From assembly GCA_900320485.1 (NCBI GenBank), contig ONSO01000007.1, positions 1 through 38,424 of the forward strand: a stretch of DNA of 38,424 bases. The letters run 5' to 3'. Positions 1-38,424 of this stretch are shown piece by piece. This stretch comes from an uncultured Lachnospiraceae bacterium. Its GTDB lineage: Bacteria > Bacillota > Clostridia > Lachnospirales > Lachnospiraceae. Made by a program: the position numbers and the translations under genes. A model generated the notes under the pieces. The model did no database searches, was not told where the DNA came from, and saw nothing but the letters and a program-made list of their open reading frames with translations. Every line of letters starts with the position of its first letter. The stretch's first letter is position 1.

Positions 1-19
1 CTTCCTGTACCCTCATTCA

Positions 20-37
20 CGCCGTCCCCGTTGGCAC
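20..37. repeat. partial REP-like element (GGGGACGG family)
   Basis: The bases CGCCGTCCCCGTTGGCAC match the distal half of the 29-nt element found complete at 5963-5991 and 7339-7367. The other half is missing or too diverged to see. It sits just past the 3' end of the first gene, the same kind of position as the complete copies. Confidence 0.5.
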
Positions 38-45
38 GGTTCCTC

Positions 46-402
46 TTAGCTCTCATACAGTAAATAGTCTTTCGTAGCGTAGAATTCCCGAATCCGTTCC
101 TTGTCCTTGGCCGTCAGTTTTCTTTCTGGGAAACGCGCCACCAGAGAGCTAAGGTAATAATATTGGGGGTGATTCCGGTAGGAAAAGCCTTCCCGTCCAT
201 ACATCCCCTGGATTCTGTCATAGAGCTGCTGCATCTCCTGCGTTGTCTCGCACTCTAAGGCCTTAAGCACAACCTGCTCCTGACCTTTGGCGGAATTGGT
301 GACAATGGCTTTCATGGTATTCACCGCCACAAACAGCCATTCCTCCAGAGAATCCAACGCGGCCACGTGCTCCCGTATTTTTTCCAGCATTCTTTCATAC
401 AT
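46..402 (-). CDS. hypothetical protein, 118 aa
   Basis: Family not recognised. The product is charged, probably mostly helical and soluble, with no signal peptide or membrane segment. Its middle (VAVNTMKAIVTNSAKGQEQ) is hydrophobic then polar, and the C-terminal half is rich in Lys/Arg/Tyr. I place the start at the ATG at 402, which has GAGGTGG about six bases upstream, rather than at the in-frame TTG at 417. It is the last gene of the minus-strand run that begins further right, downstream of a methyltransferase and a possible 32-codon ORF, so it is probably co-transcribed with them. The reading frame and ribosome binding site make it a likely real gene; function unknown. Confidence 0.6.
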   Translation of the reverse strand: MYERMLEKIREHVAALDSLEEWLFVAVNTMKAIVTNSAKGQEQVVLKALECETTQEMQQLYDRIQGMYGREGFSYRNHPQYYYLSSLVARFPERKLTAKDKERIREFYATKDYLLYES

Positions 403-413
403 TCTAAACCACC

Positions 414-512
414 TCAAATCCTTCCAACAATTCTCTGAAACATTACTTCTCCCGCCTGCCTTGCGCTGAATTCTTCAAAACTCTGAATTTCATCAAATTC
501 CGGTCCGTCCAT
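414..512 (-). CDS. possible small acidic protein, 32 aa
   Basis: The frame opens with ATG at 512, inside the last codons of the upstream methyltransferase (20-base overlap), and ends at TGA 12 bases before the ATG of the next gene. It begins MDGPEFDEIQSF and ends QRIVGRI. The purine-rich stretch GGGGAAGGATGACGG precedes the start. The N-terminal half is acidic, and the C-terminal half is hydrophobic/basic. It could be a real coupled small gene, the remnant of an N-terminal extension of the 118-aa downstream protein, or chance. No family is recognised. Confidence 0.3.
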   Translation of the reverse strand: MDGPEFDEIQSFEEFSARQAGEVMFQRIVGRI

Positions 513-1308
513 CCGTCATCCTTCCCCGAATGATCATGGAAAGAGGAAATCCGCTGCGATCGATCTCGGTAAATCCTCCGCTGATGTCGTAGTCGAATTC
601 CTGCAGGCCGGTAATGACAATGCCGTTATGACACATCCCCGTCATGATCTCGGACATGGAATGGGTAAAGTCGGTAAATGTTTTAGACCGATAATTTTTC
701 TGAGTCATATAGTACATGCCTCCGTTGCTTTCCCATTTATGTTCAAAATAGGAATAGTGACATTCCTTTTTATGCTCCGGATCATAGGGTTCATCCCCCG
801 ATGTTGCAAGCATGTTCGTACAGGGGTGCTGTTCATTGATCACAATAACTGCACCGGGCTTCATACACTTTGCCACAATGGCAAAAAACCGGTCCAGGTC
901 CTCAAACCAGCAGAGCGCACCTATAGTGATGATCACCATGTCAAACGCTTCCTTATAGCGGTCATCAATGTCATAAATATTGACAGCCTCGAATTCGCAG
1001 GGCAACTCTAATTCCTTAGCTTTTTCCTTGGCAAAAGCCACCTGATTCTCCGCAATGTCAAAGCCGACACCCTTCCTTGCTTTTCCGCTCTTTACAAGGG
1101 AAAGAAGCTCTCGTCCGTTATTACAGCAAAACTGCCCGATGACCTTCCCTTCCAAGTTCATTGATTTTAGTGCTTCCCGCGTCTCCCGATGAAAGAACGG
1201 ATAGTCTTCCTTTCGTATTCTTTCTGCAATGTCCGCTCCCCAGGAGGCCTCTCTGTTATCAAAAGCCTCCTCCCATGCGGCCTTATTTCCTTCGATATAT
1301 TTTTCCAT
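493..1308 (-). CDS. class I SAM-dependent methyltransferase, 271 aa
   Basis: Predicted to move a methyl group from S-adenosylmethionine to an unidentified, probably small, substrate in the cytoplasm. The Rossmann-fold signature is at about residues 56-66 (VIGQFCCNNGREL), a variant of the usual glycine-rich motif I. It is followed by the acidic strand end GVGFDIAE (ribose-hydroxyl binding), a motif near AVNIYDIDD, and the post-I strand DMVIITIGALCWFEDLD. The length is normal for the family. The ATG at 1308 is preceded by a purine-rich run that is the last part of a 13-nt tandem repeat filling the upstream spacer. Substrate cannot be inferred; the neighbouring nucleotidyl- and acetyltransferases fit a role in small-molecule modification, but that is inference. 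Confidence 0.85.
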   Translation of the reverse strand: MEKYIEGNKAAWEEAFDNREASWGADIAERIRKEDYPFFHRETREALKSMNLEGKVIGQFCCNNGRELLSLVKSGKARKGVGFDIAENQVAFAKEKAKELELPCEFEAVNIYDIDDRYKEAFDMVIITIGALCWFEDLDRFFAIVAKCMKPGAVIVINEQHPCTNMLATSGDEPYDPEHKKECHYSYFEHKWESNGGMYYMTQKNYRSKTFTDFTHSMSEIMTGMCHNGIVITGLQEFDYDISGGFTEIDRSGFPLSMIIRGRMTDGRTGI

Positions 1309-1322
1309 TTTGCTTTATTTCC

Positions 1323-1478
1323 CCCGATTTCCTTCTCTGTTTTCCCTTGCTGCTTTCCCTCGCTGTGTTATGTCTCAGCCTTCCCTCCCGACTATCCTTC
1401 TGGGCTTTCCGTCCCGGCTTTCCCTCTCGACTTTCCCTCCGAGTTTTCCTTCTGGCCTTTCCCTCTCGACTTTCCCTC
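1323..1478 (-). repeat. 13-nt tandem repeat, 12 units, in a 5' leader
   Basis: On the minus strand, twelve consecutive 13-mers can be lined up without gaps. The consensus is GAGGGAAAGYCGR and each unit starts with G or A followed by a purine tract. Units 1 and 4 are identical, and unit 9 is the most diverged. The array fills the space between the stop of the nucleotidyltransferase gene (1529) and the start of the methyltransferase (1308). Each unit contains a GAGGGA-like sequence resembling a ribosome binding site. Thirteen is not a multiple of three, so the tract is not an expanding coding repeat. Confidence 0.85.
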
Positions 1479-1528
1479 CGCCGTCCTTCCCATCCCCCTG
1501 CTCCGGATAACGGGAGCCATCCACGATC

Positions 1529-2311
1529 CTAAACTCGTTTCCTAATCTCAGAGAGCATAAACTCCGCATATTCTTTCGCAAGCTCCATGTCATATACGGG
1601 CGCATCTCCTTGGTATTCCTGCAGCGCCTCCCGTAAAAGTCCATGATACTCCATGGGCAGATTCCGCAGTCCCCACTCTCCGCCCTCCTGCTTGGAGAGT
1701 ACCTTTTTCTCTTTCAGATATGCCAGTACTCTCGCCAGATTTAAGGTCAGATACATGGTATTTTCCGCGATTTCCTCCGGCGCATCCCCTATATCATACC
1801 ATAGAGCATCCAGATAATCCTGCTCCGGCACTTCCCCGAAGACCTCATCAATCGGCAGCCCGCAAAGGCACCTTCCCCTTGCCCTGATCACGGTAAAATG
1901 TGCCGCAAGATCCTTGTCCGCTCCGATCATCTTCTGCACATAATCCTCCGGATACTCCTGGTACCATTTCAGATGCCTTTCCGAAAAATGCAACTCAAAG
2001 GGTGTCGCGTAGGCAAACGGCCTGCAGTCCTTTTGGAGCACAACGCTCATTTCAATTCCCTTGCCCGGCGTCTGCGCATGCTGTGCAACCACCATGTCCA
2101 TAAAGGCTCTCTTCGATTCCTTCGACATCTCATGCTTCACGACAACAATGAAATCCAAATCGCTCTTTTCCGGATGGTAGCACCCCATGGCAGCGGATCC
2201 GTGCAGATAAACGCCCACAAGATTATCGCCCAATATGGTCTTTGTTTTTTCCGCAAACCCGGTAACGAGCTCAGCAGGGAGTTCTATCTCCAGTTCATTA
2301 CCATGTAACAT
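1529..2311 (-). CDS. nucleotidyltransferase of the aminoglycoside adenylyltransferase (AadA/ANT) type, 260 aa
   Basis: The N-terminal domain carries the polymerase-beta-like signature GSAAMGCYHPEKSDLDFIVV (about residues 39-58). Gly-Ser is followed by Asp-x-Asp, the metal-binding pair that positions the nucleotide. The C-terminal part (about 150-260) is helical, as in the DUF4111 domain of AadA/ANT(9) enzymes. Total length matches that family. Known members adenylylate streptomycin or spectinomycin, but chromosomal homologues often have unknown substrates, so resistance should not be assumed. Its ATG directly follows the TAA of the upstream GNAT gene, and GGGGGGC lies upstream of the start. 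It is co-transcribed with flanking acetyl- and methyltransferases. Confidence 0.85.
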   Translation of the reverse strand: MLHGNELEIELPAELVTGFAEKTKTILGDNLVGVYLHGSAAMGCYHPEKSDLDFIVVVKHEMSKESKRAFMDMVVAQHAQTPGKGIEMSVVLQKDCRPFAYATPFELHFSERHLKWYQEYPEDYVQKMIGADKDLAAHFTVIRARGRCLCGLPIDEVFGEVPEQDYLDALWYDIGDAPEEIAENTMYLTLNLARVLAYLKEKKVLSKQEGGEWGLRNLPMEYHGLLREALQEYQGDAPVYDMELAKEYAEFMLSEIRKRV

Positions 2312-2824
2312 TTAATCATGCCCCCCAGTCAAATCATTCGCAGAAGCGAAGGCATCTTCCAGCCGGCAGGTCATGATAAATTCTTCCTCATTCTCATCCA
2401 CTGTTTGAAAGCCCACCTTCTCATACATGCGTACCGCATAGTTTGCCTTCTGCACTGCAAGAGAAGCTTGCCGAAACCCATTCTCCCGAAGGAGCTCCAG
2501 CATCCCCCGCATGAGCTGCGTTCCAATGCCCCTGCCACGGTATTCCCGATAGAGCGCAATGGCAAAGGACGGCGTCTCATCATCCACGTGACCATAATCC
2601 TTCATGATCCGCGTCCATGCGGCTCCGACCACCCTGCCGTCCTCCTCGGCCACCAGACAGTGATCTGCCCTCCCGCTTCCAAAATCCTCGTAGTACACCT
2701 GAAGCTCGGGCCGCTCAATAATGGCTCTCTCCGGTGGTTCCATGCCCTCCGGAATAAAAATCGCCTCATAGAGAAACTCTTTGAGCAATTCCGTCTCATC
2801 CCATTTTAAGCTGCGTATTAACAT
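2312..2824 (-). CDS. GNAT family N-acetyltransferase, 170 aa
   Basis: A GCN5-related acetyltransferase using acetyl-CoA; acceptor unknown. Motif A, which binds the CoA pyrophosphate, is visible as RGRGIGTQLMRGML. It is followed by the motif-B-like segment KANYAVRMYEKVGFQ near the C-terminus. The start is set at the ATG at 2824, where AGGAAGAGAG lies upstream; the longer frame reads back into the preceding gene without a ribosome binding site. The first 29 bases overlap the 3' end of the upstream methyltransferase, and its stop abuts the next gene's ATG. It is therefore part of a tightly packed operon. Confidence 0.85.
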   Translation of the reverse strand: MLIRSLKWDETELLKEFLYEAIFIPEGMEPPERAIIERPELQVYYEDFGSGRADHCLVAEEDGRVVGAAWTRIMKDYGHVDDETPSFAIALYREYRGRGIGTQLMRGMLELLRENGFRQASLAVQKANYAVRMYEKVGFQTVDENEEEFIMTCRLEDAFASANDLTGGHD

Positions 2825-3584
2825 CTCTCTTCCTCGCCAGATACAGCACATAGGTATCCCAAAACTCCACTTTGTCGCCCGCCGCAAGCACTGCGTTTCG
2901 AAGGCCCTCAAAAAACTTGGTCTTATAAGGCTCCGGAATCACCATGTGATCACTGTGGGTACCGCAATAAGCTACATATTCGGCCGCATTGAAAACGCGC
3001 TTTCCGTGAAAGTCATGCCTTACCAGATCTTCATAACCATAGTCCGTCGCATGCAGATAGTCAAAGGGCTCCTTCATATCCTTGTAGGGCGTTTCCGGCT
3101 TGTAATAGGCATCGTAGACCTTCTGGATCTCCCGGTACAGCTCCTCATTGGGCGTCTTGTAATCACTGATCAAATACATCATGGCCAGCATCCCGCCGGG
3201 CTTTAAGAGTTCCAGCGTTTTAGGAAATGCAAAGCGCTCCGGGATCCACTGGATTGCCGCCGCAGAGTAGATCACGTCAAACTTGCGCTCCCCAAAATCA
3301 TGAGTGATAAAGTCATCATTCACAATATGGAAATTGGGGCGGTCTCCATATTTTTCCAGCATCTTCGCGCAGAGATGCTCCCCCAGCTCGATAGCATAAT
3401 AATCGCAGCCTGTGTCCAAAATGGGATCCGTGGCCTGCCCGGTTCCCGGTCCGATTTCCAGCACCTTCGTCCCGGGGCCGATGCCTGCAGTCTTAATGAA
3501 ATACGCAAACAGATCTGCGCTGTAGCGTGGCCTGAATTTATCAAACTGCTCCGGGATCGTGTCAAAAATTTTTCTGAATTCCAT
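2796..3584 (-). CDS. class I SAM-dependent methyltransferase, 262 aa
   Basis: A cytoplasmic methyltransferase with a textbook motif I (VLEIGPGTGQAT, about residues 40-51). It also has an acidic residue at the end of strand 2 (YYAIELGEHLC), FDVIYSAAAIQWIPE as motif IV/post-I, and LLKPGGMLAMMY as strand 5. The C-terminal third (about 150-262) is rich in Tyr and forms the substrate cap in related enzymes. AAGGAG precedes the ATG by seven bases. The fold resembles ubiquinone/trans-aconitate-type small-molecule methyltransferases, but the substrate cannot be named. The 3' end overlaps the start of the GNAT gene. Confidence 0.87.
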   Translation of the reverse strand: MEFRKIFDTIPEQFDKFRPRYSADLFAYFIKTAGIGPGTKVLEIGPGTGQATDPILDTGCDYYAIELGEHLCAKMLEKYGDRPNFHIVNDDFITHDFGERKFDVIYSAAAIQWIPERFAFPKTLELLKPGGMLAMMYLISDYKTPNEELYREIQKVYDAYYKPETPYKDMKEPFDYLHATDYGYEDLVRHDFHGKRVFNAAEYVAYCGTHSDHMVIPEPYKTKFFEGLRNAVLAAGDKVEFWDTYVLYLARKRDVNTQLKMG

Positions 3585-3654
3585 CCGTTTTCTCCTTCTT
3601 CGCGGACTCTTTAAGCTCTTTATAGACGTCCTTCAGCCTCTTGTCCCATTTTCC

Positions 3655-4842
3655 TTAAAAATGCTCCCCGCAGAAAACGTTTTTCTCGGTAAAGACATTT
3701 CGGAGCATGTCCTCCTTCGCATGAACGGACACGTCGCCTCGAAGCAGCGCCTCATCAAAATTCACTGCACCGACGGCCATCTGCCCAAGCGCCCGCACGT
3801 CCACTTCCAAATCCGCCGTCTTCTTTGCCCGGCTCTCCGGGACCCTTTGTACCTGATCCGCTTTTACACGGAATGTGCCGTTATTTTCCCGAATGAGGTC
3901 ATCCGCCACCTTTACCGTGAAATCACAGTCTGAAGGCTTCCTGATCACCTCAAGAAGCTTTTTCGCATTGATCACCCTGACCATGAAATTCTGCTGCGTC
4001 TCTTTCTGAATGTCGTAGGCGCGAGGCGAGTGGATAATGCGAAGAAGGTCGATTCCCTTTGGAAGAGGGAGCTTGATCTCGCCGTAATCCGCCTCGAATC
4101 TAGCCAGAAATCCAAGGAGGGCAAGGAATCCCTCCCGCCTGGTCCAGGCACATTCCTCCACCTGCAAAATGGCTGCAGGGTCATGTCTTACGTCCGTAAA
4201 GATCAGATAGGCGATCGGCTTGCCATCCTGCTTGAAAACATAGGAAAACTTCCTGTCCAGATAAGGCTTTTCCACCTTCACGTGTTCCAGCATCTGGTCT
4301 TCGTTACGCTCCATGGCGAAATTAAACTTTGGTGCAAACACCTGATAAACCTGCAAAAAATCTTCCACGGAGTCCCCCGGATTCCACTTGCGCACCTCGC
4401 CGTTAAAGCGGTAATCCGAAAGCACGGACGGTGCAAACGCATACTCATTCATGAAGGTGACAACTTCATACCCGGCCTTCCTGTAAAATGCATGCTTAAA
4501 GGGATACAGGGCGGAGATCACCTCGCCGTTTTTGTACGCACTTGGCAATAGCTCCTTAAAGATTGCGCGGATCGCGCCGCAGTCACGATATTCCGGGAGG
4601 GTCGATACCGCTCCAATGCCTCCCGCGGTCACTGCCTGCCCGTCCAGATAAAAGGAAAACCTGTTGTTGATGATCCGGGCCATCATAGTGCCGTCCTCGT
4701 CAAAGGCTCCCCAGTCCTCGTGCTTTTCCTCTTCGATTTCTTTCCGTTTTGCCTCCGGATCCTCCACACGCATGTGAAAGCAATACGCCGAGATCAAATA
4801 TGCATCAAAGTAATCCTTTTGATTTAGTTTTTTAATCTTCAT
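3655..4842 (-). CDS. Eis-like GNAT acetyltransferase, 395 aa
   Basis: Resembles the Eis family: an N-terminal GNAT domain (about 1-140), a second GNAT-like domain (about 150-285) and a C-terminal sterol-carrier-like domain (about 290-395). The CoA-binding area is recognisable around GGIGAVSTLPEYRDCGAIRA, followed by the conserved ALYPFKHAFYRKAGYE. In Mycobacterium, Eis acetylates aminoglycoside amines and protein lysines; most Firmicute homologues are uncharacterised. Length is typical (about 390-410). A weak AGGTGAGAAG precedes the ATG, and the gene starts seven bases after the stop of the metallo-hydrolase, implying one transcript. After the stop, the same frame stays open for about 30 codons, which I do not count as coding. 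Confidence 0.85.
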   Translation of the reverse strand: MKIKKLNQKDYFDAYLISAYCFHMRVEDPEAKRKEIEEEKHEDWGAFDEDGTMMARIINNRFSFYLDGQAVTAGGIGAVSTLPEYRDCGAIRAIFKELLPSAYKNGEVISALYPFKHAFYRKAGYEVVTFMNEYAFAPSVLSDYRFNGEVRKWNPGDSVEDFLQVYQVFAPKFNFAMERNEDQMLEHVKVEKPYLDRKFSYVFKQDGKPIAYLIFTDVRHDPAAILQVEECAWTRREGFLALLGFLARFEADYGEIKLPLPKGIDLLRIIHSPRAYDIQKETQQNFMVRVINAKKLLEVIRKPSDCDFTVKVADDLIRENNGTFRVKADQVQRVPESRAKKTADLEVDVRALGQMAVGAVNFDEALLRGDVSVHAKEDMLRNVFTEKNVFCGEHF

Positions 4843-4849
4843 TTTCTTC

Positions 4850-5881
4850 TCACCTGTTTTTTATCTCAATCCTGTCTAAAATTCCCTGAACGGTGACGTT
4901 TGTATGGGTAAGGTACATCCTTGTCACGTCCTCGATGAAGTCCGGGGCCGCCCCCGTCTTTTTTGCAATCTTCTTAAGCGCCCAGCCCTTGTCAACGTAT
5001 TTCATGATGCTTTCAACCAGGTCATACCATTTTGTGCCGTCATCGGCGCCTTGAACCTTCCTGTTTCGAGCCATGCTGACTTGATCCTTGCCGTCTGGGT
5101 CTTTGTTGACGCATATCATGCCGTCCTGGTCTTTGCTATCGTACGCCTTGCTTCCCCGGTCTTTACTGCCGTGTGCCTTGCTTCCCCGGTCTTTACTGCC
5201 GTGTGCCTTGCTTTCCTGGCCTTTGCTGTCGTACGCCTTGCTTCCCTGCCTGTCGCTAATGCCTGCTTCCGTTCCCTCTGGCATTACCTCCTGCTCTAAC
5301 ATCGCAGTTTTGGCATGTCCGTAATAAACAATCCCCGGCTTTAATGCAAGGCACCTGTTCCAGCTTCGTTCAATCTCCGTTCCCCGATGAAGCTCCAATT
5401 CATACAAGGGATTTAAGTCTCCCACAAACAAAGCCCCTTGATCCAACCATAGGGAGATGCTGTCATCGGAATGCCCCGGCGTATGCAGGATTTCACCGTT
5501 GATTCCCAGCGTTGCCAGAAAATTCCGGCTTTCACTTAAAGTGACGTGTTTTACCTTCTCATCCCTGATCGGGAAGAACCTCATCCTCTTATCCTTCTCA
5601 AAAATGCCGTCCGAGGCATGAAGATAATCCTTTTGCACGTCACATGCAAGGATCACCGGCCCCTGATCCGCAATCTCCTGCGCAATACCGTAATGATCCG
5701 GATGGAAATGGGAGATCAGGATATGATCGATGCTTTTTAATTGCTTTCCGCATCGCCCTAATTCCGCGCAAAACATGGGAAATGTCCCTGCCCATCCCGT
5801 GTCAAAGAGAATCGTACCCTTCTCCCCTTCGATCAGATAAGTATTGGTGTTAGAATATTTTAAAGTTGTTATCTTCTCCAT
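4850..5881 (-). CDS. MBL-fold metallo-hydrolase with internal tandem-repeat insert, 343 aa
   Basis: The N-terminal 195 residues form a metallo-beta-lactamase fold. Metal ligands are visible as HFHPDH (residues 58-63), the His of LHTPGHSDD (about 137), Asp of FVGDLNP (about 155) and His of YYGHAKT (about 189). Residues 213-252 are four copies of a ten-residue unit (GSKAHGSKDR and variants), followed by decayed copies to about 275. This charged, probably disordered segment separates the catalytic domain from a helical C-terminal domain (about 283-343) typical of glyoxalase-II-like and RNase-Z-like MBL proteins. Substrate unknown. It is first in a cluster leading into the Eis-like gene. Confidence 0.88.
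   Translation of the reverse strand: MEKITTLKYSNTNTYLIEGEKGTILFDTGWAGTFPMFCAELGRCGKQLKSIDHILISHFHPDHYGIAQEIADQGPVILACDVQKDYLHASDGIFEKDKRMRFFPIRDEKVKHVTLSESRNFLATLGINGEILHTPGHSDDSISLWLDQGALFVGDLNPLYELELHRGTEIERSWNRCLALKPGIVYYGHAKTAMLEQEVMPEGTEAGISDRQGSKAYDSKGQESKAHGSKDRGSKAHGSKDRGSKAYDSKDQDGMICVNKDPDGKDQVSMARNRKVQGADDGTKWYDLVESIMKYVDKGWALKKIAKKTGAAPDFIEDVTRMYLTHTNVTVQGILDRIEIKNR
5126..5245 (-). repeat. 30-nt in-frame tandem repeat, four units
   Basis: Four 30-bp units lie inside the metallo-hydrolase gene. Two neighbouring units are nearly identical at the DNA level, suggesting recent duplication or slippage. Each codes for ten residues of the form xSKAxxSKxx, and a half-period of five residues (xSKxx) is also visible. 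Decayed related units continue towards 5060. Because the unit is a multiple of three, copy-number changes keep the frame. Confidence 0.85.
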
Positions 5882-5896
5882 TTTTTCTTCCTTTTT

Positions 5897-5991
5897 GTGC
5901 CATTGGGGACGGTTCTTTCTGGCATATTTGTGCCATTGGGGACGGTTCTTTCTGGCACATTTGTGCCACGGAGAACCGTCCCCGTTGGCAC
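5897..5991. repeat. REP-like cluster: two direct copies plus one inverted
   Basis: Three 29-nt copies lie at 5897-5925, 5930-5958 and 5963-5991. Each starts GTGCCA, has the core GGGGACGGTTCT (or its complement) and ends TGGCA(C/T). The second and third face each other across a four-base gap and can form a long hairpin. They fill the space between the MBL gene start and the stop of the kinase-GNAT gene. Elements with this core are known in many genomes and are thought to be moved by RAYT (IS200-like) transposases; none is encoded here. Confidence 0.85.
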
Positions 5992-5992
5992 G

Positions 5993-7132
5993 CTACAGCA
6001 TCTTTACGTAAAGATGATCCGTGCCACCGCCATAATTAATTATGTCTCTCAAATAATGATAACCATATTTTTCATAAAAGCCCTTAAATTCGCTGGGGAT
6101 ATAACTCTTCTCAAACCCATGTTCCTTCAGGTATTTGTTTGCCGCATCGATCATTTTTCCGCTGATGCGATTGCCCCGAAAGCCGTCCTCCACAAAGATA
6201 CCGGACACCCACGGACAGATTTCCGGTAAGGGATAATAATCCGTTTTCATGACGGAGGTCATGCCAATGATCCTGCCCTCTGACACAGCCACAAACACGG
6301 CTTCCCAATCCTCATAAATCCATTCCCGAAGGTTTTTTGCCAAATGCTCCTTTGCCTCCGTCCAAGAACAATTCTCCACAAACCGGAGTAGTTCCCCCGC
6401 AAGTTCAGAGTCTCTTTCGATCTTTGTCACAACGACTCCATGAGAATTTGCGTCCTTCTTATCCACGTCAGCTTGCCGCGTATGATTGCATTCAAATCCA
6501 AAATGCTCCGCCAAGAGCGCCACGGTCTCCTCCACGCTGCGCCCGTTATCACGCTCCAGCCAAAAATACCTGCTCTGCTTCACGTCCTGATAGAGCTTTA
6601 AGTTTAGCGACAATAAAGTCTCATTGCAGGTCTCCTTCGCCTTTTTATAATCCGTTGCACTGTGGATGAAATCGTGAAAACCCTGATGATCCGGTCTGTT
6701 ACAGTAATCCTCCACCAGAGCCTTGGGCTCTTTTATCAGGAAAGCAACGCGGGACGGATCTGACAATGTGTTTGCCTGCTCCAAGGTCAGGTGGCAGTCG
6801 CAGAGAACCGGCCCCTCCTGAGCTAACCTGATCAAGTCCATAATGACGAAATCCAGTTGTTCTCTGGTGTTGTTAAGGAGCCATGCCTTATATTCCTCCA
6901 CGCTCCGTCCAAAAAACTCGTCCGCATCCCGAAACTCCCGGTTCATGCTGGGCTGATGCTCCGGATCCGACATTCTCCGATGCTCCTCAAAGCGCTCATC
7001 AATGTCATAGACCGGGATCCCAAATCTCTTGCTAAGGGCCCTCGATATGGTGGTCTTGCCGCCACAAGGGGTTCCCGTAATGAAATACACATTCTTCAAA
7101 TACTCTCTTACTACGTTATCTTGAAATATCAT
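5993..7132 (-). CDS. P-loop kinase-like domain fused to GNAT acetyltransferase, 379 aa
   Basis: Two enzymes in one chain. The N-terminal half (about 1-215) has a Walker A motif GTPCGGKTT at about residues 20-28, a YDIDERFEEH segment and a DRPxH-like acceptor/lid region. It resembles small-molecule or nucleotide kinases of the AAA_33 type. The C-terminal half (about 235-379) is a GNAT domain: VSGIFVEDGFRGNRISGKM is motif A and FYEKYGY is motif B. The start is placed at the ATG at 7132 because AAAGGAG lies nine bases upstream; the two upstream in-frame ATGs lack a good site. REP-like clusters flank both ends. It might phosphorylate and acetylate the same class of compound; this is inference. 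Confidence 0.82.
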   Translation of the reverse strand: MIFQDNVVREYLKNVYFITGTPCGGKTTISRALSKRFGIPVYDIDERFEEHRRMSDPEHQPSMNREFRDADEFFGRSVEEYKAWLLNNTREQLDFVIMDLIRLAQEGPVLCDCHLTLEQANTLSDPSRVAFLIKEPKALVEDYCNRPDHQGFHDFIHSATDYKKAKETCNETLLSLNLKLYQDVKQSRYFWLERDNGRSVEETVALLAEHFGFECNHTRQADVDKKDANSHGVVVTKIERDSELAGELLRFVENCSWTEAKEHLAKNLREWIYEDWEAVFVAVSEGRIIGMTSVMKTDYYPLPEICPWVSGIFVEDGFRGNRISGKMIDAANKYLKEHGFEKSYIPSEFKGFYEKYGYHYLRDIINYGGGTDHLYVKML

Positions 7133-7268
7133 GATTTTATTCTCCTTTGATCCTATAGTTTCCACGTTATCAAGTTCACTTCGCATGAAACCACCGACCA
7201 ATGATCCCATGCAATCAGATATTTCTAAGTTTTAAAAACATCACCATTGTTTTCTTTCCTCCTTTTTT

Positions 7269-7367
7269 GTGCCATTGGGGACGGTTCTCTTTGGCACGTT
7301 TGTGTGTGCCATTGGGGACGGTTCTCTTTGGCACGTTTGTGCCACGGAGAACCGTCCCCGTTGGCAC
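7269..7367. repeat. REP-like cluster: two direct copies plus one inverted
   Basis: Copies at 7269-7297, 7306-7334 (direct) and 7339-7367 (inverted) repeat the arrangement at 5897-5991. The core is GGGGACGGTTCTCTTTGG here instead of GGGGACGGTTCTTTCTGG, so the two clusters are related but not recent exact copies. The second and third copies form a hairpin with a four-base loop. The cluster lies immediately after the stop codon of the next gene. Confidence 0.85.
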
Positions 7368-7369
7368 AT

Positions 7370-8164
7370 TCAAATTTCCGTCAAATCATAATCCTTCGAT
7401 TTAAGAATTACCGCATGCTCCGGAAAAATCTCCCTCAGAAGCCGCAGTTCCACCGATTTCCTGTGCTCCAAATGAGCCACCAGGTCATCAAAACCTTGCC
7501 ATCCATGGCGAAGTCCACAGGGACTGCTCCTTAAATACTCCATCATCAGCGGGAACCACATTTCATTGCCTTCCTGATCCACCCTCTCCCTGCGTATGAT
7601 CTCAATACCCTCGGCAATCTTCTCCACATCCAGATACAATATCTTGTACTCCCGCTCGCCAAGCACCTGCTTTAACCTAGCATAAAATTCCAAAATCTCA
7701 TCGTCCGTCATCTCATAATAAAGGATTTGATTTTCCACGATATTCTGAAAGATGGAGCATTCAAAGATCTGATCCCGTCCCTTCCATCTGCCAAAGCGCG
7801 TTAGAATGATATCTTCAAATTCTCTCCTGTCATACCGTCCGTTATATATTTCATAATTCTCAAGATCCTTATGAAAGCCGGGAACGTCCGTCAATATTCG
7901 CGTGTATTTTATAACGCGCCTGTGATTACTCTCTGATTTATAATCTGGCTCTATGGTAACGTTAGCTTCGATTTCCTTACGCATTTTTGCATATTTTCGC
8001 AGGACGTCCTGATACTGTCCTTCCGTCAGATAGGCGCACCATGCAAGCTCCACGGGCGAATAATCTCCCTCACGGAACACTTGATGATGCGGCAATTTTT
8101 CAGCCAATCTTCCAACCAAAGTGCTCTTGCCCGCTCCCTGTATTCCCTCAACAAAATAATTCAC
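7370..8164 (-). CDS. P-loop nucleoside/small-molecule kinase-like protein, 264 aa
   Basis: The P-loop EGIQGAGKSTLVGRL at residues 6-20 places it in the thymidylate-kinase-like P-loop group. A later Arg-rich segment (EIIRRERVDQEGNE) is suggestive of a lid, and RDQIFECSIFQN resembles an acceptor-binding loop. The start is the GTG at 8164: GGAGGGGGAG lies just upstream. The longer frame back to 8347 reads through REP-like repeats and the neighbouring gene, so it is not real. Function is not known; it is not a typical dTMP kinase in sequence. REP-like elements lie on both sides. Confidence 0.75.
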   Translation of the reverse strand: MNYFVEGIQGAGKSTLVGRLAEKLPHHQVFREGDYSPVELAWCAYLTEGQYQDVLRKYAKMRKEIEANVTIEPDYKSESNHRRVIKYTRILTDVPGFHKDLENYEIYNGRYDRREFEDIILTRFGRWKGRDQIFECSIFQNIVENQILYYEMTDDEILEFYARLKQVLGEREYKILYLDVEKIAEGIEIIRRERVDQEGNEMWFPLMMEYLRSSPCGLRHGWQGFDDLVAHLEHRKSVELRLLREIFPEHAVILKSKDYDLTEI

Positions 8165-8199
8165 GTAACACTCCCCCTCCTTAACCCTTATCACAAAAC

Positions 8200-8263
8200 G
8201 TGCCAGGAAGAACCGTCCCCGGTGGCACACATACGTGTCAAACAGAACCGTCCCCGGTGGCAC
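8200..8263. repeat. two REP-like copies in direct orientation
   Basis: Copies at 8200-8228 and 8235-8263 share the core AGAACCGTCCCC followed by GGTGGCAC. The second copy begins GTGTCA instead of GTGCCA. It overlaps the last nine codons and stop of the ABC-F gene, so the repeat contributes the protein's C-terminus (CATGDGSV). Confidence 0.85.
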
Positions 8264-9845
8264 ATAGGCCTTCGGGTGTGAGCCGATATACCTTGTCGCA
8301 CACCTCAGACAAGAATTTTCTGTCATGAGAGACGCTGATAATGGCACCTGGAAACTCCCTGAGCATCCGCCGGATCACGGGACCGGACAGGGGCGAAAAA
8401 TTACGCGTCGGCTCATCCAGGATAAGCACGTTGGCACCTGACATGCTGAGTTTTAAGAGTAGAACCTTCGCCTTCTGCCCACCGGAAAGTTCCCGGATGG
8501 GATGGTCCATCTCGTCCGCCGTGTATTTTAAGGCACCAAGATAGGTACGGATCCTGGTCCTTTCCTCCTTCTCGCCCGAAACATACAAAAAATCCACCGG
8601 TGTTTCATCCAAGTTCAGTAATTCTTCGTAATTTTGGGGCATATACTCGGCCCGAAGATCCGGCCTTTCCAAAAGCAAATTTGCAATTTCTGACAAAAGC
8701 GTCGTTTTACCGCAGCCGTTGGTTCCAATGATCCCAATCTTTTCCGGGCCGCGGATTTTTAGCGCGATTCCTTTCGAGAGTACCCTCATGCCATCTGCCG
8801 TCAAAAGCTCGGGCTTTTCAAAGTCCAGCACCCATTTTCCCGCGGGGATCCCGCTGTTTTCATCGCCCAGCTTAAAGAAAATGGCATCCTCCCATTCGGG
8901 CATTTCCGTCATCTGCTCGTCCAGTCTCTCAAAGCGTTTCCCCATGGCTTTTACGGAATGCATTTTGTCCTTTAGGTTCTTTCCAACGGAAGGAGCCTGC
9001 CTGGAGACAGCGCCCTGCGCATGCTCCACCTGCTGCAGGAGCCTGCGGTACTTCTCCTCGCGGATCACCTTTTCCTTCCTGTCCGTAATGGCGAGCTGTT
9101 CCTGCCTTTCAAACCCGCGCAGCCGCTCCTCCACGTACCTTCGATAAGGCACGTTGGCAATTGTGTGCCGACACTTTGTCTTTCGGCGGATCTGCTCTAG
9201 ATGAATGACCCTGTTTGCCGTCCGCTCGATCAGAGTCTCGTCATGAGAGATGAACAAAACTGCATGCGGCCAGTCAAGCAAAAACTCTTCCATCCACTCC
9301 AGCGTCTCCACGTCAATGTCATTGGAAGGCTCATCCAGAAGCAAAATCGTCGGCCGCTCCATCAGAATACGCATCATCTGCGCCTTGACGCGCTCGCCTC
9401 CGGAGAGAGTTTGCATCTCCTGTTCACGGTAAAAGAACTCCTGCTCCACGCCAAAATCCTTCGCCATTTTCGAGAGTTCCTTTGGCGTCAGGTCCGGGAA
9501 TTCCCGGCTTTCCATAAAATACTCATAAACCTTTTTACGCTTTTCTGCCTCCGGCAGCTCCTGGGGAAGATACCCCAGTTTTTCTCCGCTGACAATCTTT
9601 TCACCCGTCGCTTCCACATAGGGTTCCACGAGCTCCGGATCATAGATCCATTTCATCAGCGTGGATTTTCCATTCCCCTCTTCGCCGATCATCACGGCCC
9701 TGTCCCCGTCATTTAATACCAGGGAAAAATCCTCAAGGATCGTTCGAAGATCCTTTTTATGTAATAAAGTAACGTTTTTGATCTGAAACGTAAAACCACC
9801 CCCTTTCAGATACAAACACGGGCTTTCCGGGGCAATTCCTTCCAT
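8238..9845 (-). CDS. ABC-F family ATPase (ribosome-associated), 535 aa
   Basis: Two ABC ATPase domains without membrane segments, the layout of ABC-F proteins that act on ribosome-bound tRNA and, in some branches, protect ribosomes from antibiotics. Domain 1: Walker A GEEGNGKST (54-62), signature LSGGERVK (147-154), Walker B TILLLDEP (166-173). The linker (about 210-340) is long, charged and coiled-coil-like. Domain 2: Walker A GTNGCGKTT (374-382), signature LSGGQKAK (453-460), Walker B VLILDEP (473-479), then RNFSPLS. Recognisable homology begins around residue 20, so the true start may lie later than the ATG at 9845, which has only a weak ribosome binding site. It sits three bases after a GNAT gene; both are downstream of a putative attenuator. 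The stop is inside a REP-like element. Confidence 0.9.
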   Translation of the reverse strand: MEGIAPESPCLYLKGGGFTFQIKNVTLLHKKDLRTILEDFSLVLNDGDRAVMIGEEGNGKSTLMKWIYDPELVEPYVEATGEKIVSGEKLGYLPQELPEAEKRKKVYEYFMESREFPDLTPKELSKMAKDFGVEQEFFYREQEMQTLSGGERVKAQMMRILMERPTILLLDEPSNDIDVETLEWMEEFLLDWPHAVLFISHDETLIERTANRVIHLEQIRRKTKCRHTIANVPYRRYVEERLRGFERQEQLAITDRKEKVIREEKYRRLLQQVEHAQGAVSRQAPSVGKNLKDKMHSVKAMGKRFERLDEQMTEMPEWEDAIFFKLGDENSGIPAGKWVLDFEKPELLTADGMRVLSKGIALKIRGPEKIGIIGTNGCGKTTLLSEIANLLLERPDLRAEYMPQNYEELLNLDETPVDFLYVSGEKEERTRIRTYLGALKYTADEMDHPIRELSGGQKAKVLLLKLSMSGANVLILDEPTRNFSPLSGPVIRRMLREFPGAIISVSHDRKFLSEVCDKVYRLTPEGLCATGDGSV

Positions 9846-9848
9846 TCC

Positions 9849-10610
9849 CTATTCCTGATAGAGGATTTCCTCCTCTCCCTCAAGATAATGGAAGCCCTCC
9901 AGTTGGTTTCCGCACCAGATGCTCTCAAAAACCGCCTCACCCCTTGACGCCTTCATCAACCACAAACCTAGCAGCTTCTCGCCTGCCTCTTTATTGTCTG
10001 CCATCTCATCATACTCATGGCTTTTCCCTTCCTTTTTTAAGTAGCTTTGTATCAGCGGCAGCATTAGCTTCTTTGCCCTCTCACCGTCAGAAATGGGGAA
10101 ATGATGATACAGCCACTTATGATATTCCGTCTCCTTCTCGTCAAAATAGCAATTCCAAAACCGACAAGGCTGTCTCGTATTCCAAAATCCCATTTTCTCA
10201 TGGAGCCGGATGGAATTTGCATTTTGAGAATGCACGGAGGCGGCAATGCACTCAGCTGCTTCATATTTCATGACCATTTCGATGGTTTTTTCATACATGC
10301 CCGCAGCAATCCCCTGCCGTCTGTGGTCTGCCCTGACGTGCACGTCACCGATAAACCATTTCGTCGGATCCTCCGGGTATCGAAGACACCTCAGATATCC
10401 CACAACCCTTCCTCCGTCTCTTACGATGGTCTCAAACCATTTCACCGCAGTTTCCTTTTCAAACCAATCACAGAAGTGAACCTGCTCCCTTGCATTTTCC
10501 TCATCAAGGCCCTTCACTTCCATGAAAAAATCCGTCAAAGCGTCTTCGGCTTTTTTTGTCAGATTTAAGTGTGAATCCACCACGTAACGTCGATAGTTCT
10601 TTCCTGCCAT
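9849..10610 (-). CDS. GNAT family N-acetyltransferase, 253 aa
   Basis: Acetyl-CoA-dependent acetyltransferase with motif A at HVRADHRRQGIAAGMYEKT and motif B at NANSIRLHEKMGFW. These lie in the middle of the protein, followed by a C-terminal extension of about 100 residues that is not part of the minimal domain. GGAGGTGG lies a few bases before the ATG at 10610, which settles the start; the longer frame to 10763 would run through the intrinsic terminator. It is followed after three bases by the ABC-F gene. The pairing of a GNAT with an ABC-F behind a leader ORF and terminator suggests translation-inhibitor-responsive expression (inference). Acceptor unknown. Confidence 0.85.
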   Translation of the reverse strand: MAGKNYRRYVVDSHLNLTKKAEDALTDFFMEVKGLDEENAREQVHFCDWFEKETAVKWFETIVRDGGRVVGYLRCLRYPEDPTKWFIGDVHVRADHRRQGIAAGMYEKTIEMVMKYEAAECIAASVHSQNANSIRLHEKMGFWNTRQPCRFWNCYFDEKETEYHKWLYHHFPISDGERAKKLMLPLIQSYLKKEGKSHEYDEMADNKEAGEKLLGLWLMKASRGEAVFESIWCGNQLEGFHYLEGEEEILYQE

Positions 10611-10725
10611 GATCCACCTCCCTATTCTCCTGCTAACGGCACGAACGCTCCTGCCGGTTCCGGGCGCTTCACGGGCATCCTTTCGCCCTCCCATGATCGT
10701 GCAGTCGGAAGCCACCCGGGCGCAC

Positions 10726-10756
10726 AAAAAAACCCCAGTACCTTCCGGTACCGGGG
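10726..10756 (-). terminator. intrinsic terminator in the leader (putative attenuator)
   Basis: Minus strand: CCCCGGTACC, loop GGAA, GGTACTGGGG, then seven T residues. The ten-pair stem has one G-T wobble and is GC-rich at its base. It lies between the leader ORF and the GNAT start (10610), and no other gene separates them. It therefore either ends a very short transcript or is bypassed when the operon is induced. Confidence 0.88.
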
Positions 10757-10817
10757 CAATCATCGCGACTCATCATCCATATGAAAATTCCATATGAAAC
10801 TATTCCTGCCGTCTTTA

Positions 10818-10889
10818 TCACACGCTTCTCCAGGAGGTAATTACGTTATTATATTCATTGTCAAAAAGCTTACGATTACGAATGAACAT
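10818..10889 (-). CDS. leader ORF, 23 codons
   Basis: Begins MFIRNRK and ends ITSWRSV, then TGA. It has an almost ideal ribosome binding site, AAAGGAGGTAGTAAAATG, and lies about 75 bases downstream of a consensus promoter and about 60 bases upstream of an intrinsic terminator. The peptide is basic at its N-terminus with an Asn-rich middle; I recognise no family. Codons 17-20 (ATTACCTCCTGG) are complementary to the ORF's own ribosome binding site. Position and architecture match regulatory leader peptides that control ABC-F and other ribosome-protection genes through ribosome stalling. It might instead be a small independent protein. Confidence 0.65.
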   Translation of the reverse strand: MFIRNRKLFDNEYNNVITSWRSV

Positions 10890-10902
10890 TTTACTACCTC
10901 CT
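10832..10902 (-). promoter_or_regulatory. SD/anti-SD pairing in the leader RNA
   Basis: The minus-strand segment AGGAGGTAGT (10902-10893), the ribosome binding site of the leader ORF, can pair with ATTACCTCCT (10841-10832) inside the same ORF: nine Watson-Crick pairs plus one G-U. The inner segment mimics the 3' end of 16S rRNA and could also pair with the GNAT ribosome binding site GGGAGGTGG near 10615-10622. Pairing is seen in sequence; a regulatory effect is inferred. Confidence 0.55.
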
Positions 10903-10964
10903 TTCCCGCCCAATGGCGATGCACGGTTAACAGTTTCCAAATCAGCACACGCTGACATTTATTG

Positions 10965-10993
10965 ATTATACAGACAGTTTCCGGAAATGTCAA
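10965..10993 (-). promoter_or_regulatory. consensus sigma-A promoter for the leader/GNAT/ABC-F unit
   Basis: The -35 TTGACA (10993-10988), a 17-base spacer and -10 TATAAT (10970-10965) are both perfect. Transcription would start near 10958, giving about 70 bases of RNA before the leader ORF. A second TTGACA lies at 11015-11010. Confidence 0.88.
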
Positions 10994-11015
10994 CCACTTT
11001 CGGAAAATATGTCAA
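10978..11015 (-). promoter_or_regulatory. possible operator: direct repeat with palindromic TTTCCGGAAA
   Basis: TTGACATATTTTCCGAAA and TTGACATTTCCGGAAA are imperfect direct repeats, the second overlapping the -35 and spacer. TTTCCGGAAA (10987-10978) is a perfect ten-base palindrome directly after the -35 hexamer, a position where a bound repressor would block RNA polymerase. No adjacent regulator gene is seen. Confidence 0.35.
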
Positions 11016-11057
11016 AAATAGACCTTGTTTCTCCTCTTTAGCGCAGCCGCCGATATT

Positions 11058-11258
11058 CTAGTTTTCCGCGTCGGCGTCACAGTTTCCCACGGTTCCGGTG
11101 GCCCAAGGGCTTCCCACGTCGCATCGGCCGTGATGATACTTTTCCGTTTTGGTTCCTTCCTCCTGCGCGTCAGTAAACTGAATGGACAGGCGGCTCACCC
11201 CTCCGTTCATCTTTTCCTCGATCAGTTTCATCAATTCCTCAACTTTACTCTCGTCCAT
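11058..11258 (-). CDS. small protein with Cys/His/Trp-containing C-terminus, 66 aa
   Basis: An acidic amphipathic N-terminal helix (MDESKVEELMKLIEEKMNGG) precedes a short strand-like segment (VSRLSIQFTD). The C-terminal tail is distinctive: KYHHGRCDVGSPWATG and two Cys in total. ATG at 11258 is preceded by GGAGGGG, and the upstream TTG is less likely. It follows the leucine-rich-repeat gene by 30 bases and is probably in the same operon. I believe similar small proteins occur in other Lachnospiraceae, but from memory only. The Gly-Gly after the helix recalls peptide leaders, yet no processing or modification enzyme is adjacent. Function unknown. Confidence 0.6.
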   Translation of the reverse strand: MDESKVEELMKLIEEKMNGGVSRLSIQFTDAQEEGTKTEKYHHGRCDVGSPWATGTVGNCDADAEN

Positions 11259-11288
11259 ATACCCCTCCAAACCTTGTCAACCAGCCTC

Positions 11289-12056
11289 TTAAAGCAACAG
11301 TTTGTCCAAAACACTCTGGGAACGTTGCGTTATTTTCTGCAGCAAAATGGCTCTAAGCTCCACCTTCTCTTCCGGCAAGATTTCCAAAACGCTCCTGCAA
11401 TTCTCCGCCGTTAAAAGCTTAGCTTCCTCATAGATCTCAACCAAGGGGCCCGGCTGCAGGGTAGAATTTGCGAGGCATTCCAGCGCCTTGTCATTGTTGC
11501 GAAGGCTCGTTAAGTAATACTCTCCGTCACGTTTAGAAGCCAATAGCCTTACCAGCGCAATGTCTGCCTTTACGCGGCGTCTGTCTTGGCAGTATTTGTC
11601 ACGCCCCGTCTCTTCCTCTTCGTAATCCTCCTCACCGCCGGCAAAAAAAGGACGATACCCTTCATCGTCAGGTTTTTCCAAAAACCTGTGACATGCCAGA
11701 TCCCAAGCCGTCAAATATCTGTCCTCGCCCTCTTTGCCCGCCAGGATCACTTGATCCGCTTCCGGGAAAAAGTGCAGGGCAACAGCCAACGTCATTTCCA
11801 ATCTGCCGGGAAACGGCTTATCTCCTCCGTAAAGAGTTGCCGCATTAAGCTTTTCACATCCCGAAAACGCATCTTTCCCTATATGCCAAACGCTGACTGG
11901 CAAGGCAATTTTCCGAAGCTCCCCGCAACCGAAAAAAGCCCAGTCTCCAATCTCCGTCGTACCCTCCGGAATAACAAAAGAGCGAAGGGATTTATCCCCA
12001 TGGTATTGCTTTTTCCCGATTCTCTTGTTTTCTTCATCGCAACCCGTCAGTCGCAT
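11289..12056 (-). CDS. leucine-rich-repeat (BspA/LRR_5-type) protein, 255 aa
   Basis: The N-terminal part (about 20-75) contains two or three repeats of the BspA type: SLRSFVIPEGTTEIGDWAFFGC, with ELRKIALPVSVWHIGKDAFSGC following at the same period. The rest (about 80-255) has no recognisable domain but is acidic (GGEEDYEEEETGRD) and helical. There is no signal peptide, so unlike surface BspA proteins this one is probably cytoplasmic. AAGGGGAAAAGGT precedes the ATG. It lies 11 bases after the carbonic-anhydrase/hydrolase fusion gene and before the small 66-aa gene, so the three probably share a transcript. Role unknown; LRR proteins commonly bind partners. Confidence 0.72.
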   Translation of the reverse strand: MRLTGCDEENKRIGKKQYHGDKSLRSFVIPEGTTEIGDWAFFGCGELRKIALPVSVWHIGKDAFSGCEKLNAATLYGGDKPFPGRLEMTLAVALHFFPEADQVILAGKEGEDRYLTAWDLACHRFLEKPDDEGYRPFFAGGEEDYEEEETGRDKYCQDRRRVKADIALVRLLASKRDGEYYLTSLRNNDKALECLANSTLQPGPLVEIYEEAKLLTAENCRSVLEILPEEKVELRAILLQKITQRSQSVLDKLLL

Positions 12057-12067
12057 ACCTTTTCCCC

Positions 12068-13624
12068 TTAATTTCCGTAAGCCAGCTCCAGCTTTGCGAT
12101 CAGATCCTCCAGAACGTAGCGGGAATCTATGTCGTCATACATCCTGACCAATGGCCACGAGTGAGAACATTCCCGAGCCCCCTCCCGGCGTGAAGCTTCC
12201 AGCCTCTCCACCGAAGAGGTATCCTCCGCCACGTAAGGCGCAAGAGCGTAATGATAATGCCCGCAGTCGGGATTCAAGGCCAGTGCGATGGCAGGGGAAT
12301 CCCCCAGAGACCAGCTCTCGCCCTTGGTCCATCCGGCACTTTCGGAATTGTTATAATTCACCAGATTCCGGAACAGGTGCTCCCCGATCCGGCCGCAGGG
12401 GAGGATCCGGCGCTGAAGCTCCGCGATACCTATGTGTATGGTGCCGTAAACCGTGGAAGGCACGATCCAAACGTCGCCGCCGCAGGAAAGCACGTAGTTT
12501 GCGGCAACAACGTCATTGCCGGCGTTAAATTCCCGGAAAGGCGCCTTACGGGGGGCTTCGCCGTGAGTACCGATCCAGATCACGGTCATGCGGTTTATGA
12601 TCTCAGGACAGGCTTTCATGGCCGCTGCCACGTTGGTAATGGCTCCCTGACAAAGCACGTAAAGAGGTTTTTCGTCTGTCTTCATGGCTTCGTCAATCAG
12701 GAAACGGACGCCCTCGGATAAAGCAAAACCTTGCTCTTCCGGACTTTCCTGACCCATCGGCCCCTCCTGTCCCCGAAGCGCGGGCACGTCTTTTAAATCC
12801 ATGCAATCCAGTATCGTGCGGATTTCCTCAAAGCTTCGCTCCATGGAACCGGGAGCATGAAAATGTTCCGCAACAATCCCCTTTACGATCAGCTTCGGAC
12901 TTAGCAGTGCCTGCACAATGGCAAAGGGATCGTCTGCCTCGCAGGCGGCATCCGTGTCAATGATCACACGGAGCTTCTTATCCTCTGGCACGTCAAATAA
13001 TAATCCCGGCTTATAACCTATTTTTTCAGTTCTCTTCTCAATTACGCTTCCTGCTTTTGTTCTTGCCGCGTCGCGCATTGTCCTTGCACTGTAGGAATTT
13101 CCTGCCTGCACGCTTGCAGCGTCGCGTTCCTTTATTGCCTTACGTGCTTCTTCCACGTACGCTCCGGCATTTTGCAGGCTCCGCTCCAGTTCCTCCTCCG
13201 TCACCTGACGGCATGCCTTCCCGGGCACTCCCATGACCAAAGATCCGTCCGGCACCTCCTGCCCCTGGGTTACCAGCGCCCCTGCCGCGATGATGCAATT
13301 CTTTCCAATATGGGCGCCATTCATGATGATCGCACCCATTCCGATCAAAGATCCATCCCCGATGGTACAGCCGTGCACGATGGCACCGTGTCCGATGGTT
13401 ACGTTCTCCCCGATCCGTACCGGAAACGGCGCATCTAAATGGATCGTGGCGTTATCCTGCACGTTGCTGCCCTTACCAATGACGATCGGCCCACGATCTC
13501 CTCGCACCACGGCGTTATGCCAGACACTGGCATTCTCCTCCACCGTAACGTCGCCTTGCAAAATGGCGCTTTCCGCAACAAACGCAGTTTTGCTTATTTT
13601 ACAACCGTCAATCCCCTCCGCCAT
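12068..13624 (-). CDS. gamma-carbonic-anhydrase-like domain fused to nucleoside hydrolase-like domain, 518 aa
   Basis: Residues 1-150 form a left-handed beta-helix of the gamma-CA/YrdA type. Hexapeptide turns run from IGKGSNVQDNATIH to IGKNCIIAAGALV, and the three candidate zinc ligands H62, H79 and H84 have the expected 5-residue spacing of the last two. A charged linker (about 150-205) follows. Residues 215-518 resemble inosine/uridine-preferring nucleoside hydrolases: RVIIDTDAACEADDPFAI supplies the calcium-binding Asp cluster and LYVLCQGAITNVAAA the second conserved block. These two families are normally separate proteins, so the fusion is unusual. AAGGGG lies nine bases before the ATG, downstream of a 30-bp inverted repeat. 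Substrates are unproven. Confidence 0.85.
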   Translation of the reverse strand: MAEGIDGCKISKTAFVAESAILQGDVTVEENASVWHNAVVRGDRGPIVIGKGSNVQDNATIHLDAPFPVRIGENVTIGHGAIVHGCTIGDGSLIGMGAIIMNGAHIGKNCIIAAGALVTQGQEVPDGSLVMGVPGKACRQVTEEELERSLQNAGAYVEEARKAIKERDAASVQAGNSYSARTMRDAARTKAGSVIEKRTEKIGYKPGLLFDVPEDKKLRVIIDTDAACEADDPFAIVQALLSPKLIVKGIVAEHFHAPGSMERSFEEIRTILDCMDLKDVPALRGQEGPMGQESPEEQGFALSEGVRFLIDEAMKTDEKPLYVLCQGAITNVAAAMKACPEIINRMTVIWIGTHGEAPRKAPFREFNAGNDVVAANYVLSCGGDVWIVPSTVYGTIHIGIAELQRRILPCGRIGEHLFRNLVNYNNSESAGWTKGESWSLGDSPAIALALNPDCGHYHYALAPYVAEDTSSVERLEASRREGARECSHSWPLVRMYDDIDSRYVLEDLIAKLELAYGN

Positions 13625-13641
13625 GAACGTCTTCCCCTTTC

Positions 13642-13705
13642 TGTGCCACCGGGGACGGTTCTCCCTGGCACAAACGTGCCAGGGAGAACCGTCCCCGGTG
13701 GCACA
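13642..13705. repeat. perfect 30-bp inverted repeat made of two REP-like units
   Basis: The arms 13642-13671 and 13676-13705 are exact reverse complements separated by AAAC. Each arm is a REP-like unit beginning TGTGCCACC, with the core GGGGACGGTTCT and ending TGGCAC. It lies 17 bases upstream of the fusion gene start, inside its probable 5' leader, and would form a very stable hairpin in RNA. Confidence 0.92.
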
Positions 13706-13717
13706 TCTTTGTTTTCC

Positions 13718-13746
13718 ATTCTACCACAGTCTTATATCATCGTCCA
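13718..13746 (-). promoter_or_regulatory. probable promoter of the carbonic-anhydrase/nucleoside-hydrolase fusion
   Basis: -10 TAGAAT (13723-13718) and -35 TGGACG (13746-13741) with a 17-base spacer. If used, transcription starts near 13711, so the 30-bp inverted repeat becomes the very 5' end of the mRNA. The -35 matches consensus at four of six positions. Confidence 0.5.
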
Positions 13747-13879
13747 TGAAAAAACTAAACACGGCATTAGCGATAAAATCTGACCCACGATGTTATAATG
13801 CTCCCACCGGCCACGAAATAATACAGGGAACGGCATAGCCTCACGTCAGCTACCCGACGGGGCCGTCCCTTTGCCCGGA

Positions 13880-14509
13880 CTACAGGGCTGCCGTTTTTAG
13901 TTTGGGCAGGATCCCAGAGAGGAACCAGAACAACATGCCCCCCAACATACCGCCCAGAAAATTTAAGATAAAGTCGTCCACGTCCACCTGCCGTCCGATA
14001 AACAGCTGGGAACATTCGATGAAAATGGGCAGCATGGCAGAAAACCAAAGAAGTTTCCAAAAGCTGCGATTCTTTTTCCACAGCAAAAGGAGTCCAAAGC
14101 CCCAGGGCACAAACATCAAAACGTTCCCGATAACGTTAACGCCAAAAAGGTCACCATGCACGCCAAAGACGTGGTAATAATTCCGAATGGTCTGAAAGGG
14201 TACCAGATTCATGCCCGCACCGGTAGCAAGACGATGCCTTGCCATGGCGATCATGGTCCGCGGTCTGTGGTACTCTCCCTGCCAGACAAAGGCCATGAGT
14301 GCCATCATGAAGACAACAAATAAGCCCAGACATAATTCTCTGAGCTTATTGTACTTAAGATTCACTTTTGTAGTGCCGGCCTTTGCTCCAAGCCGTCTCG
14401 CCCGGCGCCGCAGGAACAAAATCCTCGCAAGGACGTAAACGGGAATGCCGGCCAGCATAATGCGGATCAAGTCGATCAAATAGTCGGTCAAGATTTCTTC
14501 CTCATCCAA
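13880..14509 (-). CDS. VanZ-like membrane protein, 209 aa
   Basis: Hydrophobic protein with about five membrane segments. The VanZ signature is clear: NLVPFQTIRNY, then NVIGNVLMFVPWGFGLLL, then IECSQLFIGRQVDVDDFILNFLGG. In enterococci VanZ confers low-level teicoplanin resistance; most homologues have unknown roles in the cell envelope. In frame the start must be the TTG at 14509 or later, because TAA lies two codons upstream; no strong ribosome binding site is present and no better ATG is seen. It follows trmL by about 30 bases. Confidence 0.87.
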   Translation of the reverse strand: MDEEEILTDYLIDLIRIMLAGIPVYVLARILFLRRRARRLGAKAGTTKVNLKYNKLRELCLGLFVVFMMALMAFVWQGEYHRPRTMIAMARHRLATGAGMNLVPFQTIRNYYHVFGVHGDLFGVNVIGNVLMFVPWGFGLLLLWKKNRSFWKLLWFSAMLPIFIECSQLFIGRQVDVDDFILNFLGGMLGGMLFWFLSGILPKLKTAAL

Positions 14510-14541
14510 AGCTTAATATGGTCCATCTTCCATCCCGCCCG

Positions 14542-15054
14542 TTATTTCCAGGAGAGACGATGCAACTCTCCCGCGCGCGCGAGCTCCAAAAAACCGTTCT
14601 GGCGAAGCGCCTCATAGAGGACAATGGCCACGGAATTGGACAGATTCAAAGAGCGGATCCGAGGCGCCATGGGAATGCGGATGCACCGGTCCCGGTTCTC
14701 CACAAGAATTTCCTCCGGGATTCCGGCGCTCTCTTTTCCAAACATGAGATAATCCTCCGGCCCAAACGAAACGTCCGCATAGGATTTCTCCGCCTTTGTG
14801 GTGCAGTACCAGATCTTCGCCTCCGGATGCGCCTGCAGGTCTTCCTTAATGTTCTCAAGGAAGGAAGCGTAGTTCATATGGCGGCGTACGTCCAAGTGCT
14901 CCCAATAGTCCATGCCCGCACGCTTGATCTCCTTTTCATTCAAATGAAATCCCAGGGGCTCGATCAGGTGGAGCGAGGTATTTGTCGCCACGCAGGTACG
15001 GCCAATGTTTCCCGTATTTGCCGGAATCTCCGGCTGATGTAATACAATCTTCAT
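14542..15054 (-). CDS. trmL: tRNA (cytidine/uridine-34 2'-O)-methyltransferase TrmL
   Basis: SPOUT-class methyltransferase that methylates the 2'-OH of the wobble base in certain tRNA-Leu species. Conserved features are visible: N-terminal MKIVLHQPEIPANTGNIGRT (motif 1), YLMFGKESAGIPEEIL (motif 2) and IPMAPRIRSLNLSNSVAIVL (motif 3, forming the trefoil knot that binds SAM). At 170 aa it has the usual single-domain size of this family. It lies 19 bases after the aminotransferase stop and before VanZ. The ribosome binding site is weak. Confidence 0.93.
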   Translation of the reverse strand: MKIVLHQPEIPANTGNIGRTCVATNTSLHLIEPLGFHLNEKEIKRAGMDYWEHLDVRRHMNYASFLENIKEDLQAHPEAKIWYCTTKAEKSYADVSFGPEDYLMFGKESAGIPEEILVENRDRCIRIPMAPRIRSLNLSNSVAIVLYEALRQNGFLELARAGELHRLSWK

Positions 15055-15073
15055 TCCAAGCCCTGCCCCCGCG

Positions 15074-16249
15074 TTAGTTTGCCTTTTCCGCGCGGAGCTT
15101 TTCGATAAAGTGCTCCAGCTTTCCGATGGCCAGCTTTAATTTCTCCAGGGAATAGGCATAGGAGATCCGAAGGAAGCCCTCGCCGCAATCACCAAAGGCC
15201 GTGCCGGGTACCACTGCCACCTTTTCCTCCTCCAGGAATCTTGTGGCAAATTCATCACTGGTCATGCCGAATTCCTTGATGCAGGGGAAAATGTAGAAGG
15301 CGCCAAAGGGTTCAAAGCACTGAAGACCCATCTCCTTAAAGGCATTCACAAGGTATCTTCTTCTCTGGTTATAGGATTCCCTCATCGTTGCCACGTCCGC
15401 GTCTCCGTTTTTCAGTGCCTCCACGGCTGCATACTGGCTGGTGGTGGGGGCGCACATGATGGCAAACTGATGGATCTTGGTCATCTGCTTGATGATGGCT
15501 TCGGGACCACAGGCATAACCCAGTCTCCAACCGGTCATGGCATATGCCTTGGAGAAGCCATTGATGAGAATGGTGCGCTCCTGCATGCCGGGAAGGCTTG
15601 CAATGGATACGTGCTTTCCCTTATATGTCAGCTCCGCATAGATCTCATCAGACATGACGTAAATGTCATGTTTCTTTACGACCTCAGCCACGGCCTCCAA
15701 ATCTTCCTTCTCCATAATGGCGCCGGTGGGGTTGTTGGGGAAGGGAAGGATCAGGATCTTTGTCTTCTCCGTGATGGCCTCTTCCAGCTCCGCTGCGGTA
15801 AGACGGAACTCATTTTCCTCCTTCAGGTTAATGATCACGGGCTTTGCGCCTGCCAAAACGGCGCAGGGCTCGTAGGATACGTAAGAAGGCTGGGGGATCA
15901 AAACTTCATCCCCGGGATTGATCATGGCGCGAAGTCCAATGTCAATGGCCTCGGAACCGCCGACGGTAACAATGACCTCCTTCATGGGATCATAGGTTAC
16001 GTTCTGGCTGCGCTTCAAATAATTACAGATCTCCTGACGGAGCTCCTTAAGACCGGAATTGGAGGTATAAAAGGTCTTTCCCTTCTCCAGGGAATAAATG
16101 CCCTCCTCCCTTACGTGCCAGGGAGTATCAAAGTCAGGCTCGCCTACGCCAAGGGAGATGGCGTCCTTCATCTCGCTGACAATGTCAAAAAACTTCCGGA
16201 TGCCCGAGGGCTTAATCTGTACAATGGTATCTGATAATGGATTTCTCAT
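15074..16249 (-). CDS. class I/II pyridoxal-phosphate aminotransferase, 391 aa
   Basis: Fold-type I aminotransferase of the aspartate/aromatic group. SKAYAMTGWRLGY contains the Lys that binds pyridoxal phosphate. PFPNNPTGA and SDEIYAELTY carry the Asn, Asp and Tyr that contact the cofactor, and FLRISYAYS carries the Arg binding the substrate carboxylate. Length is normal. Its ATG overlaps the stop of the Lrp-type gene (ATGA), so the two are translationally coupled and the regulator probably controls amino-acid metabolism that includes this enzyme. Substrate specificity (aspartate, aromatic or alanine type) cannot be fixed from sequence alone. Confidence 0.92.
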   Translation of the reverse strand: MRNPLSDTIVQIKPSGIRKFFDIVSEMKDAISLGVGEPDFDTPWHVREEGIYSLEKGKTFYTSNSGLKELRQEICNYLKRSQNVTYDPMKEVIVTVGGSEAIDIGLRAMINPGDEVLIPQPSYVSYEPCAVLAGAKPVIINLKEENEFRLTAAELEEAITEKTKILILPFPNNPTGAIMEKEDLEAVAEVVKKHDIYVMSDEIYAELTYKGKHVSIASLPGMQERTILINGFSKAYAMTGWRLGYACGPEAIIKQMTKIHQFAIMCAPTTSQYAAVEALKNGDADVATMRESYNQRRRYLVNAFKEMGLQCFEPFGAFYIFPCIKEFGMTSDEFATRFLEEEKVAVVPGTAFGDCGEGFLRISYAYSLEKLKLAIGKLEHFIEKLRAEKAN

Positions 16250-16755
16250 GGCGTGATCATCTCTCTTTCGTCTACTTTTTTGTCGTTCATGATGGTGCCG
16301 TGGTCCTTATATTTCTTCAGGATAAAATGCGTTGTGGTACTAAGGACCGTATCCATGGTAGCCAGTTTGTCGGAAACAAAGGAGCTCACCTCACGAAGAG
16401 TCTTGCCCTCCAAGATCACCATCAGGTCAAAACCTCCGGACAGAAGATAAAGGCTCCGTACCTCCGGATAGTTGTAAATTCTCTCCGCAATGGAATCAAA
16501 GCCCTGTCCGCGCTGGGGCGTCACGCGCACCTCGATCAGTGCGGTCACCTTCTCAATGCTGGTCTTCTCCCAGTTGATCAAAGTATGATAGGCACAGATG
16601 GTGCCGTCCTTCTCCATTTCCTCCATGGCGTTCACTACATCGATCTCCTCGGCGCCGACCAAGACCGCCAGCTCCTTTAAATCCATGCGGCTGTTTTTCT
16701 CAACCAGCTTTAGCAATTCCTCTCTCAATGCTTCATTTTTTACCTGCTCGCTCAT
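16246..16755 (-). CDS. Lrp/AsnC family transcriptional regulator, 169 aa
   Basis: N-terminal helix-turn-helix (about 10-60; LLKLVEKNSRMDLKELAVLV) and C-terminal RAM/AsnC effector domain (about 70-150; VTALIEVRVTPQRGQGFD, VRSLYLLSGGFDLMVILEG). These proteins form octamers and sense amino acids. AAAGGAG precedes the ATG by six bases. The stop overlaps the aminotransferase start, and the gene lies about 40 bases after the AIR-synthase-like gene. The last 18 residues are highly charged and extend past the usual domain end. Confidence 0.9.
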   Translation of the reverse strand: MSEQVKNEALREELLKLVEKNSRMDLKELAVLVGAEEIDVVNAMEEMEKDGTICAYHTLINWEKTSIEKVTALIEVRVTPQRGQGFDSIAERIYNYPEVRSLYLLSGGFDLMVILEGKTLREVSSFVSDKLATMDTVLSTTTHFILKKYKDHGTIMNDKKVDEREMITP

Positions 16756-16793
16756 TTTATGCTCCTTTCCCGTCCTCCGACAAAGAATTTTTC

Positions 16794-17834
16794 TTATCTC
16801 AATTCCCTCAATTTTTCAGCGATCACGTCCGTGCCTCTGGGGCGATCCAAAAACCGGATTTCTTCTTCATTCAGCAAAATGCGGTCCTGCTTGCCTGTCA
16901 GCCTGCCGATGACCGCGGCGGGAATGCCCTCCGCCTCCAGCGCTGCCGCCAGAGCTTCTCCATCCTCCGTTGCCATCAAAAGGCTGCCGCCGCTTCTCAT
17001 CTCATAGGGATTGACGCCGCAGACCTCACAGACCTCCACGGTCTCCTGGCGGATGGGGATCTTTTTCAGGTCAACCTCAAGCCCAAGGCCGGCACCTTCT
17101 GCCAGTTCCCAAAGGCCGCCAAAAACGCCTCCCATAGACAAGTCATGCATGGCTGCCACGCCGGCTTTTGTGGCGATCTTCGCCTCTTTTTCTATGGAGA
17201 GATACTTTCCAAAACCCGCCGCCTCATCCACAAGATAGGCAGGATAGCGCTCCAAAAGCTTTTCCCTGAAGCTCTCCGTCAGCACGGCCGTTCCTTCCAG
17301 CCCGATCCATTTACTGAGAACCAATGCCTGGCCGGGCTTTGCCTTGGCCAGGGAAGGTATCTCCCCGGCCTTAGCCACGCCGATGGCGGTAATGGTAAGA
17401 ATGGGCTGTGTCACGGCATCCGTGACGTTCGTGTCACCTCCGGCGATCTCCATCCCCAAAGAGACGCAGGCCGTCGTGATCTCCTCCATCAATTCTTTCA
17501 CCAAGGCTTCCTCACATTCCTCCGGAAGCATGATGCTGATCTGGGCAGATGCGGGATGGGTACCGGAAGCCGCCAGATTATTGGCACATTTTTGTACCAG
17601 CTCTGCTGCCTTTCCCGCACCTGCCTTGCCCGCGACTGCGGCCTCCTGGGCACACCATGCCAAAACCTGCCTGCTTGACGCCGCAAAAAAAGCGCAGTCC
17701 GACCCTATGGCTGCGCCTTTCGTGTTTTCTAAAATCTTTCCTGAGAACGGATGGCTGATCCGATGATTCCCCGTATGCACTTGTTTCAGCACTGAGCGAT
17801 TTAGGGCGCTCTCCGGAAGCTTTCCAGTCCTCAT
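16794..17834 (-). CDS. AIR-synthase/HypE-like (PurM superfamily) protein, 346 aa
   Basis: Two-domain PurM-like fold. The N-terminal part contains GSDCAFFAASSRQ and, centrally, GMEIAGGDTNVTDAVTQPIL, the conserved nucleotide/metal-binding block. The C-terminal part has GVAAMHDLSMGGVFGGLWE and MRSGGSLLMATEDGE, which match the AIRS_C domain. This family of hydrogenase-maturation-like proteins is often located beside aminotransferase and Lrp genes; its reaction is unknown. No purine-synthesis genes are nearby, so it is not purM. The start is the ATG at 17834 with only a weak AGATAAGG upstream. Confidence 0.82.
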   Translation of the reverse strand: MRTGKLPESALNRSVLKQVHTGNHRISHPFSGKILENTKGAAIGSDCAFFAASSRQVLAWCAQEAAVAGKAGAGKAAELVQKCANNLAASGTHPASAQISIMLPEECEEALVKELMEEITTACVSLGMEIAGGDTNVTDAVTQPILTITAIGVAKAGEIPSLAKAKPGQALVLSKWIGLEGTAVLTESFREKLLERYPAYLVDEAAGFGKYLSIEKEAKIATKAGVAAMHDLSMGGVFGGLWELAEGAGLGLEVDLKKIPIRQETVEVCEVCGVNPYEMRSGGSLLMATEDGEALAAALEAEGIPAAVIGRLTGKQDRILLNEEEIRFLDRPRGTDVIAEKLRELR

Positions 17835-17914
17835 GCCTTATCTACCGTTGCCAAAATCCGTTGCGTCAACTTTGGCACCCTTCCAAGTCTTTTATTCCCA
17901 AGCCCTGCGCTTTC

Positions 17915-19378
17915 CTACTCCTGTGCGGGGGGCTGGGTCAGAAGTCCAATGACAACCCTTACGTGCTCCAAGTCATACGTACCAATGGCTGCCATGATCT
18001 CTTCATATTTCCACGCTTCATCCGTGGCTACTCCCACCACGGCACTTCTGGGAGAAACGTTGTACTTACTGTTATTAACCACCTCGCGGCTGACTTCCCT
18101 GCCGCCCTCCGTCACAATCTTCCAAAGCCTTGCCCGATACCCTATGTGTGCCGCCTCCGTGGAAACGTATCCCAACGGCTTTGAAGCATCTGCCGTGATC
18201 AGATCTATGGTCGGCATAATTTTCTCAAGGATCTCGCTTTCATAACGAACCTCACGGTCCGCAGGCCTCGTCTCCTTGCCGTATATGTTAAAGGTGATCT
18301 TTTTATTCTTAACGTACCCCTCTATATAGATGGGGTAATCCAGATTATTCCGGAACTTAAAGTCTTTTCCCGCGCCCTCCGCGATGGCAGCGTCCGCAGA
18401 CGCGTCAACGTAGGTCACGATCATGGAGTGAGGGCTTCTGTCCGTCACTTCAAGCTCTGCCTTGAGCACCGCATTGTAAAGCGTGCTGGAAACCTGGCAG
18501 ATGCCGCCGCCCATACTGTTTACCACCTTACCGTTTAAGTAAGCACCGGCCATGGCATAGCCGTTCGCCGCCGTAAAAGGAGAAACCGCGTCCGTACAGG
18601 AGAACGTCTCTCCGGGATAAAGCAAGGTTCCGTTGATCTTACTGCAACCATTGGCAACGTTGCCGCTCCGGTTTCCGTTGGAGGAAGAATAATCCGTGGT
18701 AAAGCTCCCAAGGAGATCCTGAACCTGCGCCAGATCCGCCGCAGTTCCCCGGGGTTGCTGCGTGACCACGTTCAGCTTGATCCTGCAGTCTTTCCCATCC
18801 CAGGAATTAACCAGATAATCGTATACAACGTCAATGGAGGATTCCACGTCCAGTTCGTAACCCGTCCGGCCTTCCGTGATCTGAAAAACGCCGTCCACCC
18901 GGGTCAGTCCCGCATCTACGGGCTTTTGATCAAATACGGTGCATTTCCCGGCCAAGACGTCATTGATGGCTCCCACGTCAAATCCCAGCTCTACGTCATA
19001 AACCTTGTTTTCAAACTGCAGATCCTTCATCGTCTTATAGCGCTGGATCACGTTGCCCTCCGTGCCGAGAGCCGCAGCCTCCCGCACCATCTCCGGATTC
19101 GCCCAGCAGATTCCCAGATCCTTCGCCGTAACGGTTACTTCCTTCCCGTCCGCCACCACCAGCGTCACGTTACTGTCTTCCATGGCGGCGATCCGTCCGA
19201 GGATCAGATCCTCCGCCTCCTGCAACGTCATGCCGGCCAGGGAATCCTGCTCAGCATATATTCCCTCTTTGATGGTCAGCTCAGACGCCTGCGCCACGTT
19301 TCCCATGCATAACGTGGTCATGAATGCGGCACAAACGGCCACACCCCAACGAAACATGCTTTTCATTCCTTGCCTCAT
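17915..19378 (-). CDS. secreted VanW family protein with G5-like C-terminus, 487 aa
   Basis: An N-terminal signal peptide (hydrophobic core about 10-25, likely cleavage after VAQA at 31) shows export. Two peptidoglycan-binding_4-like segments (about 45-210) are followed by the VanW domain (about 230-365; PGETFSCTDAVSPFTAANGY, GGGICQVSSTLYNA). A G5-like segment (about 375-465) comes last. Related proteins are cell-wall associated, with no proven activity. AGGAG lies near the ATG at 19378; the ATG at 19366 is an alternative. It follows a 33-aa membrane protein by 24 bases in the same unit, and one promoter (19560-19588) serves both. Confidence 0.9.
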   Translation of the reverse strand: MRQGMKSMFRWGVAVCAAFMTTLCMGNVAQASELTIKEGIYAEQDSLAGMTLQEAEDLILGRIAAMEDSNVTLVVADGKEVTVTAKDLGICWANPEMVREAAALGTEGNVIQRYKTMKDLQFENKVYDVELGFDVGAINDVLAGKCTVFDQKPVDAGLTRVDGVFQITEGRTGYELDVESSIDVVYDYLVNSWDGKDCRIKLNVVTQQPRGTAADLAQVQDLLGSFTTDYSSSNGNRSGNVANGCSKINGTLLYPGETFSCTDAVSPFTAANGYAMAGAYLNGKVVNSMGGGICQVSSTLYNAVLKAELEVTDRSPHSMIVTYVDASADAAIAEGAGKDFKFRNNLDYPIYIEGYVKNKKITFNIYGKETRPADREVRYESEILEKIMPTIDLITADASKPLGYVSTEAAHIGYRARLWKIVTEGGREVSREVVNNSKYNVSPRSAVVGVATDEAWKYEEIMAAIGTYDLEHVRVVIGLLTQPPAQE

Positions 19379-19402
19379 ACTCCTAAAACGTGCGATCCCC
19401 GC

Positions 19403-19504
19403 TTAAAACGAAAGGATCAAGGGAAGGACCATGGCAACCACAAGCAAGATCACAATGACGGCTGCTACGGTCTTTCTCGTTTTTCTGTTATTCATGTTAA
19501 ACAT
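19403..19504 (-). CDS. small single-pass membrane protein, 33 aa
   Basis: The reading frame starts MFNMNNRKTRKT, then a hydrophobic stretch of about 20 residues (VAAVIVILLVVAMVLPLILS) to a terminal Phe and TAA. AAGGAG lies seven bases before the ATG. A basic N-terminus followed by one membrane helix predicts N-in topology. It is the first gene after a good promoter and precedes the VanW gene by 24 bases, implying co-expression at the membrane. A similar small protein upstream of other genes in Lachnospiraceae is familiar to me but unnamed. Too short for usual gene callers. Confidence 0.7.
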   Translation of the reverse strand: MFNMNNRKTRKTVAAVIVILLVVAMVLPLILSF

Positions 19505-19559
19505 TTTACGTCTCCTTATCGCCGGTCAAAAGCGGCCGACTCTTCCTAAACAGCTTATA

Positions 19560-19588
19560 ATTATAGACGAATTTCCCTTGTTTGACAA
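19560..19588 (-). promoter_or_regulatory. sigma-A promoter for the small membrane protein and VanW
   Basis: -35 TTGTCA (19588-19583), 17-base spacer, -10 TATAAT (19565-19560). It lies about 55 bases before the small gene's ATG and downstream of the galK stop, so it separates the two units. Confidence 0.75.
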
Positions 19589-19648
19589 GTGGAAACGTGC
19601 CTAAAATAGGGCGTTTTCCCACCTTTCCGGTATGCAGTTTGCTTATGT

Positions 19649-20821
19649 TTAAAGTACCGCGGGACCGTCCCCGATATCTACCACGTAGAAATCTGCGGCG
19701 TAACCGATCTTCTTCTCATAGGCCTCGCCCACGCTTCGGATAAAGTTCTCCACGGCTTCTTCCTTCACGATGCTGACGCTGCAGCCGCCAAATCCTGCCC
19801 CCGTCATTCTCGCGCCGATAACGCCTGGCACCTTCCATGCCTCCTCCGCAAGGGTATCCAGTTCCTTTCCCGTCACCTCGTAATCATCCCGAAGGGAAAC
19901 GTGGGAAGCATTCATCAGCTGCCCGAATTCCTCGAGCTTCCCGGCCTTGAGGGCCGCCACCGCCTTTATGGTGCGCTGGTTCTCGTATACGGCATGCTTT
20001 GCCCTTTTCCTCCTGATCTCGTCCCCAATGGCCCCCTTATACTTCTCAAAAGCCGCTTCGTCCAATTCCCCAAGGCTCTTTACGTTCACGACCTTCTGAA
20101 GCTCTGCCAGTGCCGTCTCGCACTCGCTGCGGCGCTCATTATACTTGGAATCCCCAAGTCCGCGCTTCTTGTTGCTGCAGGAAATGACAATCTTCGCGCC
20201 GTCTAAGTGAATGGGCGCATATTCATACTGCAGGGTTGCCGTATCCAAAAAGATGGCATGATCCTTCTTGCCCATGGCAATGGCAAACTGATCCATGATA
20301 CCGCAATTTACCAAATTATACCGATTCTCCGAGAACTGTCCGATCAGGGCCAGGTCCTGATTTGTCACGTCAAAGCCAAAGAGATCCCTTAGAATAAAGC
20401 CGGTGAGCACCTCTACGGAAGCAGAGGATGACAGTCCGGAGCCATTGGGAATGTTGCCAAAAAGAAGCAGGTCAAGGCCGGCAGGCATCTTCATTCCTTT
20501 TTGTTCAAAAGCCCACATAACCCCCTTGGGATAGGCGGTCCAGTTTTTGTCCCCGCCGGGAACAAACTCCTTCAGGGAGGATTCGATGACGCCCAGTTCC
20601 TCAAAATTCATGGAAATAAATTGGAGCTTATCGTCTTCGCGCTTTCTGGCCACGCCATAGGTTCCGATGGTCAGGGCACAGGGGAACACGTGCCCCCCGT
20701 TATAATCCGTATGCTCTCCGATCAAGTTTACGCGTCCCGGCGCAAAATAGACCTTTGCCCCTTCCGCATCTCCAAAAACTTCCCCAAATCTGGCAAGTAA
20801 CTTTTCCTTCATCTCACTCAT
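19649..20821 (-). CDS. galK: galactokinase
   Basis: GHMP kinase that phosphorylates galactose to galactose-1-phosphate, the first Leloir step. The galactokinase signature GRVNLIGEHTDYNGG is at about residues 28-42. The ATP-binding GHMP motif is GNIPNGSGLSSSASVEV, and the C-terminal motif is MTGAGFGGCSVSIV. Length (390) is typical. It overlaps the preceding small ORF by four bases (ATGA). No galT or galE is in the window; the neighbouring GH43 glycosidase suggests that released sugars feed this enzyme (inference). An ATG three codons downstream is a possible alternative start. Confidence 0.95.
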   Translation of the reverse strand: MSEMKEKLLARFGEVFGDAEGAKVYFAPGRVNLIGEHTDYNGGHVFPCALTIGTYGVARKREDDKLQFISMNFEELGVIESSLKEFVPGGDKNWTAYPKGVMWAFEQKGMKMPAGLDLLLFGNIPNGSGLSSSASVEVLTGFILRDLFGFDVTNQDLALIGQFSENRYNLVNCGIMDQFAIAMGKKDHAIFLDTATLQYEYAPIHLDGAKIVISCSNKKRGLGDSKYNERRSECETALAELQKVVNVKSLGELDEAAFEKYKGAIGDEIRRKRAKHAVYENQRTIKAVAALKAGKLEEFGQLMNASHVSLRDDYEVTGKELDTLAEEAWKVPGVIGARMTGAGFGGCSVSIVKEEAVENFIRSVGEAYEKKIGYAADFYVVDIGDGPAVL

Positions 20822-20985
20822 TTCCCTTGCTTCTCCATTTTTCCGGTTCTTTTCAGAACCCGTTTTTCTCCATCGTTCGTCCGTTGTCCTTTCCCGGCTT
20901 TTCCTGACAGCAATTTATTTATCGCCAGATCCCCAAAAACCTCAAGTACCGTCTCAAGTACCGTCTCAAGCACCGTCCCGAACAT
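20818..20985 (-). CDS. small protein of unknown function, 55 aa
   Basis: ATG at 20985 has GGAGG seven bases upstream and the stop overlaps the galK start by four bases, both signs of a real coupled gene. The N-terminus repeats the unit ETVL (FGTVLETVLETVLEVFGD) from a 12-nt DNA repeat. The C-terminal half is very basic (KAGKGQRTNDGEKRVLKRTG). No domain recognised. It may act only as a translational coupler. The longer frame from 21003 is less likely. Confidence 0.5.
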   Translation of the reverse strand: MFGTVLETVLETVLEVFGDLAINKLLSGKAGKGQRTNDGEKRVLKRTGKMEKQGK

Positions 20986-21022
20986 TCTCAGTTCCTCCCG
21001 CATTCAAGCCCGTGCGCAACCA

Positions 21023-22411
21023 TCATTTCAAGAAGACAAACTCCTCCAGCTCGCAGATCACCCTGCCTTCAAAGAAGCTGCTGGTCCACTCTCCCTTGGG
21101 CAGCCCGTCGTCTGCCACAAAATACAGGGCATGACGCCCGGTGACGTTTTTCACCCTTCCGCGATACGTTCCGTCCCCCAAACCGATCTCTACAACACCG
21201 ATTTCCCGGCCGCTCTTTCCCCTTCCCGGAGCCGGATCCGCTGCAGTCCCCTCTCCTTTTTCGCCCGTCTCCGCATTATCGATCCACACGTGGAGTTTTC
21301 CCCTGCAGCCCATGCCAACAACCTTTACGGCCAGTTCCATGGTCTTCGTGGAGTCATCCTCACCAAAGTCAAAATACTTATATCCGATGACGCTCCCGTC
21401 CTTCACCTGCGTCACCACGCGCCGGAACACGTCCTTTTCGGCGACAAACGGGCCGCCCTTCAGCACACAGGCGATCTCCGCTTTTACGGGTTCGTAGGGC
21501 GTCAGCGCCTCCTCAAATCCCAGCGAAGTCATCTCCACGGGCAAAATCGTGCCATCCGGCAGGATCTCCACCTTTTCCACGCAGGCGCGCCTTGAAAACA
21601 CGGAATTATTTGTCATGCGGTGATAAAATATATACCATTGATCCCCAATCTTGCAAAGGGACCCATGATTGTTTCCGCCGGGATAATCCACGCCATTGTC
21701 AATAATATAGCCGCGATAGGTAAAAGGCCCCGTTGGCGCGGGTGCCGTTGCATAGGCAAGCCTGCTGCCTTTTCTCGGCGAATAGATCAGGTAATACGTA
21801 TCCCCGATCTTTCGCGGAGAACTCGCCTCATAAAATCGCCGCTCCACCGGTACCTCCGCCCGGTCATCCATCACGTGTTTTTTAAGGCTTCCCGGCAAAA
21901 CCCGGTACATGGTCTCCGGATCAAGTTCATTCAAGTTGGAGCCTTCAAAGCCATAGTAGACGTAAACCCTGCCGTCATCGTCCACAAGAACCCCGGGATC
22001 ATTATAAATTCCGTCGTCCCCGGCGTCCTCCGGAGCGTATTCATAAGTGGACAAAAACCGGAAGGGCCCTTCCGGTCTGTCGCTGACGCTGACGCATCCC
22101 TTTGCACCAACAATATAGGTAAACAAATAGTACTTTCCGCCTTTTTCCACCACGTCCGGCGCATAAAGCTCATGGTCCGTATAAGGTACGTCGGAGACAT
22201 GGTCGGCATCGGGTCTCGTGTGAAAAATATGTCCGTGACACTTCCAATGGTTCAGATCATTGATCGGCGCGCTCCATACCTTTAATTTATAGTCACAGAA
22301 CTTGTCGCACCCATGCCTGTCATGGGATCCGTAAAGATAAACGCGGTCCCCGAAAACCCGGGGTTCTCCGTCCGGAATGCACTCCCACAAAGGCAAAATC
22401 GGATTTGCCAT
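21023..22411 (-). CDS. glycoside hydrolase family 43 protein, 462 aa
   Basis: Five-bladed beta-propeller glycosidase, probably an arabinofuranosidase/xylosidase. The catalytic Asp (base) is likely in IPDGEPRVFGDRVYLYGSHD, the pKa-modulating Asp in YNDPGVLVDDDGRVYVYYG, and the acid Glu in FYEASSPRKIGDTYYLIYS. Residues from about 330 onwards look like a carbohydrate-binding, CBM6-like beta domain. No signal peptide, so it probably acts on imported oligosaccharides. GGGAGG precedes the ATG. It follows the c-di-GMP protein by 14 bases and precedes the small ORF and galK. Confidence 0.9.
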   Translation of the reverse strand: MANPILPLWECIPDGEPRVFGDRVYLYGSHDRHGCDKFCDYKLKVWSAPINDLNHWKCHGHIFHTRPDADHVSDVPYTDHELYAPDVVEKGGKYYLFTYIVGAKGCVSVSDRPEGPFRFLSTYEYAPEDAGDDGIYNDPGVLVDDDGRVYVYYGFEGSNLNELDPETMYRVLPGSLKKHVMDDRAEVPVERRFYEASSPRKIGDTYYLIYSPRKGSRLAYATAPAPTGPFTYRGYIIDNGVDYPGGNNHGSLCKIGDQWYIFYHRMTNNSVFSRRACVEKVEILPDGTILPVEMTSLGFEEALTPYEPVKAEIACVLKGGPFVAEKDVFRRVVTQVKDGSVIGYKYFDFGEDDSTKTMELAVKVVGMGCRGKLHVWIDNAETGEKGEGTAADPAPGRGKSGREIGVVEIGLGDGTYRGRVKNVTGRHALYFVADDGLPKGEWTSSFFEGRVICELEEFVFLK

Positions 22412-22425
22412 GACTTTTTCCTCCC

Positions 22426-25400
22426 TTATTCTTCTCTTTCAGACACGTCCCTAAGGGCCTGCTCATAAATGCTTTCGTCCGTCATGCCTTCCTCAGACCG
22501 GAGTCGTATGGCAGTGATCACTCTCATGGTCACGGGATTTCCCTGTACGGCGTTGATCTCGCTCAACGCCTCCTCAAGAAGCTTTGCCTTTTCCGTAAGC
22601 TCCCTGCGGTCATCCGTGCGGAAGAGAATGGCAAATATGGCTTCCTTCGTTCTTGCCGCAACGCCGCCGTTTCCAACGATCTTCCCGATGCACTCACCCA
22701 TCGCACGAAGGGAAGCATTTGCAAGTTCCTCGCCGTAAGTCTCCATAATGCGCCACCACTTTACGTTGCGGATCACGATCAGGCCGTAATTCTGCCCGTT
22801 CTCATTATACTGCCAGGCATAATCGATCATGGCATCAATAAAGGCATGCGCATTCATCAGACCGGTGACCCGATCCACGTTTCTTTCCCGCAGCTTTCCC
22901 TGCGCCGTCAAAAGATCGGAGTCACCGTCAAAGAAATATCCCACCAGACCAATGATCTTATCATTTTTGTACAAGGGCATCTTATGGCTGACCACGTTAC
23001 GTATCTTGCCGCCGCTGATGCACTGCCCAATGGAATCCCTGATCCGGGCTCCCCTTGTCAACACTGCCTTATCCTCTTCCATGACGGGGGCTTCGTTGAC
23101 GTGCCAGTTCATCTCTTCTTCCGTTTTGCCCACCAACTCCTTTAAGGACCTGATCCCAAAATAATCGAGGAATGCCTGGCTCGCGCCCAAAAATTTTCCC
23201 TCCAGGTCCTTCCAGTAGAACTTTATGTCTGCATTCCAAAGGAAATGATCAAGTAAAAGCAAGGACAGGTCTTTTTCATCCCTGCCGTGCAGGATGCCGT
23301 TCACGCCGTCATTTTCATCATCCACCGCTTTCTTGTAAGGTTTTACGCAGTAAAGATATTCATTTCCGTCCGTTCCGGGGATCATCATCAGCGTAACCTC
23401 ACCTGCGCGATAGTTTCCGTCCTGCTGCTTGATCCGGAATACGTCGGATACGTAACCGAAGGTGGAACGTTCCACCCGTTCCTTTGCCGTGGAGAAATCC
23501 ATAAATTCGCGGTATCTGTTTCTCTCCGTGGGGAAAATGTTCTGCTCCGCAAAATAAGCATTGTTTGCTTTTACGTCCAACATCACCGGCGGCTGTTCCT
23601 TCATGTTGGGTGAAGTTCCAAGCAGGGGCCTCAGGGTCTGATTCTTCAGGTCTGCCAGCAAGATCACGCGGAACATCAGATTCAGCACGCGAAGCTTCGA
23701 ATCCAGCCTTTCCTTCACTTCCTCATTGTCCTGCTCCATGGTCAGGTTCATAATGGAGCCCTTGATAATGGCATGACCGTCCTGACAGACCAGGGCCTGC
23801 CCCCGGAAACACAGATAATTACGGTTATACGTATAATAAAATACTTCCTGTTTGCCGGATTGCTTCATCTGCTCCGCAAACTCACGATACTTGATCATCA
23901 GGGGGGATCCCGTATGGTAGATGAGTCCGTCCATCTCCTCGAGGCTTACGTCCTCCATCTTGATCTGTTCCCGGTAAGCTTTGTTCATAAACAAGGTTCT
24001 GAAGTTTTTGCCGTCATCCTCGACCACTTCCAGCGGAACGTCCGTAGCCCTTACGTGGAAGCTTGCCACTTCATAGAAATGTCTCCATTTTCTCTTCTCG
24101 ATGGAGATCTTCTTTTCCGCAAGATGCTCATACAGCTTCTCCACGGGCTCCGGCTTTCCGTAATAATACCCCTGGATCTTGCCGCAGCCGACCTCCGTCA
24201 GGAAGTCCAAATGCTCCTGCGTCTCCACGCCTTCCGCCAAGGTCTGGATCCCCAGATCCTTAGCCATGGTAATGGTGGATCGGATGATGTCCTTTGACTT
24301 CTCTGTAAATGGCGTTAAGAACCTCATGTCCAGCTTCAGCATGTCAAACTGATAGTCCTTCAGCAGCGTCAGGGAAGAATAACCGCTTCCAAAATCATCC
24401 ATCCAGATCTCATAGCCCGTCCTGCGGAAGCGCTCAATCACGTCACGCATCAGTTCCTCGTCGGATACGATCATGCTCTCCGTGATCTCAATGTGAATGT
24501 AATCCCTGGGCACGTCATATTTTTTCAGCGTATCTTCCACAACCTTCAGCATGTCGCAATTCAAAAAATCCTGACGGGAAAAATTCACGGACACTGGTAC
24601 CACGGGCAATCCCTTCTGCACCCTGTCATGAATGCACTGGCAGACCTTCTCCACCACGTAGCAATCCAATTTATGAATCTGTCTGTGATCCTCCAGAATC
24701 CCCACGATCTGATCCGGCATCAGAAAACCCATTTCCACGTCAGACCATCTCACAAGGGACTCCACGCCGCAAAGCTCGTGCGTCAGGGAACGGACCACGG
24801 GCTGATAATAAACCTTGATCCACTCCTTTTCCAACGCCTTGTCAATGGTCTGTATTACGTATTCCGCAATCTTAACTTTCCGTGCCAGCGAATCCGAATA
24901 CTCCACCCTGTCGATCTTGGAATCATATTTTATGTAGTCGCAGGCAACCTTCGCAAAGGAAAGCGCCGCTTCCACGTCAAATCCGGCATTGGGAACAAAT
25001 TTGTAGATTCCGCTCTTTCCCACAATGTGGTAGCGGTTGCCGTAAGAATCCCGAAAAATCCTTCCGCACTCCTCCAGCTTATCGAAAACGCCCTCATATT
25101 CCGTAAAAATGGCAAAATGATCATCGGAGATCCTGGCAAGGAATGCCTTGTCAAACACCTGGGCAAGAATGTCCGCAATGGTTTTCAGGCAGGCATCTCC
25201 CTCGGCCACGCCCTGATTAATGTTCAAAAGCTTGAAATTGACAAAATTCAGGTAGGCAATGGCATACTCCGTCGTATCCTTTCCCGTCAGGTTCCGGTTC
25301 ATGATCGCGGCATAGGAATGAAACTTTGTCTTGCCGTACAGGCCGGTGATGGGGTCAAAGTCCGAATTGCCGGCCTCATTATCCCTGGCAGTCAGGATGG

Positions 25401-25767
25401 AATAAAAAAGATCCCTCCCGTCTTCCGCCGTGCGTACGCTCCAATGCTCTTCCACAAGCCGGACGTTGTCCTTCCTTGTCCGCACGTGATAAAAAAGATG
25501 CCCCGACGTTTTTCCGCGCCCGTTGATCTGAAAATCCACTTCCTTCCAGATGGATCTCAGTTGGGAAGCATTCACCATGCCATCGTAGACACCCCCAATG
25601 AAATCCATGAAATTGCTGACGTCATCGCATTCAAATAAATGCGCCAAGCCTTCATTGGCGTATAAAATCTCATGTTTTCCGTCCCTCCGGCATATAAAAG
25701 CCCCACCTGCCATCACGTCAAAAAACTGAGTCGCGTACTTTAATTTTTCCCCAGCAAAATCACCCAT
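22426..25767 (-). CDS. PAS/degenerate-GGDEF/EAL/PAS/degenerate-GGDEF cyclic-di-GMP protein, 1113 aa
   Basis: Predicted cytoplasmic cyclic-di-GMP phosphodiesterase. Domains: PAS-like (about 15-130); GGDEF fold (about 135-290) with SDDHF (214-218) in place of GGDEF, so probably not a cyclase; EAL (about 300-550). The EAL metal and catalytic residues are present: E336 in ESLVRW, N395, E427, D457-D458 in DDFG, K478, E512 and Q532. Two PAS-like domains follow (about 570-950). A second GGDEF fold (about 955-1113) has RTKEAIF in place of the signature. There are no membrane segments. It has its own promoter at 25817-25845. The output is likely c-di-GMP breakdown regulated by the PAS and degenerate domains. 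Confidence 0.9.
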   Translation of the reverse strand: MGDFAGEKLKYATQFFDVMAGGAFICRRDGKHEILYANEGLAHLFECDDVSNFMDFIGGVYDGMVNASQLRSIWKEVDFQINGRGKTSGHLFYHVRTRKDNVRLVEEHWSVRTAEDGRDLFYSILTARDNEAGNSDFDPITGLYGKTKFHSYAAIMNRNLTGKDTTEYAIAYLNFVNFKLLNINQGVAEGDACLKTIADILAQVFDKAFLARISDDHFAIFTEYEGVFDKLEECGRIFRDSYGNRYHIVGKSGIYKFVPNAGFDVEAALSFAKVACDYIKYDSKIDRVEYSDSLARKVKIAEYVIQTIDKALEKEWIKVYYQPVVRSLTHELCGVESLVRWSDVEMGFLMPDQIVGILEDHRQIHKLDCYVVEKVCQCIHDRVQKGLPVVPVSVNFSRQDFLNCDMLKVVEDTLKKYDVPRDYIHIEITESMIVSDEELMRDVIERFRRTGYEIWMDDFGSGYSSLTLLKDYQFDMLKLDMRFLTPFTEKSKDIIRSTITMAKDLGIQTLAEGVETQEHLDFLTEVGCGKIQGYYYGKPEPVEKLYEHLAEKKISIEKRKWRHFYEVASFHVRATDVPLEVVEDDGKNFRTLFMNKAYREQIKMEDVSLEEMDGLIYHTGSPLMIKYREFAEQMKQSGKQEVFYYTYNRNYLCFRGQALVCQDGHAIIKGSIMNLTMEQDNEEVKERLDSKLRVLNLMFRVILLADLKNQTLRPLLGTSPNMKEQPPVMLDVKANNAYFAEQNIFPTERNRYREFMDFSTAKERVERSTFGYVSDVFRIKQQDGNYRAGEVTLMMIPGTDGNEYLYCVKPYKKAVDDENDGVNGILHGRDEKDLSLLLLDHFLWNADIKFYWKDLEGKFLGASQAFLDYFGIRSLKELVGKTEEEMNWHVNEAPVMEEDKAVLTRGARIRDSIGQCISGGKIRNVVSHKMPLYKNDKIIGLVGYFFDGDSDLLTAQGKLRERNVDRVTGLMNAHAFIDAMIDYAWQYNENGQNYGLIVIRNVKWWRIMETYGEELANASLRAMGECIGKIVGNGGVAARTKEAIFAILFRTDDRRELTEKAKLLEEALSEINAVQGNPVTMRVITAIRLRSEEGMTDESIYEQALRDVSEREE

Positions 25768-25816
25768 GGATTGTTCTCCCGTTTATCCCTCTTGAAACGA
25801 TCCTACACTTAATTCG

Positions 25817-25845
25817 AGTGTATCATAGATGGGAATCGTTGTCCA
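25817..25845 (-). promoter_or_regulatory. promoter for the cyclic-di-GMP gene
   Basis: -35 TGGACA (25845-25840), 17-base spacer, -10 TACACT (25822-25817), about 50 bases before the ATG at 25767. Confidence 0.65.
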
Positions 25846-25898
25846 TCTTTTCATCCTCGTAAATGCCTTATTTTTTGTCTTTAGGGACCTGCCCGCAT

Positions 25899-25930
25899 AA
25901 AAAAATGCTCCCTCACGAGGAGAGAGCATT
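25899..25930 (-). terminator. intrinsic terminator after the aldo/keto reductase
   Basis: Minus strand AATGCTCTCTC, five-base loop, GAGGGAGCATT: eleven pairs with one G-U, followed by T residues. Runs of A on the other side make it potentially bidirectional. It ends the unit that includes the aldo/keto reductase just before the promoter of the c-di-GMP gene. Confidence 0.87.
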
Positions 25931-25941
25931 TTTTTACTGCG

Positions 25942-27078
25942 TTATAACGTCATTTCTTTTTTTTCCAGGTCTGCCTGAACCTTCTTTAAGTCCTCCCTGA
26001 TGGAAAGATGCTGGGGACAGGCCTTCTCGCATTTGCCACATTCCTTACAGTTCCCGGCCTGGGCATTCTTCATTTCCATTTCTTCCCATTGCCGCTTCAC
26101 AATGTTGTAATTCTGGTATACGTGGTATCTGTTCCAGACGCTGAAGTTCCCCGGAATGTCTACGCCAAAGGGGCAGGGCATGCAATATCTGCAGCCGGTG
26201 CAGCCGTTTTGGACGCGGCCGTTCATGATGGCCTTCACCTTCTCGATGGCCTGATATTCCTTCTCCTCCATGGGAACAAAATTCACAAAGGTCTTTAGAT
26301 TGTCCTCCACCTGCTCCATGGTGGACATGCCGCTGAGCACCGTAAGGATGTTGGGCATGCTCGCCACGTAGCGAAGTGCAAAGGAAGCAGCCGACGCGCC
26401 CGGACGCGCCTCTTCAAACACCTCCATAATGTCTTTCGAAAAGTTTGCCAGGGAGCCGCCCTTTATGGGCTCCATAATGGTCAGGGGAACACCCTTTTCC
26501 TCCGCCAGACGATAGCCGCGAAGTCCGGCCTGTTCCTCCGTATCCACGTAGTTCAGCTGGATCTGGCAGAAATCCCAGTCCCTGTAGTTCAGGATCTCTT
26601 CAAAAGCGGAATAGTCATCATGGAACGAAAATCCCAAAAACCGGATCTTCCCCTCCGCCTTCAGCTCCTCCAGCCGCTTTACCGCTCCGATCTTGACCAT
26701 TTTTTCCCAGCTTCCACGGTTCATGGCGTGCATCAGGTAAAAATCCACGTAGTCTACCCGAAGCTTTTGAAGCTGCTCATTAAAATACTTGTCCACGTCC
26801 GAAACTTCATTCACAAACCAGCAGGGCAGCTTCGTCGCAAGATAAAAGGAATCCCTGGGATGCTTTTTTAATACCTCACCCACAAAGAGCTCGCTCTCTC
26901 CGCCGTGATAGGGATACGCCGTATCTATGTAGTTTACGCCATTTTCCATGGCCTTTTCCATCATTTTCTCTGCAAGCGGCCTGTTGATCTTTCCGTCAGG
27001 CCCCGTCGGGAAACGCATACATCCAAACCCCAAGAGCGACACGTCGATCCCCAGCTTCTCAAATCGTCTTTTTTCCAT
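25942..27078 (-). CDS. aldo/keto reductase with C-terminal 4Fe-4S clusters, 378 aa
   Basis: An aldo/keto reductase TIM barrel (about 1-290) with the Asp/Tyr active-site segment NYIDTAYPYHGGESE and the Lys/His region around FYLATKLPCW and YLMHAMNRGSW. A ferredoxin-like tail (about 300-378) has NGCTGCRYCMPCP and CKECGKCEKACP, enough Cys for two clusters. This class is common in anaerobic Clostridia, and its substrate is generally unknown. The ATG at 27078 is chosen because AGGAGGG is eight bases upstream; the ATG two codons earlier is too close to it. It is followed by an intrinsic terminator. Confidence 0.92.
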   Translation of the reverse strand: MEKRRFEKLGIDVSLLGFGCMRFPTGPDGKINRPLAEKMMEKAMENGVNYIDTAYPYHGGESELFVGEVLKKHPRDSFYLATKLPCWFVNEVSDVDKYFNEQLQKLRVDYVDFYLMHAMNRGSWEKMVKIGAVKRLEELKAEGKIRFLGFSFHDDYSAFEEILNYRDWDFCQIQLNYVDTEEQAGLRGYRLAEEKGVPLTIMEPIKGGSLANFSKDIMEVFEEARPGASAASFALRYVASMPNILTVLSGMSTMEQVEDNLKTFVNFVPMEEKEYQAIEKVKAIMNGRVQNGCTGCRYCMPCPFGVDIPGNFSVWNRYHVYQNYNIVKRQWEEMEMKNAQAGNCKECGKCEKACPQHLSIREDLKKVQADLEKKEMTL

Positions 27079-27141
27079 GGTCATAACCCTCCTTTTGATT
27101 TATGATACCACGTCCTCCCGAACTTGTCTCCCTTATTGATA

Positions 27142-28179
27142 TTATTTTTCATGGTTTTTTGCCCAATTTTTGTCTTTTTTCAAATGTTGCCAAGTCTCCC
27201 ATATAATGACGAATCCCAAAGGTCCCTTGATGATACCCGCGATTCCAAACAAGCGGATGCCCGCATATAGGCTGATCAAAATGAAAACGGGCCGGATGCC
27301 CATCTTTTTTCCTATGAGCCTGGGCTCCAGAAACTCGCGGATGAGGATGCACCCCAAATACAGAACTCCGCAAATTATGGTGACTGCGTATCTCCCTTCC
27401 AACGCATGAAAAATGCCAAGCGGAACCAATACCACGCCCGTTCCGATGAAGGGCAGGGCATCCAGCACGCCCGCCAAAAGTCCAAACTGCACTCCCTGCG
27501 CCACGCCGGCCAACCGCAAAACCAAGGCGCACAGGCCTGCGATCACCGTCATGATCACGCCCTGAGCTTTCACGTAGGTGGCCACGTAACGGATCACGCC
27601 GCAGATGACCGTAAGAAGAAGATGGCAGTCCTCCCTGTCCAGCAGACGATTCATCATCTCATCATAATCCTTTGCGAGAAGGATCACGGCGATCAGAAAC
27701 GTTACCAGATATCCGCCCAGGGCAGCGGCCCTTCCCGCATATCGGATGGCTCCGCCCAGCATTCCCTTTTGGATGGTTCCCACGTTCCTCTGCAGCTCCC
27801 CGATGCCAAGCTCCACCCATCCGCCGGCCCAATCTGGTAAAGACTCCTTCCATTTCTCCACCTCTGAAAGGATCCGTGGAAATCCGTTCCACGCAAATCG
27901 GCCAAGAAAAAACATGAGCACTGCGATGACGGCCAGCGCCGCCACCAACAAAAGCACTGCCCCCACCTGTCTGTGAAGATGCAGCCTTTGCATTTTCTTT
28001 AGCAGCGGGCCAAAAATAGTGACAAAGAGCATGGCCGTCAGAATGGGGGATAAAAATGGCGTTAAATATCTCAGGAACAAAAATACTGCTCCCGTCAAAA
28101 GGAGCAGTATCACGATCGCATTATTTCTGATTCTTTCAACCCAAGCTTCCATTTGTGCCTCCCGCCGCTTCGCTGCCAT
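27142..28179 (-). CDS. AI-2E family transporter, 345 aa
   Basis: Polytopic inner-membrane protein of the AI-2E transporter family (PF01594), with about seven or eight predicted helices. The segments LLAGVLDALPFIGTG and REFLEPRLIGKKMGIRP match the conserved signatures near the C-terminus. A long extracytoplasmic loop lies between about residues 100 and 160. Members have been linked to export of the autoinducer AI-2 or Na+/H+ exchange, so the substrate is uncertain. It lies between the pseudouridine synthase and the aldo/keto reductase. Confidence 0.87.
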   Translation of the reverse strand: MAAKRREAQMEAWVERIRNNAIVILLLLTGAVFLFLRYLTPFLSPILTAMLFVTIFGPLLKKMQRLHLHRQVGAVLLLVAALAVIAVLMFFLGRFAWNGFPRILSEVEKWKESLPDWAGGWVELGIGELQRNVGTIQKGMLGGAIRYAGRAAALGGYLVTFLIAVILLAKDYDEMMNRLLDREDCHLLLTVICGVIRYVATYVKAQGVIMTVIAGLCALVLRLAGVAQGVQFGLLAGVLDALPFIGTGVVLVPLGIFHALEGRYAVTIICGVLYLGCILIREFLEPRLIGKKMGIRPVFILISLYAGIRLFGIAGIIKGPLGFVIIWETWQHLKKDKNWAKNHEK

Positions 28180-28247
28180 GCATTCCGGAAGGAACGCCGC
28201 TTAGCGTTTTCCGTTGCTTTTTTAGCCCTGCGCTGGGATTAGTATGC

Positions 28248-28988
28248 TCAAAATAAATCCTTTCCATTCGCGTTATTTTCAAATAGCGCCGCCCATGACG
28301 GCCGGCATTTAAACGTCACCTTCTTTTTTGTCCGCGGCTGAACAAAGGTAAGTTCATTTGCACAGAGTGCTACCGTCCGGATCCCCAGGCGCCTTGCCAG
28401 TCCCTTCGATGCCTCATTGCCATATTTTTCGTCCCCAAGGATCGGATACCCCGCGTGAGAAAGCTGGGCGCGGATCTGATGAAACCGCCCCGTTTCAATC
28501 TCCGTCTCCAAAAGCGAATAGACCATCTCCCCTCCGTCCCCGACAAGCCCTGCTTCCCCGGCGCCGGCCAGCATGCGATAGGAAAGCCTCGCCTCCTTTG
28601 CGTCCTGAAACTCTCCTTCCCTGCCCGTGACAACCCTTGTCACGTTTCCTTCCTTTCGGAGATGATCCAAAAGCTCTCCCTCCGGCTCTGCGGGCACTCC
28701 AAGGACTGCCGCCACGTATTTCTTATTCAGCACTCCCTTGGAGAGTTGCCCGGACAGTTCTGCGGCTGCCTTGCCCGTTTTTGCAAAGACAAGCAAGCCT
28801 TCCACCGGCTGATCCAGGCGGTGGATCACTCCAAGATAGGGAACCGGCTTTCTCTCCTTCCCCGCCAGGTACCGTTTTAATTCGCTCACGGCGTCCGGTG
28901 CATCCACTGCCGCGCTTTGCGTCGCCAGCCCCGCGGGTTTGCGGACGACGATCACGTCCGCATCCTCAAAAACGATCTCAAGCCGCAT
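28248..28988 (-). CDS. RluA-type pseudouridine synthase, 246 aa
   Basis: Converts uridine to pseudouridine in rRNA or tRNA. VIHRLDQPVEGLLVFAKT has the catalytic Asp after Leu. NKKYVAAVLG, ETGRFHQIRAQLSH and GYPILGDEKYG are the other family blocks. At 246 aa it lacks the N-terminal S4 RNA-binding domain of RluC/RluD. It follows the GGDEF fragment by 25 bases; the exact RNA target cannot be assigned. Confidence 0.9.
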   Translation of the reverse strand: MRLEIVFEDADVIVVRKPAGLATQSAAVDAPDAVSELKRYLAGKERKPVPYLGVIHRLDQPVEGLLVFAKTGKAAAELSGQLSKGVLNKKYVAAVLGVPAEPEGELLDHLRKEGNVTRVVTGREGEFQDAKEARLSYRMLAGAGEAGLVGDGGEMVYSLLETEIETGRFHQIRAQLSHAGYPILGDEKYGNEASKGLARRLGIRTVALCANELTFVQPRTKKKVTFKCRPSWAALFENNANGKDLF

Positions 28989-29013
28989 TTTCCATAGCCC
29001 TCATTAACCACTT

Positions 29014-29610
29014 CTAGCGCCGGTATTCCGGGAATTCCTCGTAATAGCGCTTTTTATCCTCATACATGCGCTCATCTGCCATCTTTAAGGCGTGGCGCAC
29101 GTTCCTTGCATTCTCCTCGCAACAATATCCAACCGCAAAGCTTACGTTTTGGTAAGCGCCGGCCTGCTTCTTGACCCGCTCCACCTGATATTCCAGAACC
29201 TGCGGCACCGCATCCTTGACAATGATCATAAATTCGTCACCGCCGGCGCGATAGATCTCATGTCCCACAAACACGTTCTGCAAAAGCATGGCTGCATTCT
29301 TCAGCAAAAGATCTCCGGCCAAATGCCCCTCTGAATCATTTACGTGCTTTAATCCGTTCAGATCCGCAAAGACAACGCCAATGGGCCTGCCCTCATCCTC
29401 TCCTTCACTCAGCCGGTCTACCCGGTTATTCATTTCATTACGGTTGTATACGCCCGTAAGCATGTCCATGGAGCTTAAGACCTTTAAGCGATCAACCATC
29501 TGATAACCGGAAAGCTCTGAGGCCAGGAAGAAAGTCGTTAGTTCCAGCGTCTCCTTAATCTTCGGCGTACTCCCAATGAACCATGGATCTTTGTTCCGCT
29601 TCGACTGCAT
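29014..29610 (-). CDS. C-terminal part of a broken sensor-GGDEF diguanylate cyclase, 198 aa
   Basis: Residues 1-45 retain only the end of a GAF-like domain (KIKETLELTTFFLASELSGYQ). A GGDEF domain (about 45-190) follows, with an intact active site in YRAGGDEFMIIV and a DLNGLKHVND substrate segment. No convincing ribosome binding site precedes the ATG at 29610, and the frame opens inside the previous ORF, overlapping it by 56 bases. In relatives I recall, one protein runs from the PAS-like part through a full GAF to this GGDEF domain. An out-of-frame deletion therefore seems to have split it. Confidence 0.75.
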   Translation of the reverse strand: MQSKRNKDPWFIGSTPKIKETLELTTFFLASELSGYQMVDRLKVLSSMDMLTGVYNRNEMNNRVDRLSEGEDEGRPIGVVFADLNGLKHVNDSEGHLAGDLLLKNAAMLLQNVFVGHEIYRAGGDEFMIIVKDAVPQVLEYQVERVKKQAGAYQNVSFAVGYCCEENARNVRHALKMADERMYEDKKRYYEEFPEYRR

Positions 29611-30190
29611 AGGAATTCCCCAACACTTTACATCTGCGGTTATTAAAATCCATCTGCAAAAGACAGCAATGTCTCGCGCCGCAGATCTCCCTTATGTCAG
29701 AGATCACTTCCTGAATGGTCTTCTCAAAATCGTCGGTTCCCCGAAGCTTTACACAGGTGCTGAGCACTGCCGCCGTTGTTTCATAGGAAACCTCCGTCAT
29801 GTTTTTTACGTCCGCCTCCTGAGAGAGCTCCTGGGTATACGTACAGTACCCCAGATTTTCGTCATCAGACTCCAGCGGAAGCATAAACAGGTTAAACCAG
29901 AAATCAAAGCGCTCCGGATGAACGTAAGTATGCATCGGCTGTTTTAATACGGCCGCCCTGTAACAGAAATCCTCAAAATTCAGATCCTTCGTAAAATAAC
30001 ACTGATATTCACTGTTGGGTATGAATTTATCCATCAGCATCTTGGGGCCGTTATTCCCCTCAATGGAATCCACGTATGCCTTGTTCCCGGCAACGATGCG
30101 GATTTTTCCGTAGCCGCCATCCGGCAGCTTTTCCACGGACATGATACAAGTCATAGGTAAAATGCCATCAACAAATTTTTGATAATCCAT
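29555..30190 (-). CDS. N-terminal part of a broken sensor-GGDEF protein, 211 aa
   Basis: A PAS-like N-terminal domain (about 1-120) and the first strands of a GAF-like domain (about 140-200; TIQEVISDIREICGARHCCLLQMD). It then ends abruptly in the wrong frame at VHWEYAED. GGAG lies ten bases before the ATG at 30190. The middle and end of the GAF domain, about 90 residues in the relatives I remember, are missing between this ORF and the following GGDEF ORF. Without an attached output domain it is probably non-functional as a diguanylate cyclase sensor. Confidence 0.7.
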   Translation of the reverse strand: MDYQKFVDGILPMTCIMSVEKLPDGGYGKIRIVAGNKAYVDSIEGNNGPKMLMDKFIPNSEYQCYFTKDLNFEDFCYRAAVLKQPMHTYVHPERFDFWFNLFMLPLESDDENLGYCTYTQELSQEADVKNMTEVSYETTAAVLSTCVKLRGTDDFEKTIQEVISDIREICGARHCCLLQMDFNNRRCKVLGNSYAVEAEQRSMVHWEYAED

Positions 30191-30258
30191 GCCACGTATT
30201 CTCCGTATTTTCAGCTTTTGTCAAAAGTTTCCGATCCTCAAAGACATTGTATGACTCC

Positions 30259-31122
30259 TTACTCAAAATGGCAAGAATTTTTTGATAATTCCCAAAAAGC
30301 CACGGCACCGGCCGCTGCCACGTTCAGGGAATCCACGCCGTGATGCATGGGTATCCTCACCCGGTGGGTGCAACTTTCAATAACCTCCCCCGGCAGTCCG
30401 TCCCCTTCCGTTCCAAGAAGCACCGCAAGACGCTCCGCGCGCTTTAACCTTTCATCCTGAATGGCAACGGAATCCGCGGTCAGTGCCATGGCGACCGTCT
30501 CAAACCCCATCGCTCCAAGGCGCAGGGCCACGTCATTCACGTCACCGCCCTTTCCTTCCATGAAGGTCCAGGGGATCTGGAACACCGTACCCATGCTGAC
30601 CCTTGCCGCCCGCCTTGTCAGGGGATCCACGCTTCCCGCCGTGAACAGTACGCCGTCCATTCCCAGCGCTGCCGCCGACCGCACAATGGCACCCGCATTG
30701 GTAGGATTCACCACTTCCACCAATACCGCCAGCCGCTTTTTCCCTTCACAAAACGCATCCAAAGCCGGTAGCCTTTTCCTCCTAAGCACCGCCCAGAGTC
30801 CCCTTACCAGACTGTATCCCGTAAGCTGCGTCACCAGATCATGTCCGGCCACGTAAACGGGCAGGCTTTCCAGCTTTTCCCTGCCCCACAGTTCTTCAAT
30901 CTTGTCTAATACGGGCCGTCCCTCTTTTTCCACCCGCTGTTTTTCCAAAAGCACGGCCTCCGGCTCATAGCCGGCCTCCAGCGCCCGAAGGATCACGTTG
31001 GCGCTCTCCGCGATAAAAATGCCGGGCTCCGGCTCATAATAATGCATCAGCTGGCCTTCAGAGAGCCTGGAGAACACGTCCAGCTCCGGTGCGTTTACGT
31101 CTGTGATCTCGATCCAATTCAT
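30259..31122 (-). CDS. TrmH/SpoU family RNA 2'-O-methyltransferase, 287 aa
   Basis: SPOUT-class RNA methyltransferase with NPTNAGAIVRSAAALGMDGV, LLGTEGDGLP and IPMHHGVDSLNVAAAGAV as motifs 1-3, which form the SAM-binding knot. The N-terminal part (about 1-110) is an L30e-like RNA-binding domain. ATG at 31122 has GGGGGAG just upstream; the GTG at 31152 next to the previous stop is weaker. The product resembles 23S rRNA 2'-O-ribose methyltransferases such as RlmB and TrmH-like paralogues, but the target nucleotide cannot be assigned. Confidence 0.88.
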   Translation of the reverse strand: MNWIEITDVNAPELDVFSRLSEGQLMHYYEPEPGIFIAESANVILRALEAGYEPEAVLLEKQRVEKEGRPVLDKIEELWGREKLESLPVYVAGHDLVTQLTGYSLVRGLWAVLRRKRLPALDAFCEGKKRLAVLVEVVNPTNAGAIVRSAAALGMDGVLFTAGSVDPLTRRAARVSMGTVFQIPWTFMEGKGGDVNDVALRLGAMGFETVAMALTADSVAIQDERLKRAERLAVLLGTEGDGLPGEVIESCTHRVRIPMHHGVDSLNVAAAGAVAFWELSKNSCHFE

Positions 31123-31152
31123 GCTTCTCCCCCATGGCATTTCCCATTTCAC

Positions 31153-32547
31153 CTAACAGGTGAGGTTATCCTTTCGAAGACCTCTGGGATAATGATTCTT
31201 CATGATCCCTCCGGCCAGCTTTCCCCAGCCAAGGGAAATGCCGTCCACGCAGATCAAATACCATCCTTTTTCCCCCTCCGCCGGGAACGTCTGTCCCTCT
31301 AAATATGCCGCGGTAAGCCTTTCCGACGTAGACGTGCGGTAAACGTGGCACGCATCCCGGGCGCCCAGAGCCAAAGCCAGCGCATGGGAGGGCTCAAAGC
31401 GGTTCTTTTTCACTTCTCCGAGGTGCAGCCCCGGCCGAAGAACCTTCAGGCCCTTTAGGTTCGGGAAGTCATCAGGCACAAGGTAAAGATTGTCGCCAAA
31501 TTTTAACAGTCCGCCGCCTTCGCTGCCATAGACGCAGACGCTGACGGGCCGCCGCAGGGTCTCCTTTTCAAAGGCCGCCCATTCCTTACATTCCTCCCGG
31601 CAAAGGAGCTTCGCAAGCCCTGATGCCGGATCCGGCCCATGGCCCGATAACGTCCCTTCCTTTTGAAGCACCGCAAGAAAATGCCCCTCGCCCCGCACCC
31701 TGTGCGGATAAATGCGAAGCATGCCGTCAAAAGAAATCTCCTCATCCTCCGTGCACCGGAATCTTAGGTTCTTCACCGCGGAAAACTCCGGATGCCCGTC
31801 CAAAAACCGTTGAATGCTCCCCTCATTCTCCCACTCGGAGAACGTACAGGTTGAGTAAACCAGCCGCCCTCCCGGCCGAAGCATTTTCGCTGCTTCCGCG
31901 AGGATCCCGTCCTGTCTTTCACCGCAAAGGCGCACGTTCTCGGCGCTCCATTCCGTAACGGCCACCTCGTTTTTCCTAAACATCCCCTCTCCGGAACAGG
32001 GAGCATCTACCAAAATCTTGTCAAAATAAGCAGGAAACACTTCCGAAAGTCTTTCCGGCGATTCATTTGTCACGCAGACGTTTGCAAGCCCCATCCTCTC
32101 CACGTTCTCCGAGAGGATCTTGCCCCGGGCGGGGTTGATCTCATTGGATACAAGGAGACCTTTCCCCAAGAGCATTGCCCCGATCTGCGTACTCTTGCCG
32201 CCCGGTGCCGCGCACAGGTCCAGTACCTTCTCCCCCGGCTTTACGTCCAAAAAACCTGCGGGGGCCATGGCGCTTGGCTCCTGCACGTAATACAGACCCG
32301 CCTCATGATAAGGATGCCGTCCGGGCCGTACGTCCGCATCATAGTAAAAACCTTTTTCCGCCCAGGGGACTTTCTCCATGCGAAAAAGAGCGGTCAGGGC
32401 TTTTTCCATGCTCTCTCCGCTCTCCGTCTTTTTTAACTGATTCAGGCGCAAGGCCTGCGCCCTGGGTTTGTCATAGCTCGCCAGAAATTCCGGGTATTCC
32501 CCTCCGAGCGTTTCCTGCATCCGCAGCAAAAATGCTTCCGGCAGCAT
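31153..32547 (-). CDS. RsmF/RsmB-like rRNA (cytosine-C5) methyltransferase, 464 aa
   Basis: NOL1/NOP2/Sun family m5C methyltransferase. SAM-binding motif I is VLDLCAAPGGKSTQIGAML; the catalytic region has DAPCSGEGMFRK and LVYSTCTFSEWENE with both conserved Cys. The C-terminal third (about 290-464) is the extended RNA-recognition part found in RsmF-type proteins of Firmicutes. The length is right for that group. It probably modifies 16S rRNA (family knowledge). Its stop is about 30 bases from the SpoU start, so the two RNA methyltransferases are probably co-transcribed. Confidence 0.92.
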   Translation of the reverse strand: MLPEAFLLRMQETLGGEYPEFLASYDKPRAQALRLNQLKKTESGESMEKALTALFRMEKVPWAEKGFYYDADVRPGRHPYHEAGLYYVQEPSAMAPAGFLDVKPGEKVLDLCAAPGGKSTQIGAMLLGKGLLVSNEINPARGKILSENVERMGLANVCVTNESPERLSEVFPAYFDKILVDAPCSGEGMFRKNEVAVTEWSAENVRLCGERQDGILAEAAKMLRPGGRLVYSTCTFSEWENEGSIQRFLDGHPEFSAVKNLRFRCTEDEEISFDGMLRIYPHRVRGEGHFLAVLQKEGTLSGHGPDPASGLAKLLCREECKEWAAFEKETLRRPVSVCVYGSEGGGLLKFGDNLYLVPDDFPNLKGLKVLRPGLHLGEVKKNRFEPSHALALALGARDACHVYRTSTSERLTAAYLEGQTFPAEGEKGWYLICVDGISLGWGKLAGGIMKNHYPRGLRKDNLTC

Positions 32548-32562
32548 ATTCCACCTCCATGC

Positions 32563-32967
32563 TTACATAACGTGATATCCCTTTGCCTTCAGGCATGCCT
32601 TCACCTCGCCGGTATCCAGGCAATGGAATACCATGATGGGCTTACCGGACTCTCTGTTAAAGGAAAGGTACAGATAATCCACGCTGATGTTGCTCTGCTC
32701 CAGATCCTTTAAGAGATGATTCAGATTACCCACCTCATCCGCCACCTCGACGCCGATCACGTCCGTCAGTCTGCACAGATATCCTGCTGCCGTCAATGCG
32801 TCAAAAGCCTTCTGGGCATCGGATACCACCATTCGGATAATGCCGTACTCCGCACTGTCATTGGTTACGGATCCCAGAATGTTGATGTCATTTTCCAAAA
32901 GGATCGCAGTGATCTTCTGCATGGTGCCTTTTTTATTCTCAGCGTAAATGGATACTTGTTTTAACAT
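32563..32967 (-). CDS. tandem ACT-domain protein, 134 aa
   Basis: Two ACT domains (about 1-65 and 68-134) with a small ligand-binding fold. The first starts LKQVSIYAENKKGTMQKITAIL and the second has VADEVGNLNHLLKDLEQSNI. There is no catalytic domain, so the likely role is sensing an amino acid and regulating a partner enzyme. It follows a good promoter and is followed after 15 bases by the m5C methyltransferase gene. Confidence 0.9.
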   Translation of the reverse strand: MLKQVSIYAENKKGTMQKITAILLENDINILGSVTNDSAEYGIIRMVVSDAQKAFDALTAAGYLCRLTDVIGVEVADEVGNLNHLLKDLEQSNISVDYLYLSFNRESGKPIMVFHCLDTGEVKACLKAKGYHVM

Positions 32968-33018
32968 TAGTTTTCTACCTTCCGTTTCTCTTGCATGCGT
33001 CCTCTTTGAACGTTACTT

Positions 33019-33047
33019 ATTCTAAACGCATCTTGGCAAGAAGTCAA
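33019..33047 (-). promoter_or_regulatory. promoter for the ACT-domain/RNA methyltransferase unit
   Basis: -35 TTGACT (33047-33042), 17-base spacer, -10 TAGAAT (33024-33019), about 50 bases before the ACT gene ATG and just past the response-regulator stop. Confidence 0.8.
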
Positions 33048-33051
33048 TCCC

Positions 33052-33744
33052 TTAGATCTTAAACCGGTATCCCACGCCCCAGATGGTTTCGATGTACTGA
33101 GGTTTTGCGGAATCACGCTCGATCTTTTCACGGATCTTTTTAATGTGAACCGTAACGGTGGCAATGTCTCCAACGGGTCCCATGCCCCATATCTCCTGGA
33201 ACAGTTCCTCCTTTGTATACACGTGATTGGGATTCTCCGCCAGGAAGGTCAACAGGTCAAACTCTTTCGTTGTAAAGATCTTCTCTTCGCCGTCCACGTA
33301 AACCCTGCGGGCCGTCTTGTCGATGCGGATCCCGCGGATCTCCACTATGTCATTCTGAGGCTTTTGGTTGGTTCCGACAAGCCTCTCATATCTTGCCAGA
33401 TGTGCCTTCACCCTGGCTACCAGCTCGCTGGGGCTAAAGGGCTTTGTCATATAGTCATCCGCGCCGAGGCCCAGTCCCCTGATCTTGTCGATGTCGTCTT
33501 TTCTTGCGGACACCATGAGAATGGGGATGTCCTTTTCCTTCCTGATCTGCTTACACACCTCAAAGCCGTCCATGCCCGGCATCATCAGATCCAGGATGAC
33601 CAGATTGTAGTCCTCTTCCAGGGCTGCCTTTAAGCCCTTGTCGCCAGTGTTGCAAATGTCAACCTGAAACTCGGAAAGCTCCAGATAATCCTTCTCAAGG
33701 TCCGCAATGGCCTCTTCATCTTCCACAATTAAAATTCTGCTCAT
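33052..33744 (-). CDS. OmpR-family response regulator, 230 aa
   Basis: DNA-binding partner of the adjacent histidine kinase. Receiver domain about 1-120, with phospho-acceptor Asp52 in LVILDLMMPGMDG and the conserved Lys in MTKPFSPSEL. Winged-helix domain about 135-228 (LLTFLAENPNHVYTKEEL). GGAGG lies five bases before the ATG at 33744; the longer frame to 33786 runs into the kinase stop and lacks a site. It follows the kinase gene by 41 bases. Confidence 0.93.
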   Translation of the reverse strand: MSRILIVEDEEAIADLEKDYLELSEFQVDICNTGDKGLKAALEEDYNLVILDLMMPGMDGFEVCKQIRKEKDIPILMVSARKDDIDKIRGLGLGADDYMTKPFSPSELVARVKAHLARYERLVGTNQKPQNDIVEIRGIRIDKTARRVYVDGEEKIFTTKEFDLLTFLAENPNHVYTKEELFQEIWGMGPVGDIATVTVHIKKIREKIERDSAKPQYIETIWGVGYRFKI

Positions 33745-33785
33745 ATTTTCCTCCATTCCGGGTTTGCACCCTGATAATCCTTCCA

Positions 33786-35258
33786 TCAGCTAAGTTCGAC
33801 GTATTTTCGAAGCACAAAGTGCATGCAGGTTCCTTCTCCCTCCTTTGCCGTGGCCCAGATGTAACCGCCATGATCCTCGATGATCTTCTTTACGATGGAC
33901 AGGCCGATGCCGCTGCCGCCCTGTGCGGAATTGCGGGAGGCATCCGTCCTGTAAAACCTCTCAAAGATCCTGGTGAGATCTTTTTGGGCGATGCCCTTGC
34001 CATTGTCCTCGATCTCCACCTGAATGGAATCATCATGATCTAAAATGCGTATGTCGATCCTGCCATTAGGCTTATCCATGTATTTGACGCTGTTTCCGAT
34101 GATGTTATTGATGACCTTCTTCATCTGCTCCGCATCAGCGATCACCATGGTGGACGGATCCGCCACGTTGGTATAATTCAGCTTGATGTTTCTGGACTCC
34201 AGATCCAGTCCCACTTCCTCCACGCAGTCTCCGAAATAATCCGCCACGTTGATCCGCTGGAAATTATATTGAATGCGGCTGGTGTCAATGCTGGAATAGG
34301 TTGTCAGCTCGTTGATCAGCTTATCCATGTCATTGGCCTTGTTATAGATGGTCCGAATGTACTTGTCCATCTTCTCGGGCGTATCCGCGACGCCATCCAT
34401 AATGCCTTCCACGTAACCCTTGATGGCCGTGATGGGCGTCTTCAAGTCGTGGGAAATATTGCTGATCAGCTCCTTGTTACGCTTCTCGTTGTCTTCCTTC
34501 TCTTCCGCGGATTCCTTCAGGCGAAGTCTCATGTCCTCATAATTGCGGTAGAGATCGCCGATCTCACCCTCGCCGCTTGTCTCCAGCGCATAATCAAAAT
34601 TGCCGTCCTTAATCTTCTTCATGGCAACGTTCAACTCCGTGATCGGAGTGAATACGCCCTTGTGGATCCAATTTGTCAGCATAATGCTGGTAAAAAGCAG
34701 GATCAGCACAATGGCAATGAACATGTAAGCCACAAGCTTCTTGGAAATCAGGGCATGTATTCTCGTAACGATAAAAAGGCTTCCCTCGGTTCCGTCCGGG
34801 AACAGGAAATCGATCTGCTTTACGTATTTTTCCAGGTCATTAAAGTAAAAACCGCCGTTCTTGTCCAGGCGAACGCTCTGATACTCCGGCAACCTGTCAA
34901 ACAAGGTCTCGCCCGCCTTTGGATGTCCGGCATAGAGCAGATCCTTTCCCTTCCGCACGATAAGATATGAAGACCTCCTGCCAAGCTCGCCGTTCGTCTT
35001 GTCCAGATACTCCCGGTTTTCAAATACGGACGGATCCCGGGCTGCCTGACGTGACAACTCATCAAAGCTATGATCCAGATCCCCAAGGAAATCCTGAAGG
35101 TTGTAATTCATCATGGCGTAATCCAAGTCCCTGAGCCCATTTCCTTTTTGAACGTTGACCAGGTAAACGCCGATGATCATAAAAGCCAGCACCGTCAAAA
35201 GAAGAGGCAACAGAATAATGCTGACAAACGTGACACGCAATCTTGTCTTAAATTTCAT
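33786..35258 (-). CDS. HAMP-domain sensor histidine kinase, 490 aa
   Basis: Membrane sensor kinase. Transmembrane helices lie at about 10-35 and 176-195, with an extracytoplasmic sensor of about 140 residues between them. HAMP follows at about 196-250, HisKA with H270 in SNISHDLKTPITAIKG, and the ATPase domain with GNSVKYMDKPNGRID, IEDNGKGIAQKDL and GGSGIGLSIVKKI. AAGGAG lies about ten bases before the ATG at 35258. A -10-like TATACT is at 35291-35286 without a good -35. The signal is unknown. It is divergently transcribed from the esterase gene across an AT-rich spacer of about 180 bases. Confidence 0.93.
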   Translation of the reverse strand: MKFKTRLRVTFVSIILLPLLLTVLAFMIIGVYLVNVQKGNGLRDLDYAMMNYNLQDFLGDLDHSFDELSRQAARDPSVFENREYLDKTNGELGRRSSYLIVRKGKDLLYAGHPKAGETLFDRLPEYQSVRLDKNGGFYFNDLEKYVKQIDFLFPDGTEGSLFIVTRIHALISKKLVAYMFIAIVLILLFTSIMLTNWIHKGVFTPITELNVAMKKIKDGNFDYALETSGEGEIGDLYRNYEDMRLRLKESAEEKEDNEKRNKELISNISHDLKTPITAIKGYVEGIMDGVADTPEKMDKYIRTIYNKANDMDKLINELTTYSSIDTSRIQYNFQRINVADYFGDCVEEVGLDLESRNIKLNYTNVADPSTMVIADAEQMKKVINNIIGNSVKYMDKPNGRIDIRILDHDDSIQVEIEDNGKGIAQKDLTRIFERFYRTDASRNSAQGGSGIGLSIVKKIIEDHGGYIWATAKEGEGTCMHFVLRKYVELS

Positions 35259-35353
35259 GGCATGCAAACTCCTTCTTCTTTCGTAAGTATACCACACTCT
35301 TTTCCAAAATGTGTAAAAACAATCCTATAATATAATAAAAAAAATATAAAATA

Positions 35354-35382
35354 TTGTTTTTTTCATCCATGTTTTGTATGAT
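35354..35382 (+). promoter_or_regulatory. probable promoter for the esterase gene
   Basis: -35 TTGTTT (35354-35359), 17-base spacer, -10 TATGAT (35377-35382), in an AT-rich region. The leader to the ATG at 35442 is about 55 bases. Confidence 0.55.
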
Positions 35383-35441
35383 ATTATCAGGAGACGGAGG
35401 ATTGTCCCTTCTCTGAATTTTTAGAAAAGAGGTTGGAATTT

Positions 35442-36509
35442 ATGCTCACCCTTTTGACAAAAGACAACGTGAAATACGTAGGCAGAACCTTACTGCAGGG
35501 GGACGTCCTGTTATTAAGCCTGTCAGGTTCAGGCGTGGCATTCGAATATGAGGGCCGGGGGCTTACCCTGACGCTTCAGGGCGGACGCGCTTCCGAAATT
35601 CCCGACAATCAGGCCAATTATGCCCGGATCGCGGTTTACGTTGACGAAGAGCGCGTATGCGACCTGCAGCTTTCCAAACAAAAAACAAGTCTTCGCGTGG
35701 CGGAGAGTGCCGTTTCTAAAAAGTCCCTGATCCGCGTGATCAAGCTTTCCGAATGTGCCATGTCCCTGGCAGGGATCCTTCCCCTGGAGATTTCCGAGGG
35801 AGAGTCCGTGCGGCCCGCCCCGGAAAAAGCGCACAAGCTGGAATTCATCGGAGACTCCATCACCTGCGGCTATGGCGTGGATGACGAAGATCCCCTGCAT
35901 CCCTTTAAGACGGCCACGGAGGATGTGACCAGAGCCTATGCCTATAAGACTGCCCGCGCCCTAAATGCCGATTACAGCATGTTTTCCATCAGCGGATATG
36001 GCATTATCAGCGGCTATACCGCAGATCCCGCCGTCCGGATGGCGCAGCAGCGGATCCCTGATTTTTATGAATCCATGGGGTTTAGTTACGACTCCATGCC
36101 CGGCTTTGACGCTCCCGCAAGCCTGCCATGGGACTTTACAAAATACGTACCGGATGCCATTGTTTTGAATCTTGGAACCAATGATGACAGCTTCTGTCAG
36201 GAGGACGTGGCCCGCCAGCAGGAATATGCCGATGCGTACGTTGCCTTCCTAAAGGTAGTGCGCCGCAGAAACCCGGGCGCCATGATCTTTTGTGTGCTTG
36301 GTCTCATGGGTGACAGGTTGTACCCTTGGGTTTGCAGGGCCGCAGAGAATTATCGAAGGGAAACGGGGGATGACCGCATTACCACGGTACGGCTCCCCGA
36401 ACAGGATCCCAGCATCGGTTACGTTTCCGATTATCACCCATTAGAGTCTGCCCACGAAAAAGCGGCGGCCGTTCTTGTTCCCGCCATCAGGGAAGTTATG
36501 GGGTGGTAG
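35442..36509 (+). CDS. SGNH-hydrolase / carbohydrate esterase family 2-like protein, 355 aa
   Basis: The only plus-strand gene. An N-terminal beta-sandwich (about 1-125) is followed by an SGNH hydrolase domain (about 130-355). FIGDSITCGYG supplies the nucleophilic Ser, NLGTNDDSF the Asn oxyanion block and SDYHPLESAHEKAA the Asp-His pair. This layout matches CE2-type deacetylases that remove acetyl groups from xylan or similar glycans. No signal peptide is seen. The start is the ATG at 35442 with AGAGG about ten bases upstream, not the TTG at 35433. Its 3' end is 64 bases from the group II intron. Confidence 0.9.
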   Translation: MLTLLTKDNVKYVGRTLLQGDVLLLSLSGSGVAFEYEGRGLTLTLQGGRASEIPDNQANYARIAVYVDEERVCDLQLSKQKTSLRVAESAVSKKSLIRVIKLSECAMSLAGILPLEISEGESVRPAPEKAHKLEFIGDSITCGYGVDDEDPLHPFKTATEDVTRAYAYKTARALNADYSMFSISGYGIISGYTADPAVRMAQQRIPDFYESMGFSYDSMPGFDAPASLPWDFTKYVPDAIVLNLGTNDDSFCQEDVARQQEYADAYVAFLKVVRRRNPGAMIFCVLGLMGDRLYPWVCRAAENYRRETGDDRITTVRLPEQDPSIGYVSDYHPLESAHEKAAAVLVPAIREVMGW

Positions 36510-36601
36510 AACCATTCTCCCCTCTTCCGTCGGGCAAAAATCCATTGTCTGAAACGTACGCCTCCCGGCGCAATCGAGTAGGGATGGTTTGTCCATCCCT
36601 C

Positions 36602-36639
36602 TCACACCACCGTACGTGCCGTTCGGCATACGGCGGTTC
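36602..36639 (-). ncRNA. group II intron domain V (catalytic hairpin)
   Basis: A GC-rich hairpin just after, and overlapping by two bases, the maturase stop, read on the minus strand as GAACCGCCGTATGCC, GAA, then GGCACGTACGGTGG. Domain V is the ribozyme active site. Domain VI with its branch-point stem follows directly. Confidence 0.78.
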
Positions 36640-37921
36640 AACATAACTTCAAAGCATGACGCTCATTGTAATAGTCAAGACAGCTTATAAGTCCCGCCTT
36701 TGCTAACACACCTTTGGAAATAGCTCTGACAGCGCAAGTTTTCGTGACCACCCAATAATAACGGTCACCACAATAGGCTGTCAGTCGGGCAAGGTCTTTT
36801 CCAATCCCAAGCTTTTGCAATCCCCATTGTCGTTTCTCCGGCACTTTCCACTGTTTCCAAATAATGATTCTGATTCTTGTCCTTAGATGTGCGTCGATTT
36901 CAGCCATCGCTGTTTTCATGGAGCCAAAGGCAAAGTAGTTTATCCATCCTCTTGTCACCTGATTGATTTTCGCAATCTTACCTGTGACTGTTCCAGGCAT
37001 TTTTCTACAAGTCAGTTCTTTAAGCTTTCGCTTAAGCTTAGCCACCGAGTCTTGATGCGGTCTGCACTTCCATTCGTTAGCCTTGCCATCCTTATAGAAA
37101 CCAAAGCCCAGATATTTCAGCTTCTGCGGTCTTGTGATATGGGTCTTGGTCATGTTAACCTTTAACCCAAGTTTCCTCTGTATCCAGTCCGTCACTGTCC
37201 GCATTACACGCTTCGCACTTGCTTCGCTCCTGACAGCTATAACGCAGTCATCAGCGTATCTTGTAAACCGAAGTTGTCTTGCTTCCAGTTCTTTGTCCAG
37301 TTCATTCAGCATGATGTTTGATAGTAGCGGTGACAGGTTTCCGCCCTGCGGGGTTCCGAGTTTTGTTTCCTCATATCCCTGTGGCGTCATGACTCCTGCT
37401 TTGAGGTACTTACGGATTAGCGACTCTGTATCTCCATCATTGATGATGTTATGGACAAGACTCATGAGCTTGTCTTGTGGTACATTGTCAAAGAATTTCT
37501 CCAAGTCGATATCTACTATCCACTCGTAACCCTCGTTCAGGTAAATAAGCAGTTGTCTGATTGCCATTTCGCAGCTTCTGTTTGGTCTGAAGCCGTAACT
37601 CCATTCCGAGAACAGAGGCTCGCACATAGGGCTTATTATCTGCACTATGCCTTGCTGAATTACCCTGTCCATTACGGTCGGGATTCCAAGTTTCCTCACT
37701 CCTCCGTTTGGCTTGGGTATCTCTACCCTCCTGACTGGCTGTGGGTTATATTCCCTGCACCTGATTTGCTCCCTGATACCCTTCCAATGCTCTTCGATGT
37801 AATCGCCGAGTTCTTCAACCGTCACCTCGTCTACACCGCTTGCCCCTTTATTGGCACATACTCTTTTATAGGCGGCATTCATGTTTTCATTGGACAGTAT
37901 CTTTTCCAACAGTTCCGACAT
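36638..37921 (-). CDS. ltrA: group II intron reverse transcriptase/maturase, 427 aa
   Basis: Intron-encoded protein that promotes splicing and retrohoming. Reverse transcriptase blocks are visible: SEWSYGFRPNRSCEMAI, IVDIDLEKFFDNVPQ, GTPQGGNLSPLLSNIM and the catalytic YADD at 222-225. A maturase X domain (about 300-427) follows, with GWINYF and similar group II features. The C-terminal HNH endonuclease domain is absent, as in several bacterial intron classes that use host functions for insertion. Length is normal for that type. The stop overlaps the start of domain V. The ATG at 37921 has AAAGGAG only at some distance. Confidence 0.93.
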   Translation of the reverse strand: MSELLEKILSNENMNAAYKRVCANKGASGVDEVTVEELGDYIEEHWKGIREQIRCREYNPQPVRRVEIPKPNGGVRKLGIPTVMDRVIQQGIVQIISPMCEPLFSEWSYGFRPNRSCEMAIRQLLIYLNEGYEWIVDIDLEKFFDNVPQDKLMSLVHNIINDGDTESLIRKYLKAGVMTPQGYEETKLGTPQGGNLSPLLSNIMLNELDKELEARQLRFTRYADDCVIAVRSEASAKRVMRTVTDWIQRKLGLKVNMTKTHITRPQKLKYLGFGFYKDGKANEWKCRPHQDSVAKLKRKLKELTCRKMPGTVTGKIAKINQVTRGWINYFAFGSMKTAMAEIDAHLRTRIRIIIWKQWKVPEKRQWGLQKLGIGKDLARLTAYCGDRYYWVVTKTCAVRAISKGVLAKAGLISCLDYYNERHALKLC

Positions 37922-38424
37922 TGCTTTGTGTGCTCTCTCCTTTCCGTTCCCATGGATTCGCCCTAAGTTGTGCAGTATCTGCTCATTTACGTTTCGCCCT
38001 TCCTGCTGTCAGGTATTCCATGCGGCATACATTTGATTACACGGTTACATTGTTCAGCCCTTTAGCAGAGCTCATTTCAGAGCCATGCCTACTACGGCTT
38101 CTGCTGACTTCTCACAGTTCGTTGTTACTACGGCGAACGATACCGTCTGTGAGACCTCACGGGATAAGCCTGTCAATCTTTCCTCGTCTACCTGCCTGAT
38201 TTACGCACATGGGTTACGGTTGCCTTTTGGACTTCACTGTCTCGGGCCAGTTTATCCGCCATGTACGCCTTGTATCAGGTTTCTGTTCGTCAGGCTACGA
38301 TTTCGCTATCCCTTCTTCTCGCCTACACCTCGCGATGTAAACCATGGGAGTCGCTATGGGGTTCGTTGGCAACTACGCCCCTCGTGGACTTTCACCGCAG
38401 ACCGACGGCATGCCCGTCATACCC

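Follow-up and report, generated by a model that had tools for sequence, protein, structure and literature searches.

A stretch of 38,424 bp from an uncultured Lachnospiraceae bacterium (assembly GCA_900320485.1, contig ONSO01000007.1; hereafter the window) carries on its minus strand a GNAT acetyltransferase gene and an ABC-F gene, preceded by a leader with a small upstream open reading frame (uORF). A preliminary description of the sequence proposed this leader as a translation-sensing attenuator of a GNAT/ABC-F operon, and the locus raises the question of which gene the leader controls and how it might do so. The reading favored here, to which a probability of about 0.6 is given, is that the leader attenuates transcription of the ABC-F gene under the control of ribosomes, and that an anti-Shine-Dalgarno (anti-SD) sequence within the uORF is the strand shared by two folds.

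The leader was found to contain each of the parts that the preliminary description had named (Table 1). The promoter, called perfect there, agrees with the consensus throughout, the 23-codon ORF lies behind a strong SD (GGAGG), and the intrinsic terminator precedes the GNAT and ABC-F genes with an 11-pair stem and a T-run. The claim that an anti-SD within the ORF can pair over ten positions with the ORF's own ribosome binding site was likewise confirmed, ATTACCTCCT (10841-10832) and AGGAGGTAGT (10902-10893) forming ten contiguous pairs of which one is G-U. Folding of the window leader was better than that of 100 out of 100 of its own shuffles (z -2.7). In the genus alignment 76.2% of the cells of hairpin P1 are paired, with two pairs showing two-sided change. 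Hairpin P2a is invariant in the nine leaders of the genus, and its CGC/GCG is present in the alignment of the other genera too, as judged by eye. Hairpins at the P4 position were found in 13 leaders with z from -3.8 to -0.1. Against Rfam 15 the window leader had no match at the gathering score (the best sub-threshold hit, E 0.089, was to an unrelated sRNA), and none of 12 loci searched in Rfam, four with long leaders and eight with the short leaders described below, matched a family.

Table 1. Features of the leader and of the two genes behind it (positions within the 38,424-bp window).
Feature	Position	Strand	Remarks
Sigma-A type promoter TTGACA-17-TATAAT	10965..10993	-	Matches the consensus at 12/12 positions; -35 at 10993-10988, -10 at 10970-10965, spacer 17
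5' hairpin P1 (TCAGC/GCTGA)	10942..10955	-	Sequence differs among relatives, hairpin stays
Hairpin P2a (CGCC/GGCG)	10907..10918	-	Immediately 5' of the SD; unchanged in nine genus leaders
uORF SD region, 5' arm of SD:anti-SD helix P3	10893..10902	-	10 pairs in the window; GGAGG at 10901-10897, 7 nt from the uORF ATG
Leader ORF (uORF), MFIRNRKLFDNEYNNVITSWRSV then TGA	10818..10889	-	23 codons, ATG at 10889; from sequence and relatives
Anti-SD within uORF	10830..10841	-	Codons I-T-S-W; strand common to P3 and the proposed anti-terminator
Spacer hairpin P4 (CATATG arms)	10777..10799	-	All 13 leaders have a local hairpin here, with differing sequences
Intrinsic terminator hairpin	10732..10757	-	11 pairs, loop of 4; arms 10757-10747 / 10742-10732
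Terminator apex CCGGAAGGTA	10739..10748	-	10 positions; anti-SD partner in the proposed anti-terminator
Terminator U-tract	10726..10732	-	From sequence
GNAT acetyltransferase gene	9849..10610	-	Pfam PF00583, E 8.8e-18; ATG at 10610
ABC-F gene	8238..9845	-	Conserved target of the leader; two ABC domains

A DNA search of 61 genomes returned two relatives of the leader, in G011 and G018 (E 6e-27 and 3e-26), each with an ABC-F orthologue of 75-76% identity behind the leader terminator; the remaining matches had E values of 0.014 or worse. By covariance model the leader was identified in nine of 138 genomes searched for the genus, once per genome, and these are the same nine that carry the closest ABC-F orthologues; two genus genomes (G061 and G099) returned no locus. 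When the model was run on 397 genomes drawn from the family, it recovered the window together with a single weak match (G249, E 0.0099); this was accepted as true, since here too the ABC-F gene follows. An ABC-F protein search of 397 family genomes led to three further leaders (G233, G536, and G349), which were unreported by the covariance model at E 0.01 and by blastn. A model built from the genus only matched all four leaders of the other genera within the loci (E 0.00014, 0.00085, 0.0061, and 0.03 in 41.7 kb), and no match to the leader was found in the plasmids searched. The resulting 13 leaders belong to one family, in which they cover four genera, and every one stands ahead of an orthologous ABC-F gene; the count is a lower bound drawn from genomes whose ABC-F passed the E-value limit.

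The preliminary description had left the conservation of the ORF and terminator to be checked in related genomes, and both are kept, together with the SD, the uORF length and the anti-SD, across these 13 leaders and four genera. TTGACA and the 17-nt spacer occur in 13/13 and TATAAT in 12/13 (TATCAT in G249). A uORF with its own SD lies between the promoter and the target gene in every leader; its length is always 22-24 codons, and the distance from the end of CCTCC to the uORF stop is 15 nt in 12 cases. An intrinsic terminator between uORF and gene is present in the nine genus leaders, that of the window included, and, by sequence, in the other four. The window leader is the most diverged of its genus (136.7 bits vs. 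157-182); it lacks one of the anti-terminator pairs, and its helix P2 is shortened. On comparison of sequences, such conservation gives good support to an attenuator that senses translation and precedes the ABC-F gene.

The part assigned to the GNAT gene was not upheld. Elsewhere, in the other 12 leaders, terminator and ABC-F start are separated by 32-206 nt, which leaves no room for a GNAT gene, so that the leader does stand upstream of ABC-F in these genomes but not upstream of homologous GNAT/ABC-F pairs. Since, of the 13 leaders, only that of the window has an intervening GNAT gene behind it, the system is regarded as an ABC-F attenuator and the GNAT as a local addition; the proposed GNAT/ABC-F attenuator accordingly survives, by comparison of the 13 leaders, in its ABC-F half. 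A GNAT relative (45% identity) was found just upstream of the leader and on the same strand in G076, and four other loci with GNAT relatives (L002, L003, L019, and L020) contained no such leader by covariance model at E up to 1 in 3.3-6.7 kb each. The GNAT/ABC-F pairing is real in this genome, yet it looks young, and the co-induction of the two genes would follow only from their position.

The ABC-F protein was found to match Pfam PF00005 in two stretches corresponding to the two ABC ATPase domains. It scored 352.5 bits against NCBIfam NF000355, the antibiotic-resistance ABC-F model, which is under the curated cut-off of 380, and its best matches among solved structures were 8buu_9, which is VmlR2 according to PMC10201436, and 7nhl/7nhn. 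The protein may work like an antibiotic-resistance ABC-F, though it is not filed as one. The best PADLOC match (mad3, E 1.1e-37) was taken as a general ATPase match. The start used by the relatives, the ATG of MFQIKN, is ACG in the window, where the frame opens at an upstream ATG adjoining the GNAT stop codon (9845 to about 9788). Within the long-uORF clade two quite different inter-domain arm tips were observed, of the SRQAPSVGKNLKDKM and ADRDAIGRLLKKKM types (L045, L046, L030, and others). A tie between leader type and arm tip was looked for among 22 proteins and none was seen; the window, G129 and G089 have an arm tip like that of short-uORF genes despite their long uORF.

The ABC-F gene belongs to a run of genes on the minus strand (493-9845), several of which look antibiotic-modifying or ribosome-related. 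The run includes, besides ABC-F, a P-loop protein, an AadA-like nucleotidyltransferase, methyltransferases, a metallo-beta-lactamase fold and three more GNAT-type genes, one Eis-like and one fused to a kinase-like domain. A dispersed repeat containing GGGGACGGTTCT occurs, partly as inverted pairs, at 5905-5983, 7277-7359, 8209-8255, and 13651-13696, with 11 matches at ≤1 mismatch against 0.2 expected; the ABC-F frame has a copy on either side of its 3' end, at 8209 and 8244, and the 12 bases are also present upstream of the G249 leader (L102). A group II intron with Rfam matches to intron domains lies at 36573-38339 on the minus strand, and contains a frame (36638-37921) which, from its sequence, we take to be reverse transcriptase-like.

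The anti-SD was found to have two partners, namely the uORF's own SD and the loop plus inner stem of the terminator. The first pairing (P3) is formed in 101 of 104 cells over eight core pairs in the 13 leaders, a recount that omits a ninth, poor pair (105/117 with it); G349 shows one two-sided change from A-U to G-C, and G249 one A-C mismatch. For the entire fold that includes P3 and the terminator, in nine leaders, 94.2% of cells are paired and 10 pairs show two-sided change, which exceeds 497 of 500 shuffles. Within the genus five pairs of the terminator show such change, all in its outer part and none among the inner four.

The second pairing, that of the anti-SD with the terminator apex (CC[AG]GnAGGU[AG][UC]), is formed in 128 of 130 cells in the 13 leaders. 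The single freely varying position of the terminator loop is opposite the only mismatch of the anti-terminator, and the loop G and the A beside the mismatch are invariant throughout. A C directly behind CCTCC was seen only in combination with G as the terminator loop base (2/2), the combinations being U-G in seven leaders, U-A in four and C-G in two, and in G349 the SD changed along with the C. For the nine genus leaders 98.9% pairing was obtained vs. 28-51% when the strands were slid by 1-3 columns; 57 of 500 column shuffles were paired as well as the anti-terminator, because the columns hardly vary. No anti-terminator pair shows two-sided change within the genus, and one does across genera. 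The loop is GGAA in 9/13 leaders, which is a plain stable tetraloop as well.

Several nulls were applied to the second pairing, with the qualification that leaders within the genus are related and the results are thus not independent trials. For terminators redrawn so as to retain their pairs and the letters of the loop, the observed score was reached in five lineage representatives by 1 (G129), 2 (G071), 15 (G233), 2 (G349), and 43 (G249) of 3000, and by 211 of 3000 for the window (G000). A null of the same kind based on duplex energy was weaker, with per-leader p values of 0.001-0.24, or 0.014-0.34 when the redrawing preserved the stem's strand bias (0.24 and 0.34, respectively, for the window); the mean of eight leaders, which are related to one another, was reached by 0/1000. 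Shuffled leaders reached the score somewhere in 5-24 of 1000 cases for 11 leaders, 138 for the window and 161 for G249, and at the same place in 0/1000 for all 13. From these comparisons the pairing of anti-SD and apex is likely but not proven. Two other candidates for an anti-terminator were rejected: pairing of the SD with the terminator 5' arm is weak and not kept (the SD of G078 is mismatched), and no common partner of the 5' arm emerged from folds in which the site of the ribosome was masked, T3 had yet to be made, or the terminator was disallowed.

Energy calculations bear on when the second pairing could form. With the hairpin partly transcribed the anti-terminator fold is predicted to be the better one in 13/13 leaders, by 0.3-6.6 kcal/mol, and with the full hairpin the terminator is favored, by 3.6-15.3 kcal/mol over the anti-terminator when the 5' part is removed and by 11 to 27 kcal/mol if the SD:anti-SD helix is allowed. 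As the full terminator is the more stable even without the 5' part, capture by the anti-SD would have to be kinetic. If it works, the pairing would, according to these models, act during transcription, with a chance that depends on an open SD:anti-SD helix.

In the best model the SD:anti-SD pairing is itself part of the switch. When the SD is free, either because there is no translation or because the ribosome is already past, P3 would form as the anti-anti-terminator, allowing the terminator to form and transcription to stop. A ribosome arrested in about the first ten codons would occupy the SD and leave the anti-SD free, and the latter could then capture the inner 5' bases of the terminator, its loop and its inner 3' arm on their emergence (10 pairs with one mismatch). 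Such capture would delay the terminator, and RNA polymerase would read into the ABC-F gene. The switch thus probably turns the ABC-F gene on when ribosomes stall, and a ribosome-targeting drug would be the presumed cause of stalling.

The place of arrest may be codon 4 or near it. The early codons of the peptide are constrained, as judged by pN/pS alone (0.38 for codons 4-10, 0.54 for 2-10, 1.05 for 11-16, and 0.68 for 20-23, as descriptive figures). Arginine is present at codon 4 in 12/13 long uORFs and appears to be kept as an amino acid, since it is encoded by CGT, CGC, and CGG. Further downstream, the T-S-W codons (ACC TCC TGG) are unchanged in seven collinear uORFs of the genus in which the rest varies; across the four genera the residues encoded by the anti-SD change (T/A, S, W/R) and the pairing stays. 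The anti-SD corresponds to about codons 16-19, so that a ribosome arrested at codon 4 would stop ~20 nt short of it. If the leading edge is put at 15-16 nt (a toeprint distance taken from PMC6851288), an anti-SD that starts at about codon 16 would therefore be free only if arrest occurs in roughly the first ten codons. A ribosome arrested at codons 4-6 would be at the edge of the SD, and not squarely over it.

Alternatives differ in the signal, in the anti-terminator or in whether a switch exists at all. One that is compatible with the main model, possible but rather doubtful, makes the leader a macrolide sensor with arrest at R-x-R at codons 4-6, as in the leaders ErmDL, MefAL, HflXr, and TlrB. 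R/K-x-R/K is the known macrolide arrest motif (PMC6851288, PMC10314930), and it occupies codons 4-6 in nine of the 13 leaders, as RVR or RNR in eight and R-S-K in one more. It is nevertheless absent in G011, G233, G536, and G249, and what stays constant across genera is the codon-4 arginine, which is common to most four-codon uORFs of the sister genes. An ABC-F attenuator with another anti-terminator, formed by P2, P4, or a pre-terminator helix, with the anti-SD only limiting re-initiation on the uORF, is unlikely: P2 (ACCGUGC with GCACGGU immediately past the uORF stop) has 94.4% of the cells of its inner part paired in the genus, but its sequence is missing from the other three genera by eye; and although within the genus the pre-terminator stretch pairs best with the end of the uORF (mean z -1.63), over the 13 leaders this helix has a mean z of only -0.70, whereas anti-SD and apex can pair in all. 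The pre-terminator helix, fair in the genus and not outside it, was rejected as a candidate.

Less probable still is that SD:anti-SD only tunes translation of the small peptide, the terminator being a constant brake that holds ABC-F at a low basal level. The predicted energies agree with this, as the full terminator is always thermodynamically favored, but it leaves unexplained the match of the loop bases to the anti-SD in 13/13 leaders, the nearly fixed uORF length and the constrained first codons. That there is no regulator, only a chance ORF beside the ordinary terminator of an unrelated transcript, is scarcely credible; terminator-like hairpins are indeed common here (12 in 4.5 kb vs. a mean of 5.7 in shuffles), but the occurrence of 13 leaders in four genera, with the same gene downstream and within one clade, argues against it.

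The attenuator favored above was also placed against the leaders of related ABC-F genes. Among 67 ABC-F loci, 13 have the long uORF, 44 a uORF of three or four codons, eight none by the rule applied (an MSSR uORF is visible in one of these, L032) and two too little sequence. The 13 long-uORF genes form one ABC-F clade (SH-aLRT 100) among short-uORF genes, implying one change on a tree that, like the 40-locus tree which gave the same single clade, is a quick one in which forks are weak and some branches long (L044, L038, and others). Of the four-codon uORFs that were picked first, 38 in all, 34 end in Arg and three in Lys, with the remaining locus having a second candidate, MFIR; the six three-codon uORFs are MRR, MRK, MLR, MFR, MFN, and MYN. 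In the four-codon class (loci within L052-L119) M-x-x-R is directly followed by the stop and by a complementary segment downstream. These leaders resemble the long type in target gene, codon-4 arginine and downstream terminator, and differ in that the stop region AGAUAAUUUGAUUUAAG can pair with downstream CUUAAAUUAGAUUAUC in place of SD:anti-SD, so that they seem, from 14 leaders compared by eye, to use another anti-anti-terminator. Because M-x-x-R is common to the long uORFs and to most of the short ones, a single sensor close to the start, wired in two ways at the RNA level, is suggested, common descent of the leaders being left aside. A fuller version, held more tentatively than the attenuator itself, is that of an SD-occupancy sensor in which one coding anti-SD serves either the SD or the terminator apex, start-proximal arrest is read and a later ribosome silences; one clade would have rewired an ancestral four-codon M-x-x-R switch while keeping its sensing start, and the GNAT gene would have been captured behind it.

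Attenuators with a uORF and terminator are known ahead of ABC-F genes, namely vmlR (PMC9226507), cplR (PMC10201436), and msrD (PMC10314930). For vmlR of Bacillus subtilis, breakage of an anti-anti-terminator by uORF arrest has been reported on the basis of experiments (PMC9226507), and the leader shares with those described here a promoter, uORF, anti-anti-terminator, anti-terminator, intrinsic terminator and ABC-F target. It differs in having a three-codon uORF (MIN) inside SL-1 and a single-stranded SD, whereas the present uORFs have 22-24 codons and the anti-anti-terminator is formed by the uORF SD and an anti-SD that belongs to the coding sequence. A related logic has been reported with experiments for cplR of Clostridioides difficile, which, like lmo0919/vgaL, has a uORF, terminator and anti-terminator (PMC10201436); cplR is also a Clostridia ABC-F gene. 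Its uORF has three codons (MR[I/M]), and the SD of the main gene is hidden within the terminator as well; an anti-SD element is named in a figure legend. In msrD, macrolide-dependent arrest on the leader peptide likewise prevents a terminator ahead of ABC-F, but the stalled ribosome itself obstructs that terminator (PMC10314930), whereas 66-93 nt separate the uORF stop from the terminator apex in the 13 leaders. The hflXr/rli80 leader of Listeria (PMC6310831) and tlrB of B. subtilis (PMC6851288) share an R-x-R uORF and a terminator, and the anti-anti-terminator of rli80 lies within the uORF stretch; the genes they control encode an HflX homologue and a 23S rRNA methyltransferase, and their uORFs have 14 and 9 codons, respectively. 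The kind of attenuator is already known, and what is new here is the long uORF with a coding-sequence anti-SD shared by the SD and the terminator apex. Among the matches listed from the open literature, with subscription papers and preprints outside its scope, no title dealt with long-uORF leaders in this group of ABC-F genes, which is no proof of absence.

If the proposed attenuator is correct, these leaders would represent a compact design in which a single coding anti-SD is common to two folds. They would also offer a natural comparison, as orthologous resistance-type genes would be controlled by two leader wirings with the same first codons, and a direct test of which part of the leader sets the drug that is sensed would become possible. 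The window would in addition provide an example of a new gene, the GNAT, coming under an existing switch.
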